DNA of 64,000 nucleotides from Ectopseudomonas mendocina. GTDB taxonomy: Bacteria > Pseudomonadota > Gammaproteobacteria > Pseudomonadales > Pseudomonadaceae. The first letter of the stretch is position 1. The number at the start of each line of letters is the position of its first letter. The notes under the pieces were generated by a model. The model had not been told where the DNA came from. It searched no databases and saw only the letters and a list, made by a program, of their open reading frames with translations. The translations under genes were made by a program, and so were the position numbers. Below are positions 1-64,000 of the stretch, one piece after another. The DNA lies in contig NZ_SCFY01000004.1 in NCBI RefSeq assembly GCF_007049795.1, forward strand, positions 186,001 through 250,000, in the 5' to 3' direction.

Positions 1-47
1 AGGCCATCGAGATCTCCCCGGACTCGGTCGGCATCGCCAAGCCCTGA
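1..47 (+). CDS. C-terminal end of an unidentified protein (partial)
   Basis: An open frame enters from the left edge and ends at TGA 45-47. Only about 14 residues are visible, ending in ...SVGIAKP. That is too little to name a family. A UUCG-loop hairpin at about 59-76 followed by a pyrimidine-rich tract could be its terminator. It converges with pobR. Confidence 0.5.
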   Translation, partial: AIEISPDSVGIAKP

Positions 48-100
48 TTCCCGCCTACGGGTGCCTTCGGCGCCCGCCTTCCTTTCGCCTGCATCGCTAC

Positions 101-2292
<2,192 letters not shown>

Positions 2293-2344
2293 TGAGCGAC
2301 ATTCGCCCGAGGCCTTCCAAGGAGGCTCTGGGCACACGCAATTC

Positions 2345-2375
2345 GTTCGTTTATCGCACACTAAGTCGTTAATCG
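2345..2375 (+). promoter_or_regulatory. PcaR-like operator upstream of the TRAP operon
   Basis: GTTCGTTTATCGCAC at 2345-2359 differs at two positions from the PcaR recognition repeat recalled from P. putida, GTTCGATAATCGCAC. The same core, GTTCGATAATCGC, occurs exactly before pcaI and pcaR in this window. A second partial half (GTCGTTAATCG, 2365-2375) follows in the same direction, giving a tandem arrangement. The site lies about 125-155 nt before the TRAP binding-protein gene, in a 206-nt gap (2293-2498) that otherwise shows only an AT-rich stretch and the Shine-Dalgarno sequence. Binding by PcaR is inference. Confidence 0.5.
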
Positions 2376-2498
2376 AATTGAATAGCCCCTCGCTAACTCG
2401 CACCATGCGAACAGCGAATCCTAGCGGCAGCAGTATTGCAGCCGAGTTTGGCTGTACCTGAGTCGCCTACTAACAATGAATAAGAAAGGACATTTGCG

Positions 2499-3551
2499 AT
2501 GCACAAGCTTTCCAAGGCTTTGCTGACGCTGCTTGCCACCAGCGTCATGACCTGGGCCAACGCCGACGAGGCCGAGGTCACCCTCAAGGTTCACCACTTT
2601 CTGCCGGCTCACTCGGTGACCCAAGCCGATTTTCTCAAGCCCTGGGCAGAGAAGATCACGGCCGAGTCCAATGGTCGGATCCAGTTTCAGTTCTACCCTT
2701 CCATGCAGTTGGGTGGCACCCCGCCGCAATTGATCGACCAGGCGCGTGATGGCGTCGCCGATATCGTCTGGACCCTACCTGGTTACACCAGCGGCCGCTT
2801 CCCTCTGGCATCGGCATTCGAAATGCCGTTCATGAGCCGCTCTTCCGAAGCCAGCAGCCAGGCCATGTGGGATTTCCTCGAAGCTCACGGGCAGAAGGAG
2901 TTCGCCGATGTGCATTTGCTCGCGACTCACCTGACCGATGGTGCACTGCTGCACACGGCGAAAAAGCCGGTGCGCAGCCTGGCCGACTTCCGTGGCCTGA
3001 AACTGCGCTCGGCCAACCGCATTTCCACCAAGCTGATCTCCATGCTCGGCGCCACCCCGGTGGCTATGCCGGTGCCGCAGGTTCCAGAAGCACTGTCCAA
3101 GGGTGTGGTCGATGGTGCCGTGCTGCCTTGGGACGTGGTCCCGGCGCTTAAACTGCAGGAGCTGGTCAAGTACCACACCGAAATGGCCCCGGGTCAGCCG
3201 GCATTGATGCACACCGCCCTGGTGCTGGCGATGAACCCGGCCAAGTACGCCAGCCTGCCTGATGATTTGCGCAAGATCATCGACGACAACAGCGGCCGCG
3301 AAATTTCGCGTCAGGCCGGCCATATCTGGGACACCAACGTGATCGAGACCGGGCACAAGCTGGCCGAGGCGCGTGGCAACGAGATCTACGTGCTGCCTGC
3401 AGAAGAGCAGGCCAAGTGGATGGCCATCGGCCGCAAGCTGGACAACGACTGGATCAAGGAAGTCGAGAGCAAAGGCAACGAGAACGGCGCCGCACTGTTG
3501 CAAGAAGTGCGTGACCTGATCGAGAGCTACAACGCCAAGCTGCCGAACTGA
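2499..3551 (+). CDS. TRAP transporter periplasmic substrate-binding protein (DctP family)
   Basis: This 350-residue protein starts with a signal peptide (MHKLSKALLTLLATSVMTWANA). The DctP fold signatures follow: a QFYPSMQLGGTPPQ strand-loop, and GLKLRSAN, which carries the arginine that grips the substrate carboxylate in this family. It should bind an organic acid in the periplasm and deliver it to the DctQ/DctM membrane pair encoded next. AGAAAGGA (2483-2490) lies 8 nt before the ATG. Its place between pobA and the pca genes suggests an aromatic acid such as 4-hydroxybenzoate or protocatechuate. TRAP binding proteins for hydroxycinnamates are known, but the ligand here is inference. Confidence 0.93.
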   Translation: MHKLSKALLTLLATSVMTWANADEAEVTLKVHHFLPAHSVTQADFLKPWAEKITAESNGRIQFQFYPSMQLGGTPPQLIDQARDGVADIVWTLPGYTSGRFPLASAFEMPFMSRSSEASSQAMWDFLEAHGQKEFADVHLLATHLTDGALLHTAKKPVRSLADFRGLKLRSANRISTKLISMLGATPVAMPVPQVPEALSKGVVDGAVLPWDVVPALKLQELVKYHTEMAPGQPALMHTALVLAMNPAKYASLPDDLRKIIDDNSGREISRQAGHIWDTNVIETGHKLAEARGNEIYVLPAEEQAKWMAIGRKLDNDWIKEVESKGNENGAALLQEVRDLIESYNAKLPN

Positions 3552-3609
3552 TCGCTAACCCTCGTTGTCCTGGCCGGCATCTCACATGCCGGCCTTGCGG
3601 AGTCGTCTC

Positions 3610-4140
3610 ATGATCGAAAACCCTGCCTTGCCTGGGCAGCCCCAGCGCACGCGCCCACTCGGCCAGCTGCTCGATGTCCTAGCACGCTGGCTGGCACTGG
3701 CTGGTGGTCTGGTGCTGGTCGCCATCACCCTGCTGTCGGCATACAGCATCACCATGCGCAGCCTGTTCGATGCACCACTGCTCGGCGATGTCGAACTGGT
3801 GCAGATGGGCTGTGGCATAGCCGTGGTGAGCTTCCTGCCGCTGTGTCAGCTGCGTCGTAACAATGTCATCGTCGATGCCTTCACCTTGCGCGCCTCGGCT
3901 ACCACCCGGCGCTATCTCGACACGCTCGGCTGTCTGCTGATGGCCGCCTGCGCGGCACTGCTGGCCTGGCGCTCGGTAATCGGCACGCTGGACACTTATC
4001 GCAATGGTGAAGAGTCGATCATCATGGGCATTCCGATGTGGTGGTCGATGACCCCCTTCGCCCCGTCCTTCGCCCTGCTCGCCGTCGTTTCCCTGTACAC
4101 CGCCTGGCTCGACCAGCGTGGTGAGGGAGGCCAGCAATGA
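3610..4140 (+). CDS. TRAP transporter small membrane subunit (DctQ family)
   Basis: This 176-residue inner-membrane protein has about four hydrophobic segments (ARWLALAGGLVLVAITLLSA; a central ELVQMGCGIAVVSFLPL; LGCLLMAACAALLAWRS; SFALLAVVSLY), as DctQ subunits do. It bridges the binding protein and the large permease. The ATG at 3610 is chosen because GGAG (3599-3602) lies 7 nt upstream; a TTG further upstream has no such site. Its stop overlaps the next start by 4 nt (ATGA), so translation is probably coupled to the large subunit. Confidence 0.92.
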   Translation: MIENPALPGQPQRTRPLGQLLDVLARWLALAGGLVLVAITLLSAYSITMRSLFDAPLLGDVELVQMGCGIAVVSFLPLCQLRRNNVIVDAFTLRASATTRRYLDTLGCLLMAACAALLAWRSVIGTLDTYRNGEESIIMGIPMWWSMTPFAPSFALLAVVSLYTAWLDQRGEGGQQ

Positions 4141-5459
4141 GCAGCGTCGCATTGGGCGGACTCTTCCTCGCCTTCCTCCTGGTTCTGCTGGCCATCCGCA
4201 TTCCGATCGCCATCGCCATGCTGCTGACCGGTATCGCCGGTTACGTCTCGATCAGTGGCTGGGACCCGCTGCTCAATTACCTGAAGACGGTGGCCTACGC
4301 GCGTTACACCGTGTACGACCTGTCGGTGATCCCACTGTTTCTGCTGATGGGTCAGTTCGCCTCGCGTGGCGGCCTGGCTACCGGCCTGTTCCGTGCCGCT
4401 GCCGCCATGGTCGGGCACTGGCGCGGTGGCCTGGCGATCTCCGCCATCGGCTCCTGCGCAGCCTTCGGCGCGGTCTGTGGCTCATCGGTGGCGACTGCGG
4501 CGACCATGGGTCAGGTGGCCCTACCGGAGCTACGCCGCTACAAGTACTCCAACTCGCTGGCAGTCGGCTGCCTGGCGGCCGGCGGCACCCTGGGCATTCT
4601 CATCCCGCCCTCGGTGGTGCTGGTGATCTACGCCATCCTCGCCCAGCAGAACATCTCCACGCTGTTCATGGCCGCCTTCGTACCAGGCATTCTCGCCGTC
4701 ATCGGCTACATGATCGCCATCGCCATCTATGTGCGCCTGTTCCCGGACTCCGGGCCAGCGCAGGAGCGTTCGAGCTGGAAACAGCGGCTGCAGGCGCAGC
4801 GGGGTGTGTGGCCGGTACTGCTGATTTTCCTGATCGTACTCGGTGGCATCTACGGCGGCTGGTTCACCCCTACCGAGGCAGCAGCCATCGGCACCGTGGG
4901 CACCGGTTTCTTCGCATTCACGCTGGGCAAGATGCGCCTGGCCGAACTCAAGGAAGTGTTACTGGGTACCGGCATCACCACCGCGATGATCTTCATGATC
5001 CTGCTGGGCGCCGATGTGATGAACGCTTTCCTGGCCATCTCGCAGTTGCCCAACTTCATCGCCGAAGCGATCAGCGGTGCAGGTCTGCCGCCCTTCCTGG
5101 TGCTGGCCGGGATACTCATCCTGTACCTGATCCTCGGCTGCGTGATGGACACCATGTCGATGATCCTGCTGACCATTCCGATTTTCTTCCCGGTGATCAT
5201 GGGGCTGGACTTCTATGGTCTGGACCAGACTGAGAAGGCCATCTGGTTCGGCATCCTGGCCCTGATGGTGGTGGAGATCGGCATGGTTACCCCGCCTCTG
5301 GGCATGAACGTGTACGTGATTGCCGGCATGGCGCGTGACATTCCCATGCGTGACGCCTTCAGGGGCATCGTGCCGTTCCTGATTTCAGACATCGTGCGCG
5401 TGGTCATCCTCGTGCTCTTCCCATCGATCACCCTGTGCCTCGTGCGCTGGCTGACCTGA
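4137..5459 (+). CDS. TRAP transporter large permease (DctM family)
   Basis: This 440-residue polytopic protein has the DctM family length and signatures: RIPIAIAMLLTGIAGY near the N-terminus, GSCAAFGAVCGSSVATAATMG, the GGTLGILIPPSVVLVIYA loop, and GMVTPPLGMNVYVIAG near the C-terminus. It is the ion-coupled (usually Na+) import channel of the TRAP system. The start overlaps the DctQ stop by 4 nt. With the binding protein and DctQ it forms a complete TRAP importer directly downstream of pobA. Confidence 0.95.
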   Translation: MSSVALGGLFLAFLLVLLAIRIPIAIAMLLTGIAGYVSISGWDPLLNYLKTVAYARYTVYDLSVIPLFLLMGQFASRGGLATGLFRAAAAMVGHWRGGLAISAIGSCAAFGAVCGSSVATAATMGQVALPELRRYKYSNSLAVGCLAAGGTLGILIPPSVVLVIYAILAQQNISTLFMAAFVPGILAVIGYMIAIAIYVRLFPDSGPAQERSSWKQRLQAQRGVWPVLLIFLIVLGGIYGGWFTPTEAAAIGTVGTGFFAFTLGKMRLAELKEVLLGTGITTAMIFMILLGADVMNAFLAISQLPNFIAEAISGAGLPPFLVLAGILILYLILGCVMDTMSMILLTIPIFFPVIMGLDFYGLDQTEKAIWFGILALMVVEIGMVTPPLGMNVYVIAGMARDIPMRDAFRGIVPFLISDIVRVVILVLFPSITLCLVRWLT

Positions 5460-5584
5460 GGACTCGCGATGCATTCAAACGAACGCAGCTAAACACCGAA
5501 CAACTGCCACCACACTCCCCGATGTAGAAGCGTATCCGCCGCTGCGGAGGGGAGCTTTCAACCTTGAAAAAGGAAACGATAACA

Positions 5585-6859
5585 ATGAAAAAAGCTCTGT
5601 ACCTCGCTCCAAGTGCAATTGCCGCTGCCATCATGGCCTCCAGCCTCTCGGTCGGAGTCCAGGCCGCCGGCTTTGTCGAAGACGCCAAGGTCACCCTCGG
5701 CCTGCGCAATTACTACTTCAACCGCAATTACCTCAACAACACCGATCCGCGAATTCAGGGCGAACTCCAGGGCCAGGCCGAAGGCTGGACTCAGAGCTTC
5801 ATTCTCGATGCCCGTTCCGGCTTCACCGAAGGCACCGTCGGTTTCGGCCTGGATGTGCTCGGTCTTTACAGCATCAAGCTGGACGGCAACCGCGGCGCTG
5901 CCAACACCAACCTGATGCCGATTCACGACGATGGTCAGGCTGCTGACCAGTTTGGCCGTACCGCCGTGGCCGCCAAGGCCAAGCTCTCCAAGACCGAACT
6001 GAAGGTCGGTGAGTGGTTCGCCGTACTGCCGATCCTGCGCGCTGACGATGGCCGCTCGCTGCCACAAACCTTCCAGGGCGCACAGCTGACGTCCAACGAG
6101 ATCGATGGCCTGACCCTGTACGGTGGCCAGTTCTGGAAGAACAGCCAGCGTAACGATGCCAGCCGCGAAGACATGTCGTTCGGTGGCGTAGAGGGCGACG
6201 ACTTCAACTTCGGTGGTGGTGAGTACCGCTTCAACGGCAACAACACCATGGTCGGCGTCTGGCACGCGCGCCTGGAAGACGTCTACCAGCAGAGCTACGT
6301 GCAGCTGACCCACAGCCAACCGGTCGGTGACTGGGTACTGGGTGCCAACCTTGGCTATGTCACCGGCAAGGAAGAAGGCGCGGCCAAGGCCGGCAATCTG
6401 GACAACAAGGTCTATCAGGGCGCACTCACTGCCAAGACCGGCAACAACAGTTTCATGGTTGCCTACCAAAAGCTCAGCGGCGACACCAAGTTCATGCGTA
6501 TCGACGGCGCCAGCGGCGGCACTCTGGTCAACGACGGCTTCACCAACAGCTATGACAACCCGGAAGAACGCTCCTGGCAGATTCGCCATGACTACAACTT
6601 CGCCGGCCTCGGCATTCCGGGTCTGACCTTGATGAACCGCTACGTCAGCGGTAGCAACATCGACGTCTACACCAATGGCGTGAAAACCCGCGAGAACGCC
6701 GAGGAATGGGGCCGCGAATCCGAGCTGGCCTACACCATCCAGGAAGGCACATTGAAGAACCTGAGCATCCGCTGGCGTAACTCCGATGTGCGTCGCGACG
6801 CGGGCCAGGATCTGCACGAGAACCGCCTGATCATCAACTACCCGCTTTCGCTCCTGTAA
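5585..6859 (+). CDS. OprD-family outer-membrane porin
   Basis: This 424-residue protein has a signal peptide (MKKALYLAPSAIAAAIMASSLSVGVQAAG) followed by the OprD start AGFVEDAKVTLGLRNYYFNR and many short amphipathic beta strands. It ends with NRLIINYPLSLL, a hydrophobic C-terminal strand as expected for an 18-stranded barrel. OprD-type channels pass small carboxylates; several Pseudomonas members serve aromatic acids. AAGGA precedes the ATG at 5585 by about 10 nt; an in-frame codon at 5564 is rejected. The 125-nt gap after the TRAP genes (5460-5584) shows no clear terminator, so co-transcription is possible. A strong terminator follows. Confidence 0.92.
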   Translation: MKKALYLAPSAIAAAIMASSLSVGVQAAGFVEDAKVTLGLRNYYFNRNYLNNTDPRIQGELQGQAEGWTQSFILDARSGFTEGTVGFGLDVLGLYSIKLDGNRGAANTNLMPIHDDGQAADQFGRTAVAAKAKLSKTELKVGEWFAVLPILRADDGRSLPQTFQGAQLTSNEIDGLTLYGGQFWKNSQRNDASREDMSFGGVEGDDFNFGGGEYRFNGNNTMVGVWHARLEDVYQQSYVQLTHSQPVGDWVLGANLGYVTGKEEGAAKAGNLDNKVYQGALTAKTGNNSFMVAYQKLSGDTKFMRIDGASGGTLVNDGFTNSYDNPEERSWQIRHDYNFAGLGIPGLTLMNRYVSGSNIDVYTNGVKTRENAEEWGRESELAYTIQEGTLKNLSIRWRNSDVRRDAGQDLHENRLIINYPLSLL

Positions 6860-6910
6860 GCATCACGCGGCATCGCTGCACAAGTGACTCCTAGTGTTAC
6901 GGCACGTTCA

Positions 6911-6938
6911 GCCCGTCCTCGTGACGGGCTTTTTTTTG
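6911..6938 (+). terminator. Rho-independent terminator after the porin gene
   Basis: GCCCGTC (6911-6917) and GACGGGC (6923-6929) form a 7-bp GC-rich stem with a 5-nt loop, followed at once by nine T residues. It closes the pobA-TRAP-porin segment and separates it from the chemoreceptor gene. Confidence 0.9.
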
Positions 6939-6966
6939 ATGTGAACCTGTTCGAGGAAGTACCACC

Positions 6967-8901
6967 ATGCGCTGGATTATCGAACGCAGTGCCGACCTCA
7001 AGGTCGGCCACAAACTCCTGCTGGGTTTCTCGCTGGTCATGCTGCTGACCCTGGCAGTGGCTCTGGGTGGCTGGCGCACTGCCAGCGAGATTCTCGGGCA
7101 TGCCGGGCAATCGCTGCAGGTCGCGGACCTCAAGCAGCAGATCCTGCAACTGCGCCTGCTGGAAAAGGACTACCTGCTGGCGCCGCTGGCTGGCCATGAG
7201 GTGGCAATCACCGAGCAGCACGCACGTATCGCAGCAGACCTGACGGACATCGCCAGCGATACCGAGCAGTTCCAACAACTGCAACGAGGCAACGACGCCT
7301 ACCTGCAGCAATTCACCCAATTGCGTGCCACCCAGTCTCAAGCCGGCACGGCGCAGACCGGGATGGCGATACGCGCCGATGAGGCGCTGATCCAGTTCGA
7401 GATGGTCACTCAGGACCAGTTCAACCTGATCCGCGACCAACTGCTCGACGGCGAAACTGGCGCACAGAACAGTCTCGACCAGGCCGAGGCGGCAGCCCGC
7501 CTGAGCCATATGCTGTTGCTACTGCGCCTGGCGGAGGGGCAGTTCATCCGCAGTGCTGACAACGCCGATGCCGACCTCTGGCAAGCGCGGTTCGTGACCA
7601 TGACCGAGGCGGCGCAGCAACTGCGCACGCAACTGGCAGCCCTGCAGCAGGCCTCCCTGGACGAAGCGCTGCGGGCGCTCGACAGCTACCGCGAATCTTT
7701 CGAGCACTACCGCCAGAGTCGCGAGGCCGAGCAGCAGCGCCGCAGGCAACTGACCGACCTGGCGCAGGGCATGCTGCAGCAAGGCAGCGATCTGCAGCAG
7801 CACCAGCAACGCGTCATGCATGAAGGCAATCGCACGTCGCTGCAGGCTCTTGCCCTGCTTACCGCCGCTGCCTTGCTGCTGGCGCTGCTCGCCAGCTGGC
7901 TGATTCGCCGCCTGATCGTCGGGCCGTTGCAGCACTGCCTGCTGCTGGCGCAACAGGTTGCAGCCGGCGACCTCAGTGGTGTTCGCAGCGCCATCCGGCG
8001 TGACGAGGTCGGCCAGCTTCTCGGGGCGCTGCACAGCATGCGCGACCACCTGCGCGAACTGATCGAACAGATCGGCGGCAGCGCCACGCAGATTGCCGCG
8101 GCGGCAGAACAGCTGTCGGCCGTCAGCGAACAGACCCGTGCGGGGGTGCGCGAACAGAGTGAGGAGTCCGGCCAGACCGCCAGCGCCATGCAGCAAATGG
8201 TCGCCAGCGTGCAGCAGGTGGCGGGTGACGCCGAGCACGCCTCGCAAGCCGCGCAACAGGCCGAAGCGCAAACCCGCGACGGTGATCGTCAGGTGCGCCA
8301 GGTCGTCGAGCAGATCGAGCGCCTGGCCACCGAAGTGGCGCACACCGGGCAGACCGTCGGCCAGGTGCAAGGTGAGAGCCAACGCATCGGCAGCGTGCTG
8401 GATGTGATCAAGTCCATCGCCGAGCAGACCAACCTGCTTGCGCTCAATGCCGCCATCGAAGCGGCGCGCGCCGGTGAACAAGGCCGCGGCTTCGCCGTGG
8501 TCGCCGATGAAGTACGCGCCCTGGCGCGCCGCACCCAGGACTCGACTAGCGAGATCGAAGCGCTGATTGCCAGCCTGCAGCATCGCGTGCAACAGGCCGT
8601 CGCTCAGACGCAGGCCAGCCAGAGCCTCAGCCAGGATGCAGTGAGCAGCGTCGAGCGGGCCGGTCAGAGCCTCACGCAGATCAATCAGGCCGTTGCGCTG
8701 ATCGAGCAGATGAACCAGCAGATCGCCAGTGCCGCCGAGCAGCAGAGTGCGGTGGCGATGGACATCAACCGTAGCCTGGACAACGTGCGCAGCATCGGCG
8801 AACAAAGCGCCAACGCGACCGAACAAACTGCACTGTCCAGCGCCGAGCTGGCCAGGCTGGGTGGCGAGTTGCAGCTGCGCATCGGTCGCTTTCGTACCTG
8901 A
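6967..8901 (+). CDS. Methyl-accepting chemotaxis protein with a large periplasmic sensor (HBM-like)
   Basis: This 644-residue chemoreceptor has a first transmembrane helix at about residues 17-37, a helical periplasmic region of about 250 residues, a second transmembrane helix at about 291-313, a HAMP domain, and the cytoplasmic signalling hairpin. The highly conserved tip is at about 480-500 ([20 protein letters not shown]). The sensor length and its RLLEKDYLL helix resemble the helical bimodular (HBM) class rather than the shorter four-helix-bundle PcaY class. GAGGAAG precedes the ATG. Sitting inside the aromatic island, it may direct taxis to 4-hydroxybenzoate, protocatechuate or pathway products; the ligand is not visible. 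Confidence 0.93.
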
Positions 8902-9145
8902 GGGCTGGAACTGGCCTGGTCATCCCAGCCAAGGGTGGACAACGCGCAACTTGTCCACCATCTCGGCCCATGAGCAAGACGCAATTACTGGCCTTTCGCG
9001 GATTACATCCGCGCTACACCGTCAATAATTGACCGCTAACCGCACGACTTCCCGGGTGAATCATCCGACAGTGCTTGGCGCCTCGACAGTCGACACATAA
9101 AATCCGGAACCAAGTTCCAATAAATAACAAATGCGGAGATCTGCC
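8902..9145. other. Intergenic region with two small inverted repeats
   Basis: This 244-nt gap separates the chemoreceptor and flavoprotein genes. Arms 8934-8942 and 8951-8959 are perfectly complementary (GGTGGACAA, 8-nt loop) but have no T-tract. CGCGGATTACATCCGCG (about 8998-9014) is an extragenic palindrome of a common Pseudomonas type. The Shine-Dalgarno GCGGAG (9134-9139) belongs to the next gene. No operator resembling the PcaR or PcaQ boxes was found here. Confidence 0.5.
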
Positions 9146-10840
9146 ATGTCCAATGCCCCACTCGACTGCGACCTGCTGGTGGTCGGCTCCGGCGCGGCCG
9201 GGCTGGCCGCTGCGGTCAGCGCCGCGCACCTGGGCAAACGGGTGATCCTGATGGAGAAGGACGCGGTGCTGGGCGGCGCGACCGCCTGGTCCGGCGGCTG
9301 GCTGTGGGCGCCGCGCAACCCGCTGGCCCAGCGCGCCGGCATCGTCGAAGACATCGAGCAGCCGCGTACCTACCTGCGCAACGAGCTGGGCGAGCATTAT
9401 CGCCCCGAGCTGGTGGACGCCTTTCTGCAGAACTGCCCGGACATGGTGGCCTTCTTCGAGCAGCACACCGCGCTGCAGTTCGTCGATGGCAACGGCATCC
9501 CCGACATGCATGGCGACACGCCGGGCGCCGCCACCGGCGGTCATCAGGTGATCGCCGCGCCCTACGATGGCCGCGAGGTGCTCGACCTGTTGCCACGCCT
9601 GCGCAAGACCATGCGCGAGACGTCCTTCATGGGCATGCCGATCATGGCCGGCGCTGACCTGGCCGCCTTCCTCAACATGACCCGCTCGCCCAAGGCGCTG
9701 CTGCACGTGATCCGGCGCTTCACCAGCCACCTCTACCATCTGGCTCGCTATGGCCGGGCCATGCACCTGGTCAATGGCGTGGCGCTGGTCGCCCGCCTGG
9801 CCCGCTCGGCGCAGGACCTGGGCGTGCAGATGCTGGAATCCACACCCGCGCAGCGCCTGATCGTCGAGAACGGCAGCGTATGCGGCGCCGTGGTGCTGTA
9901 TGCCGGCAAGGAAATGACTATCCGCGCCAAAGCGGTGGTGCTGGCTGCTGGCGGTTTTCCCAACGATCCGACGCGGCGCCAGGCAATGTTCCCGCGCGAT
10001 GCCAGCGGCCATGACAACCTCGCCCTGCCGCCGACCAGTTGCTCCGGCGACGGTCTGCGCCTGGGCGAATCCGCCGGAGGGCGTGTAGCCGATGATCTGC
10101 GCTCGCCAGTGGCCTGGGCGCCGGTGTCCAAGGTGCCCTATCCCGACGGCAGCGTCGGCCATTTCCCGCACATTATCGACCGTGGCAAGCCCGGCATCAT
10201 CGGCGTGCTGCAAAACGGCCAGCGCTTCGTCAACGAGGCCAGCGGCTACTACGACTACGTCGACGCGATGCTCAAGGCCATTCCCGAGGAGCAGGAAGCA
10301 TGCTCCTGGCTGATCTGCGACCACCGTTTCCAGCGCCGTTATGGCTTGGGCTTCGCGCGCCCGGCACCGCTGCCGCTGTGGCCACATATACGCAATGGCT
10401 ACCTCAAGCGCGGTGAAAGCCTGGAAAAGCTGGCGCAGGCTTGTGGTATCGACCCAGCCGGCCTTGCCGCCACCGTCAGCGAATTCAATCGTCATGCGCG
10501 TCAAGGCGAAGACCCGCTGTTCGGCCGCGGCAGCACACCCTTCAATCGTCGCAGCGGCGATGCCCAGCACGACGGCCCCAACCCCTGCGTGGCACCCATC
10601 GAGCAGGGGCCGTTCTATGCGGTGAAGGTACAGCCGGGCTGCTTCGGCACCTTCGCCGGTCTACGCACCGATGGGCAGGCGCGGGTGCTGGACGCTGGTG
10701 GCCAACCGATACCGGGGCTGTATGCGGCAGGCACCGATATGGCCAGCCCCCTGGGCGGACACTACCCCTCGGGCGGCATCAACATTGGGCCGGCGCTGAC
10801 CTTCGGCTATATCGCCGGGCGCCACGCGGCCACGATCTGA
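9146..10840 (+). CDS. FAD-dependent oxidoreductase, fumarate reductase/3-ketosteroid dehydrogenase-like flavoprotein
   Basis: This 564-residue protein has an N-terminal FAD-binding motif (GSGAAG, residues 14-19) and AVVLAAGGFPND. Its C-terminal half contains GTFAGLRTDGQARVLD and GLYAAGTDMASPLGGHYPSGG, typical of the FAD_binding_2 family (fumarate reductase, ketosteroid dehydrogenases, urocanate reductase). These enzymes add or remove hydrogen across a C-C bond next to a carbonyl. No signal peptide is apparent, so it is probably cytoplasmic. The ATG at 9146 has GCGGAG upstream. It lies between the chemoreceptor and pcaC but is not part of the canonical beta-ketoadipate pathway. The substrate is unknown; reduction of an unsaturated ring acid is only a guess. 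Confidence 0.88.
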   Translation: MSNAPLDCDLLVVGSGAAGLAAAVSAAHLGKRVILMEKDAVLGGATAWSGGWLWAPRNPLAQRAGIVEDIEQPRTYLRNELGEHYRPELVDAFLQNCPDMVAFFEQHTALQFVDGNGIPDMHGDTPGAATGGHQVIAAPYDGREVLDLLPRLRKTMRETSFMGMPIMAGADLAAFLNMTRSPKALLHVIRRFTSHLYHLARYGRAMHLVNGVALVARLARSAQDLGVQMLESTPAQRLIVENGSVCGAVVLYAGKEMTIRAKAVVLAAGGFPNDPTRRQAMFPRDASGHDNLALPPTSCSGDGLRLGESAGGRVADDLRSPVAWAPVSKVPYPDGSVGHFPHIIDRGKPGIIGVLQNGQRFVNEASGYYDYVDAMLKAIPEEQEACSWLICDHRFQRRYGLGFARPAPLPLWPHIRNGYLKRGESLEKLAQACGIDPAGLAATVSEFNRHARQGEDPLFGRGSTPFNRRSGDAQHDGPNPCVAPIEQGPFYAVKVQPGCFGTFAGLRTDGQARVLDAGGQPIPGLYAAGTDMASPLGGHYPSGGINIGPALTFGYIAGRHAATI

Positions 10841-10867
10841 GGTTCACCAGCCACGGATAGCAGGCAT

Positions 10868-10905
10868 AAAAAAGCGCCGCCCGGATGCGTGGTCCGGGCA
10901 GCGCT
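10868..10905 (-). terminator. Rho-independent terminator of the pcaIJFBDC operon
   Basis: Arms 10873-10885 and 10893-10905 form a 13-bp GC-rich stem with one internal mismatch. On the minus strand it runs into a T-tract (A residues at 10868-10873 on the plus strand). It follows pcaC, the last gene of the minus-strand pca operon, and converges with the flavoprotein gene. Confidence 0.88.
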
Positions 10906-10921
10906 GCATTGCTCGTAGGAA

Positions 10922-11317
10922 TCAGTCTTCCAGCGATTCCACACCCAGCTCGTCCCACACGGCTTCGGCCAGGTGGAAGGTGGCGTTGGCCGCCGGGATG
11001 CCGCAGTAGATGGCGCTCTGCATGATCACTTCCTTGATCTCCTCGCGGCTCACCCCGTTGTTCTTCGCCGCACGCAGATGCAGCGTCAGCTCGCCCTCGC
11101 GGTTCATGCCGATCAGCATGGCAATGGTGATCAGGCTTCGGGTGTGGCGCGGCAGGCCGGGGCGCGTCCAGATATCGCCCCAGGCATGACGGGTGATCAT
11201 CTCCTGGAACTCACTGTTGAACGGCGTGAGCTTCTCCAGGCTGCGGTCGACATGGGCGTCACCGAGTACCGCGCGGCGTACCTGCATGCCGGCTTCGTAG
11301 CGTTGTTTCTCGTCCAT
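10922..11317 (-). CDS. pcaC: 4-carboxymuconolactone decarboxylase
   Basis: This 131-residue protein is about the family's usual length. It contains TRHAWGDIWTRPGLPRHTRS and an ELTLHLRAAKNNGVSREEIKEV segment that carries the catalytic histidine region of the CMD/AhpD-like fold. It decarboxylates 4-carboxymuconolactone to 3-oxoadipate enol-lactone. It is the last gene of the minus-strand pca operon and is followed by a terminator. A palindromic repeat separates it from pcaD. Confidence 0.96.
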   Translation of the reverse strand: MDEKQRYEAGMQVRRAVLGDAHVDRSLEKLTPFNSEFQEMITRHAWGDIWTRPGLPRHTRSLITIAMLIGMNREGELTLHLRAAKNNGVSREEIKEVIMQSAIYCGIPAANATFHLAEAVWDELGVESLED

Positions 11318-11338
11318 CGATCAATCCTCGAATTGGAT

Positions 11339-11407
11339 CTGTAGGAGCGAGCTCTGCTCGCGAAGCGCTTGCGTCGCAATGTTCGCGAGCAGAGCTCGCT
11401 CCTACAG
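11339..11407. repeat. Extragenic palindrome (GTAGGAGCGAGCTC family)
   Basis: Two 26-nt arms (11339-11364 and 11382-11407) are perfect inverted copies around a 17-nt loop, filling the 104-nt gap between pcaD and pcaC. It belongs to the Pseudomonas REP-like palindromes that begin TGTAGGAGCG. In the transcript it would make a very stable hairpin that could lower pcaC expression relative to the upstream genes. Confidence 0.85.
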
Positions 11408-11421
11408 AAAAGATGTGGTGC

Positions 11422-12210
11422 TCAGGCGCGCAGGAAATCCAGTACGCGTTGGCTGAACTCATCACCAGCCTGCACGTTGGACAGGTGCGCAGCATAGAAC
11501 TCCACCAGTTCAGCGCCAGCGATACGCGCCTGCATGAAACGGCCGTCCTCGGTGGTGGTGACTGGGTCGCCACTGCCGCAGGCGATCAGCGTCGGCGCAC
11601 GGATGGCGCCCAACTGCTCGCGGTAGTCGGCATCGCGCACGGCCGCGCAGTTGGCTGCGTAGCCTTCGGGCGAAGTCTGCGCCAGCATGCCGACGATGGG
11701 CTCGACCTTGCCCGGATTGGCCTCGGCGAAGTCGGCGGTGAACCAGCGCGAGATCGACGCATCGCGCAAATCGCGCATGGCCTGCGCGCCACCGGCCAGC
11801 ACGGTGTCGATGCGCGGGTTCCACACCTCGGGCGTACCGATCTTGGCGGCGGTGTTGCACAGCACCAGGCGCTCGATGCGCTCGGGTGCGTTGATGCCCA
11901 ACCACTGGCCGATCAACCCGCCCATGGACAGCCCACAGAAATGCGCCTTGGCGATGCCCAACGCATCGAGCAGAGCCAGCACATCACGTCCATTCTGCTC
12001 GATGCTATACGGCCCTTCGCTCACCAGCGAGGCGCCATGACCACGGGTGTCGTAACGCAGCACCTGGAAGTGTTGGGTGAAGGCCGGGATCTGCGCATCC
12101 CACATATGCAGGTCGGTACCCAGCGAGTTGGACAGCACCAGCACTGGCGCACCAGCCGGGCCTTCGAGCAGGTAGTTCAGGTCGCCATCGGCGAGACGTA
12201 CGGCAGGCAT
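11422..12210 (-). CDS. pcaD: 3-oxoadipate enol-lactonase
   Basis: This 262-residue alpha/beta-hydrolase hydrolyses 3-oxoadipate enol-lactone to 3-oxoadipate. The nucleophile elbow GLSMGG, the oxyanion segment LSNSLGTDLHMWD and the C-terminal catalytic-histidine region (YAAHLSNVQAGDEF) are all present. An AGGAG site lies before the ATG at 12210, 9 nt after pcaB ends, so the genes are co-transcribed. Confidence 0.96.
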   Translation of the reverse strand: MPAVRLADGDLNYLLEGPAGAPVLVLSNSLGTDLHMWDAQIPAFTQHFQVLRYDTRGHGASLVSEGPYSIEQNGRDVLALLDALGIAKAHFCGLSMGGLIGQWLGINAPERIERLVLCNTAAKIGTPEVWNPRIDTVLAGGAQAMRDLRDASISRWFTADFAEANPGKVEPIVGMLAQTSPEGYAANCAAVRDADYREQLGAIRAPTLIACGSGDPVTTTEDGRFMQARIAGAELVEFYAAHLSNVQAGDEFSQRVLDFLRA

Positions 12211-12219
12211 GAATGACTC

Positions 12220-13572
12220 CTAGGAAGAAAATTGCGTGTGTTCGGCAACGGCCCGCTCGACCCAACGGCGGGCCTGGCCCAGGTAATGCGCCGCATCGAG
12301 CAGGCGATCGAGCTCGGCGCCAGACAGTTGTGCGCTGACTTCGGCATTGGCGCCAAGCACGGCGCGCAGATGAACGCCCTCGCGCACCGCCTGTTTGCAG
12401 CACTGTTCGATCAGGTGATGAGCCGCGTCACGGCCGATCTTCTGCGCCAGGGCGATGCTCACCGCCTCAGCCAGCACCAGACCCTGGGTCAGCTCAAGAT
12501 TGGCGCGCATGCGCGCGGCATCCACCTCCAGCCCCGGCACCACCAGCAGCGCCTGCTGCAGGGCACCGGAAACCAGACAGCACAGCTCCGGCAGGGTGTC
12601 CCACTCGGCATGCCACAGACCGAGGCTGCGCTCGTGCTCCTGCGGCATGGCGCTGAACATGGTCGCCACCAGGCCTGGCGCGCGGGTGGCGGCGCCGATC
12701 AGCACGGCGGCGCTGACTGGGTTGCGCTTGTGCGGCATGGTCGACGAACCGCCTTTGCCCGGCGCCGACGGCTCGAAGACTTCGCCGGCTTCGGTCTGCA
12801 TCAGTAGGCTGAGGTCGCGACCGAGCTTGCCCAGGCTACCGGCGATCATTCCCAGCAGGCTGGCGAATTCCACCAGACGATCACGCTGGGTGTGCCAGGG
12901 CTGCTCGGGCAGGGTCAGTTCCAGCTCCTGCGCCAGTGCGCCACTGACCGACCAGCCGGCATCACCGAGCGCCGCCAGGCTGCCGGAGGCGCCGCCGAAC
13001 TGCAGGCTCAGCAGGCGCGGTTTGAGTTCGCTGAGGCGCTGGCGATGGCGGGTAACGGCACCGAGCACACCGGCCAGCTTCATGCCGAGGGTGACCGGCG
13101 TGGCCTGCTGCAGCCAGGTGCGCCCGGCCAGCGGAGTGTCGATATGGCGCTCGGCCTGCGCCGCCAGGGCATCGGCCAGCTTCGCCAGATCGCTTTCCAG
13201 CAGGCCGATGGCAGCGCGCAGTTGCAGCACCAGGCCGCTGTCCATGGCGTCCTGACTGGTGGCGCCAAGATGCACGTAGCGCTCGGCCTCAGGGTCAGTG
13301 GCGGCGATGCGCTTGCCCAGTGCCTTGACCAGCGGGATGGCGGAATTACCCGCCGTAGCGATGGCCTGGGCCAGCGCCGGGTAATCGTAGAGTTCGGCCT
13401 TGCAGGCGGCCTCGATGGGCGCCACGGCCTCGGCGGGGATCACCCCCACGCGCGCCTCGGCCCGTGCCAGGGCGGCCTCGAAATCGAGCATGCCCTGCAC
13501 CCGCCCAGCGTCGCAGAAAATCGCGCGCATGGCCGGCGCGGTGAAGTAGGCATCGAAAAGTTGGTTGCTCAC
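12220..13572 (-). CDS. pcaB: 3-carboxy-cis,cis-muconate cycloisomerase
   Basis: This 450-residue member of the fumarase/aspartase superfamily converts 3-carboxymuconate to 4-carboxymuconolactone. The superfamily signature GKGGSSTMPHKRNPVS is at about residues 265-280, and LGATSQDAMDSG supplies the substrate-binding segment. The start is GTG at 13572, supported by AGGAG a few bases upstream. It is followed by pcaD after 9 nt. The 143-nt gap before it, towards pcaF, carries a palindromic repeat. Confidence 0.96.
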   Translation of the reverse strand: MSNQLFDAYFTAPAMRAIFCDAGRVQGMLDFEAALARAEARVGVIPAEAVAPIEAACKAELYDYPALAQAIATAGNSAIPLVKALGKRIAATDPEAERYVHLGATSQDAMDSGLVLQLRAAIGLLESDLAKLADALAAQAERHIDTPLAGRTWLQQATPVTLGMKLAGVLGAVTRHRQRLSELKPRLLSLQFGGASGSLAALGDAGWSVSGALAQELELTLPEQPWHTQRDRLVEFASLLGMIAGSLGKLGRDLSLLMQTEAGEVFEPSAPGKGGSSTMPHKRNPVSAAVLIGAATRAPGLVATMFSAMPQEHERSLGLWHAEWDTLPELCCLVSGALQQALLVVPGLEVDAARMRANLELTQGLVLAEAVSIALAQKIGRDAAHHLIEQCCKQAVREGVHLRAVLGANAEVSAQLSGAELDRLLDAAHYLGQARRWVERAVAEHTQFSS

Positions 13573-13643
13573 GCGCGCAACGCTCCTGGGAAAAATGTAC
13601 AGCTAGTGTGGCATCAACCGGCGGCGCCGCGCACGGAGGGTGT

Positions 13644-13705
13644 CTGTGGGAGGGGCTTTAGCCGCGACGGATGAAAAGCGTCGCTGCTGAAGCACCGCCC
13701 ACAAG
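13644..13705. repeat. Extragenic palindrome in the pcaF-pcaB gap
   Basis: Imperfect inverted arms (about 13644-13668 and 13680-13705) begin CTGTGGGAGGGGCTTTAGCC, the same repeat family as at 23093, 24395 and 48030. It sits where P. aeruginosa carries the transporter gene pcaT between pcaF and pcaB; here no transporter gene is present. Confidence 0.8.
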
Positions 13706-13715
13706 GTTCAGAGCG

Positions 13716-14921
13716 TCACACCCGCTCGATGGCCAACGCCAGGCCCTGGCCGACGCCTACGCACATGGTCGCCAGACCAAGCTTGCCGCCGGTCTTCTCC
13801 AGGTGGTGCACGGCGGTGAGCACCAGGCGGTTGCCACTCATCCCCAGCGGGTGGCCGAGGGCGATGGCGCCGCCGTTCGGGTTGACCTTGGCGCTGTCGT
13901 CCGGCAGGCCGAGGTCGCGGGTGACGGCCAGGCCTTGAGCGGCGAAGGCCTCGTTCAGCTCGATCACGTCGAAGGCATTGATATCCAGGTTCAGGCGGGT
14001 CAGCAACTTGCGCACCGCCGGCACCGGGCCGACGCCCATGATGCGTGGCGCCACGCCGCCGCTGGCCATGCCCAGCACCTTGGCGCGTGGCTTGAGGCCG
14101 TACTGCTTAACGGCTTCAGCCGAGGCCAGGATCATCGCCGAGGCGCCGTCATTGAGGCCCGAGGCGTTGCCGGCGGTGACCGTCTTGCCTTCGCCGTTGA
14201 CCGGTTTGAGCTTGGCCAGACCTTCGGCGGTGGTGTCGGCACGCGGGTGCTCGTCACGGTCGACGACGATCTCGCCCTTCTTGGTCTTGATCACCACCGG
14301 GACGATTTCCTCGGCGTAGTAACCGCTCTCCTGAGCCGCCGCCGCACGCTGCTGGCTGCGCAGGCCAAAGGCGTCCTGGTCGGCGCGGCTGACGCCATAG
14401 TCTTCGGCGACGTTGTCGCCAGTGACCGGCATCGGGTCGACGCCGTACTGCTCCTTCATCAGCGGGTTGACGAAGCGCCAGCCCAGGGTGGTGTCTTCCA
14501 GCTTCTGGCCGCGGCCAAAGGCGCTGTCGGCCTTGCCCATCACGTAGGGCGCGCGAGTCATGGACTCGACGCCCGCCGCGATGGCCAGCTCCATCTCGCC
14601 CGAAGCGATGGCGCGGAAGGCAGCACCGACCGCCTCCATGCCCGAGGCGCACAGGCGGTTGAGGGTCACGCCCGGCACCGTTTCCGGCAAACCGGCGAGC
14701 AGCAGCGCCATGCGCGCGACGTTGCGGTTGTCTTCGCCGGACTGGTTGGCGCAGCCCATGAACACCTCATCGACAGCAGACCAGTCGACCTGAGGGTTAC
14801 GCTCGATGAGTGCCTTGAGCGGAATCGCCGCCAGGTCGTCGGCGCGCACCGCCGACAACGCGCCATTGAGGCGGCCAATCGGCGTGCGCACGGCGTCGCA
14901 GATGAATACGTCGCGGCTCAT
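13716..14921 (-). CDS. pcaF: 3-oxoadipyl-CoA thiolase
   Basis: This 401-residue thiolase cleaves beta-ketoadipyl-CoA with CoA to succinyl-CoA and acetyl-CoA. It has the active-site cysteine motif [11 protein letters not shown] near residue 90, NEAFAAQ with the second catalytic region, and the C-terminal [14 protein letters not shown] and CVGVGQG motifs. Its start overlaps the end of pcaJ by 4 nt, so the two are translationally coupled. Confidence 0.97.
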
Positions 14922-15703
14922 TCGTCACCTCCGGCCTGACCGTGAGCGGTGGCGGTACGCGCTTCCAGGTCACGCAGTGCGGCCAGCTCTTCGGCGGTCG
15001 GCGCCTCGGTGGTGGTCACGTTGTCGGCGAAGCGAATCTGCCAGCCGGTGTTCTCGATCACCTGCTCGCGGGTCACGCCCGGATGCAGCGAGGTGACGAT
15101 GAACTCATTGGTGCCGGCTTCCGGCTCCATGATGCACAGGTCGGTGATGATCGCCACCGGGCCTTCGCCTGGCAGGCCCAGGCGCTTGCGGTGATCGCCG
15201 CCCTCGCCATGGCCAACCGAGGTAATGAACGCCAGCTTGTCGACAAAGGTGCGATGACCCTGCTTGAGGATGATCAGCACCTTCTTGGCGCTGCCGGCGA
15301 TTTCCGGCGCGCCACCGGCGCCCGGCAGGCGCACTTTCGGGTTGTGATAGTCGCCGATCACGGTGGTGTTGATGTTGCCGTACTTATCCACCTGGGCCGC
15401 GCCGAGGAAGCCGACGTCGATGCGACCGCCCTGCAGCCAGTAGCGGAAGATTTCGCCGGTCGGCACCACGGTGTCAGCGGTTTCGGCCAGCTCGCCGTCA
15501 CCGATGGACAGCGGCAGCACGCTCGGCTTGGCGCCAATCGGGCCGGATTCATAGATCAGCACCACTTCCGGTGCGTGGGTCAGGCGCGCCAGGTTGGCGG
15601 CCTTGGACGGCAGGCCGATGCCGACGAAGCAGACGCTGCCATTGCCGAGGCGGCGAGCGGCGGCCACGGTCATCATTTCATTGGTGTTGAACGCACTCAT
15701 CAC
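14918..15703 (-). CDS. pcaJ: 3-oxoadipate CoA-transferase subunit B
   Basis: This 261-residue beta subunit carries the catalytic glutamate in IYESGPIGA and the [10 protein letters not shown] segment of family I CoA-transferases. With PcaI it transfers CoA from succinyl-CoA to 3-oxoadipate. It overlaps pcaI by 4 nt upstream and pcaF by 4 nt downstream. The sequence opens with two adjacent ATG codons in frame, so the start may be 3 nt later. Confidence 0.97.
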
Positions 15704-16551
15704 TTGGCCTCCCCATTCACTTTCGCCTGGTACTGCGCAAAATCCTCGGTGCCACGGATGTACTCATCGATCCAGGCGGTGAAGCTGTCGCGGTCACGGG
15801 CAATCGGATCCCAGGCCTGGTAAAAGCGGTTGTCACGCTCGTAGTAGCCGTGGGCGTAGGACGGATGGGCACCGCCGGGCACCACGCAGACCGCGCTGAT
15901 GGCCCAGGTCGGCAGCACGCAGGCGTTCATCGGCGCCTGCAGGTCGTCGACGATTTCCTCGACGGTGACGATGCAGCGCTTGGCCGCCAGGGCGGCTTCC
16001 TTCTGCACCCCGAGGATGCCCTGAATCAGCACGTTGCCCTTGCGGTCGGCCTTCTGCGCATGGATCACGGTGACGTCCGGACGGACGCTGGGGATCGCCG
16101 CCAGCTTCTCGCCACTGAACGGGCATTCGATGAACTTGATCTCCGGGTTGACCTTGACCAGGTCGGAGCCCTGGTAGCCGCGCAGCACGGCGAACGGCAG
16201 GTTGGAAGCGCCGGCCACGTAGGCGTTGGCCATGGCCGCGTGGCTGTGCTCGCTGATTTCCAGCTTGTGCGGCCAGTGCTTCTCCACCGCGTCGCGCAGG
16301 CGGTGCAGCGAGCCGACACCGGGGTTACCGCCCCAGGAGAAGGTCAGCTTGCGCGCACAGCCGGCACCGATCAGCAGGTCGTAGACCAGATCCGGGGTCA
16401 TGCGCACCAGGTGCAGGTCTTTCTTGCCCTGGCGGATGATCTCGTGGGCAGCGGCAGTGGGAATCAGGTGGGTGAAGCCTTCGAGGGCGACGCAATCGCC
16501 GTCCTGGACATGGCGCGAAATGGCGTCGCGCAGCGTGATGATGTCGGCCAT
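15700..16551 (-). CDS. pcaI: 3-oxoadipate CoA-transferase subunit A
   Basis: This 283-residue alpha subunit of the succinyl-CoA:3-oxoadipate transferase starts MADIITLRDAISRHVQDGD. It has the glycine-rich CoA-binding region SWGGNPGVGSLHRLRDAVE and the HAQKADRKGNVLIQGILGVQKE segment. It is the first gene of the pcaI-J-F-B-D-C operon. A palindromic PcaR box lies about 90-120 nt upstream, in the 131-nt gap after pcaR. No strong Shine-Dalgarno sequence is visible; the start is fixed by family alignment. Confidence 0.96.
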   Translation of the reverse strand: MADIITLRDAISRHVQDGDCVALEGFTHLIPTAAAHEIIRQGKKDLHLVRMTPDLVYDLLIGAGCARKLTFSWGGNPGVGSLHRLRDAVEKHWPHKLEISEHSHAAMANAYVAGASNLPFAVLRGYQGSDLVKVNPEIKFIECPFSGEKLAAIPSVRPDVTVIHAQKADRKGNVLIQGILGVQKEAALAAKRCIVTVEEIVDDLQAPMNACVLPTWAISAVCVVPGGAHPSYAHGYYERDNRFYQAWDPIARDRDSFTAWIDEYIRGTEDFAQYQAKVNGEAK

Positions 16552-16639
16552 CGTATTGTTCTCGTCAGGTTGCAGGCGCCACCGAAGCGAGCGCGGTGGA
16601 TACCTGCCACATTAAAAACTGACCTTGATGAGAACAATC

Positions 16640-16670
16640 CGATAATCGCCATAGCGGGCGATTATCGAAC
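16640..16670 (-). promoter_or_regulatory. PcaR operator before pcaI
   Basis: On the minus strand GTTCGATAATCGC lies at 16670-16658, and an inverted copy follows: arms 16640-16650 and 16657-16667 are a perfect 11-bp palindrome around a 6-nt spacer. The core equals the repeat recalled for P. putida PcaR at pcaIJ. It lies immediately downstream of pcaR and upstream of pcaI, as expected for the activator site of the pcaI promoter. Confidence 0.8.
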
Positions 16671-16682
16671 ACCTTCGAACGC

Positions 16683-17528
16683 CTACACCGCGCGGAACAA
16701 CTGCCCGCTCAACTCTCGACTAGCCGACAGCATCAACGGCATATAACGCTTTTCCAACTCAGCGGCCGGAACGCGAGCAGCGTGGGTGCTGATGTTCATC
16801 GCTGCCAGCACGTGGCCGGCGGAGTCGTACACCGGCACCGCCAGCGAACGCAGGCCTTGCTCCAACTCCTGGTCGACGATGCACCAGCCCTGGTGCCGCA
16901 CGCGCTGCAGGCACTCCCATAGCGCGTCGGGGGTGTGCAAGGTACGGCTGGTCTTGGGCTGCATCTCGGCGTGGGCCAGGTAGTCCTGCAACTGATCGTC
17001 ATCCAGCGCGGCCAGCAGGATCCGCCCCATCGACGTGCAGTACGCCGGCAGGCGGCTGCCGACGCTCAGGTCCACCGAGATCAGCCGTTGCGGAATGGCC
17101 GAACGGGCGATGTAGAGCACCTGCTCGCCTTCCAGCGTGGCCAGGTTGCAGGCCTCGTGCAGTTGCTCGCTGAGGCGGTCGAGGAAGGGTTGCGCGGATA
17201 CCGCCAGCGGCGTCGACGACAGGTAGGCGTGGCCCAGGGTGAGGACCTTGGGCAACAGCGAATAGGTGCGCCCGTCGGTGGTGACGTAGCCCAGCTTCAT
17301 CAGGCTGTAGAGACAGCGGCGCACGGCAGCACGAGGAATCTCGGTGCGGTGGCTGATCTGCGCGATGGTCAGATGGCGTTTGCGCTCCTGGAACGCGTTG
17401 ATCACCGCCAGGCCACGGGCCAGGGAGGTCATGAAGTTGGGGTCGCCAGCGAACTCCTCGATACGCTTGGCCGGCGATACGTAGGGCGGCGGTGCAAGAC
17501 TGGTAAGCGGCGGACGGGTTTCGCTCAT
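16683..17528 (-). CDS. pcaR: IclR-family regulator of the beta-ketoadipate pathway
   Basis: This 281-residue protein has an N-terminal winged helix (LTIAQISHRTEIPRAAVRRCLYSL at about residues 60-85) and the C-terminal IclR effector domain (DRLSEQLHEACNLATLEGEQVLYIARS; RSLAVPVYDSAGHVLAAMN). In P. putida PcaR activates pca genes with beta-ketoadipate as coinducer and represses itself. GGAG precedes the ATG. PcaR-like boxes stand before this gene, before pcaI, and before the TRAP genes. Confidence 0.95.
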   Translation of the reverse strand: MSETRPPLTSLAPPPYVSPAKRIEEFAGDPNFMTSLARGLAVINAFQERKRHLTIAQISHRTEIPRAAVRRCLYSLMKLGYVTTDGRTYSLLPKVLTLGHAYLSSTPLAVSAQPFLDRLSEQLHEACNLATLEGEQVLYIARSAIPQRLISVDLSVGSRLPAYCTSMGRILLAALDDDQLQDYLAHAEMQPKTSRTLHTPDALWECLQRVRHQGWCIVDQELEQGLRSLAVPVYDSAGHVLAAMNISTHAARVPAAELEKRYMPLMLSASRELSGQLFRAV

Positions 17529-17560
17529 GATGACTCCGAAACGGCGATGAACAACACTTG

Positions 17561-17590
17561 GCGATTATCGAACCCTCGTGCGGTAATCGC
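17561..17590 (-). promoter_or_regulatory. PcaR box in the pcaR promoter (autoregulation)
   Basis: Minus-strand GTTCGATAATCGC at 17573-17561 repeats exactly the 13-mer found before pcaI. A second, weaker half (GCGATTACCGC on the minus strand, 17590-17580) flanks it. The box is 33-62 nt before the pcaR start codon, where binding would block or overlap the promoter. This agrees with known self-repression of pcaR. Confidence 0.72.
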
Positions 17591-17766
17591 AAACATGCTG
17601 AGCAACATAGCGAACGACACTTGTGTTGCACGGATGCAATCTGCGGCCATCGTGTCAGTGATTCCCGGATTTCATCCGGGCTACGAGGCTCAATGCCCTT
17701 GCTGCCGCCCAGCCCCGGCCGTTACGGTCAGGTACCCCTCAGGGTGCGGGCGGGGTTCGCCACTGC
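17591..17766. other. Gap between pcaR and the AEC transporter gene
   Basis: These 176 nt contain a small palindrome (CCCGGAT at 17664-17670, its complement at 17674-17680) of the CCCGGATTTCATCCGGGCTAC type common between Pseudomonas genes. The minus-strand transporter gene ends just beyond, so the palindrome may help terminate it. No coding sequence or promoter is convincing. Confidence 0.4.
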
Positions 17767-18714
17767 TTACGCGAGCAGCCCGCGGAATTCGATGAAGCCG
17801 ATCAGCGCACTGATAGTGAAGAACGCCAGCACGGTCGCCCCGACCAGCGCCGCCGCGCAACGCTCCTCCAGGCCGAAACGCTGGCCCATGATCGGGTAGA
17901 TGCTCAGCATCGGCGCGCTGGCGAACAGCACCCCGGCCACCAGCATGTGCGGCTCGATACCGGGCATCAGCATCAGCGCGGTGAACACCGCCAGCGGGTG
18001 CAACAGCAGCTTGGCCAGGCTGATTTGCGCCACCTCGCGCCACACGCCATTGGCCTTCATGCCGTACAGGGTACCGCCGATCACGAACAGCGCCACCGGC
18101 GCCGAGGCACTGGCCAGCATGTCGATGGGCCGGCTCAGCAGGGTCGGCAGATCGATCCCCAGCAACGAGACCGCCAGGCCCAGACTGATACCGACGATGA
18201 TCGGGTGCTTCAGCAGGCGCTTGAGGGTTTCACCCAGCACCGCCCACTTCGACTGCGCCTGCTGCTGTCCGCTCTCGGCAAGCATCAGCGCCAGGGGGAT
18301 CATCAGCAGGTTCTCCACCAACATGCCCAGGGCCAGCGCCACGGCGGCCTGCTCGCCCAGCACCGTGAGCGCGATCGGGTAACCGACGAAACCGCTGTTG
18401 GACACCGACACGCCCAGGGCCATGATCGCGCTGCGCGACACGCCCTGCCGGCGAAACCAGAAGGCCACGGCAAAACCGATGGCGAAGATCGTCAGCGAGC
18501 CCAGGGCATAGGCGCCCATGTACGGCACGTTGAGCACCTCGCTCAGCGGCCGCTTGGCCAGGGCGTTGAACACCAGGGCGGGCAAGGCGAAGGTGATGAC
18601 GAAGGTGCCCATGCCGCGCAGTTGTTCGCGGTTGACCAGACCACCCCGTACCGACACGAAACCCAGACCGATCAGGATGAAAATCGGTGCGGTGATGCTG
18701 AGTACGGCTAACAC
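17767..18714 (-). CDS. AEC-family (auxin efflux carrier-like) permease
   Basis: This 315-residue inner-membrane protein has about ten hydrophobic segments with the AEC (Mem_trans) pattern: SITAPIFILIGLGFVSVRGG at the N-terminus, a central polar loop, and GVLFASAPMLSIYPIMGQRFG near the C-terminus. Bacterial members include malonate and malate carriers. The GTG at 18714 is preferred to an upstream in-frame codon at 18798 because it begins the first membrane segment. It overlaps the ZapE-like gene by 7 nt (GTGTTAG), suggesting coupling. The substrate is unknown; the operon context hints at an organic or aromatic acid. Confidence 0.85.
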   Translation of the reverse strand: MLAVLSITAPIFILIGLGFVSVRGGLVNREQLRGMGTFVITFALPALVFNALAKRPLSEVLNVPYMGAYALGSLTIFAIGFAVAFWFRRQGVSRSAIMALGVSVSNSGFVGYPIALTVLGEQAAVALALGMLVENLLMIPLALMLAESGQQQAQSKWAVLGETLKRLLKHPIIVGISLGLAVSLLGIDLPTLLSRPIDMLASASAPVALFVIGGTLYGMKANGVWREVAQISLAKLLLHPLAVFTALMLMPGIEPHMLVAGVLFASAPMLSIYPIMGQRFGLEERCAAALVGATVLAFFTISALIGFIEFRGLLA

Positions 18715-19751
18715 GCGACGCAGTTCTCCACAGAGCTGGACAGTTGCTGCAAACGGCTGCGGGTGCGGCTGAAATCGCTGGCTCCGATATCGGCGCACAC
18801 CTGCTCCAGGCTCGACTCGCTGGCGAGCAGCAGGACCACCCCACTGTCGTAGGCAACGTCGATGAAGTTGATCACCCGCTGCTGCACATCCAGTGACAGC
18901 CGATGCAGCGGTGGAACGTTACTGACGGCGACGCAAGCGAGATGTTCGCACAACCACAGGTAATCCGCGGTCGATGACGGCACCTCGAACAGCGCCGAAA
19001 AATCCAGCCAGATCCCCTGCCCGCTTCGCCCCCGCAGGGCGAACGAGCGGCGGTTCAGTTGCAGCTCGCCGCCCTCGCCCGCCACGATCTGCAAAGCGCG
19101 GCACAACAGGCTGTCGGCCCGCTCAGCAGGCGCCTGGATGAAGCGCCCCCAATCGTGCCGGGTGCGCTGGCGATAGTCTTCGCCGGCGTCCAGTTCAAGC
19201 ACCTGACAATGGCGCTGCAGCAACGCGATGAACGGCCTGAAGCGTGCATGATAGAGCGGGTTCGGGCACAGCCCGGCCGGCGCGAAATTGGACGTGAACA
19301 CGAACGCCACGCCTTCACGCAGCAGGCATTCGAGCAGGCGCCCGAGGAGAATGGCGTCGCCGATGTCGTGCACATGGAACTCATCGAAGCACAGCAAGCG
19401 CGCTTCCACGGCCAGGTCGGCGGCGACCCGGGCCAGCGGCTCGGGCTGGCCGCTGTAGGCGTTCAGGCGCTGTTGCAGCTCCTGGAGAAAACCGTGCACA
19501 TGCACCCGGCGCTTGTTCGCCAGGGGCGCGGCGGCGAACAGGCAATCCATGACGAAGCTCTTGCCGCGCCCGACACCGCCCCACAGGTAAATACCCGCAG
19601 CCGGACGCCGCCAGCGCCGCTTGGGCGCCAGCTGCGCGCCCAGCCAGTCGGCGAGTTGGGCGATGGCCCGCTGCTGGGCGGGGTCGGCGCGAAAGCCCCG
19701 GGCCGCCAGCTCGCGGTCGAAGTGACGGCGCACCGCCTCGGCGGGCGTCAC
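18708..19751 (-). CDS. ZapE/AFG1-like P-loop ATPase
   Basis: This protein of about 347 residues has the AFG1-like ATPase pattern: Walker A GGVGRGKS after GIYLWG, RRVHVHGFLQELQQRL, the Walker B-like LLCFDEFHVHDIGDAILLGRLLE, and VFTSNFAPAGL. In E. coli ZapE interacts with FtsZ; mitochondrial AFG1 supports protein quality control. The start is uncertain: GTG at 19751 lies just after pcaG, while TTG at 19766 would overlap pcaG by 11 nt. No good ribosome site is visible for either. Pseudomonas usually carries a zapE elsewhere, so this may be a paralogue. A link to aromatic degradation is suggested only by position. Confidence 0.82.
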   Translation of the reverse strand: MTPAEAVRRHFDRELAARGFRADPAQQRAIAQLADWLGAQLAPKRRWRRPAAGIYLWGGVGRGKSFVMDCLFAAAPLANKRRVHVHGFLQELQQRLNAYSGQPEPLARVAADLAVEARLLCFDEFHVHDIGDAILLGRLLECLLREGVAFVFTSNFAPAGLCPNPLYHARFRPFIALLQRHCQVLELDAGEDYRQRTRHDWGRFIQAPAERADSLLCRALQIVAGEGGELQLNRRSFALRGRSGQGIWLDFSALFEVPSSTADYLWLCEHLACVAVSNVPPLHRLSLDVQQRVINFIDVAYDSGVVLLLASESSLEQVCADIGASDFSRTRSRLQQLSSSVENCVAC

Positions 19752-19755
19752 CGGG

Positions 19756-20364
19756 TCAGAAGTCAAAGAACACTGTCTCGCCGTCCCCCTGGATACGGAT
19801 ATCGAAACGGTAGGCCGGTTTGCCCTCGACTTCGCAGCGTTTGGCGATCAGCGTCTCGCGGCGCTGCGGCTGCTCGATCAGGTTCAGCACCGGGTCCTTG
19901 GCGTTGGCCTCGGCCTCATCCTCGAAGTACAGGCGAGTATTGAGGTGGATGTTGATGCCCCGAGCGAACAACGCGACGTTGACGTGCGGCGCCATCGGCA
20001 CGCCGGCGGAGTTGTTCACTACACCCGGTTTGACCGTGTAGGCGAACCATTCGCTGCCAGCATCGAAGGTGGTGGCAGTGCGGCCAAAGCCATTGAAGGC
20101 CTTGCTCTGGTCGTAATCCTCGTCGTACTGGCCCTGGTGGTCGGCTTGCCACAGCTCGAGGAAGGCGTCGCGCACCAGGTGGCCGTTGCCGTCATAGACA
20201 TGGCCCACCAGCACGATGTGCTCGCCCGGCGCATCAGCTTTGGCCATCTGGTTCCAGATTTCCTGCTCGCGCGTCGGGTTACCCGCGGCAGCCAGGGCCA
20301 GGCCGATGTGGACGTAGGGGCCGGCTGTTTGCGAAGGGGTTTCCGGCAGCAGTTCAACAGGCAT
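19756..20364 (-). CDS. pcaG: Protocatechuate 3,4-dioxygenase alpha subunit
   Basis: This 202-residue alpha chain has the intradiol dioxygenase fold (LVGHVYDGNGHLVRDAFLELWQAD; TVKPG; APHVNVALFARGINIHLNTRLYF). As usual for alpha subunits it lacks the full iron-ligand set of PcaH. With PcaH it opens protocatechuate to 3-carboxy-cis,cis-muconate. AAGGAGG at 20372-20378 overlaps the pcaH stop and lies 7 nt before the ATG at 20364. The ATG at 20370 is only 1 nt from that site and is rejected. Confidence 0.96.
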   Translation of the reverse strand: MPVELLPETPSQTAGPYVHIGLALAAAGNPTREQEIWNQMAKADAPGEHIVLVGHVYDGNGHLVRDAFLELWQADHQGQYDEDYDQSKAFNGFGRTATTFDAGSEWFAYTVKPGVVNNSAGVPMAPHVNVALFARGINIHLNTRLYFEDEAEANAKDPVLNLIEQPQRRETLIAKRCEVEGKPAYRFDIRIQGDGETVFFDF

Positions 20365-20376
20365 GGTCATCCCTCC

Positions 20377-21096
20377 TTAACGATTCTCGAAATGGGTCTG
20401 GCGCTGGCCGCGCAACACGATGTCGAAGCGGTACGCCAGGCAATCCATGGGATTGGCCGTACTCATGTCCAGCTTGGCGATCAGCGTCTGCACTGCGTCC
20501 GGGTTGGCGATGGATTTGACGATAGGGCACAGCGGGATCAGCGGATCGCCCTCGAAATACAGCTGGGTGATCAGGCGCGTGGAGATCGACGGGCCATTGA
20601 GCGAAAAGTGGATATGCGCCGGACGCCAGTCGTTGGGATTGTTACGCCACGGATAGGGGCCGGGCTTGATGGTGCGGAAGATGTAGCGGCCTTCGCTGTC
20701 GGTCAGCGCGCGGCCGACACCACCGAAGTTGGGATCGAGCGGCGCCAGATAGCGGTCGTTCTTGTGGCGGTAGCGGCCGCCGGCGTTGGCCTGCCACATC
20801 TCCACCAGGGTATGCGGGATCGGCTTGCCGTACTGGTCCATGACCCGGCCGGAGACGATGATGCGCTCACCGATGGGTAGCCCACCGTTGTAGAAATTGA
20901 GCAGCAAATCGTTGTCGTGCTCGGCGAACTTCAGGTGCGAGAAATCCGGGCCGGTGGTTTCGGAAATCGACTGCGGAATGCTTACCAGCGCCTGGCGCGG
21001 CGAACGGGCAATGGATGTCTTGTAGTCGGGGGTGAAGGCTTTCGGATGCCAGTTGCGGTCGCGAATGGCAAAGCGACGGTTGTCCTCGGCAGGCAT
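20377..21096 (-). CDS. pcaH: Protocatechuate 3,4-dioxygenase beta subunit
   Basis: This 239-residue beta chain carries the ferric iron. The two tyrosine ligands ([20 protein letters not shown]) and the two histidines ([11 protein letters not shown]) are all present in the expected order. The N-terminal region ([17 protein letters not shown]) is typical of PcaH. AGGAG precedes the ATG. It is the first gene after a PcaQ box and is followed by pcaG after 12 nt. Confidence 0.97.
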
Positions 21097-21211
21097 GGTG
21101 CACTCCTGTTATGGCTATTGTGGAGTTTTCCCAGGGGGCAGGTTCCCCAGGGAGTTGGCGCAGTCTCGGCCAAACCTGCCTAGATGAACATTGAAAAGAC
21201 GCTAGCAACTC

Positions 21212-21227
21212 ATAACCAAATGGTTAT
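21212..21227. promoter_or_regulatory. PcaQ-type operator upstream of pcaH
   Basis: ATAACC-AAAT-GGTTAT is a symmetric LysR-type site that matches the PcaQ consensus recalled from Sinorhizobium meliloti, ATAACC-N4-GGTTAA, at all but the last base. It lies 115-131 nt before the pcaH start codon, a reasonable place for an activator site. It overlaps the stop codon of pcaQ itself (21224-21226). The remaining 115 nt down to pcaH show no other clear motif. Confidence 0.78.
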
Positions 21228-22156
21228 GGAAAATCTCCTTCACGATAGGCCTGCGCCACCTCGCGCAGCACATCGCAGAAGCGCTCCCCCGCCAGTAACA
21301 GACCCAGCGCACTGTTACGACAGATGCCCACCGAGCCACCAGGCTCACGCACCGGCAGTTGCAACTCGACCAGCTCGCCACGCTGTACGTCGAGACAAAC
21401 CGCATCCTGCGGCGCCACCCACAGCGCATCGCTGCACAGAACGTAGCGCCGACTCAAGGCCGGCGAGAGGGTTTCCAGACGCTGCCGCGAAGGCGTCACC
21501 CCACACTGCACGAACAGGCTGTCGGCATGCTTGCGGATGGTGGTGCCGGTGGTCGGCAATACCAATGGGTAATCACCCAACCGCCCCAGAGCCTCCTCTC
21601 CGGCAGCCAGCAACGGATGATCTGGGCGCACCACCAGAGTCATCGACTCACTGTACAGGTGCTCGAAAGTCAGGCCCTGGATGTCCGGGCTGTCGGTCAT
21701 GCGGCCGATCACCAGATCCAGCTCGCCGACGCGTAACTGACTCAAGAGATAGGCACCAGGCCCGGTGGCGACGCTGACCACCAGCGCCGCATGACGTTGG
21801 TGCAGGCGCCCGACCACCTCGGGAATCAGCAGGCTCTCGACGGTAGACAACACGCCCACGCGCACCTGCCCAGCCTCGTGCTCGCCTTCGCGCAGGCTGT
21901 TCACGCCATCACGCAGCGCCTGTACGCAAGGCCCGGCATAGCGCATGAAGGCCACCCCGGCAGCGGTCAGACTCACCCCGTTCTTGCCCCGCTCGAACAG
22001 ACTGGCCTCGAGAATTTCCTCCAGTTCCTTGAGCGTCTTGGAAATCGCCGGCTGGCTGACCGCCAGGGCATCGGCCGCCTTGGCGAAACTGCGCTGGCGG
22101 GCGATCTCGAGAAAGCACAGCAGGTGACGGAATTTGATACGGGTGTCGATGTTCAT
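21224..22156 (-). CDS. pcaQ: LysR-family regulator of pcaHG
   Basis: This 310-residue protein has an N-terminal winged helix (RHLLCFLEIARQRSFAKAADALAVSQPAISKTLKELEE) and a LysR substrate-binding C-terminal domain. It stands directly upstream of, and in the same direction as, pcaHG, as in P. aeruginosa. PcaQ proteins usually activate pcaHG in response to beta-carboxymuconate. The ATG at 22156 begins the family motif MNIDTRIKFRHL; an in-frame codon 63 nt further upstream is rejected. Confidence 0.93.
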   Translation of the reverse strand: MNIDTRIKFRHLLCFLEIARQRSFAKAADALAVSQPAISKTLKELEEILEASLFERGKNGVSLTAAGVAFMRYAGPCVQALRDGVNSLREGEHEAGQVRVGVLSTVESLLIPEVVGRLHQRHAALVVSVATGPGAYLLSQLRVGELDLVIGRMTDSPDIQGLTFEHLYSESMTLVVRPDHPLLAAGEEALGRLGDYPLVLPTTGTTIRKHADSLFVQCGVTPSRQRLETLSPALSRRYVLCSDALWVAPQDAVCLDVQRGELVELQLPVREPGGSVGICRNSALGLLLAGERFCDVLREVAQAYREGDFP

Positions 22157-22301
22157 CGCGGGTACCGAATACAGGTGCTGCGATGATGCCGCAAAGCATA
22201 GGCCTGGCACAGACGACAATTGGCAGGTTCGTCACTTTAGTCGAACTTGGCTGACCGAAGGGTCAGCTCTATGCTGCACCTTTTTTGTGCGAGTCTGCCC
22301 G

Positions 22302-23078
22302 ATGTCCCTGTTCGATATACTGCTGCTGGCCCTCGCCGGTTTCGCCGCTGGGGGCATGAACGCCCTGGCTGGCGGCGGCACCTTCTTTTCCTTCCCCGCC
22401 CTGCTCGCCGCCGGCCTGCCACCGGTAACGGCCAATGCCACCAACGCCGTGGCCCTGTGGCCGGCCAGCCTGGCTGGTGCCTGGGCAGCACGCGCCTCGT
22501 TGCGGCCGCTGGGTCGTTATCTGCTTCCACTGCTGTTGGCCGGCCTGGCCGGCGGCCTGCTGGGCGGCCTGTTGCTGCTGGCCGGCGGCGACGATGTGTT
22601 CCGCGTGTTGATCCCCTGGCTGTTGCTGGCCGCCACTGCGCTATTTGCCGCCAGCCCATGGCTGGGACGCTGGCTGGCCGAGCGGCGCAAGAACAAGGCA
22701 TCCGCACATCCGCCGCATACGCCACTGTCGCTGGGCGCGCATATCAGCGTGTCGATCTACGGCGGTTACTTCGGCGCCGGCATGGGCATTCTGCAGCTCG
22801 CCGCGTTTTCCATCGAAGGTCACCCACTGGCACGCGCCAACGCCCTTAAGAACCTGATCTCGGCAGTCATCTATAGCATCGCCACATTGACCTTCGTCAT
22901 CGCCGGCCGGGTCAGCTGGTATGAGCTGGCCATCCTGCTTACCGGCGCTACGATCGGCGGTTATGCCGGCGGCGCACTGGGCGAGAAACTACCGCCGGCA
23001 TTGTTGCGTGGCTTCGTCATTCTGGTCGGCAGCACGATGACGCTGTACTACTTCTGGAACACCTACTTCTCGGCGTAA
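22302..23078 (+). CDS. TSUP-family (TauE/SafE) sulfite/organosulfonate-type membrane transporter
   Basis: This 258-residue integral membrane protein has about eight hydrophobic segments and the TSUP duplications: AGFAAGGMNALAGGGTFFSFPALLAAGLPPVTANATNA near the start and LSLGAHISVSIYGGYFGAGMGILQLAAF in the middle. The family exports or imports sulfur-containing anions and other small solutes; the substrate here is unknown. The ATG at 22302 begins the first membrane helix. It is divergent from pcaQ with a 145-nt gap that has no recognised operator. Confidence 0.88.
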   Translation: MSLFDILLLALAGFAAGGMNALAGGGTFFSFPALLAAGLPPVTANATNAVALWPASLAGAWAARASLRPLGRYLLPLLLAGLAGGLLGGLLLLAGGDDVFRVLIPWLLLAATALFAASPWLGRWLAERRKNKASAHPPHTPLSLGAHISVSIYGGYFGAGMGILQLAAFSIEGHPLARANALKNLISAVIYSIATLTFVIAGRVSWYELAILLTGATIGGYAGGALGEKLPPALLRGFVILVGSTMTLYYFWNTYFSA

Positions 23079-23092
23079 TAAAGCGACTCCTG

Positions 23093-23176
23093 TGTAGGAG
23101 CGGCTTTAGCCGCGATTGGCGGTGGGTGCCTGGACAGCATCGCGGATAAAACGGAAGCCGCCCAGCCGCTCTTACA
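23093..23176. repeat. Extragenic palindrome between the TSUP gene and xseB
   Basis: TGTAGGAGCGGCTTTAGCCG (23093 onward) and a diverged inverted arm ending in CTCTTACA (23176) form a long imperfect hairpin. It fills most of the 183-nt gap, is the same family as at 13644 and 48030, and may serve as terminator for the TSUP gene. Confidence 0.78.
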
Positions 23177-23261
23177 AGCGCCTCTCAAGCCCGCTGATTT
23201 GCCCGAGTGGCGCGGCTCTGCTAGTGTCGCGCCCGTTCCAGAATCAGCGAGAACCCGCACC

Positions 23262-23504
23262 ATGGCCCGCAAGAAAGCCGCTCCCGACTTCGAACACTCC
23301 CTCGCCGAGTTGCAGACTCTGGTCGAGCGCCTGGAGAGCGGCGAGCTGTCGCTGGAAGACTCCCTGACCGCCTTCGAGCAGGGCATCGGCCTGACCCGCG
23401 AATGCCAGGCCGCGCTGGCTCAGGCCGAGCAGAAGGTGCAGATACTGCTGGAGCGCGATGGTGAGTTGCAGCCCGCCCCCTTCGATACGGACGAGCCCGC
23501 ATGA
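23262..23504 (+). CDS. xseB: Exodeoxyribonuclease VII small subunit
   Basis: This 80-residue protein has the conserved XseB helices ([50 protein letters not shown]). It is the small subunit of ExoVII, which degrades single-stranded DNA. The start at 23262 gives the usual MARKKA-type N-terminus. It overlaps ispA by 4 nt (ATGA), the standard xseB-ispA pairing. Confidence 0.96.
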
Positions 23505-24388
23505 TCGCGGCGTACCAGAAGCGCTGCCAGACCCGCGTCGATACCGCTCTGGAACAGCTGTTCCAAGCACCGCGCGCAGAACTCGAACGGCTCTACCAGG
23601 CCATGCGCTACAGCGTCATGAATGGCGGCAAGCGCGTACGTCCGCTGCTGGTCTACGCCGCCTGCGAAACCCTCGAAGGTGATCTCGAACGTGCCGATGG
23701 CGCGGCCTGCGCGGTGGAGCTGATTCACGCCTACTCGCTGGTGCATGACGACCTGCCGGCGATGGACGACGACGACCTGCGCCGTGGCCAGCCGACCACG
23801 CACAAGGCCTTCGATGAAGCGAGTGCAATCCTTGCCGGCGACGCCCTGCAAAGCCTGGCCTTCGGCGTACTCGCCGACCGCCGACGCAACCCGCAGGATG
23901 CCGAAACGCGCCTGCAGATGATCGAACTGCTGAGCCAGGCTGCCGGCCCGGCCGGCATGGTCGGCGGCCAGGCCATCGACCTTGGCTCGGTCGGCCTGCA
24001 ACTCGACCAGCAGGCACTGGAAGTGATGCACCGGCATAAGACCGGCGCCTTGATCGAGGCCAGCGTGGCGCTCGGTGCCCTGGCCAGCGGCAGCACCGAC
24101 GAACTGGCACTCAAGGCCCTGCTGCAATACGCCCGCGCCATCGGCCTGGCCTTTCAGGTGCAGGACGACATCCTCGACGTGGAGGGCGATACCGCCACCC
24201 TGGGCAAGACCCAGGGCAAGGACGATGCCCACGACAAGCCCACCTACCCCGCCCTGCTCGGCCTCGACGCCGCCAAGGACTATGCCTGGGAACTGCGCGA
24301 CCAGGCCCTGCACGTGCTGCGCCCGTTCGGCAACAGCGCCGAACCGCTGCGCGAGCTGGCACGTTACATCGTCGAGCGGCGCAGCTAG
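23501..24388 (+). CDS. ispA: Farnesyl diphosphate synthase
   Basis: This 295-residue polyprenyl synthetase has both aspartate-rich motifs: [14 protein letters not shown] (about residues 85-98) and [13 protein letters not shown] (about 217-229). It also has [10 protein letters not shown] near residue 45. It condenses isopentenyl and dimethylallyl diphosphate to farnesyl diphosphate. It is coupled to xseB by a 4-nt overlap. Unlike in many pseudomonads, dxs does not follow directly: a carboxylase gene intervenes. Confidence 0.96.
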
Positions 24389-24394
24389 GCTGCT

Positions 24395-24419
24395 CTTGTG
24401 GGAGCGGCTTCAGCCGCGA
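24395..24419. repeat. Half-copy of the TGTAGGAGCGGCTT repeat
   Basis: CTTGTGGGAGCGGCTTCAGCCGCGA matches one arm of the extragenic palindrome family; a partner arm is not recognisable. The 149-nt gap between ispA and the carboxylase gene holds this repeat and presumably the carboxylase promoter. Confidence 0.65.
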
Positions 24420-24537
24420 TGGCCGCGCCACTCCATCATTGTTATCTATGACCGCATGATCGCCACATAAGGCTTGCTTTACCCAGACCACCAGCCACCT
24501 AAGATGGCTCCATAACGACAATACGTCCGGAGCCGCC

Positions 24538-27500
24538 ATGCCCTTCCCCGCCCTGCTGATCGCCAACCGTGGCGAGATCGCCATTCGCATCGCCCAGGCC
24601 TGCGCCGACCTCGGCATCCGCAGCGTTACGGTATACGCCGAGGACGACAGCGCCTGCCTGCACACGCGCAAGGCGGACCTGGTGTTGCCGCTCACGGGGC
24701 GCGGTGTCGCTGCGTATCTGGATATGGATCAGCTCATTGCCATCGCCCGCGAACAGGGCTGCACGGCCGTCCACCCCGGCTACGGTTTTCTCGCCGAGAA
24801 CGCCGAGTTCGCCCGCCGTTGCCAGGCCGCTGGGCTGACCTTCGTCGGCCCCACGCCCGAGACACTGCAACTGTTCGGCGACAAGGCCGCCGCCCGCGAT
24901 CTCGCCGAACGCTGCAGCGTTCCCCTGGTGCCCGGCATCAACCAGGCGGTGACGCTAGAGCAGGCCGCCGCCTTTCTCGCCGCACACGGCAGCGTGATGA
25001 TCAAGGCCCTGGCTGGTGGCGGCGGGCGCGGCATGCGTGCGGTGGACGAGCCGGCGCAACTGGCCGAGGCTTTCGCCCGCTGCGCCTCCGAGGCCCAGGG
25101 CGCCTTCGGCAGTGACGCGCTGTACGTGGAAAAGCGCGTGTGCCGCGCCCGACATATCGAAGTGCAGGTGCTCGGTGACGGCAGCGGCACAGTCAGCCAC
25201 CTGTGGGAACGTGACTGCAGCCTGCAACGCCGCCACCAGAAGCTGGTGGAAATCGCGCCCAGCCCCGATCTGGATGCGGCCACCCGTGACGCGATCATCG
25301 CCAGCGCCCTGCGCCTGGCGGCCGAGGTGCAGTATCGCGGCATCGGCACCTTCGAGTTTCTGCTCGACCTCGACCAGCCGGGGCGCTTCTACTTCATGGA
25401 GGCCAACCCGCGCGTGCAGGTGGAGCACACCGTTACCGAGCAGGTCACCGGCGTCGACCTGCTGCATACGCAACTGCACCTGGCCGCCGGAAAAAGTCTG
25501 GCCGAGCTGAACCTGCTCACACCGCCCTCGACCAAGGGCTATGCCGTGCAGGTGCGCCTGAATCTGGAAACCCTGCTCGCCGATGGCAGCGCGCGCCCGG
25601 CCAGTGGCGTGCTCGGCGCCTATCAACCGCCCTCCGGCCCGGGCCTGCGTGTGGATGGCTGCGGCTATGCCGGCTACATCGTCAGCCCGGCCTACGACTC
25701 GTTGATCGCCAAGCTGATCGCCAGCGCCAGCGACTACCCCAGCGCCCTGCGCCGCGCCTACCGGGGGCTGTGCGAGTTCCGCCTCGACGGCGTGGCGAGC
25801 AACCTGCACCTGCTGCAGAACCTGTTGCAATGCGAGGCGGTGATCGCCAACCAGGTCGACACCACCTACGTCGAACGCCATCTGAGCGAGTTGCTGGCGG
25901 CGCGCAAGCAAGCCCACCCGCATCGTTACTTCGCCGCTGACACTGCGCCGCAAAACGCCAAAGCCACCGTTGATGCACCGCCCGGCACCCTGGCCCTGAG
26001 CGCCCCCAGCGCTGGCGTGCTGGTCAGCCTGGAGATCGCCGATGGCGACGCCGTGGCCGCCGGCCAGCGCATCGCCGTGCTGGAAGCGATGAAGATGGAG
26101 TTCGAGGTCAAGGCCGAGCACAGCGGCATCGTCCGTGCGCTGGCCGTAGCGCCCGGTGATGCCATCGGTGAGGGGCAGGCGCTGGCATTCCTGCAGCCGG
26201 CCGAGGTGGATGGCATCGACGCCCACGGCGAACAGGCAGTCGACCTGGCGCATATCCGTGCCGATCTGGCCGAAGTGCTGGAGCGCCATGCGCGCCTGAC
26301 CGATGCGCGTCGCCCCGAGGCCGTGGCGAAAAGGCGCAAGACCGGCCAGCGCACCGTGCGCGAGAACCTCGCGGACCTGCTCGATGAGGACAGCTTCATC
26401 GAATACGGCGCCATGGCCCTGGCCGCCCAGCGCCGCCGACGTTCGCCCGAGGAGCTGCTGGAACTGAGCCCGGCCGACGGTCTGGTCGCCGGTATCGGCA
26501 CGGTGAACGCCGCAAGCTTCGGCGCCGAGGCCGCGCGCTGCATGGCCATCGCCTACGACTACACGGTATTCGCCGGCACCCAGGGCGTGATGAACCACAA
26601 GAAGACCGACCGCATGCTGGCCCTGGCCGAGCAATGGCGCCTGCCGGTGGTGCTGTTCGCCGAAGGCGGCGGCGGCCGGCCGGGCGATACCGATTTCGTC
26701 GGTGTGGCCGGGCTGGACTGCCACACTTTCGTCGCCATGGCCAAACTCTCCGGCCTGGTGCCGACGGTGGGCGTGGTTTCCGGCCGCTGCTTCGCCGGCA
26801 ACGCCGCGCTGCTCGGCTGCTGCGACGTGATCATCGCCACCCGCAATGCGAGCATCGGTATGGCTGGCCCGGCGATGATCGAAGGTGGCGGCCTCGGCAG
26901 CCTCACCCCCGAACAGGTCGGCCCGACCAGCGTGCAAGGCCCCAACGGGGTGATCGATGTGCTGGTCGAGGACGAAGCCGAAGCGGTCGCTGTGGCCAAG
27001 CAGTACCTGGGCTACTTCCAGGGCCCGGTGAGCGACTGGCAATGCAGCGATGCCCGCGAGCTGCGTCATGTGATCCCGGAAAACCGCCTGCGCGTGTACG
27101 ACATCCGCCAGGTGATCGAACTGCTGGCCGATCACGGCAGCGTGCTCGAGCTGCGCAGGCAGTTCGCACCCGGCCTGATCACCGCGTTGATTCGTATCGA
27201 AGGCAAACCGTTCGGGCTGATCGCCAACAACCCCGCGCACCTGGGTGGCGCCATCGACGCCGTGGCCGGCGACAAGGCCGCGCGCTTCCTGCAACTGTGC
27301 GAGGCGCATGACCTGCCCATCGTCTCGCTGTGCGACACCCCCGGCTTCATGGTCGGCCCGCAAGCCGAGCAGCAGGCCACGGTGCGCCATGTATCGCGCC
27401 TGTTCGTCACCGCCGCCAGCCTTACGGTGCCCTTCTTCACCCTGGTACTGCGCAAGGGCTACGGCCTCGGCGCCCAGGCCATGGCCGCCGGCAGCTTCCA

Positions 27501-27810
27501 TTCGCCACTGTTTACCGCCGCTTGGCCCAGTGGTGAGTTCGGCGCCATGGGCCTGGAAGGCGCGGTGCGCCTGGGCTTCGCCAAGGAGCTGGCGACCCAG
27601 CCGGACGAGGCCACGCGCCAGGCGCTGTTCGACAAGCTGGTGGCCAAGGCCTACGACAACGGCAAGGCGCTGAACATGGCCAGCTATCTCGAGATCGACG
27701 CGGTGATCGACCCGGCCGACAGCCGCGCCTGGCTGCTGCGCGGTCTCAATGCGGCGCCACGCCCGCCCCGGCGCGACGGCAAGAAACGCCCCTTCGTCGA
27801 CACCTGGTAG
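24538..27810 (+). CDS. Single-chain biotin-dependent acyl-CoA carboxylase (BC-BCCP-CT fusion)
   Basis: This 1,090-residue fusion has an N-terminal biotin carboxylase (about residues 1-450: ANRGEIAIRIAQA, AVHPGYGFLAENAEFA, ANPRVQVEHTVTEQ). A biotinyl domain follows with EAMKME and target lysine 519. The C-terminal carboxyltransferase (about 600-1070) has FAEGGGGRPGDTDFVG, CDTPGFMVGPQAEQQ and RKGYGLGAQAMAAG. Order and length resemble the single-chain long-chain acyl-CoA carboxylase (LCC) described from Mycobacterium avium. Housekeeping acetyl-CoA carboxylase is multi-subunit, so this is an accessory enzyme with unknown acyl-CoA substrate. The ATG follows ACGTCCGGAGCCGCC. It lies between ispA and dxs. 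Confidence 0.93.
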   Translation: MPFPALLIANRGEIAIRIAQACADLGIRSVTVYAEDDSACLHTRKADLVLPLTGRGVAAYLDMDQLIAIAREQGCTAVHPGYGFLAENAEFARRCQAAGLTFVGPTPETLQLFGDKAAARDLAERCSVPLVPGINQAVTLEQAAAFLAAHGSVMIKALAGGGGRGMRAVDEPAQLAEAFARCASEAQGAFGSDALYVEKRVCRARHIEVQVLGDGSGTVSHLWERDCSLQRRHQKLVEIAPSPDLDAATRDAIIASALRLAAEVQYRGIGTFEFLLDLDQPGRFYFMEANPRVQVEHTVTEQVTGVDLLHTQLHLAAGKSLAELNLLTPPSTKGYAVQVRLNLETLLADGSARPASGVLGAYQPPSGPGLRVDGCGYAGYIVSPAYDSLIAKLIASASDYPSALRRAYRGLCEFRLDGVASNLHLLQNLLQCEAVIANQVDTTYVERHLSELLAARKQAHPHRYFAADTAPQNAKATVDAPPGTLALSAPSAGVLVSLEIADGDAVAAGQRIAVLEAMKMEFEVKAEHSGIVRALAVAPGDAIGEGQALAFLQPAEVDGIDAHGEQAVDLAHIRADLAEVLERHARLTDARRPEAVAKRRKTGQRTVRENLADLLDEDSFIEYGAMALAAQRRRRSPEELLELSPADGLVAGIGTVNAASFGAEAARCMAIAYDYTVFAGTQGVMNHKKTDRMLALAEQWRLPVVLFAEGGGGRPGDTDFVGVAGLDCHTFVAMAKLSGLVPTVGVVSGRCFAGNAALLGCCDVIIATRNASIGMAGPAMIEGGGLGSLTPEQVGPTSVQGPNGVIDVLVEDEAEAVAVAKQYLGYFQGPVSDWQCSDARELRHVIPENRLRVYDIRQVIELLADHGSVLELRRQFAPGLITALIRIEGKPFGLIANNPAHLGGAIDAVAGDKAARFLQLCEAHDLPIVSLCDTPGFMVGPQAEQQATVRHVSRLFVTAASLTVPFFTLVLRKGYGLGAQAMAAGSFHSPLFTAAWPSGEFGAMGLEGAVRLGFAKELATQPDEATRQALFDKLVAKAYDNGKALNMASYLEIDAVIDPADSRAWLLRGLNAAPRPPRRDGKKRPFVDTW

Positions 27811-27914
27811 GGTCTCCGTGCGCTAGCGTTGGCTTGTCGCACGGGGCGTGAAGCTTGCAGCCACCTTTTTCGGGTAAACTGCCGCATCTTTTTACACCTA
27901 TAACGATTCGCCTG

Positions 27915-29816
27915 ATGCCGACCACTTTCCACGAGATCCCCCGCGAGCGCCCGTTGACGCCGCTGCTCGACAGCGCCAACACGCCCGACGAACTGCGCCG
28001 CCTGGCCGAAGCGGACCTGGAAACCCTCGCTGACGAACTGCGCCAATACCTGCTCTACAGCGTTGGCCAGAGCGGCGGGCACTTCGGTGCCGGCCTCGGC
28101 GTGATCGAGCTGACCATCGCCCTGCATTACGTTTTCGACACCCCCGATGACCGTCTGGTATGGGACGTCGGCCATCAGGCCTACCCGCACAAGATCCTCA
28201 CCGGCCGTCGCGAGCGCATGGGCAGCCTGCGCCAGAAGGACGGCCTGGCCGCCTTCCCGCGCCGTAGCGAGAGCGAGTACGACACCTTCGGCGTCGGCCA
28301 CTCCAGCACCAGCATCAGCGCGGCGCTGGGCATGGCCATCGCCGCCCGTCTGAAAGGCGAGAAGCGCAAGAGCGTGGCGGTGATCGGCGACGGCGCCCTG
28401 ACCGCTGGCATGGCCTTCGAGGCACTGAACCACGCCACCGACGTCGGCGCCAACATGCTGGTGATCCTCAATGACAACGACATGTCGATCTCCAAGAACG
28501 TCGGCGGCCTGTCCAACTACCTGGCCAAGATCATCTCCAGCCGCACCTACGCCAGCATGCGCGAGGGCAGCAAGAAGATCCTCTCGCGCCTGCCCGGCGC
28601 CTGGGAAATCGCGCGCAAGGTAGAAGAACACGCCAAGGGCATGCTGGTACCCGGCACCCTGTTCGAGGAACTGGGCTGGAACTATGTCGGCCCCATCGAC
28701 GGCCACGACCTGCCCACGCTGCTGGCCACCCTGCGTAACATGCGCGACCTCGACGGTCCGCAGTTCCTCCATGTGGTGACCAAGAAGGGCAAGGGCTTCG
28801 CCCCGGCCGAGGCCGACCCCATCGGCTACCACGCCATCACCAAGCTGGAGCCGGTGACGCCTGTCGCTGCACCCAAGAAGCCCAGCGGCCCGAAGTACTC
28901 CAACGTCTTCGGCCAGTGGCTGTGCGACATGGCCGAGCAGGACGCGCGCATGGTCGGCATTACCCCGGCGATGAAGGAAGGCTCGGATCTGGTGGCGTTC
29001 AGCGAGCGCTTCCCCGAGCGCTACTTCGACGTGGCGATTGCCGAGCAGCACGCCGTGACCCTCGCGGCCGGCATGGCCTGCGAGGGCGCCAAGCCGGTGG
29101 TGGCGATCTACTCCACCTTCCTCCAGCGCGCCTATGACCAACTGATCCACGACGTGGCCGTCCAGCACCTCGATGTGCTGTTCGCCATCGACCGTGCCGG
29201 TCTGGTCGGCGAAGACGGCCCGACCCACGCCGGCAGCTTCGACCTGTCCTACCTGCGCTGCATCCCCGGCATGCTAGTGATGACCCCGAGCGACGAGAAC
29301 GAGATGCGCCGTATGCTCACCACCGGCCACCTGTTCGACGGCCCGGCAGCGGTGCGCTACCCGCGTGGCACCGGCCCCAATGCAGCGCTCGATGCCGGCC
29401 TGGAGCCGCTGGAAATTGGCAAGGCGGTGGTACGCCGCCAGGGCAAGGGCGTAGCCCTGCTGGCCTTCGGCGTGCAACTGGCCGAAGCCCTGCGCGTGGG
29501 TGAAACCCTGGATGCCACGGTGGTCGACATGCGCTTCGTCAAACCGCTGGACGAAGCCCTGCTGCGCGAACTGGCAGGCAGCCACGCGCTGCTGGTGACC
29601 ATCGAGGAAAACAGCATCATGGGCGGCGCCGGTAGTGCGGTCAGCGAATTCTTCGCCGCCGAGAACATCCAGCTGCCGATGCTGCACCTGGGCCTGCCCG
29701 ACTACTACGTCGAGCACGCCAAACCCAGCCAGATGCTCGCCGAGTGCGGTCTCGACGAAGCCGGCATCGAACGCGCGGTACGCGAGCGCCTGAGCATGAA
29801 GCCCGCTCATCGTTGA
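27915..29816 (+). CDS. dxs: 1-deoxy-D-xylulose-5-phosphate synthase
   Basis: This 633-residue thiamine-diphosphate enzyme makes DXP from pyruvate and glyceraldehyde 3-phosphate, the first step of the MEP pathway. It has [38 protein letters not shown], the TPP motif [19 protein letters not shown]...NDN, and [18 protein letters not shown] in the transketolase-like domain. The ATG at 27915 gives the usual N-terminus [14 protein letters not shown] 104-nt gap separates it from the carboxylase gene and probably contains its promoter. Confidence 0.97.
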
Positions 29817-29846
29817 ATGAGCGGAGCTTGCTTGTCACTCATACGC

Positions 29847-29866
29847 GCGCGCACTAAGGTGCGCGC
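29847..29866 (+). terminator. GC-rich hairpin after dxs
   Basis: GCGCGCAC (29847-29854) pairs with GTGCGCGC (29859-29866) around a TAAG loop, 30 nt after the dxs stop. The T-tract is weak (CATTCATGTT), so it is a plausible but imperfect terminator, immediately before the cobalamin riboswitch. Confidence 0.5.
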
Positions 29867-29869
29867 CAT

Positions 29870-30041
29870 TCATGTTCCGCCAGGGTGCGCTGCGCAAGCG
29901 GCGTTAAACGGGAAGTCGGTGTGAATCCGGCGCTGCCCCCGCAACGGTAATCGACTGCAAGTGCTGAGCTTGCGCCACGTCCAACAGCCACTGGGCCATG
30001 CCTGGGAAGGCGGACGCGGGTCGAGAGCCCGGAGACCGGCC
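29870..30041 (+). promoter_or_regulatory. Cobalamin riboswitch upstream of btuB
   Basis: Typical adenosylcobalamin-riboswitch elements occur in order: GGGAAGTCGGTGTGAATCCG (about 29910-29929), GCTGCCCCCGCAACGGTAA (about 29932-29950), and the B12 box GAGCCCGGAGACCGGCC (30025-30041). A long hairpin with arms 30065-30072/30106-30113 and 30079-30085/30096-30102 follows, then the Shine-Dalgarno GAGGAA of btuB. Ligand binding is expected to lower btuB expression. Whether control is at transcription or translation is not clear; the hairpin has no T-tract. Confidence 0.93.
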
Positions 30042-30145
30042 AAGGCGGTGCGACTGGTGTTGCGGAGGGCAGCACGGTCAAGCGCCGCCCTGCCCGCGCT
30101 TGTTTCTGCCCTCCTCGAACGTCTGCCGACCCTTGAGGAAAGATA

Positions 30146-32011
30146 ATGAAACTGTCTCGTCTGGCTCTGGCCATCGCCGTCATGCCAGGTCTCTCGCTGG
30201 CCGCCGAGCCCTACGTGGCCGAGCCGCTGGTCGTCACCTCCGGACGCCTGGCCGAACCGCAAGCGCAGGCCACCGCTGCCACCATGGTGTTCGAGCGGGA
30301 CGACATCGAGCGCCTGCAGGTCAGCAGCGTTACCGAGCTACTGGAGCGTGTGCCCGGCCTCAGCGTCGTCCGCACTGGCGGTGCCGGCAGCCAGACGGGC
30401 GTGTTCCTGCGCGGCACCAGCACGGCACAAACCCTGGTCCTGGTCGACGGCCAACGTATCGCGGCCGCCTCCAGCGGCACCAGCAGCCTGGAGTTTCTCG
30501 CCCCCGAGCAGATCGAGCGTATCGAAGTGGTTCGTGGAGCGCGCTCGGCGCTGTATGGCTCCGACGCCATTGGCGGGGTGATTCAGATTTTCACTCGCCA
30601 AGGCGATGGCCAGGGCCTCAAGCCTTACGCGCGCCTGGCGGCTGGCAGCGACAGCACTTACCAGCGCAGCCTCGGCCTCTCCGGCGGCGACGAACGCACA
30701 CGCTTTCACCTGGGAGCGGCCCTGGACGAGACAGCCGGCATCGACGCCACCCGAGACGGTTTCGGCGCCAATGGCGACGATGACGCCTACCGCAACCGCT
30801 CGCTCAGCCTGAGTCTGTCGCACAGCTTCAACGATTCGCTGCAGGTTGGCTTCAATGCGCTCGATCAGCGGGGGCAGGTGGAGTATGACGACACCTTCAC
30901 TGGCTCCCTTCCAACCACAGATTTTCTGCTCAGCAGCATCTCTGGTTTTATCGATGCTCGTGTTACCGAAATCTGGAACAGCCGCCTGGAACTAGGACAC
31001 AGCGAGGACAAGCGCGACAGCGGCAACGACCAGCCAGGCGGTACCGTCAGCCAGTTCAATACCTACCGCGACGCAGCAAACTGGCTGAACACCCTGACAC
31101 TCAACGAAAACCACCAACTGCTGCTAGGTCTGGACTGGTATGAAGATCGAGCACAGGGCACAACGGACTTTGTCGAAGACTCACGCTGGAACCGCGCGGC
31201 CTTCGTCCAGCACCGTTATATCGGAGAAGCGTTCTCGACCGAGCTGGGGGTGCGCCACGACGACAACCAGCAATTTGGTAACGAGAACACATGGAACGCG
31301 GCATTGACCTTACCCCTCAACAACGCCAACGACCTTATCCTGTCGTACAGCGAAGGCTTCCGCGCCCCGACCTTCAACGACCTTTACTACCCGGACTTCT
31401 GCTTTGGTGGCATGTGCTTCCCCAGCGCCAACCCCGACCTCGCCCCGGAACGCTCCAAGAGCTACGAGCTGCAATGGCGCAGCCGTTACAGCGACACAGG
31501 ATCGTTGCAGGCTTCCGTGTATCGAACTGATATCGAGGACGCCATCGTCCTGGACGAGAACTTCATTCCACAGAACGTCCAGACAGCCCGGATCAATGGC
31601 TTCGAAGCCGCCGTGCAGCAGGAGTTGTTCGGCTGGCAAGGCAATCTCGCGTTAGCCCTGATCGACCCGCGTGACCGCGCCAGCGGTCATACCCTGCAAC
31701 GCCGCGCCAAACGCACGTTGAGCCTGGACCTCGACCGCCGCTTTGGCGATGTGTCGGTGGGCGCAGGCTGGCGTGCGATCAATGGCCGTTACGACGATGC
31801 CGACAACGAGATCGAAATAAGCGGCTACGGTCTGCTAAGCCTGCGCGCCGCCTGGCAGGCCAATGAGGAACTGGGGCTGAGTCTGAAGCTGGATAATCTG
31901 CTGGACAAGGATTACGCAGAAGCGACCTACAGCACACCCAATGGCCGTTTCGGCTACAACAGCGCCGGGCGTACCGCGCTGTTCGCCGTCACCTGGACGC
32001 CGCAACTCTGA
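30146..32011 (+). CDS. btuB: TonB-dependent vitamin B12 receptor
   Basis: This 621-residue outer-membrane receptor has a signal peptide (MKLSRLALAIAVMPGLSLAA) and a TonB box-like EPLVVTSGR. A plug domain follows (VTELLERVPGLSVVRTGGAGSQTGVFLRG; IERIEVVRGARSALYGSDAIGGVIQI), then a 22-strand-type barrel ending AGRTALFAVTWTPQL. It imports cobalamin across the outer membrane. The cobalamin riboswitch upstream confirms the substrate. A BtuF-like gene lies convergently downstream. Confidence 0.96.
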   Translation: MKLSRLALAIAVMPGLSLAAEPYVAEPLVVTSGRLAEPQAQATAATMVFERDDIERLQVSSVTELLERVPGLSVVRTGGAGSQTGVFLRGTSTAQTLVLVDGQRIAAASSGTSSLEFLAPEQIERIEVVRGARSALYGSDAIGGVIQIFTRQGDGQGLKPYARLAAGSDSTYQRSLGLSGGDERTRFHLGAALDETAGIDATRDGFGANGDDDAYRNRSLSLSLSHSFNDSLQVGFNALDQRGQVEYDDTFTGSLPTTDFLLSSISGFIDARVTEIWNSRLELGHSEDKRDSGNDQPGGTVSQFNTYRDAANWLNTLTLNENHQLLLGLDWYEDRAQGTTDFVEDSRWNRAAFVQHRYIGEAFSTELGVRHDDNQQFGNENTWNAALTLPLNNANDLILSYSEGFRAPTFNDLYYPDFCFGGMCFPSANPDLAPERSKSYELQWRSRYSDTGSLQASVYRTDIEDAIVLDENFIPQNVQTARINGFEAAVQQELFGWQGNLALALIDPRDRASGHTLQRRAKRTLSLDLDRRFGDVSVGAGWRAINGRYDDADNEIEISGYGLLSLRAAWQANEELGLSLKLDNLLDKDYAEATYSTPNGRFGYNSAGRTALFAVTWTPQL

Positions 32012-32015
32012 CCTT

Positions 32016-32064
32016 GGTGCGCACGGCGCACCCTACCACCGCTGTAGGGTGCGCCGTGCGCACC
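32016..32064. repeat. Extragenic palindrome (GTAGGGTGCGCCGTGCGCACC family)
   Basis: Perfect 21-bp arms (32016-32036 and 32044-32064) surround a 7-nt loop between convergent btuB and the BtuF-like gene. It is probably used as a bidirectional terminator. Related copies are at 44166-44263 and 48146-48188. Confidence 0.85.
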
Positions 32065-32075
32065 GCCTGAAGGGG

Positions 32076-32870
32076 CTACCGCGCACCCGCCATCCGCTCA
32101 CATAACTGCTCGATGGCGCCCAGCATCTGCCGGCTGGGCCTTTCCAGGCCCCTGTCCGGCACCGCCCAGACCTGCTCCAGACGCACGGCATGCAACTGCG
32201 ACCAGGCCTGCCAGGCGCTCAACTCAGCATTGCTGCCGCCGAGTATCACGTCTGGGTCACGCGCCAACACAGCCTCCACACTGACCTGTGGCGCCGGCTG
32301 CGGTAGATCGGCGAACAGGTTGCGCGCGCCGCACACCTGCAAGGCGTCACCGATCAATTGCTCGCCACCGATGGTGTAAAGCGGTTGGTGCCAGACCTGA
32401 TAGAACACCGTCAGGGGCTGCTCCCGCTGGTAGCGCTGGCGCAGCGCGTGCAGCTCGGCGCGAAACTCGGCCGCCAGCCGCTCGCCCTGCTCCATCCGGC
32501 CCACTCGCTCACCAATACGCACGAAGGCATCGCCGAGCTGGTCAAGGCGCTGCGGCTCGACGATCAGCAGGTCGATACCGAAACGCTGCAACTGCGCTTG
32601 TTGCGCCGGCGGCACGCTGCCAGGGGCGATAAGGATCAGATCCGGCGCCAGTTGCAGCAGTCGCTCGAATTCCAGCTGACCATAACGACCAACAGTGGGC
32701 AGGTGCACCAGCGCGGCGGGACGCTCATCGCCTTCGAGCACGCCGACCAGCAGTTCAGCAGCCTCCAGGTCGAGCATGATTTCACTGAGCGAGGGGGCCA
32801 GGCTGATCACACGCTCGGCAGCTGACAGCGGCAACGCCAGCAGGCAAAGCGCGAGCAGCAGCGTGCGCAT
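32076..32870 (-). CDS. BtuF-like periplasmic cobalamin-binding protein
   Basis: This 264-residue protein has a signal peptide ([18 protein letters not shown]) and the two-lobe helical backbone of the BtuF/FhuD class: RVISLAPSLSEIMLDL, FERLLQLAPDLILIAPG and VSVEAVLARDPDVILGG. It should bind cobalamin or a cobinamide in the periplasm. No BtuCD genes are adjacent. The start at 32870 overlaps the stop of the upstream gene by 1 nt (TGATG). A longer in-frame reading into the upstream gene region is rejected because the signal peptide marks the true start. The neighbouring btuB supports the call. Confidence 0.87.
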   Translation of the reverse strand: MRTLLLALCLLALPLSAAERVISLAPSLSEIMLDLEAAELLVGVLEGDERPAALVHLPTVGRYGQLEFERLLQLAPDLILIAPGSVPPAQQAQLQRFGIDLLIVEPQRLDQLGDAFVRIGERVGRMEQGERLAAEFRAELHALRQRYQREQPLTVFYQVWHQPLYTIGGEQLIGDALQVCGARNLFADLPQPAPQVSVEAVLARDPDVILGGSNAELSAWQAWSQLHAVRLEQVWAVPDRGLERPSRQMLGAIEQLCERMAGAR

Positions 32871-33283
32871 CAACCCAACTGGCGGGGTATGCGGTAGAGG
32901 CTGTGCAGCACGATGGACGACAGCGCCAGCAGTACCAGCGGGATCGCCTCGAGACCAGCAAGGACTGCCAACGCGGCAATCCACGCAGGCAGCGCCGCGC
33001 CAAGCAAGGCGCGCAAACGAACACGATCCAGCTCCAGCCAGGCGGCAGGCTCGGCGTCGCTGTCGAGGGCCTTCTCGGTCGCAATCAGGGCACGTTTGTA
33101 AGCGGAGAACAGCGGCAGGCTGACGAACATCGAGGCCAGGCCGGCAATGAACATCGGCATGCTCATGACCGTGTGACCGCCACCGCCGAACAGCAGGTTG
33201 AACATGAACAAGGGCGCCAGCGCCACGCCCAGTTGACGCCACCAGGCCAGCGCAAGACGCCGCTTTACCTGGCCTCGGGTCAC
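32870..33283 (-). CDS. Conserved small membrane protein between ribA and the BtuF-like gene
   Basis: This 137-residue protein has about four hydrophobic segments ([71 protein letters not shown]). I do not recognise a named family. It starts with GTG at 33283, overlapping ribA by 4 nt (GTGA), and its stop overlaps the next start by 1 nt. All three genes are therefore translationally coupled. A role in cobalamin uptake or membrane placement is possible by position only. Confidence 0.8.
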
Positions 33284-33900
33284 AGGCGCTCCTCGGTCTC
33301 ACCCTGATGCTGGTTGCCCAGCATATGACCGAGCTTACCGGCCTTGGTGGCGAGGTAGCGCTTGTTGTAGGGGTTGTGTGCAATCTGCAGTGGCACACGG
33401 TGGTCCACGGCGATCCCCATGTCACCCAGCGCTTTGACCTTGCGCGGGTTATTGGTCATCAGCTTGAGGCTGTCGATGCCCAGATGCTCGAGCATCGGCA
33501 GGCAGATGGCGTAGTCACGCTGGTCAGCACCGAAACCCAGGCGCTCGTTGGCTTCCACGGTATCGGCGCCACCGTCCTGCAGCTCATAGGCGCGGATCTT
33601 GTTCAGCAGACCAATGCCCCGGCCCTCCTGACGCAGATATAGCAGCACGCCGCGACCTTCGTTGGCGATGGCCTGCAGCGCAGCCTGCAGTTGGGCACCA
33701 CAATCGCAACGCAGGCTGAACAGCGCGTCGCCGGTCAGGCATTCGGAGTGCAGACGCCCCAGCACCGGTGCACCGTCGGCAACATTGCCGAAGGTCAGGG
33801 CGACATGTTCCTTGCCGGTAACCTCATCGAGGAAACCATGCATGGTGAACACACCGAAGGGCGTGGGCAGTTGGGAGGCGGCGACGAACACGACGGACAC
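33280..33900 (-). CDS. ribA: GTP cyclohydrolase II
   Basis: This 206-residue enzyme opens GTP to start riboflavin synthesis. The zinc cysteines are intact ([22 protein letters not shown]), as are the catalytic [15 protein letters not shown] and MTNNPRKV. The start is GTG at 33900 with AGGAG a few bases upstream, giving [16 protein letters not shown]; an ATG 39 nt further upstream is less likely. This is the only GTP cyclohydrolase II in the window with a complete zinc site. Confidence 0.95.
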
Positions 33901-34011
33901 CGGATGCTCCTGGCAATGAGTACTAAACAGGGCCGGCATTGTATCAGCAGGCCCCACTGGCGGGTCAGTCAGAATTGCCGATCATCGGTATCGAAACGCT
34001 CAATGAAAGTC

Positions 34012-34656
34012 TCAGAGTTTGGATTCGAGCACCAGCATGCCCTGCTCCTCGCGCCAGCCCACCCGACTGAGGAAGCTCATGCCCAGCAGGGCTTCATGCG
34101 GTGCACTCCCCTCCAGCACCACGGCCTCGACGCCGAGCACCTCGAGATCGCCGACCTTGACCCGGTCAAGCATCACGCGCCAGCCACGCGCGACACCACT
34201 GGCGGTGTTGACCTGTAGAGGCCGGCCACTGACTCGATAATCGATACCTAGGCGCCGGGCATGCGCGTCATTGAGAGCCACCGAGGTGGCACCGGTGTCC
34301 ACTAGAAACTGCACCGTCTGGCCGTTGACCGACCCGGCGACCCAATAGTGGCCACCAATACCCTTGGCGATACTCAGGCGTTTTCTCACCGGCTCGGCAA
34401 AACCGGCACTGTATTCCCGACTCAATGGATAGGCGCGCTCGACACCCTCGACACGCAGCACCGCCCCCTGCTTGTCGACGCTGACCACCTCTACCCCGCC
34501 CGGACCGGTCTGGCCGACCCGCACCAGCTTGCGCTGGCCATCGACATTGACCACTGCGGCCCCGGGGAACAGCCCAACCACCTGAACCTGAGAAGCAGCG
34601 CAGACAACACTCGACCCCAACAGCGCCAACGCGGCGAGACAGTGACGAAACTGCAT
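34012..34656 (-). CDS. Periplasmic retropepsin-like aspartic protease (clan AA)
   Basis: This 214-residue protein has a signal peptide (MQFRHCLAALALLGSSVVCA), then a small beta domain (VVNVDGQRKLVRVGQTGPGGVEVVSV), and a retropepsin domain with the catalytic motif FLVDTGATSVAL and a C-terminal ALLGMSFL loop. Single-domain proteases of this kind must dimerise for activity. The substrate is unknown. It ends about 110 nt before the ribA start and lies 18 nt after the solute-binding-like gene; both run on the minus strand. Confidence 0.85.
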   Translation of the reverse strand: MQFRHCLAALALLGSSVVCAASQVQVVGLFPGAAVVNVDGQRKLVRVGQTGPGGVEVVSVDKQGAVLRVEGVERAYPLSREYSAGFAEPVRKRLSIAKGIGGHYWVAGSVNGQTVQFLVDTGATSVALNDAHARRLGIDYRVSGRPLQVNTASGVARGWRVMLDRVKVGDLEVLGVEAVVLEGSAPHEALLGMSFLSRVGWREEQGMLVLESKL

Positions 34657-34674
34657 GTAGGACGGCCTCCCGGC

Positions 34675-35403
34675 TCAATCGAAGGGATAAGGCTGCTGCC
34701 AGCGCGCGAAGATTGGCCGTAACGTCCCGGCCTTGACCAGCAGCGCCATGCGCTGATCGAACAGCTCGGCCAGGGCGCGCCCTCTGACGTTATCGGCAAA
34801 ACCGATGTAAAGCGGCAACCAGGTCAGCTCGACCAACTGATAGCGGCCGCGTCGCGCAACATTCGCCAGCAGCAGCTCGAGTTCCGAATGGGAGTCGATA
34901 TGGAAATCGGCATGCCCCTGATCAAGCATGCCAAGAATATCGCTATGCTGCCGAACTTCCCGGTAATGCCGCACATTCGGCAGATAGCGCTGGTATTCGT
35001 AGCCGCGCTTCCAGACCAGATGCAGCTCACCGAGCGACTCCAGCGTGGGGGCCGGCTTGCCGCGCAGACCGAGTGCACTGACGCGCTCGCCGTCGTAATG
35101 CCAGCGCGGATACAGCACACCTTCAGCTATTTCATCGCGGTAGGAACCCACCCAGGCATCGGCACTGCCACGCTGCACCAGACCTACCGCACGGGTGTAA
35201 GGTACGCTCTGCACATGCAAGCGCACCCCGACCGGCTCGAACACCTCACGCAGGATATCCCAGGCCATGCCCGTGCCGTCGGCATTGGTGTGCCCTTCCC
35301 AGACTTCGCTGGCCACCTGAATCTCGTCCGGCGGCTGCAGTTCGGCATGCGCCGTCAGGATTACGCTCATGCCCAGCAGCAATGCCAACAGCCTCGCAGC
35401 CAT
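34675..35403 (-). CDS. Periplasmic solute-binding-like protein (SBP_bac_3 type)
   Basis: This 242-residue protein has a signal peptide (MAARLLALLLGMSVILTAHA) and the fold pattern of family-3 binding proteins (GMAWDILREVFEPVGVRLHV; YTRAVGLVQRGSADAWVGSYRDE). Pseudomonads carry many such orphan proteins without transporter genes nearby, as here. The ATG at 35403 directly precedes the signal peptide. It follows pgpA after 14 nt and probably shares its transcript. The ligand is unknown. Confidence 0.8.
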   Translation of the reverse strand: MAARLLALLLGMSVILTAHAELQPPDEIQVASEVWEGHTNADGTGMAWDILREVFEPVGVRLHVQSVPYTRAVGLVQRGSADAWVGSYRDEIAEGVLYPRWHYDGERVSALGLRGKPAPTLESLGELHLVWKRGYEYQRYLPNVRHYREVRQHSDILGMLDQGHADFHIDSHSELELLLANVARRGRYQLVELTWLPLYIGFADNVRGRALAELFDQRMALLVKAGTLRPIFARWQQPYPFD

Positions 35404-35417
35404 CTTTGCTTGCCTCT

Positions 35418-35945
35418 CTAAAAGCCCAACAGCGCTGCATAACGATCCCAACCCCACACCAGCCCCTGCATGGCCAACCAGGCGAAGACCCCGGCGATGA
35501 TGTCATCGAGCATGATGCCAACACCGCCGTGTACGTGGCGATCGACCCAGCGAATCGGCCAGGGCTTGACGATGTCGAACAGACGAAACATGAGAAAGCC
35601 TAGCAACAACCAGACCCAACCCTCGGGCACCAGCCAGAGGGTGATCCACATGCCGACCATTTCGTCCCAGACGATACCTTCATGGTCGTGCACGCGCAGG
35701 TCGTCGGCGACCTTGCCGCACAACCAGAAGCCGAACAGCATGGTGACCCCGAGCAGCAGCCAGTAGCCCCAGTCCGGCAGCATCTGCCACAGCGGCACGA
35801 ACGGCAGCGCCACCAGCGAGCCCCAGGTACCCGGCGCCTTGGGCAGCGTGCCGGAACCGAAGCCGAAGGCGATGAAGTGCCACGGATTGCGCCACACCGA
35901 GGGCGGTACGTATTCGGCGGGAACCTGGTTGGGGTGATCGGTCAC
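35418..35945 (-). CDS. pgpA: Phosphatidylglycerophosphatase A
   Basis: This 175-residue membrane enzyme dephosphorylates phosphatidylglycerophosphate. It shows FIAFGFGSGTLPKAPGTWGSL, DHEGIVWDEMVGMWI, FRLFDIVKPWPIRWVD and GVGIMLDDIIAGVFA, the conserved PgpA motifs. The GTG at 35945 is preferred because GGAG lies 6 nt upstream; the GTG at 35951 would touch that site. It is 15 nt downstream of thiL, the usual thiL-pgpA pairing. Confidence 0.95.
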   Translation of the reverse strand: MTDHPNQVPAEYVPPSVWRNPWHFIAFGFGSGTLPKAPGTWGSLVALPFVPLWQMLPDWGYWLLLGVTMLFGFWLCGKVADDLRVHDHEGIVWDEMVGMWITLWLVPEGWVWLLLGFLMFRLFDIVKPWPIRWVDRHVHGGVGIMLDDIIAGVFAWLAMQGLVWGWDRYAALLGF

Positions 35946-35960
35946 ACGCACTCCGTCCTG

Positions 35961-36914
35961 TCAGAAATGTTGATAGCCGCCGCGCGGCGGTTCGATTGGC
36001 TGGCCGTGGGCATCCAGCAGTTGCACTCCGGTGCCGTTCAGCACACGGCCGATAACTCGGACTTCAGGCCAGTCACGCTGAATGTCGGCGAGCAGCGCTG
36101 GCGGTAGGGTAAAGGCCAGGCGGTAATCATCGCCACCACCGAGCGCGCAGACCCGCGCCTGCTCTTCACCGGCAAAGGCACGCAGCGGCGCAGACATCGG
36201 CACACGCGCCAGCTCAATGTGCAGGGCGACCTGCGAGGCGTTGGCGATATGCCCGCAGTCAGCGAGCAGGCCGTCGGAAATATCCAGTGCTGCCGTGGCT
36301 CGGCCGCGCAGTGCCTGCCCCAGGGCCAGTTGCGGTTGCGGCGACCAGTAACGAGCCAGCAAAGGCTCGGCGACTTCAGGCGTTGCATCACGCTGAGCCA
36401 ATACCAGCGGCAGGGCGCCAGCGGCGTCACCCAGCTCGCCGCCGACGCACAGCAGATCACCCACCTGCGCACCGCTGCGCAACAGTGCCTGTCCGGCCGG
36501 CACACGGCCGAACACGGTCAGCGTCAGGCTTAGTGGGCCACGCGTGGTGTCACCACCGACCAACGCCAGCGAGCAATTCTCGGCCATCTGTTGCAGGCCA
36601 CGCGCGAACTCGGCCAGCCAGGCTTCACTGGCGCTCGGCAAGGTCAACGCGAGGGTAAAGGCCAGCGGCGTAGCGCCCATGGCAGCCAGGTCACTGGCGG
36701 AGACGGCCAGCGCACGCTGACCGAGAAGAAAGGCATCGCAGGCGTCGGGAAAGTGCACCCCGGCAACCAGCGTATCGGTGGACACCGCCAACTGCTCGCC
36801 CGCTGGCAACGCCAGCAGGGCGCAGTCATCGCCGATACCGCGAACCACGCCGTCACCGCCCTGAGCGCAACGGGCGGCGGCGAAATAGCGACGGATCAGC
36901 TCGAACTCATTCAC
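35961..36914 (-). CDS. thiL: Thiamine-monophosphate kinase
   Basis: This 317-residue kinase makes thiamine diphosphate. It starts VNEFELIRRYF (GTG 36914) and has GIGDDCALL, STDTLVAGVHFP, ASDLAAMGATP, GGDTTRGPLSLTLT, ALDISDGLLADC and GGGDDYRL, all canonical ThiL motifs. An upstream ATG at 36977 would add 21 residues that lie inside a repeated element and are not ThiL-like. No good Shine-Dalgarno sequence precedes the GTG. The 150-nt leader is mostly that element. Confidence 0.94.
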   Translation of the reverse strand: MNEFELIRRYFAAARCAQGGDGVVRGIGDDCALLALPAGEQLAVSTDTLVAGVHFPDACDAFLLGQRALAVSASDLAAMGATPLAFTLALTLPSASEAWLAEFARGLQQMAENCSLALVGGDTTRGPLSLTLTVFGRVPAGQALLRSGAQVGDLLCVGGELGDAAGALPLVLAQRDATPEVAEPLLARYWSPQPQLALGQALRGRATAALDISDGLLADCGHIANASQVALHIELARVPMSAPLRAFAGEEQARVCALGGGDDYRLAFTLPPALLADIQRDWPEVRVIGRVLNGTGVQLLDAHGQPIEPPRGGYQHF

Positions 36915-36923
36915 GGGCAAGCA

Positions 36924-37042
36924 ACGATCTGCTGCGCGTCGGCCTTGCTGCGTTAAAAGCAGACTCGGAATGCTCATGTGCTACAGCACACTGCGCTTCC
37001 TCGACTGCTTTTGCCTTGCATGGCTCTAGCTCGCAAGATCGT
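36924..37042 (-). repeat. Structured repeat element in the thiL leader (relative of the uvrA element)
   Basis: Read on the minus strand, this 119-bp element has short terminal inverted repeats (36924-36930 and 37036-37042). It aligns along its length with the element before uvrA (57852-57995), sharing for example GCAAGGC, GAAGCGCAG, TGAGCATTC and AACGCAGC in the same order. A central hairpin (TGTGCT/AGCACA, 36977-36990) replaces a different hairpin in the uvrA copy. It fills nearly all of the nusB-thiL gap, ending 10 nt before the thiL GTG. Confidence 0.72.
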
Positions 37043-37064
37043 GAATCAAGCATCCCCATAGGCC

Positions 37065-37544
37065 TCAACGTTTGTTGGCGTTGACTTCGGCCGCACGCAG
37101 CTTGGGCGCGAGCTTGTCGAGGATGCCGTTGACGAACTTGTGCCCGTCAGTGGCACCGAACACCTTGGCCAGCTCGATACCTTCGTTGATCACTACCTTG
37201 TAGGGCACATCGACGCGGTTCTTCAGCTCGTAGGTGGACAGGCGCAGGATGGCCAGCTCGACCGGATCGATCTCTTCCAGCGGGCGATCGAGCAGCGGCG
37301 TGAAGGCCTCGTCCAGCTCGGTCTTCTGCCGCGGCACGCCGTGCAGAATTTCGTGGAAGTAAGCGCCATCGACCTTGCTGAAATCGTTGTCGACACGAAA
37401 CTGCGCTTCGATCTCGTTCAGCGGCTGCCCGGCAATGTGCCAGGAATACAGCGCCTGCATGGCCAGGGTACGGGCCTCACGGCGTGCGAGAATCTTGCCG
37501 CTGGGCCCCTTCTTGGCCGGCTGGCCGTTACCGGAGTTGCTCAC
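37065..37544 (-). CDS. nusB: Transcription antitermination factor NusB
   Basis: This 159-residue helical protein has [21 protein letters not shown] near the N-terminus and [13 protein letters not shown] and [11 protein letters not shown] with the C-terminal [11 protein letters not shown], all standard NusB motifs. It joins NusE in rRNA antitermination. The start is GTG at 37544, overlapping the ribH stop by 4 nt (GTGA). Confidence 0.96.
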
Positions 37545-38017
37545 TTGGCCTCCAACTGCGCCAGCAGGCTGACCATTTCCAGGGCAGACAGCGCAGCTTC
37601 GGCACCCTTGTTACCTGCCTTGGTGCCGGAACGTTCGATGGCTTGCTCGATGGAGTCGACAGTCAGCACGCCGAAGGCGACCGGTACGCCATATTCCATG
37701 GAGACCTGGGCCAGACCCTTGGTGCACTCGCCGGCGACGTATTCGAAGTGCGGGGTGCCGCCACGGATGACCGCGCCGAGGGCGATGATCGCCGCGTATT
37801 CACCACGCTGGGCGACCTTCTGGGTGACCAGTGGAATCTCGAAGGCACCCGGAGCACGGATGATGGTGATGTCGCTCTCGCTAACACCGTGGCGAACCAG
37901 GGCGTCGATGGCGCCGCTGACCAGGCTCTCGACGACGAAGCTGTTGAAACGGCCTACCACCAGGGCGTATTTGCCCTTCGGGGCGATGAAGGTACCTTCG
38001 ATGGTCTTCAGGGTCAT
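37541..38017 (-). CDS. ribH: 6,7-dimethyl-8-ribityllumazine synthase
   Basis: This 158-residue enzyme has the conserved order [44 protein letters not shown] and [17 protein letters not shown]. It condenses the pyrimidine from the RibD branch with the C4 unit from RibB. The ATG at 38017 gives the usual start MTLKTIEG; a GTG 12 nt upstream is possible but lacks a ribosome site. It is coupled to nusB. The gene is called ribE in some Pseudomonas annotations. Confidence 0.96.
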
Positions 38018-38042
38018 GACGGGTCTCACATGGGTTAAAGAG

Positions 38043-38244
38043 CCGGAGCGCTGAGCGCTCCGAAAATAAAATTCGTGCTCCCTAGGGAGCGGGCTTTGCT
38101 CCCCTCTCCCACCTGTGGGAGAGGGGTTGGGGCGGCCCGCGTAGGGAGAGGGTTAGGCGTTGGCCATAACACCCTCTCCCGCCCTGCGGGCACCCTCTCC
38201 CATAAATGGGAGAGGGTCATCAGCTTTGGCCCTTCGGGCCGCTT
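38043..38244. repeat. Intergenic cluster of palindromes between ribH and ribBX
   Basis: This palindrome-rich gap contains a small hairpin (GGAGCGCTGAGCGCTCC, about 38043-38060) and two CCCTCTCCC-type palindromes: arms 38101-38111/38116-38126 (4-nt loop) and 38192-38203/38206-38217 (2-nt loop). Further CTCTCCC half-copies lie between them. A GGCCC-TTC-GGGCC stem is at 38228-38240. No coding sequence is credible. The structures lie in the leader between co-directional rib genes and could attenuate or process the transcript. Confidence 0.75.
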
Positions 38245-39324
38245 TTAATCGGCCGGCAGGTATTCTACAACTTCGAGGTCGAAGCCGGATATCGCGTTGA
38301 ACTTCATCGGCGAGCTCATCAGGCGCATCTTGCGTACGCCAAGATCGCGCAGAATCTGCGAACCGGCGCCCACCGTGCTGTAGGTCGCAGGATTGGCCGG
38401 TTGCTGACGACCGATCAGCGCCAGCAGCTCGGGCCCGGTCAGCGGGTTGCCGAGCAGCAGCACCACGCCGCTACCCGCCTTGGCCACTTCGGCCATGGCC
38501 GCACGCATGCTCCAGCGCCCCGGCTGGTTGACCAGGAACAGGTCGCGCAGCGGGTCCATGTTGTGCACGCGCACCAGGGTCGGCTCTTCGGCACAGATGG
38601 TGCCCAGGGTCAGCGCCATGTGTGCGGTGTCCTCGACGCCGTCCCGGTAGGTCACCAGATTGAACTGACCCAGCTCAGTGTCCAGCGGCTGCTCGCTAAT
38701 GCGCTCGACGGTACGCTCGTGGATCAGGCGGTAGTGGATCAGGTCGGCGATGGTGCCGATCTTCAGGCCGTGCTCTTCGGCGAACTTCTCCAGCTCCGGG
38801 CGACGGGCCATGGTGCCGTCGTCGTTCATGATCTCGCAGATCACCCCGCTCGGTTCGAAACCGCCCATACGCGCCAGGTCGCAGGCCGCTTCGGTGTGGC
38901 CGGCACGGGCCAGCACGCCGCCGGGCTGGGCCATCAGCGGGAAGATGTGGCCAGGGCTGACGATATCCTCGGCCACCGCATTGCGCGCCACGGCAGCCTG
39001 CACGGTGCGCGCGCGGTCGGCGGCGGAAATGCCGGTGGTCACACCTTCGGCCGCCTCGATGGAGACAGTGAACTTGGTACCGAAACCGGAACCGTTACGC
39101 GGCGCCATCAGCGGCAGCTTGAGCAGCTCACAGCGCTCGCGGGTCATGGGCATGCAGATCAGGCCACGGGCGAAGCGGGCCATGAAGTTGATGTGCTCGG
39201 CGGTGACGCATTCGGAGGCGATGATGATGTCGCCTTCGTTCTCGCGGTCCTCGTCATCCATAAGGATGACCATCTTGCCGGCGCGGATGTCTTCGATCAG
39301 TTCTTCAGCGGTATTGAGTGCCAT
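38245..39324 (-). CDS. ribB: 3,4-dihydroxy-2-butanone-4-phosphate synthase with a degenerate GTP cyclohydrolase II domain (RibBX)
   Basis: In this 359-residue protein, residues 1 to about 205 form an intact RibB domain (ILMDDEDRENEGDIIIASE, FGTKFTVSIEAAEGVTTGISAADRA, PGHIFPL, GHTEAACDLARMGG). The C-terminal half resembles RibA but lacks the zinc cysteines: RVHNMDPLRDLFLVN stands where RibA has LHSEC...CDC. The GTP-cyclohydrolase catalytic sequence is also changed. It therefore makes only the C4 unit. Such RibBX hybrids are known in Proteobacteria and fit with the complete RibA at 33280. GAGGAG precedes the ATG. Confidence 0.93.
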   Translation of the reverse strand: MALNTAEELIEDIRAGKMVILMDDEDRENEGDIIIASECVTAEHINFMARFARGLICMPMTRERCELLKLPLMAPRNGSGFGTKFTVSIEAAEGVTTGISAADRARTVQAAVARNAVAEDIVSPGHIFPLMAQPGGVLARAGHTEAACDLARMGGFEPSGVICEIMNDDGTMARRPELEKFAEEHGLKIGTIADLIHYRLIHERTVERISEQPLDTELGQFNLVTYRDGVEDTAHMALTLGTICAEEPTLVRVHNMDPLRDLFLVNQPGRWSMRAAMAEVAKAGSGVVLLLGNPLTGPELLALIGRQQPANPATYSTVGAGSQILRDLGVRKMRLMSSPMKFNAISGFDLEVVEYLPAD

Positions 39325-39336
39325 CGGGGCGTCTCC

Positions 39337-39999
39337 TCAATTCTTCAGGTAGCCGTGTTCGGCGAGAAAGCTTTCGGTGAGGCCCGAGGCCTTGGGCTCT
39401 GCGGCCTTGTCGCCGAGCAGCAGGCGCTCCAGGTAACGCGCCAGCAGGTCGACCTCGAGGTTGACCTTACGCCCGGCCTGATAGTCGACCATGATGGTCT
39501 CGGCCAGGGTGTGCGGCACGATGGTCAGTTCGAACTCGGCGCCATTGACCGCGTTGACCGTCAGGCTGGTGCCATCGACGGTGATCGAACCCTTGTGCGC
39601 GATGTACTTGGCCAGCTCGCGCGGGGCGCGCACCGTGAACTGCACGGCGCGGGCATTATCGGCGCGCGAGACGATCTCGCCGACACCGTCGACGTGACCG
39701 CTGACCAGATGGCCGCCGAGGCGACTGGTGGGCGTCAGGGCCTTTTCCAGATTGACGGCGCTGCCGGGCTTGAGGTCGACGAAGGCGGTGCGCGCCAGCG
39801 TCTCGCGGCTGACGTCGGCCCAGAAGCCGTCGCCGGGCAATTCCACGGCGGTCAGGCAGATGCCGTTGACGGCGATACTATCGCCGAGCTTGACGTCGCC
39901 CAGGTCGAGTTTTCCGGTGGCCACATAGACGCGCACGTCGCCGCCTTTCGGCGTCATGGCGCGGATACTGCCGATGGCTTCGATTATGCCGGTGAACAT
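39337..39999 (-). CDS. ribE: Riboflavin synthase
   Basis: This 220-residue protein has two lumazine-binding repeats. It begins with the invariant MFTGIIEAIG and contains NGICLTAVEL with LGGHLVSGHVDGVG in the barrels. It dismutates two 6,7-dimethyl-8-ribityllumazines to riboflavin. GGAGGG precedes the ATG. A short leader ORF overlaps its start in another frame, and an FMN riboswitch stands further upstream. Pseudomonas annotations may call it ribC. Confidence 0.95.
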   Translation of the reverse strand: MFTGIIEAIGSIRAMTPKGGDVRVYVATGKLDLGDVKLGDSIAVNGICLTAVELPGDGFWADVSRETLARTAFVDLKPGSAVNLEKALTPTSRLGGHLVSGHVDGVGEIVSRADNARAVQFTVRAPRELAKYIAHKGSITVDGTSLTVNAVNGAEFELTIVPHTLAETIMVDYQAGRKVNLEVDLLARYLERLLLGDKAAEPKASGLTESFLAEHGYLKN

Positions 40000-40040
40000 A
40001 AGCCCTCCGGTTTCACGTTGAAGGTGGTGCTGAACAGCAT
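39984..40040 (-). CDS. Candidate 18-codon leader ORF overlapping the ribE start
   Basis: An ATG at 40040 has a strong ribosome site (AGGAG, 40048-40052, 7-nt spacing) and opens an 18-codon frame, MLFSTTFNVKPEGLCSPA. It stops 16 nt inside ribE in a different frame. The ribosome site abuts a hairpin (CCTGTTTT/AAAACAGG, about 40051-40071), so it could be masked. Spacing and overlap suggest translational coupling of ribE to a riboswitch-controlled leader. No proteome evidence is available here, so it may be untranslated. Confidence 0.45.
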   Translation of the reverse strand: MLFSTTFNVKPEGLCSPA

Positions 40041-40130
40041 GGACGAACTCCTGTTTTGGTCAAAAACAGGGCAATGCCGATCGATAGGGATTTCGCGGGC
40101 ACGCACGAGGCGCCCGTGGAGGGAATCCCG

Positions 40131-40277
40131 CTCTCTCTTTATCCGGACTATACCGTCGGCCCCGGAATCGCACCGGGTCTGCTGGACCTCGCCAGGCAGA
40201 AGCCATGGCGAGCGCTCGCGGGCTAGGTTCTGCGAACCATTACCGCCGGTGGGGAATTTCGCCCCGCCCTGAGAACG
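40131..40277 (-). promoter_or_regulatory. FMN riboswitch (RFN element) upstream of riboflavin synthase
   Basis: On the minus strand the conserved RFN blocks appear in order: CAGGGCGGGGCGAAATTCCC (about 40272-40253), CACCGGCGGTAAT, AGCCCGCGAGCG, the GCAGACCCGGTGCGATTCCG segment, and GCCGACGGTATAGTCCGGAT (about 40161-40142), ending AAAGAGAG. It lies between ribD (upstream) and ribE (downstream), so it controls ribE and possibly ribBX-ribH-nusB. The 130 nt after it contain a Shine-Dalgarno-adjacent hairpin rather than a clear terminator, which suggests translational control. Confidence 0.94.
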
Positions 40278-40343
40278 TTGCGGCCATATGAATAACCGCG
40301 TGGTGTTTTATCACATTTATCGCCGCGACGCATGGCCCGTGCG

Positions 40344-41459
40344 CTATCTGGCCTTGGGCACCGCGGTGATCTGCCAGTCGTCGCCGACGGCGCGAATATC
40401 GAGAATCTGCAACTCCGGCGCTTCGGCCATGCGGTTGAGCGGCAATTCGAACAACGGCCGCGCGCTGGAGCCGAGCAGCTTGGGCGCGACGAAGATGCGG
40501 TACTCATCCACCAAACCGGAACGGGCGAAAGCGCCGGCCAGACGCGGCCCGGCTTCCACCAGCACTTCGTTGACGCCACGGCCGGCCAGCTCCAGCAGCA
40601 ACTTGCGCAAGTCGACGTGACCATTGCTGCCCGGCACGGCGAGCAGTTCGTGACCATCGGCCAGATAGCGATCACGGGCGGCGGCAGCCGCACAGGTGGC
40701 CACCAGCGCCGGACCGGCCTGGAAGAAGGCTTTGCTCAGCGGCACGCGTAGACGACCATCGACCAACACCCGCAGCGGTGGTCGCGAAGCAGCCATGAAA
40801 GTGGCTTCGACCCCCAATCCCAGCTCGTCGGGACGCACCGTCAGCCGGGCATCGTCTGCCAGCACGGTGTCGGCACCGCTGAGCACCACGCTGGACTGCG
40901 CGCGTAAACGCTGCACCTCCGCGCGCGCCGCCGGGCCAGTGATCCACTGACTCTCGCCGCTGGCCATGGCAGTGCGGCCATCCAGGCTCATCGCCGACTT
41001 GACCCGCACAAACGGCAGCCCGCTCTCCATGCGCTTGATGAAACCGGCATTGAGCGCTCGCGCCTCGCTTTCCAGCACGCCACTGGCCACCTCGATACCG
41101 GCTTGGGCCAGGCGCAGCAGGCCGCTGCCGGCCACCTGCGGGTTGGGGTCCTGCATCGCTGCAACGACGCGGCTGACACCGGCGGCAACCAGCGCATCGG
41201 CGCAGGGCGGCGTGCGCCCATGATGGCTGCAGGGCTCCAGTGTCACGTACGCCGTGGCGCCACGCGCCTTGTCGCCGGCCTGGCGCAGTGCGTGCACCTC
41301 GGCGTGCGGCTCACCGGCACGGGCATGCCAGCCTTCGCCGACGATCTCGCCATCACGCACGATGACGCAGCCGACTCGTGGATTGGGATGGGTGGAGTAC
41401 AGGCCTTTGCGCGCCAGCCGCAGGGCGCGCGCCATGAAGAATTGGTCGCGTTCGCTCAT
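40344..41459 (-). CDS. ribD: Bifunctional riboflavin deaminase/reductase
   Basis: This 371-residue protein has an N-terminal zinc deaminase ([36 protein letters not shown], residues about 40-90) and a C-terminal NADPH reductase ([35 protein letters not shown]). It carries out two steps after RibA. It overlaps nrdR by 4 nt, the usual nrdR-ribD order, and lies upstream of the FMN riboswitch, so it is not controlled by it. Confidence 0.96.
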
Positions 41460-41923
41460 CGGCTTTTCGACGGCTCGCGGGCCAGGCGTTCGATTTCCTC
41501 GCGGAATTCGTTGAGGTCCTGGAAGCGGCGGTAGACCGAGGCGAAGCGGATGTAGGCCACCTCGTCGAGCTTGCTCAGTTCGGTCATCACCAACTCACCC
41601 AGCACCAGCGACTTCACCTCGCGCTCACCAGTGGCGCGCAGCTGCTGCTTGATACGGGCGATGGCTTCCTCCAGGCGCTCGACGCTCACCGGGCGTTTTT
41701 CCAGCGCACGCTGCATGCCGGCGCGCAGCTTTTCTTCGTCGAAAGGCTGGCGGCTGCCGTCCTGCTTGATCAGGCGCGGCATCACCAGTTCGGCGGTTTC
41801 GAAGGTGGTGAAGCGCTCACCGCAGGCCACGCATTCGCGGCGGCGGCGGACCTGGTCGCCCTCGGCGACCAGACGGGAATCGATGACCTTGGTGTCGTTG
41901 GCAGCGCAGAACGGACAATGCAT
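41456..41923 (-). CDS. nrdR: Ribonucleotide reductase transcriptional repressor
   Basis: This 155-residue protein has an N-terminal zinc ribbon (MHCPFC...[18 protein letters not shown]) and the ATP-cone domain ([18 protein letters not shown] to the C-terminus). It represses nrd genes according to dATP/ATP levels. The ATG at 41923 is the family start; a longer frame upstream is rejected. It is coupled to ribD by a 4-nt overlap. Confidence 0.96.
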
Positions 41924-42066
41924 GGTGAGGGCTGACGAATGGCGGCAAAGTCGCCATGGTAGCGCATAGCACGCCATTGAAAAATGTAAGGAGCCTTGAG
42001 ATCGCCTGCTTACGGCGGCAAGACAAATTAAGCTATGCCCATGCCCCTCCAAGAGCAGAACCTGCC

Positions 42067-42507
42067 ATGAATCGATATCTGCCCCTCCTACCCATTGCCC
42101 TGAGCGGCCTGCTTGCTGCCTGCGCCGGCGAGCCCACGAGCACTGCGCCGCCACCCACTCCTGCCACCACACAGGCAGAACCCATCGCTGCACCGATCCA
42201 GGGCCCAGGCCTGCGCGGCGAATTGCTTGGCGTCGCCGCAGACGCCGATGTCGACCTCGCATTATTGGGCGTAGACATGCGCGGTCGCCCGCGTGCCTTG
42301 CTTGGCCAGGTTCATCTGCGTGGTGACGGCGAAGCGCTGCCATTCCATCTGCCACTGAACACGCAGCAGGCGCCTCAGGACCTGCGCCTGGAACTGCGCG
42401 GCCGCGTCAGTCAATCCGGACGCCTGGTACAGCGCTTGCCGGCACGCACCATCGCCGAATTGAACGACCAGGACCTTGGCGCGCTGCACCTGGTGCCGGC
42501 GCCATGA
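42067..42507 (+). CDS. Small lipoprotein, YbaY/YscW-like
   Basis: This 146-residue protein has a lipoprotein signal peptide ([19 protein letters not shown], lipobox LAAC). A proline/threonine-rich linker and a beta-rich domain follow with [11 protein letters not shown] and [16 protein letters not shown], resembling the YbaY/YscW (pilotin-like) family. It is presumably anchored in the outer membrane. Its stop overlaps the methyltransferase start by 4 nt. Its function is not known. Confidence 0.78.
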
Positions 42508-43163
42508 GGCCACCCGTACCGCTGCAGCGCGCGCTCAGCGAATTACTCGGCGATGCCCGCCTGATGGCCGAAACACTACCCGGTACAGATATCGCCCTGT
42601 GGCTGATCGATGCCAGCAACATGGAGCGCGCCTTCAACCCTGAAGAAACCAGGCGCATCCTCGAAGAGCCGCCCTACTGGTGCTTCTGCTGGGCCAGCGG
42701 CCTGGTGCTGGCACGCTGGCTGGCCGAGCGCCCCGAATGGGTACGCGGCAAGCGCGTGCTGGATTTCGGCGCTGGCTCCGGCGTAGCGGCCATTGCCGCG
42801 GCCAAGGCGGGTGCGGCAGAAGTGGTGGCCTGCGACCTCGACCCACTGGCGCTGGCCGCCAGCCGCGCCAACGCCGCACTCAACGGTGTGACGCTGAACT
42901 ACTCGGACGATTTCTTCGCCGAAGCGGATCGCTACGACCTGATCCTGGTCGCCGACGTGCTCTACGATCGCGCCAATCTGCCGCTGCTCGACCACTTTCT
43001 CAGCCGCGGGCGTCAGGCCCTGGTGGCCGATTCACGGGTCAAGGATTTCCAGCATCCGCTGTACCAGCGCCTGGCACTGCTGGACGGCTGCACCTGGCCA
43101 GACCTGGCCGAGCCCGCCGAATTCCGCGAGGTCAGCCTGTATCACGCCGTGCGCCCCTTGTAA
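42504..43163 (+). CDS. Class I SAM-dependent methyltransferase (protein-lysine/PrmA-like)
   Basis: In this 219-residue protein the SAM-binding motif I is [20 protein letters not shown], followed by [17 protein letters not shown] (motif II). [12 protein letters not shown] motif follows, typical of the lysine-methyltransferase group related to ETFB-KMT and PrmA. Its target is probably a protein lysine, but this is inferred from family resemblance. Translation is coupled to the lipoprotein gene. Confidence 0.85.
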
Positions 43164-43217
43164 CCGTGCGGCAGTGCCCGCATTAATAGACCATTGCCCT
43201 GTTTTTCGAGACCGACC

Positions 43218-44090
43218 ATGAGCGACTCCCCCTACATCTTCGACATCTCCGGCGCCGCCAACTTCGAGCAACTGGTGATAGAGAACTCCTTCAACAAGCC
43301 GGTGCTGGTGGACTTCTGGGCCGAGTGGTGCGCGCCGTGCAAGGCGCTGATGCCAATGCTGGCGAAGATCACCGAGGAATATGCCGGTGAGCTGCTGCTG
43401 GCCAAGGTCAACTGCGATATCGAGCAGGACATCGTCATGCGTTTCGGCATTCGCAGCCTGCCAACCGTGGTGCTGTTCAAGGACGGCCAGCCGGTGGATG
43501 GTTTCGCCGGCGCCCAGCCGGAGGCGGCGATCCGCGAGATGCTCAAGCCTCACGTCGCCGAACCAGCTCCTGCCGCCGCCGACCCGATGGAGGCCGCTCA
43601 GGCGCTGTTCGCCGAAGGCCGTTTTGCCGACACCGAAGCACTGCTCAAACAGGTGCTGACCGAAGACAACGAAAATGCTGCCGCGCTGATCCTCTACGCG
43701 CGCTGCCTGGCCGAGCGCGGCGAGTTGGGCGAAGCGGAAACCGTGCTCAACGCAGTCAAGGGTGACGAGCACAAGCAGGCGCTGGCCGGCGCCAAGGCGC
43801 AATTGACCTTCCTGCGTCAGGCCGCCGACCTGCCAGACGCCGCCACCCTGAAAAGCCGCCTGGCGCAGAACGCAGAGGATGACGAGGCGCTGTATCAACT
43901 GGCCGTGCAGCAACTGGCGCGCCAGCAGTACGAAGCGGCGCTGGACGGCCTGCTCAAGCTGTTCGTGCGTAACCGCAGCTACAGCGAAGGCCTGCCGCAC
44001 AAGACCCTGCTGCAAGTGTTCGACCTGCTCGGCGGCGATCACCCGCTGGTCACCACTTACCGCCGCAAGCTGTATCAGGCGATCTACTGA
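43218..44090 (+). CDS. cnoX: Thioredoxin-TPR chaperone, CnoX/YbbN family
   Basis: This 290-residue protein has an N-terminal thioredoxin domain (VLVDFWAEWCAPCKALMPML; cysteines 38 and 41) and a C-terminal TPR-like region (ALFAEGRFADTEALLKQVLTEDNENAAALILYARCLAERG). E. coli CnoX protects proteins under oxidative stress and passes them to GroEL. Unlike E. coli, this copy keeps both thioredoxin cysteines. The start at 43218 gives the standard MSDSPYIFDIS N-terminus. Confidence 0.93.
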   Translation: MSDSPYIFDISGAANFEQLVIENSFNKPVLVDFWAEWCAPCKALMPMLAKITEEYAGELLLAKVNCDIEQDIVMRFGIRSLPTVVLFKDGQPVDGFAGAQPEAAIREMLKPHVAEPAPAAADPMEAAQALFAEGRFADTEALLKQVLTEDNENAAALILYARCLAERGELGEAETVLNAVKGDEHKQALAGAKAQLTFLRQAADLPDAATLKSRLAQNAEDDEALYQLAVQQLARQQYEAALDGLLKLFVRNRSYSEGLPHKTLLQVFDLLGGDHPLVTTYRRKLYQAIY

Positions 44091-44165
44091 TCCCAGCGTT
44101 GAATCTCGCTCGCCGCGGGGCGCGCCTTGCGCACCGGGTACTCGCCAGATCAAGCAGGTGAGCTC

Positions 44166-44263
44166 GGTGCGCGCGGCGCACCCTAAGGCAACACAGATAA
44201 GGCTCCGGCCTGACACGGATGGCCTTTGTAGGGTGTCGCGGGGCCGCCTAGGCCGTGCGCACC
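44166..44263. repeat. Diverged, interrupted copy of the GTAGGGTGCGCC palindrome
   Basis: The left arm GGTGCGCGCGGCGCACCCTA starts at 44166. The right arm starts TGTAGGGTG at about 44227 and ends GCCGTGCGCACC (44263), but it is split by about 16 nt of unrelated sequence. It fills most of the 235-nt convergent gap between cnoX and the next minus-strand gene; nothing else is visible there. Confidence 0.7.
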
Positions 44264-44325
44264 TCCGATGAAACCGCTCATGTTTCGCTGCTCACAGCAG
44301 GGCTGTCCCACGACACCCTGAGCGA

Positions 44326-44667
44326 CTACTCCTGCCAGTGATAGATCGGCGCATCCGCGCCGGTTTCCATGCGGATCTGCTCGCAATGACGCAGACGCAC
44401 CAGCAAACGCTTGCCAGCGACCTCGCCACCTGCCAGCGCGACTAGCTGCGTCATCAGTTTCGGTCCTTCCACTTGCCCTGCATCGCGCACCAGCTGCAGC
44501 GCGGTCTGCCACAGCGCATCACCCGCGTCAGCTGTGGCAGTCGCTGCCGCTACGCTGGGTGTCGGCGTAACGGCCACGTGCTGTGCCAGTTGAGCCCAGT
44601 CCTCAGCATCCAGCTCCACCGTCAGATCCACCGGCCAGTCGCCAATGCGCCCACGTATTCGCACCAT
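44326..44667 (-). CDS. Hypothetical protein of 113 residues
   Basis: The N-terminal half is acidic (MVRIRGRIGDWPVDLTVELDAEDWAQLAQHV), the middle is Ala/Thr-rich, and the C-terminal helical part contains VAGKRLLVRLRHCEQIRMETG. No signal peptide or membrane segment is present and I do not recognise a family. GGAGG lies about 7 nt before the ATG at 44667, which is preferred over an ATG 27 nt upstream. It is divergent from the zinc-related operon. Confidence 0.72.
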   Translation of the reverse strand: MVRIRGRIGDWPVDLTVELDAEDWAQLAQHVAVTPTPSVAAATATADAGDALWQTALQLVRDAGQVEGPKLMTQLVALAGGEVAGKRLLVRLRHCEQIRMETGADAPIYHWQE

Positions 44668-44735
44668 GTTCAGCCTCCAGTCAGGATCTTGCATGCTCCC
44701 ATGACAGCGTCAGGCTGGCCAGTTCGCCACGAAAG

Positions 44736-44752
44736 TTGTTATAACGTAACAA
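44736..44752 (+). promoter_or_regulatory. Zur box upstream of the His-rich protein operon
   Basis: TTGTTATAACGTAACAA is a perfect 6-bp inverted repeat (TTGTTA/TAACAA) around a 5-nt spacer. It resembles the pseudomonad Zur consensus of the type TGTTATA-N-TATAACA. It lies 29-45 nt before the ATG of the His-rich protein gene. Zur would repress the operon in zinc-replete cells. The corresponding P. aeruginosa genes (PA4063-PA4066) are, to my knowledge, induced by zinc depletion. Confidence 0.75.
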
Positions 44753-44780
44753 TTAACTCGCACCCAAGCTGGAGACACCC

Positions 44781-45374
44781 ATGCGCCACCTGCTGCTCGC
44801 CCTGCCCTTCGCCCTGCTGCCCCTGGTCGCCGCCCAGGCCCATGAACACGGCCATGATCACGACCACGAACATTCCCACGACAGCCTGGGTGCCCACGAA
44901 CACGGCGTCGCCAGCCTCAACGCAGCGCTGGACGGCAACCTGCTGGAGCTGCAACTCGAAAGCCCGGCAATGAACCTGGTGGGCTTCGAGCATGCCGCCA
45001 AGAGCGATGCCGACAAGGCCAAGGTCGCCGCCGCCAAGCGGGAACTGGAGCAGCCCATCAGCCTGTTCGCCCTGAACAGCAGCGATTGCAAGGCCACCCA
45101 GGTCGAACTGGAAAGCCCACTGTTCGGCGACGCTGACCACGATCACGATCACGATCACGATCACGATCACGATCACGATCATGAAGGCGAGCACAGCGAC
45201 ATCCATGCGCACTATCGCTTCGAATGCGCCAAGGCCAACGAATTGAAACAGTTGGATCTCGCCGAACTGTTCAAACGCTTCCCCGCCACCGAGAAGATTC
45301 AGGTACAACTGATCGGCCCGAATGGTCAGCAGGGCGTGGAACTGACGCCGGCACAGCCACGCTTGAGCTTCTGA
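44781..45374 (+). CDS. His-rich periplasmic zinc-binding protein (DUF2796, ZrgA-like)
   Basis: This 197-residue protein has a signal peptide (MRHLLLALPFALLPLVAAQA) followed directly by a His/Asp-rich metal-binding tract (HEHGHDHDHEHSHD). The DUF2796 body follows with a second tract of eight His-Asp pairs at about residues 119-135. It probably binds zinc in the periplasm and hands it to the ABC transporter encoded next. The Zur box upstream supports this. The His-Asp tract is encoded by hexanucleotide repeats that can change length without frameshift. Confidence 0.9.
   Translation: MRHLLLALPFALLPLVAAQAHEHGHDHDHEHSHDSLGAHEHGVASLNAALDGNLLELQLESPAMNLVGFEHAAKSDADKAKVAAAKRELEQPISLFALNSSDCKATQVELESPLFGDADHDHDHDHDHDHDHDHEGEHSDIHAHYRFECAKANELKQLDLAELFKRFPATEKIQVQLIGPNGQQGVELTPAQPRLSF
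45135..45182 (+). repeat. In-frame hexanucleotide tandem repeat encoding His-Asp pairs
   Basis: GATCAC occurs six times in a row (45141-45176), flanked by the near-copies GACCAC (45135-45140) and GATCAT (45177-45182). Slippage would add or remove His-Asp pairs while preserving the reading frame. The alternation stays within one gene and has no CRISPR-like spacers. Confidence 0.95.
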
Positions 45375-45449
45375 CCTGCCACGTCTCATTGCCGGAGTGA
45401 GCGCCCCTCGCTCCGGCAATAAATGCCTTCTCCCGACACGCAGCAGACA

Positions 45450-46157
45450 ATGACCGAACCTCTGATCGAACTCGCCAATCTCGGCTTCGCCTGGCCCGGC
45501 CAGGCGCAGCTGCTGGATATCCCCGTCTTCACCCTGGCACGCGGTGAAACCCTGTTTCTCAAAGGCCCAAGTGGCAGCGGCAAAACCACCTTGCTCGGCC
45601 TGCTCGGCGGCGTACAACGTGCGCAAAGCGGCCATATCCGCCTGCTCGGCCAGGACCTCGGCCAACTCTCCGCCGGTGCCCGCGACCGTTTTCGCGTCGA
45701 CCACACTGGCTACATCTTCCAGCAGTTCAACCTGCTGCCATTTCTTTCCGTGCGCGAGAACGTCGAGCTGCCCTGCCGCTTCTCGCGCCTGCGTGCCGAA
45801 CGCGCACGCCAGCGCCACGGCAGCATCGATGCCGCCGCAGCGGCGCTGCTCGACCATCTCGGCCTGCGCGCCGACCTGCTCGGCCGTCGCGCCGATGAAC
45901 TGTCCATCGGCCAGCAACAGCGGGTCGCCGCCGCGCGCGCACTGATCGGCCAGCCAGAGCTGGTGATCGCCGACGAGCCGACCTCGGCGCTGGACTTCGA
46001 CGCCCGCGAGGCCTTCCTGCAGTTGCTCTTCGCCGAATGTCGCGCTGCCGGCGCCAGCCTGCTGTTCGTCAGCCACGATCAGAGCCTGGCTTCGCTGTTC
46101 GACCGCAACCTTTCACTGGCCGAACTCAACCGCGCCACGCGCCCACAGGAGGCCTGA
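45450..46157 (+). CDS. ABC transporter ATP-binding protein (MacB/LolD-type)
   Basis: This ATPase of about 235 residues has Walker A GPSGSGKTT, Q-loop FQQFNLLPFLSVRENVELPC, signature LSIGQQQRVAAARAL, Walker B LVIADEPTSALD and the H-loop SHDQSL. It pairs with the FtsX-like permease encoded 1 nt downstream. The start is uncertain: the ATG at 45450 (MTEPLIEL) best matches relatives, while the ATG at 45423 would add nine residues. Neither has a good ribosome site. It belongs to the Zur-box operon. Confidence 0.9.
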   Translation: MTEPLIELANLGFAWPGQAQLLDIPVFTLARGETLFLKGPSGSGKTTLLGLLGGVQRAQSGHIRLLGQDLGQLSAGARDRFRVDHTGYIFQQFNLLPFLSVRENVELPCRFSRLRAERARQRHGSIDAAAAALLDHLGLRADLLGRRADELSIGQQQRVAAARALIGQPELVIADEPTSALDFDAREAFLQLLFAECRAAGASLLFVSHDQSLASLFDRNLSLAELNRATRPQEA

Positions 46158-46158
46158 G

Positions 46159-47424
46159 ATGCACCTGATCCGCATCGCCCTGGCCAGCCTGGCCAACCGC
46201 CGCTTCACCGCCTTGCTCACGGTATTCGCCATCGCCCTTTCGGTGTGCCTGCTGCTGGCCGTGGAGCGTGTACGTACTGAAGCCCGCGCCAGCTTCGCCA
46301 ACACCATCAGTGGCACCGACCTGATCGTCGGCGCCCGCTCCGGCAGCGTGAACCTGCTGCTGTACTCGGTGTTCCGCATCGGCAACGCCACCAACAACAT
46401 CCGTTGGGACAGTTTCGAGCACTTCGCCAACCACCGTCAGGTGAAGTGGGCCATCCCCACTTCCCTCGGTGACTCGCACCGTGGCTATCGGGTAATGGGC
46501 ACCAGCACCGCCTATTTCGAGCACTACCGCTACGCCCGTAGCCAGGCGCTGAAGTTGGCCCAGGGTCGCGAGTTTGCCGATGACCCGTTCGAGGTAGTAC
46601 TCGGCGCGGAGGTCGCCCAGGCACTGGGCTACGGTCTCGGCGAGAACATCGTCCTGGCACACGGCGTCGCCACCATCAGCCTGGTCAAGCACGACGATAA
46701 GCCGTTCACCGTGGTCGGCATCCTCGAACGCACCGGCACACCGGTCGACCGCACGCTGCACATTTCCCTGGCTGGAATGGAGGCGCTGCACATCGACTGG
46801 CAGAACGGCATGCCGGCACGCGGCGCAGCGCAGATCAGTGCAGATCAGGCTCGCGCCATGGACCTGCAACCGAAGCAGATCACCGCCTTCATGTTGGGCC
46901 TCAACAGCAAGATCGCCACCTTCAGCCTGCAGCGCGAGATCAACGAGTTCCGTGGCGAGCCGTTGCTGGCCATCCTGCCCGGCGTCGCTCTGCAGGAGCT
47001 GTGGAGCCTGATGGGTACGGCCGAAAAAGCACTGTTCGTGGTCTCGCTGTTCGTCGTGCTGACCGGTCTGATCGGCATGCTTACGGCGATTCTCACCAGC
47101 CTCAACGAGCGCCGCCGGGAGATGGCCATTCTGCGTTCGGTAGGCGCCCGCCCCTGGCATATCGCCAGTCTGCTGGTGCTTGAGGCCTTCACTCTGGCGC
47201 TTGCCGGCGTGGCCTTCGGTGTCGCGCTGCTCTATCTGGGTATCGCCGGCAGCCAGGGCTTCGTCCAGGCCAATTACGGTCTGTATCTGGCACTCAATGC
47301 GCCGTCGAGTTACGAATGGAAACTACTTGGTGGCATTCTCGCCGCAGCCGTGGCGATGGGCAGCGTGCCGGCCTGGCGGGCCTATCGGCAGTCGTTGGCC
47401 GATGGGTTGTCGATAAGGCTCTAA
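46159..47424 (+). CDS. ABC transporter permease (FtsX/MacB-like)
   Basis: This 421-residue protein has an N-terminal membrane helix (LLTVFAIALSVCLLLAVERV), a large periplasmic domain, and three C-terminal helices (ALFVVSLFVVLTGLIGMLTAILTSLNERRREMAILRSVGARP; the next beginning LLVLEAFTLALAGVAFGVALL). This is the FtsX topology of mechanotransmission ABC systems. These usually move or extract lipoproteins or peptides rather than import metal. Its role in zinc starvation is not established; handling of the His-rich protein or of DUF3299 is possible. Confidence 0.9.
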   Translation: MHLIRIALASLANRRFTALLTVFAIALSVCLLLAVERVRTEARASFANTISGTDLIVGARSGSVNLLLYSVFRIGNATNNIRWDSFEHFANHRQVKWAIPTSLGDSHRGYRVMGTSTAYFEHYRYARSQALKLAQGREFADDPFEVVLGAEVAQALGYGLGENIVLAHGVATISLVKHDDKPFTVVGILERTGTPVDRTLHISLAGMEALHIDWQNGMPARGAAQISADQARAMDLQPKQITAFMLGLNSKIATFSLQREINEFRGEPLLAILPGVALQELWSLMGTAEKALFVVSLFVVLTGLIGMLTAILTSLNERRREMAILRSVGARPWHIASLLVLEAFTLALAGVAFGVALLYLGIAGSQGFVQANYGLYLALNAPSSYEWKLLGGILAAAVAMGSVPAWRAYRQSLADGLSIRL

Positions 47425-47482
47425 GGAAAAGTTGAGAGCGCCTGTCGTACACTGCACAGGCGTTCTCACTACGAGGTTCCTC

Positions 47483-48004
47483 ATGTCCCGCCCCCTGCTC
47501 GCCACCCTGCTGCTGAGCCTGGCACTACCGCTGGCCGCCGCTGATGTGCGCGAACTCACCTGGTCCGATCTGATTCCGCCGGATGCTCCGCCGCAGGTCA
47601 TCAACCCAGCGCCGATCCACGACCTCTCGCAATTGGCCGACGCCCTGGCCGAATCTGGCCCGGCCGCGATGCAACAATCGCCGGCCGCCCCGGTGGTCAA
47701 GGAACTCAATGGCCAGCAGGTGAAACTACCCGGTTATATCGTGCCGCTGGACGTGACTGATGAAGGCCGGGTGGTGGAGTTTTTACTGGTGCCCTACTTC
47801 GGCGCCTGCATTCACGTACCACCACCGCCCTCGAACCAGATCGTCCACGTCACCAGCGAGCTCGGCGTATTGCTCGACGCGTTGTACCAACCGTTCTGGG
47901 TGGAAGGCCCGCTGAAAACCGAACACGTCAGCAGCGAGCTGGCCGAAGTTGGTTATCAGATGGAAGCGGACAAGATCTACGCCTACGAATTGCCGGATAA
48001 CTGA
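47483..48004 (+). CDS. DUF3299 secreted protein of the zinc operon
   Basis: This 173-residue protein has a signal peptide (MSRPLLATLLLSLALPLAAA). The DUF3299 core follows with LNGQQVKLPGYIVPLD, EFLLVPYFGACIHVPPPPSNQIVHV and a C-terminal GYQMEADKIYAYEL. The conserved Cys-Ile-His after GA suggests a metal- or thiol-dependent role, but no function is known to me. The ATG at 47483 follows CGAGG and begins the signal peptide. It is the last gene of the Zur-box operon. Confidence 0.85.
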   Translation: MSRPLLATLLLSLALPLAAADVRELTWSDLIPPDAPPQVINPAPIHDLSQLADALAESGPAAMQQSPAAPVVKELNGQQVKLPGYIVPLDVTDEGRVVEFLLVPYFGACIHVPPPPSNQIVHVTSELGVLLDALYQPFWVEGPLKTEHVSSELAEVGYQMEADKIYAYELPDN

Positions 48005-48029
48005 CCCTGCCGGGCATTCGTAGGTGTGA

Positions 48030-48096
48030 CTGTAGGAGCGGCTTCAGCCGCGAAAAGATTCGCGGATAAATCGGAACGCCGCCCGCCGCTCCTACA
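48030..48096. repeat. Extragenic palindrome after the DUF3299 gene
   Basis: CTGTAGGAGCGGCTTCAGCC (48030 onward) and CCGCCGCTCCTACA (ending 48096) form the arms of the REP-like family also found at 13644, 23093 and 24395. A small internal stem (CGCGAA/TTCGCG, 48050-48065) is also visible. Confidence 0.82.
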
Positions 48097-48111
48097 AATA
48101 CGCCACCCAAG

Positions 48112-48141
48112 AAAAAGCCAGACCCAGGGGCCTGGCTTTTT
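48112..48141. terminator. Bidirectional Rho-independent terminator
   Basis: Perfect arms AAAAAGCCAG (48112-48121) and CTGGCTTTTT (48132-48141) with a 10-nt loop give T-tracts on both strands. It serves the plus-strand zinc operon and the minus-strand TonB cluster, which converge here. Confidence 0.88.
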
Positions 48142-48145
48142 ACTT

Positions 48146-48188
48146 GGTGCGCGCGGCGCATCCTACCGTAGGGTGCGCCGTGCGCACC
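48146..48188. repeat. Extragenic palindrome (GTAGGGTGCGCC family)
   Basis: Arms 48146-48166 and 48168-48188 (21 nt each, two mismatches, 1-nt centre) repeat the element after btuB at 32016-32064. It lies directly next to a terminator and to another palindrome, making this convergent gap a repeat cluster. Confidence 0.83.
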
Positions 48189-48197
48189 GAGAACGAC

Positions 48198-49295
48198 TCA
48201 ACTGCGACTGGCGACCCGGTTCTCCCGCTCGAAGCGCAGCTCGCTTTCCGCCCATTGCCGCCAGGAGCGCACCTTGGCTCGCTCGGCACCACCACGCTCG
48301 GCACGCGCCAGTGCATCCAGGCCGGCCTGCCAGCGCGCTTGTTCCAGCTCCAGTTGCGCGACATAAAGCCAATGCTTGCCATTGCCACTACGCTCGGCCA
48401 ACGGGCGCAGCACGCGTACCGCAGCAGAACGATCACGCGCCTGCCACCAGAACACCCCCAGGCGCTCCTGGCGCGCGGCGGTGTTGGCCAGCAGACCACT
48501 GTCGAGCATCCCGGCCAGCAGCTTGGCCCCCTGCCAGGGCTGGTCGGCAGCGCCCGCTAGCAGCACCAGGTTGTCCAGCTCGGACTCGCTGAAACGCAGG
48601 CCCTTGCTATGCGCCGCACGCAGGGTCGCCAGCGCCTTGTCATTGCTACCGGCCATCTGCTGCAGGCCAGCCAGCTGACGCCAGCCCTTGGCTTCGTTCG
48701 GCTGGCGCGACAGCAACTGGCGCTGCCAGCGCTCGGCATGGGCATAACGTTTCAGGTCGGCATTGGCACCCACCAGAAACTGCAGCCAGATATCGGCGGC
48801 GTTGGGATTGGCCTGCACGTATCGCTCGGCCAGCGGCAACGCCTTGGCCGGCTGGTTCATGCCCTGATAAGCCTGCACCAGCATTTGCAGCACCTCCTCG
48901 GAGGCATTGCCCTGATTCGGTGCCAGCAACTCGACAACCTTGGCGTAGCGGCGCTCGCCCAGGTTGAGCTTGGCCAGATTGAGACGCTCGCCAGCCAGCA
49001 TTTCATCGTCAAGCTTGCCGCTACGCACAGCCTTGTCCAGCCAGTCGATGGCCTGAGCATTGTTGCCGGCCGACCAGGCCACATAGGCCTTGCTACGCCA
49101 GACCAGTGCCTCTTCGAGGCTGCCGCTCTTGGCCTGGACGCCGTCGAGTGCGCGCTGTGCGGCGGCGTAGTCGCCTTTCTGCTGCGCAACCTGCGCCGTA
49201 TTCAGGGCCTTGAACACAGCCGGATCGACGGTCTGCTGAGCCATGCCAGGCACGGCCGCAGCACTGAGCATCACGAGCAACAACCAACGATACAT
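48198..49295 (-). CDS. TPR-repeat periplasmic protein of the TonB cluster
   Basis: This 365-residue protein has a signal peptide (MYRWLLLVMLSAAAVPGMAQ) and a chain of helical TPR-like repeats (ALNTAQVAQQKGDYAAAQRALDGVQAKSG; LVQAYQGMNQPAKALPLAERYVQANPNAADIW). In the Vibrio TonB2 locus a TPR protein is likewise encoded after tonB2 and assists receptor-specific transport. A good Shine-Dalgarno (AAAGGAG) overlaps the end of tonB, 2 nt upstream. It is the last gene of the cluster. Confidence 0.88.
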   Translation of the reverse strand: MYRWLLLVMLSAAAVPGMAQQTVDPAVFKALNTAQVAQQKGDYAAAQRALDGVQAKSGSLEEALVWRSKAYVAWSAGNNAQAIDWLDKAVRSGKLDDEMLAGERLNLAKLNLGERRYAKVVELLAPNQGNASEEVLQMLVQAYQGMNQPAKALPLAERYVQANPNAADIWLQFLVGANADLKRYAHAERWQRQLLSRQPNEAKGWRQLAGLQQMAGSNDKALATLRAAHSKGLRFSESELDNLVLLAGAADQPWQGAKLLAGMLDSGLLANTAARQERLGVFWWQARDRSAAVRVLRPLAERSGNGKHWLYVAQLELEQARWQAGLDALARAERGGAERAKVRSWRQWAESELRFERENRVASRS

Positions 49296-49297
49296 GG

Positions 49298-49981
49298 TCA
49301 GCTCCTTTCCAGACGGAAGTAGAGGGTTTTTACCGCCTCGCGGTCTACAGCCAGACCACCCTCGGTACGTGGCGCGAAGCGCCAGCGAGAGGCGGCACGG
49401 CGCGCTTCGCGCTCGAACACGTTACGCGGATTGGCCTCCAGCACACGGATGTTTTCCACGTTGCCGGAACGATTGATGGTGAACGCCAGTTTGACGAAGC
49501 CTTCAATGCCACGCTGCAGGGCGTATCGCGGGTAATCCGGGCGCACGTCATTGAGCGGCATGACTTCGCTCTCCATCCCGCCCATCTGCCCACCGGCCTC
49601 GGCTGCCTCACTCGGCGGCGTCGGTGCCGGAGCACCCGGTGCAAGACCGGACAAGCTCGGTGCCGGCGCGCTGTTGACGGCAATACCACTGGCCAGGCTG
49701 GGCAGTTGGATGTCCAGCGCCGGCAGGTTGGCATTCGGCGTGGCCGTTTGCGGCGTCGGTGGCGTGGGTGGCTGCGGCGTCTGCGGTTGCGGCGGCTGCG
49801 GTGCCTGCTGACGGGTACGGCTGGCGGTCTCGCTGGCGTTACCGTCCATGCGCACGAAATTGGCCACGCTGACCGGGTCCTGACTCACCTTGGCGCTCGG
49901 TGGCGCGACCATGTACAACATCAGGGCGAACAGCCCCAAGGCCATCAGGCAGGCGCCGAGAAAAGACAGCGGCAGGCGCAT
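49298..49981 (-). CDS. tonB2: TonB-family energy transducer
   Basis: This 227-residue protein has an N-terminal signal anchor (LGACLMALGLFALMLYMVA), a long Pro/Gln/Thr-rich periplasmic spacer (about residues 58-90), and a C-terminal TonB domain (RPDYPRYALQRGIEGFVKLAFTINRSG; NPRNVFEREARRAASRWRF). Its ATG overlaps the exbD stop by 1 nt. The gene set and order match the TtpC-ExbB2-ExbD2-TonB2 type. Symbol tonB2 is by analogy. Confidence 0.9.
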   Translation of the reverse strand: MRLPLSFLGACLMALGLFALMLYMVAPPSAKVSQDPVSVANFVRMDGNASETASRTRQQAPQPPQPQTPQPPTPPTPQTATPNANLPALDIQLPSLASGIAVNSAPAPSLSGLAPGAPAPTPPSEAAEAGGQMGGMESEVMPLNDVRPDYPRYALQRGIEGFVKLAFTINRSGNVENIRVLEANPRNVFEREARRAASRWRFAPRTEGGLAVDREAVKTLYFRLERS

Positions 49982-50391
49982 CAGTTGACTCCGCTACCAG
50001 CGGCCAGAGCGACATCCTGCACACCGGCCAGACGCGCCTGATCCATCACCTGGACGACCAGGCCGGTACGCGCATCCTGATCGGCCTGCACCACCACGGC
50101 GCCATCCGGCTGATCGACGCGCATACGCTCGACATGCGCCCGCACGCTGCGGATGTCGACCGGCTGCTTGTCCATCCAGATCTGCCCGTCGGCGGTGACG
50201 GCGATAAGGATATTGCCCTTGTCCTGCGGGCTGGCGGTTTCCGCCTGCGGGCGCTGCACTTCGACGCCAGACTCACGAATGAAGGAGCTGGTGACGATGA
50301 AGAAGATCAGCATGATGAAGACCACGTCGAGCATCGGCGTGAGGTCGATGCCGGTGTCTTCGTCCTGCTGGTGGTGACGACGCATTCTCAT
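49981..50391 (-). CDS. exbD2: ExbD-family biopolymer transport protein
   Basis: This 136-residue protein has the ExbD signature GIDLTPMLDVVFIMLIFFIVTSSF with the membrane aspartate that carries protons. A periplasmic domain follows (ILIAVTADGQIWMDKQPVD...VVVQADQDA). It forms the motor with ExbB. The ATG at 50391 (MRMRRHH) is chosen since the longer upstream reading overlaps exbB without family similarity. It is followed at once by tonB. Confidence 0.92.
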   Translation of the reverse strand: MRMRRHHQQDEDTGIDLTPMLDVVFIMLIFFIVTSSFIRESGVEVQRPQAETASPQDKGNILIAVTADGQIWMDKQPVDIRSVRAHVERMRVDQPDGAVVVQADQDARTGLVVQVMDQARLAGVQDVALAAGSGVN

Positions 50392-50402
50392 GTTGGGCGA
50401 TC

Positions 50403-50951
50403 TCAGTCGTGACGCAGCTGGTCGGCCAGCCGCTCGATGGCCTGGCTGGCTTCGCGTTCGAGGCGAGCCAGGCTGAACAATCCAGGAATGGCCAGGACCA
50501 TGCCGGCCATGGTCGGCAGAGTCGCCTGCCACACGCCTGCGGCCATGCCGCGAGGGTTACCGGTGCCGTTGAGGGCGAGCACATCGAATACGGCGATCAT
50601 GCCAAGCACGGTGCCGAGCAGGCCGAGCAGCGGATACAGCGCCACCAGGGTCTTGCCCAGGCGCAGCGGCGCGGCCAGTTGCTGACGCGCCTGCGCCAGC
50701 CAGGCCAGGCGAACGGCGCGCTGCCAGTTGCCGTTGTCATCGGCGAGCACCTGTTGCCAGGCCTCACGGCGCTCCTGCACCCAGCGCGGGAAAATCCTGC
50801 GCATGTACCAGAAACGCTCGAACACCAGGGTCCAGAACACCACGCAGAGCACCGCCAGCGCCCACATCACCACGCCGCCAGCGCTCATGAAGTCGAGCAG
50901 TGCATGAGCACTGTCGACTGCACGCAGCCAGAAGGCGAACAGGTCAGTCAC
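50403..50951 (-). CDS. exbB2: ExbB-family proton channel protein
   Basis: This 182-residue protein has three hydrophobic regions: AGGVVMWALAVLCVVFWTLVFERF, LVALYPLLGLLGTVLGMIAVFDVLA and GVWQATLPTMAGMVLAIPGLFSLARLE. This is the MotA/TolQ/ExbB domain. The start is GTG at 50951, which overlaps the ttpC stop by 8 nt (GTGACTGA), suggesting tight coupling. It forms the TonB motor with ExbD and probably interacts with the TtpC-like protein. Confidence 0.9.
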   Translation of the reverse strand: MTDLFAFWLRAVDSAHALLDFMSAGGVVMWALAVLCVVFWTLVFERFWYMRRIFPRWVQERREAWQQVLADDNGNWQRAVRLAWLAQARQQLAAPLRLGKTLVALYPLLGLLGTVLGMIAVFDVLALNGTGNPRGMAAGVWQATLPTMAGMVLAIPGLFSLARLEREASQAIERLADQLRHD

Positions 50952-52293
50952 GGCGCGGCGCTCCCGACAGGTGCAGGGCAATCAGACCAGCGCTCTGCTG
51001 TTCCAGAACCTGGATCAAGCCCTTGCTGCGGCTGGCCAGCAGGCTGTGCAGGAACAGCAGCGGAATGGCTACCACCAGGCCCAGCACGGTGGTTACCAAC
51101 GCCTGGGAGATACCGTCGGCCATCAGGCGCGAGTCGCCGCCACCGCTCTGGGTGATGGCCTGGAAGGTCACGATCATGCCGGTCACGGTGCCCAGCAGGC
51201 CAAGCAGCGGTGCCACGGCTGCCAGCAGCTTGAGCAGGCCCTGGCCTTTCTCCAGCGGCGGCGTTTCCTGCAGGATCGCTTCGTCGAGCTTCAGCTCCAA
51301 CGTCTCCAGGTCGGCCAGTTGTGGCTTGACGCCCAGTACGCCAATCACGCGGCCCAGCGGGTTGTCATTACGCGGCGCACTGAGGTCGTGCATCTGCGCC
51401 TTGACGCCGCTACCAACGCGAGCCAGGTAGACCATGCGCCACACAGCGAGAAGCAGGCCGAAAGCACCCAGCACGACGATCACCCAACCGACCAGACCAC
51501 CCTGTTGCAGACGGTCCCACAGAGTCGGCTGCTGCTGCAGCTGCGCCAGCAGGCTGCCACGGCTCGGATCGATGGGCAGCGTGGCGAGCGCATCGGTGCT
51601 GCTCAGGTAGTCCTTGACCTGGCCCAGGCCGGACGGCTGACGCGGCGGCGCCACCAGTTGCCCGGCATCGGCGTCGTAACGCAGGAAGGCATCCTCGCCA
51701 TACACAGCGAAGGCGCCAACACGCAGTACCTGCTGCTCCTGACGCGAACCATCGGCACTCACCACCGGCAGTTGCAGGCGCTCGATACGGCCGCTGGCAG
51801 CCAGGTCTTCGAGCAGCAGCATCCAGTAGCCGTCAAGATCGTCAGCGGACGGCAGCGAGCGGCTTTCGGCCAATGCTTTGAGGCGCTTCAGACGCTCCGG
51901 ATACTGGGCGTTGAGCAGACTGTCCTGCCATTGACCAGCGACATCACCCGCGCTCTGGCGCACCACGCCAAACAGCTCACCGAGGTGACCAACGCGCTGT
52001 GCCAGCAGTTTTTCCTGCTCGGCCAGTTCGGCCTCCTGCCGGTCGAACTCGGCCTTGAGGCGTTCGCTTTCGGCTTTCTGGGTATTCAGCGCGGAACGTG
52101 CGGCAGCCAGCAACTGCGCCTGCTCGCTACGCTTGGCGAGAAACGCCTGCTCGCGTTCCTGCATGGCGCTGACTTCGGCCGCGCGCTCGCTGCGAATGCG
52201 CTGCAGCAGTTGATCGGGGTTAAGGGTTTCGGCCACGGCGGCCAGTGCGGGCAACAGGCTGAGCGCCAATACGGCTACAACACGACGACTCAT
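50944..52293 (-). CDS. ttpC: TtpC-like protein: coiled-coil plus MotA/TolQ/ExbB domain
   Basis: This 449-residue protein has a signal peptide (VLALSLLPALAAVAETL), a long charged coiled coil (about residues 25-105), and a periplasmic middle region. A C-terminal ExbB-like channel domain follows (about 270-449; AAVAPLLGLLGTVTGMIVTFQAITQSGGGD and LVTTVLGLVVAIPLLFLHSLLASR). This composition is that of TtpC, which in Vibrio is essential for TonB2-dependent siderophore uptake. It overlaps the DUF3450 gene by 4 nt and exbB by 8 nt. Confidence 0.88.
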   Translation of the reverse strand: MSRRVVAVLALSLLPALAAVAETLNPDQLLQRIRSERAAEVSAMQEREQAFLAKRSEQAQLLAAARSALNTQKAESERLKAEFDRQEAELAEQEKLLAQRVGHLGELFGVVRQSAGDVAGQWQDSLLNAQYPERLKRLKALAESRSLPSADDLDGYWMLLLEDLAASGRIERLQLPVVSADGSRQEQQVLRVGAFAVYGEDAFLRYDADAGQLVAPPRQPSGLGQVKDYLSSTDALATLPIDPSRGSLLAQLQQQPTLWDRLQQGGLVGWVIVVLGAFGLLLAVWRMVYLARVGSGVKAQMHDLSAPRNDNPLGRVIGVLGVKPQLADLETLELKLDEAILQETPPLEKGQGLLKLLAAVAPLLGLLGTVTGMIVTFQAITQSGGGDSRLMADGISQALVTTVLGLVVAIPLLFLHSLLASRSKGLIQVLEQQSAGLIALHLSGAPRRD

Positions 52294-53063
52294 TGTGCGG
52301 CCTCCTCGGCCAGGGTCTTGATCGGCAGGGACAGCACGGCAGGCGCCTGTTGCTGACGGGCGATGGCGATGGCCTGGGTCAACGGACGACGCGCGCTACC
52401 ATCGAGCACTTCCCAGGCGTCGGACTGCGGGTTCCACCAGCCGCTCTCATGAGCATCGAGGGTCTGGTAATAGAGCATGCTGCGGCCCAGACGCAGGAAC
52501 TCGACGCTACGCGAGCCGCCATCGGCCTGGTTCAGTTCGCCACGCCAGGCCTCCAGGGTGCGACCGTAGTCGCTTTCAATCTGGTAAGCCTCGAGGATGC
52601 GGCGATATTTGTCGGCCAGGCTGACATCGGCGCGCGGTAGCAGGTCCTGCAGCTGAGCCAGACGGTCTTCACGTTCCTCGGGCAGGAACGGCAGGTCCGC
52701 GGCGATGAACTCACCCAGCACCTCAACCATCTTGACCATCTGCGGGCTTACCGCTTCCTGGGTGCGTTCGATGCCATCGAGCTGCTTCTGATAACTGGCC
52801 AGCTCCTGACGCTGGGCTTCGACCAGGTCACGAAGTTGACTGTTATAACCTTTCAAAGCCTCAGCCTGCTGCAAGGCATTTCGGTACTCATTGAGCATCT
52901 CACGGCTGGCGTCATCCAGCTGTTCAACACGGCCCTGGGAGGCTTTCGCCTCGGCGGCCAGGCGCTGGCTTTCGTCGAGCGCAGTATCCAGTGGCGCGGC
53001 GAGCAGCGAGCCGCTGCTCAACATCAGTGCCACGACCAGGGAACGGTGGGGGAAGCGATTCAT
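52290..53063 (-). CDS. DUF3450 periplasmic coiled-coil protein
   Basis: This 257-residue protein has a signal peptide (SLVVALMLSSGSLLAAPL), then a coiled coil (LDESQRLAAEAKASQGRVEQLDDASREMLNEYRNALQQAEALKGY) and the DUF3450 region with FIAADLPFLPEEREDRLAQL and GRSMLYYQTLD. It is the first gene of the TonB2-type cluster, as in Vibrio. The ATG at 53063 begins the signal peptide, with GAGGA about 10 nt upstream; an in-frame upstream extension is rejected. Confidence 0.88.
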   Translation of the reverse strand: MNRFPHRSLVVALMLSSGSLLAAPLDTALDESQRLAAEAKASQGRVEQLDDASREMLNEYRNALQQAEALKGYNSQLRDLVEAQRQELASYQKQLDGIERTQEAVSPQMVKMVEVLGEFIAADLPFLPEEREDRLAQLQDLLPRADVSLADKYRRILEAYQIESDYGRTLEAWRGELNQADGGSRSVEFLRLGRSMLYYQTLDAHESGWWNPQSDAWEVLDGSARRPLTQAIAIARQQQAPAVLSLPIKTLAEEAAQ

Positions 53064-53101
53064 GCGCAGGGGGTCCTCGACAGACGGGCTTGCTTCAAAA
53101 A

Positions 53102-53120
53102 GAGAAACATTATCATCTAC
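53102..53120 (-). promoter_or_regulatory. Fur-like box before the TonB2 cluster
   Basis: The minus-strand 19-mer GTAGATGATAATGTTTCTC matches the Fur consensus GATAATGATAATCATTATC at about 13 of 19 positions, with an intact ATGATAAT core. It lies 39-57 nt before the DUF3450 start codon, where Fur would block transcription in iron-replete cells. The match is moderate. Confidence 0.5.
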
Positions 53121-53171
53121 AGACGCATTCGAAGCAATGGACAAAACACCGCAGCAGAGCCCGTCGATCTA

Positions 53172-53185
53172 TTGAGCCAAGTCAA
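53172..53185 (+). promoter_or_regulatory. ANR/FNR-like box before oprG
   Basis: TTGAG-CCAA-GTCAA keeps the symmetric TTGA...TCAA half-sites of the ANR/FNR consensus (TTGAT-N4-ATCAA). Its centre is about 78 nt before the ATG, so a -41.5 site would place transcription near 53220. TAGCAT (53207-53212) is a possible -10. A second weaker match (53212-53225) is too close to the gene. P. aeruginosa oprG is known to be ANR-dependent. Confidence 0.55.
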
Positions 53186-53256
53186 AAAGTGAATTGTTGC
53201 TTGGCTTAGCATTGATTTCAGCCAAGACACACAACCGACTCGAACTGGAGCTCGCT

Positions 53257-53949
53257 ATGTACAAGTCACTGTTCACTGCCTCACTGCTGGCCCTCGCCAT
53301 CGCTGCCCCTGTCGCCCAGGCACACCAGGCTGGCGACATCCTCATCCGCGCCGGCGCCATCACCGTCAACCCGGAGGCCGACTCCTCCAGCGTCAAGGTC
53401 GATCGCGGCGGCCTCGCCGGTGCCGACCTGGGCGGCAAAGCAACCATGAGCAGTGACACCCAGCTGGGTCTGAACTTCGCCTACATGCTCACCGACAATC
53501 TGGGCATCGAGTTGCTGGCGGCAACCCCGTTCGAGCATGACGTGAAGATCAAGGGCACCGTCCTAGGTGCAGCCAATGGCAAGCTGGGCAGCCTCAAGCA
53601 CCTGCCGCCGACCCTGAGTCTGGTGTACTACCCGCTGGACGCAAAGTCGGCCTTCCAGCCCTATGTCGGCGCCGGTATCAACTACACTTGGATTTTCGAC
53701 GAACACGTCGGTAGCGCTGCCAGCGCCAACGGCTTCGACAATTTCCGCGCGAAGAATTCCTGGGGCCTGGCCTGGCAGGTGGGTGCCGACTACATGCTGA
53801 CCGATAGCCTGATGCTCAACGCTCAGGTGCGCTACATCGACATCGACACCACCGCCTATGTCGACAACAACGCCCTCGGTGTGCGGGCCAAGGTTGACGT
53901 GGACGTAGACCCCTTCATCTACATGGTCGGCCTGGGTTACAAGTTCTGA
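53257..53949 (+). CDS. oprG: OmpW-family outer-membrane protein (OprG-like)
   Basis: This 230-residue protein has a signal peptide (SLFTASLLALAIAAPVAQA) followed by the OmpW N-terminus AGDILIRAGAITVNPEADSS and eight beta strands. It ends VDVDPFIYMVGLGYKF with a C-terminal phenylalanine. OmpW barrels open sideways to let small hydrophobic molecules into the outer membrane. CTGGAG precedes the ATG. It is divergent from the TonB2 cluster, and both share the 193-nt gap with Fur- and ANR-like sites. Confidence 0.93.
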   Translation: MYKSLFTASLLALAIAAPVAQAHQAGDILIRAGAITVNPEADSSSVKVDRGGLAGADLGGKATMSSDTQLGLNFAYMLTDNLGIELLAATPFEHDVKIKGTVLGAANGKLGSLKHLPPTLSLVYYPLDAKSAFQPYVGAGINYTWIFDEHVGSAASANGFDNFRAKNSWGLAWQVGADYMLTDSLMLNAQVRYIDIDTTAYVDNNALGVRAKVDVDVDPFIYMVGLGYKF

Positions 53950-53966
53950 TAAGCCTCGCAGAAATG

Positions 53967-53992
53967 AAAAAGCCGGCGCATGCCGGCTTTTT
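53967..53992. terminator. Bidirectional terminator after oprG
   Basis: AAAAAGCCGGC (53967-53977) and GCCGGCTTTTT (53982-53992) form a perfect stem with a GCAT loop and T-tracts on both strands, between oprG and the converging epimerase gene. Confidence 0.92.
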
Positions 53993-54004
53993 CATGAGCT
54001 CGAC

Positions 54005-54928
54005 TCACAAACCGAGCAGTTGGCGCAATCCTTCACGCAGCGGCGTCTGTTCCGGCATGCGGTAATGAGCCTGCAAGCGCGCATTGTCAGCACGCGAGTG
54101 GCGGATATCACCAGCACGGGCCGACAAATGCGTCACCTGCGGCAAGCCGCCACAAAGCGCGCCGATCTCCGCCAGCAATTGATTGAGGCTTACCGCCTGA
54201 CTCCACCCCACGTTGACCGGATCACTCACCACCTGATCGTTGAGCAGCGCCTGCATCAACAGCACAACCAGATCACCGACGTAGAAGAAATCTCGGGTCT
54301 GTTCGCCGTCGCCGAAGACGCTGATCGGCAGCCCCTGCTGCGCACGCTGGGTGAAGATGCTGATCACCCCGGAGTACGGCGAGGACGGGTCCTGGCGCGG
54401 GCCGAAGATATTGAAGAAACGAAACACCGCCGGTTCCAGGCCATGCTGGCGGCGGTAGAAATCCAGATACTGCTCGCTGGCCAGCTTGTCCGCCGCGTAG
54501 GGCGTCAAGGGAGCCTTGGCGGTTTCCTCAATGATCGCCACACCTTCGCCATTGTTGCCATAGACGGCAGCACTGGAGGCATAGACGACTCGCCGCACGC
54601 CATGCTGACGCATCGCCTCGCAGACATTGAGCGTACCGATGAAATTGCTCTGGTGAGTCGCCACCGGGTCATCGACTGAAGCCTGCACGGACGCCACCGC
54701 TGCCAAATGCACCACGGCGTCACAACCGGCCACGGCAAGCATGACCTGTTGCGCGTCGGCGACATCGCCCTCGATGAGCTGCAGGTTCGGATTATCCAGC
54801 GGCAGGTTGCCCCGCTTACCCATGGACAGATTGTCCAGCACGCGCACGTCGTGGCCGGCAGCCAGCAAGGCATCGACCAGGTGAGAGCCAATAAAGCCAG
54901 CGCCGCCTGTAACGAGAATTTCAGCCAT
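54005..54928 (-). CDS. NAD-dependent nucleotide-sugar epimerase/dehydratase
   Basis: This 307-residue extended short-chain dehydrogenase has the NAD motif LVTGGAGFIGSHL near the N-terminus, the catalytic Ser and YxxxK pattern (YASSAAVYG; YAADKLASEQY), and FNIFGPRQDPSSPYSGVI. The closest general type is UDP-glucose 4-epimerase/WbpP-like. The ATG at 54928 begins MAEILVTGG; an upstream extension is rejected. It overlaps the preceding gene by 8 nt. It may serve surface polysaccharide synthesis. Confidence 0.9.
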   Translation of the reverse strand: MAEILVTGGAGFIGSHLVDALLAAGHDVRVLDNLSMGKRGNLPLDNPNLQLIEGDVADAQQVMLAVAGCDAVVHLAAVASVQASVDDPVATHQSNFIGTLNVCEAMRQHGVRRVVYASSAAVYGNNGEGVAIIEETAKAPLTPYAADKLASEQYLDFYRRQHGLEPAVFRFFNIFGPRQDPSSPYSGVISIFTQRAQQGLPISVFGDGEQTRDFFYVGDLVVLLMQALLNDQVVSDPVNVGWSQAVSLNQLLAEIGALCGGLPQVTHLSARAGDIRHSRADNARLQAHYRMPEQTPLREGLRQLLGL

Positions 54929-55805
54929 GACGGTAATAACGATCCAAAAGCGCTGGCAGACCGGAGCGCCAGGCGCGCGGTTTGATGCCGAAGGTGTGAA
55001 GAATCTTCTTGCAGGCCAGTACGGCGTGTTGCGGTTCATCGGCTGCATCCGGGCGAGCAGCGTGCGCCTGCGGCGCGACGTCCTCGACCAGATTGCTGCG
55101 ATAGTGACGTGCCTCGCTGAGCACCGCCTGCCCCAGATTCAGCGATGTGCTGGTCTCGTGGCCACCGTAATGGTAGGTGCCCCACAGCGGCGACTCGCAA
55201 TCGAGCTGCTTGAGCACGGCCAGAATCACCCGCGCCGCATCGTCCACCGGGGTGGGATTACCGCGCCGGTCATCGGCTAGATAAAGGGCATCGTCGCGCT
55301 CGGCACGTAGTAGAAAGCGCCCCAGCAACCCTTCACGACTGTCATCGAGCAACCATCCAAAGCGCAGCAGCACATGACGCGGACAGATCGCCCGCACGCT
55401 CTGCTCCAGACGCCACAGCGCCTGGCCGCGCAGCCCGAGCGGGATCGGCTCTTCCTTCTCGCTATAAGCCGTGATTCGCGAACCATCGAAAACCCGATAG
55501 CTGGACGGCTGCAGCAAGACGATGGAGTGGTGCTGACACAGCTCGGCCAGGCGCTCCACGGCGCGTTCCTGCGTTTGCAGGCGCGACTCGGACACCGACT
55601 CGGCCTGAAACCAGTCGAAGTAGTAAGCCAGGTTGATCAGTGCATCCGGGCGGGTCTCGTCGAGCAGCTCAGTCAGGCTGGCGGCATCCCAACCGTCTTC
55701 CGGCGGACGAGGCGCGAGGAAGCCGATGTCTTCCTCGGCACCAAGACGGATCAGCGCTTGCCCCAGGGCACTACCGCCGCCCAGCAGCATCAGGCGCATT
55801 CGCAT
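54921..55805 (-). CDS. RmlD-like sugar-nucleotide reductase (extended SDR)
   Basis: This 294-residue protein has an N-terminal Rossmann pattern (LMLLGGGSALGQALIRLG), TRPDALINLAYYFDWFQAES and a DDSREGLLGRFLLRAERDD region, resembling the RmlD/NAD-dependent epimerase family. The usual YxxxK is not obvious, so catalytic activity is uncertain. Two start codons (55805, 55799) are possible and neither has a clear ribosome site. It overlaps the epimerase gene by 8 nt. Confidence 0.78.
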   Translation of the reverse strand: MRMRLMLLGGGSALGQALIRLGAEEDIGFLAPRPPEDGWDAASLTELLDETRPDALINLAYYFDWFQAESVSESRLQTQERAVERLAELCQHHSIVLLQPSSYRVFDGSRITAYSEKEEPIPLGLRGQALWRLEQSVRAICPRHVLLRFGWLLDDSREGLLGRFLLRAERDDALYLADDRRGNPTPVDDAARVILAVLKQLDCESPLWGTYHYGGHETSTSLNLGQAVLSEARHYRSNLVEDVAPQAHAARPDAADEPQHAVLACKKILHTFGIKPRAWRSGLPALLDRYYRHG

Positions 55806-55824
55806 AGGCTAGAGCCCGATCAGA

Positions 55825-56316
55825 TCAGAACGGGATATCGTCATCGAAGCTGTCGTAGTCAGGCGCTGGCTGGGCCTGCTGCGGAGCAGGACGCTCCTGA
55901 CGCGGAGCCTGCTGCGGCTCACGCTGCGGGGCCGGACGCGATTGACGCGGAGCGCCACCTTCATCACCGCTCGGACGACCGCCCAACAGCTGCATGGTGC
56001 CCTGCATGTCGACGATGATCTCGGTGGTGTAGCGCTTGATGCCGTCCTTTTCCCACTCGCGGGTCTGCAGCTTGCCTTCGATGTACACCTGCGAACCCTT
56101 ACGCAGGTACTCGCCGGCGATCTCGGCAACCTTGCCGAACAGCGCAACACGGTGCCACTCGGTCTTCTCGACCTTCTGCCCGGTCTGTTTGTCGGTCCAC
56201 TGCTCGCTGGTGGCCAGGCTCAGGTTGGTCACTGCGTTGCCGCTGGGCAGGTAGCGTGTTTCCGGGTCCTGGCCGCAGGTGCCGACCAGAATGACTTTGT
56301 TAACCCCACGGGCCAT
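55825..56316 (-). CDS. ssb: Single-stranded DNA-binding protein
   Basis: This 163-residue protein has an N-terminal OB fold ([51 protein letters not shown]), a Gln/Pro/Arg-rich linker, and the acidic tip DSFDDDIPF that binds partner proteins. AGGAG precedes the ATG. The order MFS-ssb with uvrA divergent is typical of Pseudomonas. Confidence 0.97.
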
Positions 56317-56334
56317 AACGTTCTCCTAGACTCC

Positions 56335-57720
56335 TCACGCCCCGGGCGCCGATGCGATCAGGCGCTCGATTGACGTGCGATCCACTTGTTGGGTATCGAC
56401 TTTAATGTAGATGGCCGCTTCATCGACCACCACTACGGCGTCCGCCACTCCCGGCGTCGCCCTGAGGCGTTCGACCAGTCCGACATCGGCCAGTGCCGCA
56501 ACATCGAGCGGCAGGCGCAAACTGGTGACATACGGCGGTTCGCGCATAGTAACAGCAATAGCCAGCCAAATTGCACAGAGCACGGCACAGCCGATGAACA
56601 CAGCGTTCAGGCCAACGTGCTGGTACAACCAGCCACCGAGAATGCCGCCCAGCGCTGCGCCAAGGAACTGGCTGGTGGAATAGACACCCATCGCCGTGCC
56701 CTTGCCACCGGCCGGCGCCACCTTGCTGACCAGCGACGGCAGCGAGGCTTCGAGCAGGTTGAAGGCCGTGAAGAACACCACGATCCCCAGCACCAGCGCG
56801 CGCAGGCTGCTGCCGAAGAAGGCGAAGTAGAGCTCACAGGCCAGCAATACGCTGACGGCACCGAGCAGCACGCGCTTCATCTGGCGTTTTTTCTCGCCAT
56901 AGATGATGAACGGCACCATGCCGAAGAAGCCGATCAACAGCGCGGTGAGATAGACCCACCAGTGCTCCTCCTTGACCAGCCCGCCCTGCTCCACCAGCGC
57001 CAGCGGCAGCGCGACGAAGCTGGCCATGAGCACCGCATGCAGGGCCAGGATGGCGAAGTCCAGGCGCAGCAGGTCGACGTGTTTGAGCGTCGGCCACAAG
57101 GCCTGTGCTGCCACGCCAGACTCTCGGTGCTGCAGTGGGCCGGCATCCTTCGGCACGATACCGGCGACGATCAGGATACCAAGCAGCGCCATCGCCCCGG
57201 TGGCCCAGAATAGCCCGGACAGGCCGAAGGCACGGGTCAGCAGCGGGCCAACCACCATGGCCACGGCGAACGACAGGCCGATGCTCATGCCGATCATGGC
57301 CATGGCCTTGGTGCGGTGCTGCTCGCGGGTCAGATCCGACAGCAGCGCCATCACCGCCGCAGAAATCGCGCCAGCGCCCTGCAGCACGCGCCCGGCGATC
57401 ACACCCCAGATCGAATCGGCATTGGCCGCCAGCACGCTGCCGGCGGCGAAAATCAGCAGACCGGCATAGATCACCGGGCGGCGGCCGATACGGTCGCTGA
57501 TGATGCCAAAGGGAATCTGCAGCACGGCCTGGGTCAGGCCATAGGCACCGATAGCCAGACCAATCAGCGCCGGGGTACTGCCAGCCAGATCCATGCCATA
57601 GGTGGCCAGCACCGGCAGCACCATGAACATGCCCAGCATACGAAACGCGAACACCATGGCCAGGCCACCGGCCGCGCGGGCCTCGCCACGGCTCATGCGC
57701 TCACTGTGCGGATCGTGCAT
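56335..57720 (-). CDS. Major facilitator superfamily transporter
   Basis: This 461-residue protein has twelve predicted helices and MFS signatures (GLAIGAYGLTQAVLQIPFGIISDRIGRRPVIYAG between helices 2 and 3; LLEASLPSLVSKVAP). A short ferredoxin-like C-terminal tail (RLRATPGVADAVVVVDEAAIYIKVDTQQVD) is typical of the copy next to ssb in Pseudomonas. The ATG at 57720 (MHDPHSERMSRGEARA) is preferred; an upstream in-frame codon at 57777 has no support. The substrate is unknown. Confidence 0.92.
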   Translation of the reverse strand: MHDPHSERMSRGEARAAGGLAMVFAFRMLGMFMVLPVLATYGMDLAGSTPALIGLAIGAYGLTQAVLQIPFGIISDRIGRRPVIYAGLLIFAAGSVLAANADSIWGVIAGRVLQGAGAISAAVMALLSDLTREQHRTKAMAMIGMSIGLSFAVAMVVGPLLTRAFGLSGLFWATGAMALLGILIVAGIVPKDAGPLQHRESGVAAQALWPTLKHVDLLRLDFAILALHAVLMASFVALPLALVEQGGLVKEEHWWVYLTALLIGFFGMVPFIIYGEKKRQMKRVLLGAVSVLLACELYFAFFGSSLRALVLGIVVFFTAFNLLEASLPSLVSKVAPAGGKGTAMGVYSTSQFLGAALGGILGGWLYQHVGLNAVFIGCAVLCAIWLAIAVTMREPPYVTSLRLPLDVAALADVGLVERLRATPGVADAVVVVDEAAIYIKVDTQQVDRTSIERLIASAPGA

Positions 57721-57851
57721 CGAATACACCCTGAGGAAATCGGTCGGCGATTCTAGCAGCCGCCGTCGTTTCGGCACAGGCGCACACTTTGCCGCAGGGC
57801 ACCGCCTCCCCCTATACTCGTCCGTTTTCCGCCCGCCCAGCGAGGCCGTTG

Positions 57852-57995
57852 TAGGGAGCCTGTAAAAGCGTTAGCGAGGCAGCTAGCGCAAGGCGAAAGT
57901 AGGCGAAGAAGCGCAGTTTACGAGCTGTAAATGAGCATTCTGAGCCAGCTTTCAACGCAGCGCTTGCAACGCAGATAGCTTTTAGAGGTTCCCTA
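57852..57995 (+). mobile_element. MITE-like element abutting the uvrA start codon
   Basis: The 144-bp element is bounded by 18-bp terminal inverted repeats: TAGGGAGCCTGTAAAAGC (57852-57869) and the complement of TAGGGAACCTCTAAAAGC (57978-57995), 16 of 18 matching. Both ends start with TA. A central hairpin (TTTAC/GTAAA, 57917-57931) lies in a segment shared with the thiL leader element. It has no ORF. The right end supplies AGAGG (57984-57988) as the uvrA Shine-Dalgarno and stops 1 nt before the uvrA GTG. Confidence 0.68.
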
Positions 57996-57996
57996 A

Positions 57997-60831
<2,835 letters not shown>

Positions 60832-60837
60832 AACGAA

Positions 60838-60861
60838 AGAGCCCCGCACATTCGGGGCTCT
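60838..60861 (+). terminator. Terminator between uvrA and ftnA
   Basis: AGAGCCCCG (60838-60846) pairs with CGGGGCTCT (60853-60861) around a 6-nt loop, followed by TCCTTT. It ends uvrA and, with A residues at its left side, could also act on the converging ferritin gene. Confidence 0.82.
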
Positions 60862-60878
60862 TCCTTTGGCAAGTCAGC

Positions 60879-61343
60879 TTACATCTGGCTTTGCAGGTAC
60901 TTCTCCAGCCCCAGCTTGTCGATTAGATGCAGCTGAATCTCCAGCCAATAGGCGTGGTCTTCCTCGGTATCCTTGAGCTGTGCCAGGAGGATGTCGCGAG
61001 TCTGGTAATCCTGGTGCTTCTCGCACAGTTCGATACCCTTGCTCAGGGCCGCGCGCACTTCGTACTCCAGCGCCAGATCCAGCTTCAGCGCCTCAGGCAC
61101 GGTCTGCCCGAAGGAGAAGGCGTTGGGCACCATATCCGGTACACCCTCGAGGAAGATGATGCGCTTGAGCAACGCATCGGCGTGCTGGGTTTCCTCTTCC
61201 ATCTCGTGGTTGATGCGCTCGTAAAGCTTGCTGAAGCCCCAGTCCTCATACAGCCGCGAATGGATGAAATACTGGTCACGAGCGGCCAGCTCACCTTTGA
61301 GCAGATGCTTGAGATAGTCGACGACTTCGGTATGGCCTTTCAT
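60879..61343 (-). CDS. ftnA: Bacterioferritin-like ferritin lacking the haem methionine
   Basis: This 154-residue four-helix iron-storage protein has ferroxidase ligands at E18, E51 and H54, with E and H in the later helices ([17 protein letters not shown]). The methionine at position 52 that binds haem in BfrB is threonine here ([10 protein letters not shown]). This matches the P. aeruginosa protein first named BfrA and later FtnA. The ATG at 61343 is chosen by AAGGA upstream and the [11 protein letters not shown] start. It neighbours katG, linking iron storage with peroxide defence. Confidence 0.92.
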
Positions 61344-61463
61344 GCCGGGCATTCCTTGTAACATTCATGAACAAGTGGCAATGCTCCGCCTGACGCGGGG
61401 TTCGGTCAAGCAAAAGCACAACGCCTCCACGAGGGAGGCGTTGCGTTACCGCTCAGTGAAGCG

Positions 61464-63587
61464 TCAGGCCAGATCGAAACGATCCAGGTTCATCACCTTG
61501 GTCCAGGCCGCGACGAAGTCCTTGATGAACTTCTGCTGGCCGCCGTCCTGGGCATACACCTCGGCATAGGCGCGCAGCAGCGAGTTGGAACCGAACACCA
61601 GGTCGGCACGGCTGGCCGTGTACTTCTTCGCCCCGGTCTTGCGCTCCAGCACATCGAAGCCCGCGCCACTGGGTTTCCACTCCAGGCCCATGCTCAGCAC
61701 ATTGACGAAGAAGTCATTGCTCAGCACGCCCACCTTGTCGGTGAACACACCCCGCAGGCTGCCATCCCAGTTGGCGCCCAGCACACGCAGGCCACCGAGC
61801 AGCGCGGTCATCTCCGGCGCGGTCAGCGTCAGCTGCTGAGCCTTGTCGATCAGCAGCACCTCGTCGCCGATATCGACACCATCGGCCTTCCAGTTACGGA
61901 AGCCATCGGCCGGGCCACGCAGGTATTCAACGCTGTGCACGTCGGTCTGCTCCTGCGAGGCATCGACGCGACCAGCGGCGAACGGCACCTCGATCGACGT
62001 ACCGGCAGCACTGGCGGCCTGCTCGACGCCGAGATTACCGGCCAGGACGATCAGGTCGGCCAGAGACAGGCGAGTCGAAGCCTGGATGCCCTCGATCTTG
62101 GCCAGCGCGGCAACCGCGATCTTGTTCACCGCCCAGCCGCGCTGCGGTTGCAGCGCCAGGCGCGCACCGTTGGCACCGCCGCGCTTGTCGCCGCCCCGGA
62201 AGGTGGCCGCCGAGGCCCAAGCCAGGGAAACCAGTTCGGATACGCTCAGGCCCAGCGCCGCGATCTTCGCTTTGGCATCGGCGATGTCGGCAGCGGACGG
62301 CAGCGGGCCGGCTGGCGGCAGCGGGTCTTGCCAGATCAGGTCTTCCTTCGGCACTTCCGGGCCGAGGTAACGAGCCTTCGGCCCCATGTCGCGGTGGGTC
62401 AGCTTGAACCAAGCGCGGGCGAAGGCTTCGCTGAACGCCTGCGGGTCGTTGAGGAAACGCCGCGAGATTTTCTCGAAGGCCGGATCGAAACGCAGGGTCA
62501 GGTCGGTGGTGAGCATGGTCGGCTTGTGCTTGACCGCCGGATCGAAAGGATCGGGCATGATCTCCGGGGCATCCTTGGCCACCCACTGGATCGCGCCGGC
62601 GGGCGACCTGACTTGCTCCCATTCGTACTGGAACAGGTTCTCGAAGAAGTAGTTGCTCCACTGGGTCGGCGTTTGCGTCCAGGTGACTTCGATCCCCGAG
62701 GTGATGGCGTCCTTACCCTTGCCACTGCCATGGCCGCTGAACCAGCCCAGGCCCTGCTGCTCGATGGGAGCGGCTTCCGGGTCGGGGCCGATCTTGTCGC
62801 CCGGCACCGCGCCGTGCGTCTTGCCCAGGGTGTGACCACCGGCGATCAGGGCGACGATTTCCTCGTCGTCCATCGCCATGTTGCCGAAGGTGGCACGGAT
62901 GAACGGCGCCGCCGACAGCGGATCGCCACTGGCTTCCGGGCCTTCCGGGTTGACGTAGATCAGGCCCATTTCGGTGGCCGACAGCGGGCTGTCTTTCAGC
63001 GCCTCGCTACGACGGTGCTTGAGCCATTCCTTTTCCGTGCCCCAGTTGACGTCGTTATCCGGCTCCCAGGTGTCCGCGCGCCCGGCAGCGAAGCCGAAGG
63101 TACGGAAACCCGAAGACTCCAGGGCAACGTTGCCGGCCAGCATGAACAGGTCGGCCCAGCTGATCTTCTGTCCATACTTCTGCTTCACCGGCCACAGCAG
63201 GCGACGAGCCTTGTCCAGGTTGGCGTTGTCCGGCCAGGCGCCCAGCGGCGCAAAACGCTGCTGACCACGACCCGCACCACCCCGGCCATCGACCAGACGG
63301 TACGTGCCGGCGCCATGCCAGGCCATGCGGATGAACAGACCGACGTAGCTGCCCCAGTCGGCCGGCCACCAGTCCTGCGAATCGGTGAGTACCTTGCGGA
63401 TGTCGCCCTTGAGGGCGGAATAGTCGATCTTCTTAAATTCGTCGGCGTAGTTGAATGTCTCGCCCAGCGGGTTGGAGCGCTCGGAATGCTGGTTCAGCAG
63501 ATCCACACGCAACTGATTCGGCCACCAATCCAGATTGGTCGTCCCCTGGCCTGCGACATGAAACGGGCATTTACCTGTGTTCGACAT
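61464..63587 (-). CDS. katG: Catalase-peroxidase
   Basis: This 707-residue haem enzyme has two peroxidase-like halves. The catalytic segment [12 protein letters not shown], the tyrosine context [11 protein letters not shown] and the proximal-side [17 protein letters not shown] are intact. These hold the Trp and Tyr, and probably the Met, of the family cross-link. It removes hydrogen peroxide. AGGAGAG precedes the ATG at 63587 ([11 protein letters not shown]); a 24-residue upstream extension is rejected. In P. aeruginosa the monofunctional catalase katA sits here, next to the ferritin gene and rplQ. Confidence 0.96.
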
Positions 63588-63780
63588 GCTTCTCTCCTTC
63601 TCCTCATCGTGTCGGTTCCAATGGCTGTGGCCGACAATGAAAGGAGAGTAGTCCTGCACTTACGAAAGAGCCAATATATGAAACACAACGACAAGATAGT
63701 CATTTTCTTTCGATAGACGCCCGGACGCGTCCAAACCGAGCACCACCGCAACAGGAGAAAAGCCAGGATTTTTCCGCCGC
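63588..63780. other. katG promoter region
   Basis: These 193 nt upstream of katG contain its Shine-Dalgarno and an AT-rich stretch (about 63660-63715). ATAG half-sites occur near 63696 and 63711, but their spacing does not give a convincing OxyR site. No gene is present. Confidence 0.4.
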
Positions 63781-63815
63781 AAAAACAAACGCCCCAACAC
63801 TGTTGGGGCGTTTGT
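63781..63815 (-). terminator. Terminator of the ribosomal-protein operon (after rplQ)
   Basis: Arms 63785-63799 and 63801-63815 are perfect 15-bp complements. On the minus strand the stem runs into T residues (A residues at 63781-63785 on the plus strand). It stands 61 nt after the rplQ stop. Confidence 0.88.
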
Positions 63816-63875
63816 CGTTGCCTTGACCTGAACTGGCTGCTTGACGCAAGCCGGCTCGGCGTAGGGAACAGAGAC

Positions 63876-64000
63876 TTACTCGGCAGCTTCTACCGAACCG
63901 CCGACCGGACGGTCGACCAGTTCAACGTAAGCCATCGGAGCATTGTCACCAGCGCGGAAACCGCACTTGAGGATGCGCAGGTAGCCGCCGTTACGGGTGG
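63876..64000 (-). CDS. rplQ: 50S ribosomal protein L17, C-terminal part
   Basis: The minus-strand frame entering from the right edge reads ...[32 protein letters not shown]... and ends in AAE at TAA 63878-63876. This is the C-terminus of L17, normally the last gene of the alpha operon. The N-terminal two thirds lie outside the window. Confidence 0.95.

Follow-up and report, generated by a model that had tools for sequence, protein, structure and literature searches.

The window analysed here, meaning the whole 64,000-nucleotide stretch of DNA, carries thiL and nusB on the minus strand and uvrA on the plus strand, with a related element just upstream of thiL and another just upstream of uvrA. 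Gene identities were taken from NCBIfam, and gene starts from a codon-usage gene caller trained on the 64-kb window. The elements, their parts and the neighbouring genes are listed here, with the arm types defined further below.

36924..37042, minus strand: thiL-side copy, with an ACGATC/GATCGT inverted repeat at its bounds; arm type a, outer ends decayed
36935..37028, minus strand: conserved folded core of the thiL-side copy (covariance model R1, 104.4 bits, E 1e-32)
36977..36990, minus strand: central hairpin TGTGC..GCACA of the thiL-side copy (sequence and fold)
57854..57993, plus strand: uvrA-side copy, from GGGAGCC to GGTTCCC; arm ends near type c
57852-57853 and 57994-57995: TA flanking the uvrA-side copy on both sides (sequence)
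57879..57973, plus strand: conserved folded core of the uvrA-side copy (model R1, 98.2 bits, E 1.3e-30)
35961..36914, minus strand: thiL, thiamine-phosphate kinase (TIGR01379, 311.6 bits; gene caller)
37065..37544, minus strand: nusB, upstream of thiL and in the same direction (TIGR01951, 144.3 bits)
57997..60831, plus strand: uvrA (NF001503, 1598.5 bits; gene caller)

The original prediction had described the two elements as diverged copies sharing a set of ordered motifs, and our results agreed with this description. Both copies contain GCAAGGC, GAAGCGCAG, TGAGCATTC and AACGCAGC in that order. In the central hairpin, the thiL copy has TGTGC/GCACA where the uvrA copy has TTTAC/GTAAA, so that two pairs are changed on both sides. 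Their shared orientation and their nearness to a GTG start codon were also found as described, with the copies ending 9 bases before the GTG of thiL (36914) and 3 bases before that of uvrA (57997). A search of the window with R1 gave exactly two places, the thiL-side core on the minus strand and the uvrA-side core on the plus strand, and the R1 and blastn matches assign both elements to one family well beyond chance. When the whole window was compared with Rfam (4227 families), only an FMN riboswitch (40126-40280, minus strand) and a cobalamin riboswitch (29866-30058, plus strand) reached the gathering score, and neither copy was matched; three element loci compared with Rfam at E ≤ 5 likewise gave no match on the element.

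R1 has 95 positions and 28 pairs and was built from 38 copies in the genome of the window, including the thiL and uvrA copies. These were 38 of the 40 distinct copies found by a regular expression, which missed the copy at L020; the copies at L008 and L024, with rearranged cores, were omitted from the R1 alignments. The genome holds about 70 copies of the family (76 R1 matches at E ≤ 1, 70 at E ≤ 2e-6), and blastn with the thiL copy alone found 42 places. Under strict filters, R1 matched 90 of 232 genomes of the class, our own counted, in 77 of 197 genera. When 150 genomes of the phylum were searched with a second model, R2, 55 gave a match, and for 39 of these the phylum is the lowest rank in common with the window. 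Among named sources, copies were seen in Pseudohongiella and P. rhizoryzae and on plasmids of P. veronii and of a Halomonas. Two genomes were rich in matches, one with 54 and the other, the 2.4-Mb genome G206, with at least 150; the 9 and 13 copies aligned from them represent a shorter form that lacks one helix.

In records of mobile DNA, the thiL copy gave no match among 72,556 plasmid records at 1e-5, another copy of the repeat matched 8 plasmid records at 1e-3, and this same copy matched none of 50,697 phage records. Two 31-nt end queries against plasmids gave matches mostly from other organisms. Near-identical copies with similar flanks were present on two rumen/rectum MAG contigs titled Paludibacteraceae (L084, 3747-3843; L087, 1356-1452), which reflect either a binning error or a member of the family outside Proteobacteria. 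A partial copy (28.3 bits) was seen on a plasmid of the insect symbiont Candidatus Fukatsuia symbiotica, placed in Yersiniaceae by its record (L088, 2002-2082).

To place the copies relative to genes, we used a set of 82 from three genomes of one genus (62 of the 70 copies in our genome, 10 of 38 in G012 and 10 of 12 in G003, with a weak second match at L093 omitted), in which 4 copies had no placement class. Among the 78 classified copies, both neighbouring genes ran with the element in 25 cases and against it in 26, and the neighbours were mixed in 15 and 12; no copy lay inside a gene. Orientation relative to genes is thus random, an outcome that the original prediction had itself set beforehand as grounds against its regulatory hint, and so the hint fails. 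Coupling to the direction of replication was also considered and rejected, with 29 copies running with the fork and 33 against it in three complete genomes (dnaA served as the proxy for the origin, and the length of G003 was rounded to 4.8 Mb).

The two sites were then compared in 18 relatives of the same genus. Inspected by eye, the uvrA site was without a copy in 15 of them; in G250 the element occupies the same position and its middle is altered, and G008 and G001 hold apparent remnants. In G012, the nearest relative (L181), the site reads GTTGTAAGTGG, as against GTTGTA-element-TAAGTGG in our genome, which makes it an exact empty site with one TA, in flanks that are 95-97% identical. Since the more distant relative G250 has the element (L179), precise loss or excision in G012 is possible. 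At the thiL site, 17 relatives were without a copy and G012 keeps both ends around another middle, again by eye. We also saw that the right end of the uvrA copy (57980-57999) supplies an AGAGG before the GTG, at a spacing like that of a Shine-Dalgarno sequence, and that the nearest GAGG at the empty site of G012 is further upstream than in our genome (both by eye).

These results bear on whether the elements act in cis as leader RNAs controlling thiL and uvrA, as the original prediction had hinted. Such a role would fit the way in which both copies face their gene and stop at its GTG, and it would fit the one-strand conservation of the fold described below. However, orientation is random over the 78 copies, both sites are empty in most of the 18 relatives, and about 70 copies adjoin unrelated genes, and we regard this explanation as very improbable. 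Considering the random orientation, the absence from relatives and the target duplications reported below, it is best to regard the common orientation of the two copies, and their position close to GTG, as coincidence. On this view, the elements at thiL and uvrA are insertions rather than regulators dedicated to these leaders.

The element is about 120-150 bp long and contains no transposase gene. Forty copies were folded singly, and nearly all formed the same long interrupted hairpin, the rearranged copy at L024 being a deviant. Its outermost parts are the inverted-repeat ends, followed inwards by the arms, by CAAGGC facing AACGC and by a variable helix. Next come an invariant GA/GA loop, a helix in which one A is unpaired, and a GnAG/TGA loop; innermost is the central hairpin, whose closing pair is G-U in 81 of 86 copies. 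The inverted-repeat ends score at least 7 in 76 of 82 copies. The arms fall into several types, for which letters were assigned here from the printed copies.

Arm type a: GAACCTGTTCAC; the thiL copy is a decayed example
Arm type b: CAGGCYGTTGAAAAA
Arm type c: GGGCACCTCTAAAAA; the uvrA copy is near this type
Arm type d: GGCTCTGTACGAAAAG
Arm type e: CTGTGTGAAAACG
Arm type f: GAGGGTGTTTACAAG

Types b and c have their inner arms in common and differ in the outer ~15 bp. Four copies (L008, L020, L150 and L179) contain extra segments within the core (..GATGGCGGCCCC.. and CACTGGGCCCGCA.. are examples) that look like insertions of smaller repeats. Two 39-bp palindromes in G000 (C6:127091-127129, L147; C17:16424-16462, L148) consist of a pair of type b ends joined without a core; the core may be dispensable for insertion, or these palindromes may have arisen by later deletion of the core.

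We next asked whether the fold is maintained, using 38 copies of which 10 came from our genome and 28 from 27 other genomes. In this alignment, 97.1% of 1063 cells pair, and double changes occur in 25 of the 28 pairs. There were 206 double-change cells, compared with a mean of 56 in shuffled alignments, none of 500 of which reached 206, and with 22-37 in slid controls; the shuffles ignore kinship and the slid controls do not. The helices covary across genera, while the unpaired bases are fixed. Among mismatched cells, G-U outnumbered A-C by 74 to 15 in 87 copies, by 27 to 3 in 39 copies of our genome (L020 and L024 omitted), most of which were first found by BLAST, a method that does not favour G-U, and by 31 to 4 in 27 other genomes represented by one copy each; one mostly G-U pair was left out of all these counts. 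The excess was absent from seven named records (5 to 4, with the same pair left out). The original prediction that pairing is kept by compensatory changes therefore stands, with a strong excess of double changes over both controls, and together with the preponderance of G-U over A-C this indicates that the folded nucleic acid is apparently under selection.

Because G-U is far more frequent than A-C, the fold looks constrained, as judged from these substitution patterns, on one strand, that bearing GCAAGGC..AACGCAGC. A constraint on one strand points to RNA or single-stranded DNA rather than to a symmetric cruciform, and we infer that selection acts on the core in the form of folded RNA or single-stranded DNA from that strand. 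It is more likely that this selection concerns the element's own spread or persistence than service to thiL or uvrA, and the core may have a role in transposition, in the control of transposition or in tolerance by the host.

Mutation instead of selection could also keep the pairing, if template switching within the hairpin at replication copied changes from one arm to the other. Such a process would be expected to yield double changes in every helix, the outer arms included, with no need of a function, and the outer arms do change together between types. It leaves two features unexplained, namely that the fixed mismatched loops persist without being corrected to pairs and that G-U exceeds A-C by 74 to 15, which is not expected from a strand-symmetric process. 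We therefore consider template switching an unlikely source of the covariation, and selection on the fold remains our preferred reading.

To look for traces of transposition, we compared the flanks of copies of each arm type, assigned with loose filters, with shuffled flanks. Exact 4-bp target duplications were present in 6 of 19 type b copies (shuffled mean 1.17) and in 5 of 12 type c copies (shuffled mean 0.74), and in neither case did any of 2000 shuffles reach the observed number. For type a, 3-bp duplications were found in 4 of 15 copies, a number reached by 132 of 2000 shuffles, and for type d, TA flanked both sides in 9 of 13 copies, which equals the shuffled mean.

A partner insertion sequence was recognised for type b. 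The same-genus relative G012 contains six elements, each 1331 bp long and terminated by CAGGCCGTTGAAAAA as in type b, and all six have duplicated targets (CTAG in five, CTAA in one). Their 374-aa protein is an IS5-family transposase, and their DNA is 99.9% identical to sequences on four Pseudomonas plasmid records, annotated as ISPst12 family. Type b copies of the repeat thus have the ISPst12 terminal sequence CAGGCYGTTGAAAAA and a 4-bp duplication of the CTAG/CTAA type. In contrast to the repeat, ISPst12 is 1331 bp long and has a transposase gene, and the two show no similarity beyond the ends among the matches listed. Ends that are shared without a shared interior mean that type b elements are ISPst12 ends on another body; descent of the repeat from ISPst12 by internal deletion was rejected on the same lack of similarity past the ends among the matches listed.

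In our own genome, a 58-contig draft that could hide one, no intact partner insertion sequence was found, the best relative being 31% identical. None of the nine PF01609 loci of this genome has type a-d ends, as judged by inspection and by a scan allowing two mismatches; the locus at L046 has CTGTGTAAAAACG, which is loosely like type e. By sequence, a partner was found for type b only, and types a, c, d and e were without one.

The elements are short, lack a transposase gene, have terminal inverted repeats, show target duplications (types b and c) and, in type b, share the ends of ISPst12. The many dispersed copies, none within a gene among the 78, and their random orientation to genes and to replication fit mobility, for which the exact empty uvrA site in G012 is indirect evidence. 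The thiL and uvrA elements are very probably copies of a non-autonomous transposable repeat (MITE) with a conserved folded core, mobilised in trans by IS5-type transposases. To judge from the end sequences, these transposases would act in trans on the element ends, and different end types would be served by different transposases. A single-strand mechanism like that of HUH or REP-like elements, with the folded DNA strand as the moving entity, would account for the one-strand constraint on the fold. Inverted-repeat ends and 4-bp target duplications are, however, features that the repeat shares with a DDE-type insertion sequence, and the bias in replication direction is absent (29 versus 33); we hold this route to be highly doubtful.

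Many copies end on a stop codon. Among 86 stops facing an element, 25 lay at -10..+4 nt of the element end and 10 in the next 15 nt. Insertions of the proposed MITE may often persist at the ends of genes, since its target (CTAG, YTAA, TTA and so on) is frequently a stop codon, which the duplication would restore. The same position could suggest that the host keeps the repeat as a transcription terminator or mRNA stabiliser, given the strong hairpin, the many copies directly past stop codons and the reported effect on mRNA of ERIC insertions at gene 3' ends in Yersinia (PMC10969869). Yet copies occur equally in both directions, although only one strand shows the constraint on the fold, and their presence varies among relatives. 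Retention for such a service to the host appears improbable, and transposition by a MITE with a folded core is the reading that we adopt.

The interiors of MITEs are usually regarded as inert remnants of insertion sequences. The surprise here is a MITE interior that is conserved, folded and not derived from the insertion sequence: conservation lies in the core, which covaries across many genera, has a fold that looks constrained on one strand, and bears no relation to the insertion sequence that shares its ends with type b. If a function of the core were found, it would explain the persistence of such repeats and would provide one testable origin and an annotation model for many unnamed intergenic repeats, perhaps including ERIC. 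For the window itself, a false lead on thiL and uvrA leader regulation is removed.

Among the papers listed in our searches of article texts, none was recognisable as describing this folded core, although several described elements resemble the repeat in part. ISPsy19, with ends GAGGGTGTAGACAAAAT and a 3-nt duplication (PMC3189936), has printed ends that resemble type f. The same source describes MITEPsy1 of Pseudomonas syringae, a 100-nt MITE that is attributed to the IS5-family ISPsy2, transposes in vivo and makes a 4-nt duplication of CTAG or YTAA, and it suggests that similar sequences are widespread (PMC3189936). MITEPsy1 as described there is similar to our repeat in being a short MITE with a link to the IS5 family and a 4-nt CTAG/YTAA duplication; its end GGAAGGTCTGAAAAAGCC, the only part compared here, is none of the types in the printed copies. 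R178 of P. fluorescens is reported as a 101-bp repeat with an 11-bp internal inverted repeat and 18, 28 and 9 copies in three strains, in a study that links the ends of insertion sequences to R0 and R2, not to R178 (PMC2718517). Going by its size, internal inverted repeat and copy numbers, R178 could be the same core.

To our knowledge, what mobilises E. coli ERIC has not been established. ERIC (RU-1) of enterobacteria is described as a 127-bp imperfect palindrome that is intergenic and folds as one long hairpin (PMC2759123, PMC2267715, PMC10969869). It resembles the present repeat in these three respects and in the order of its conserved blocks; in that same description it is without a counterpart of one helix, and its terminal sequences differ, the ends TATACCC..GGGTATA of the printed ERIC consensus not being among the end types of the printed copies. 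Kinship of the two as branches of one superfamily would be compatible with the MITE explanation. It is suggested by the same order of parts (GCAAG, GAG-yTTAC..GTAAr-TGA, AACGCAGC), by a local alignment of the ERIC consensus with our copies whose score none of 300 dinucleotide shuffles reached, and by the existence of forms with one helix fewer. The covariance models were divided when tested on one E. coli ERIC (L051) against a background of 50 kb of K-12 in which blastn finds no ERIC. R2 scored it at 19.2 bits versus 13.0 for the best other place, whereas R1 gave 14.2 bits versus 15.0 for background, and R3, a model from the shorter forms, gave 12.8 bits over part of the model versus 13.3. In addition, nhmmer reported no ERIC match, and R1 with default filters gave none at E ≤ 10. 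On this evidence, we rate kinship with ERIC as a genuine possibility, somewhat short of an even chance. More tentatively still, an ancient folded core, active as RNA or single-stranded DNA from one strand, may have spread across Proteobacteria in end-swapping MITEs that use varied IS5-type transposases, with ERIC as the enterobacterial branch.
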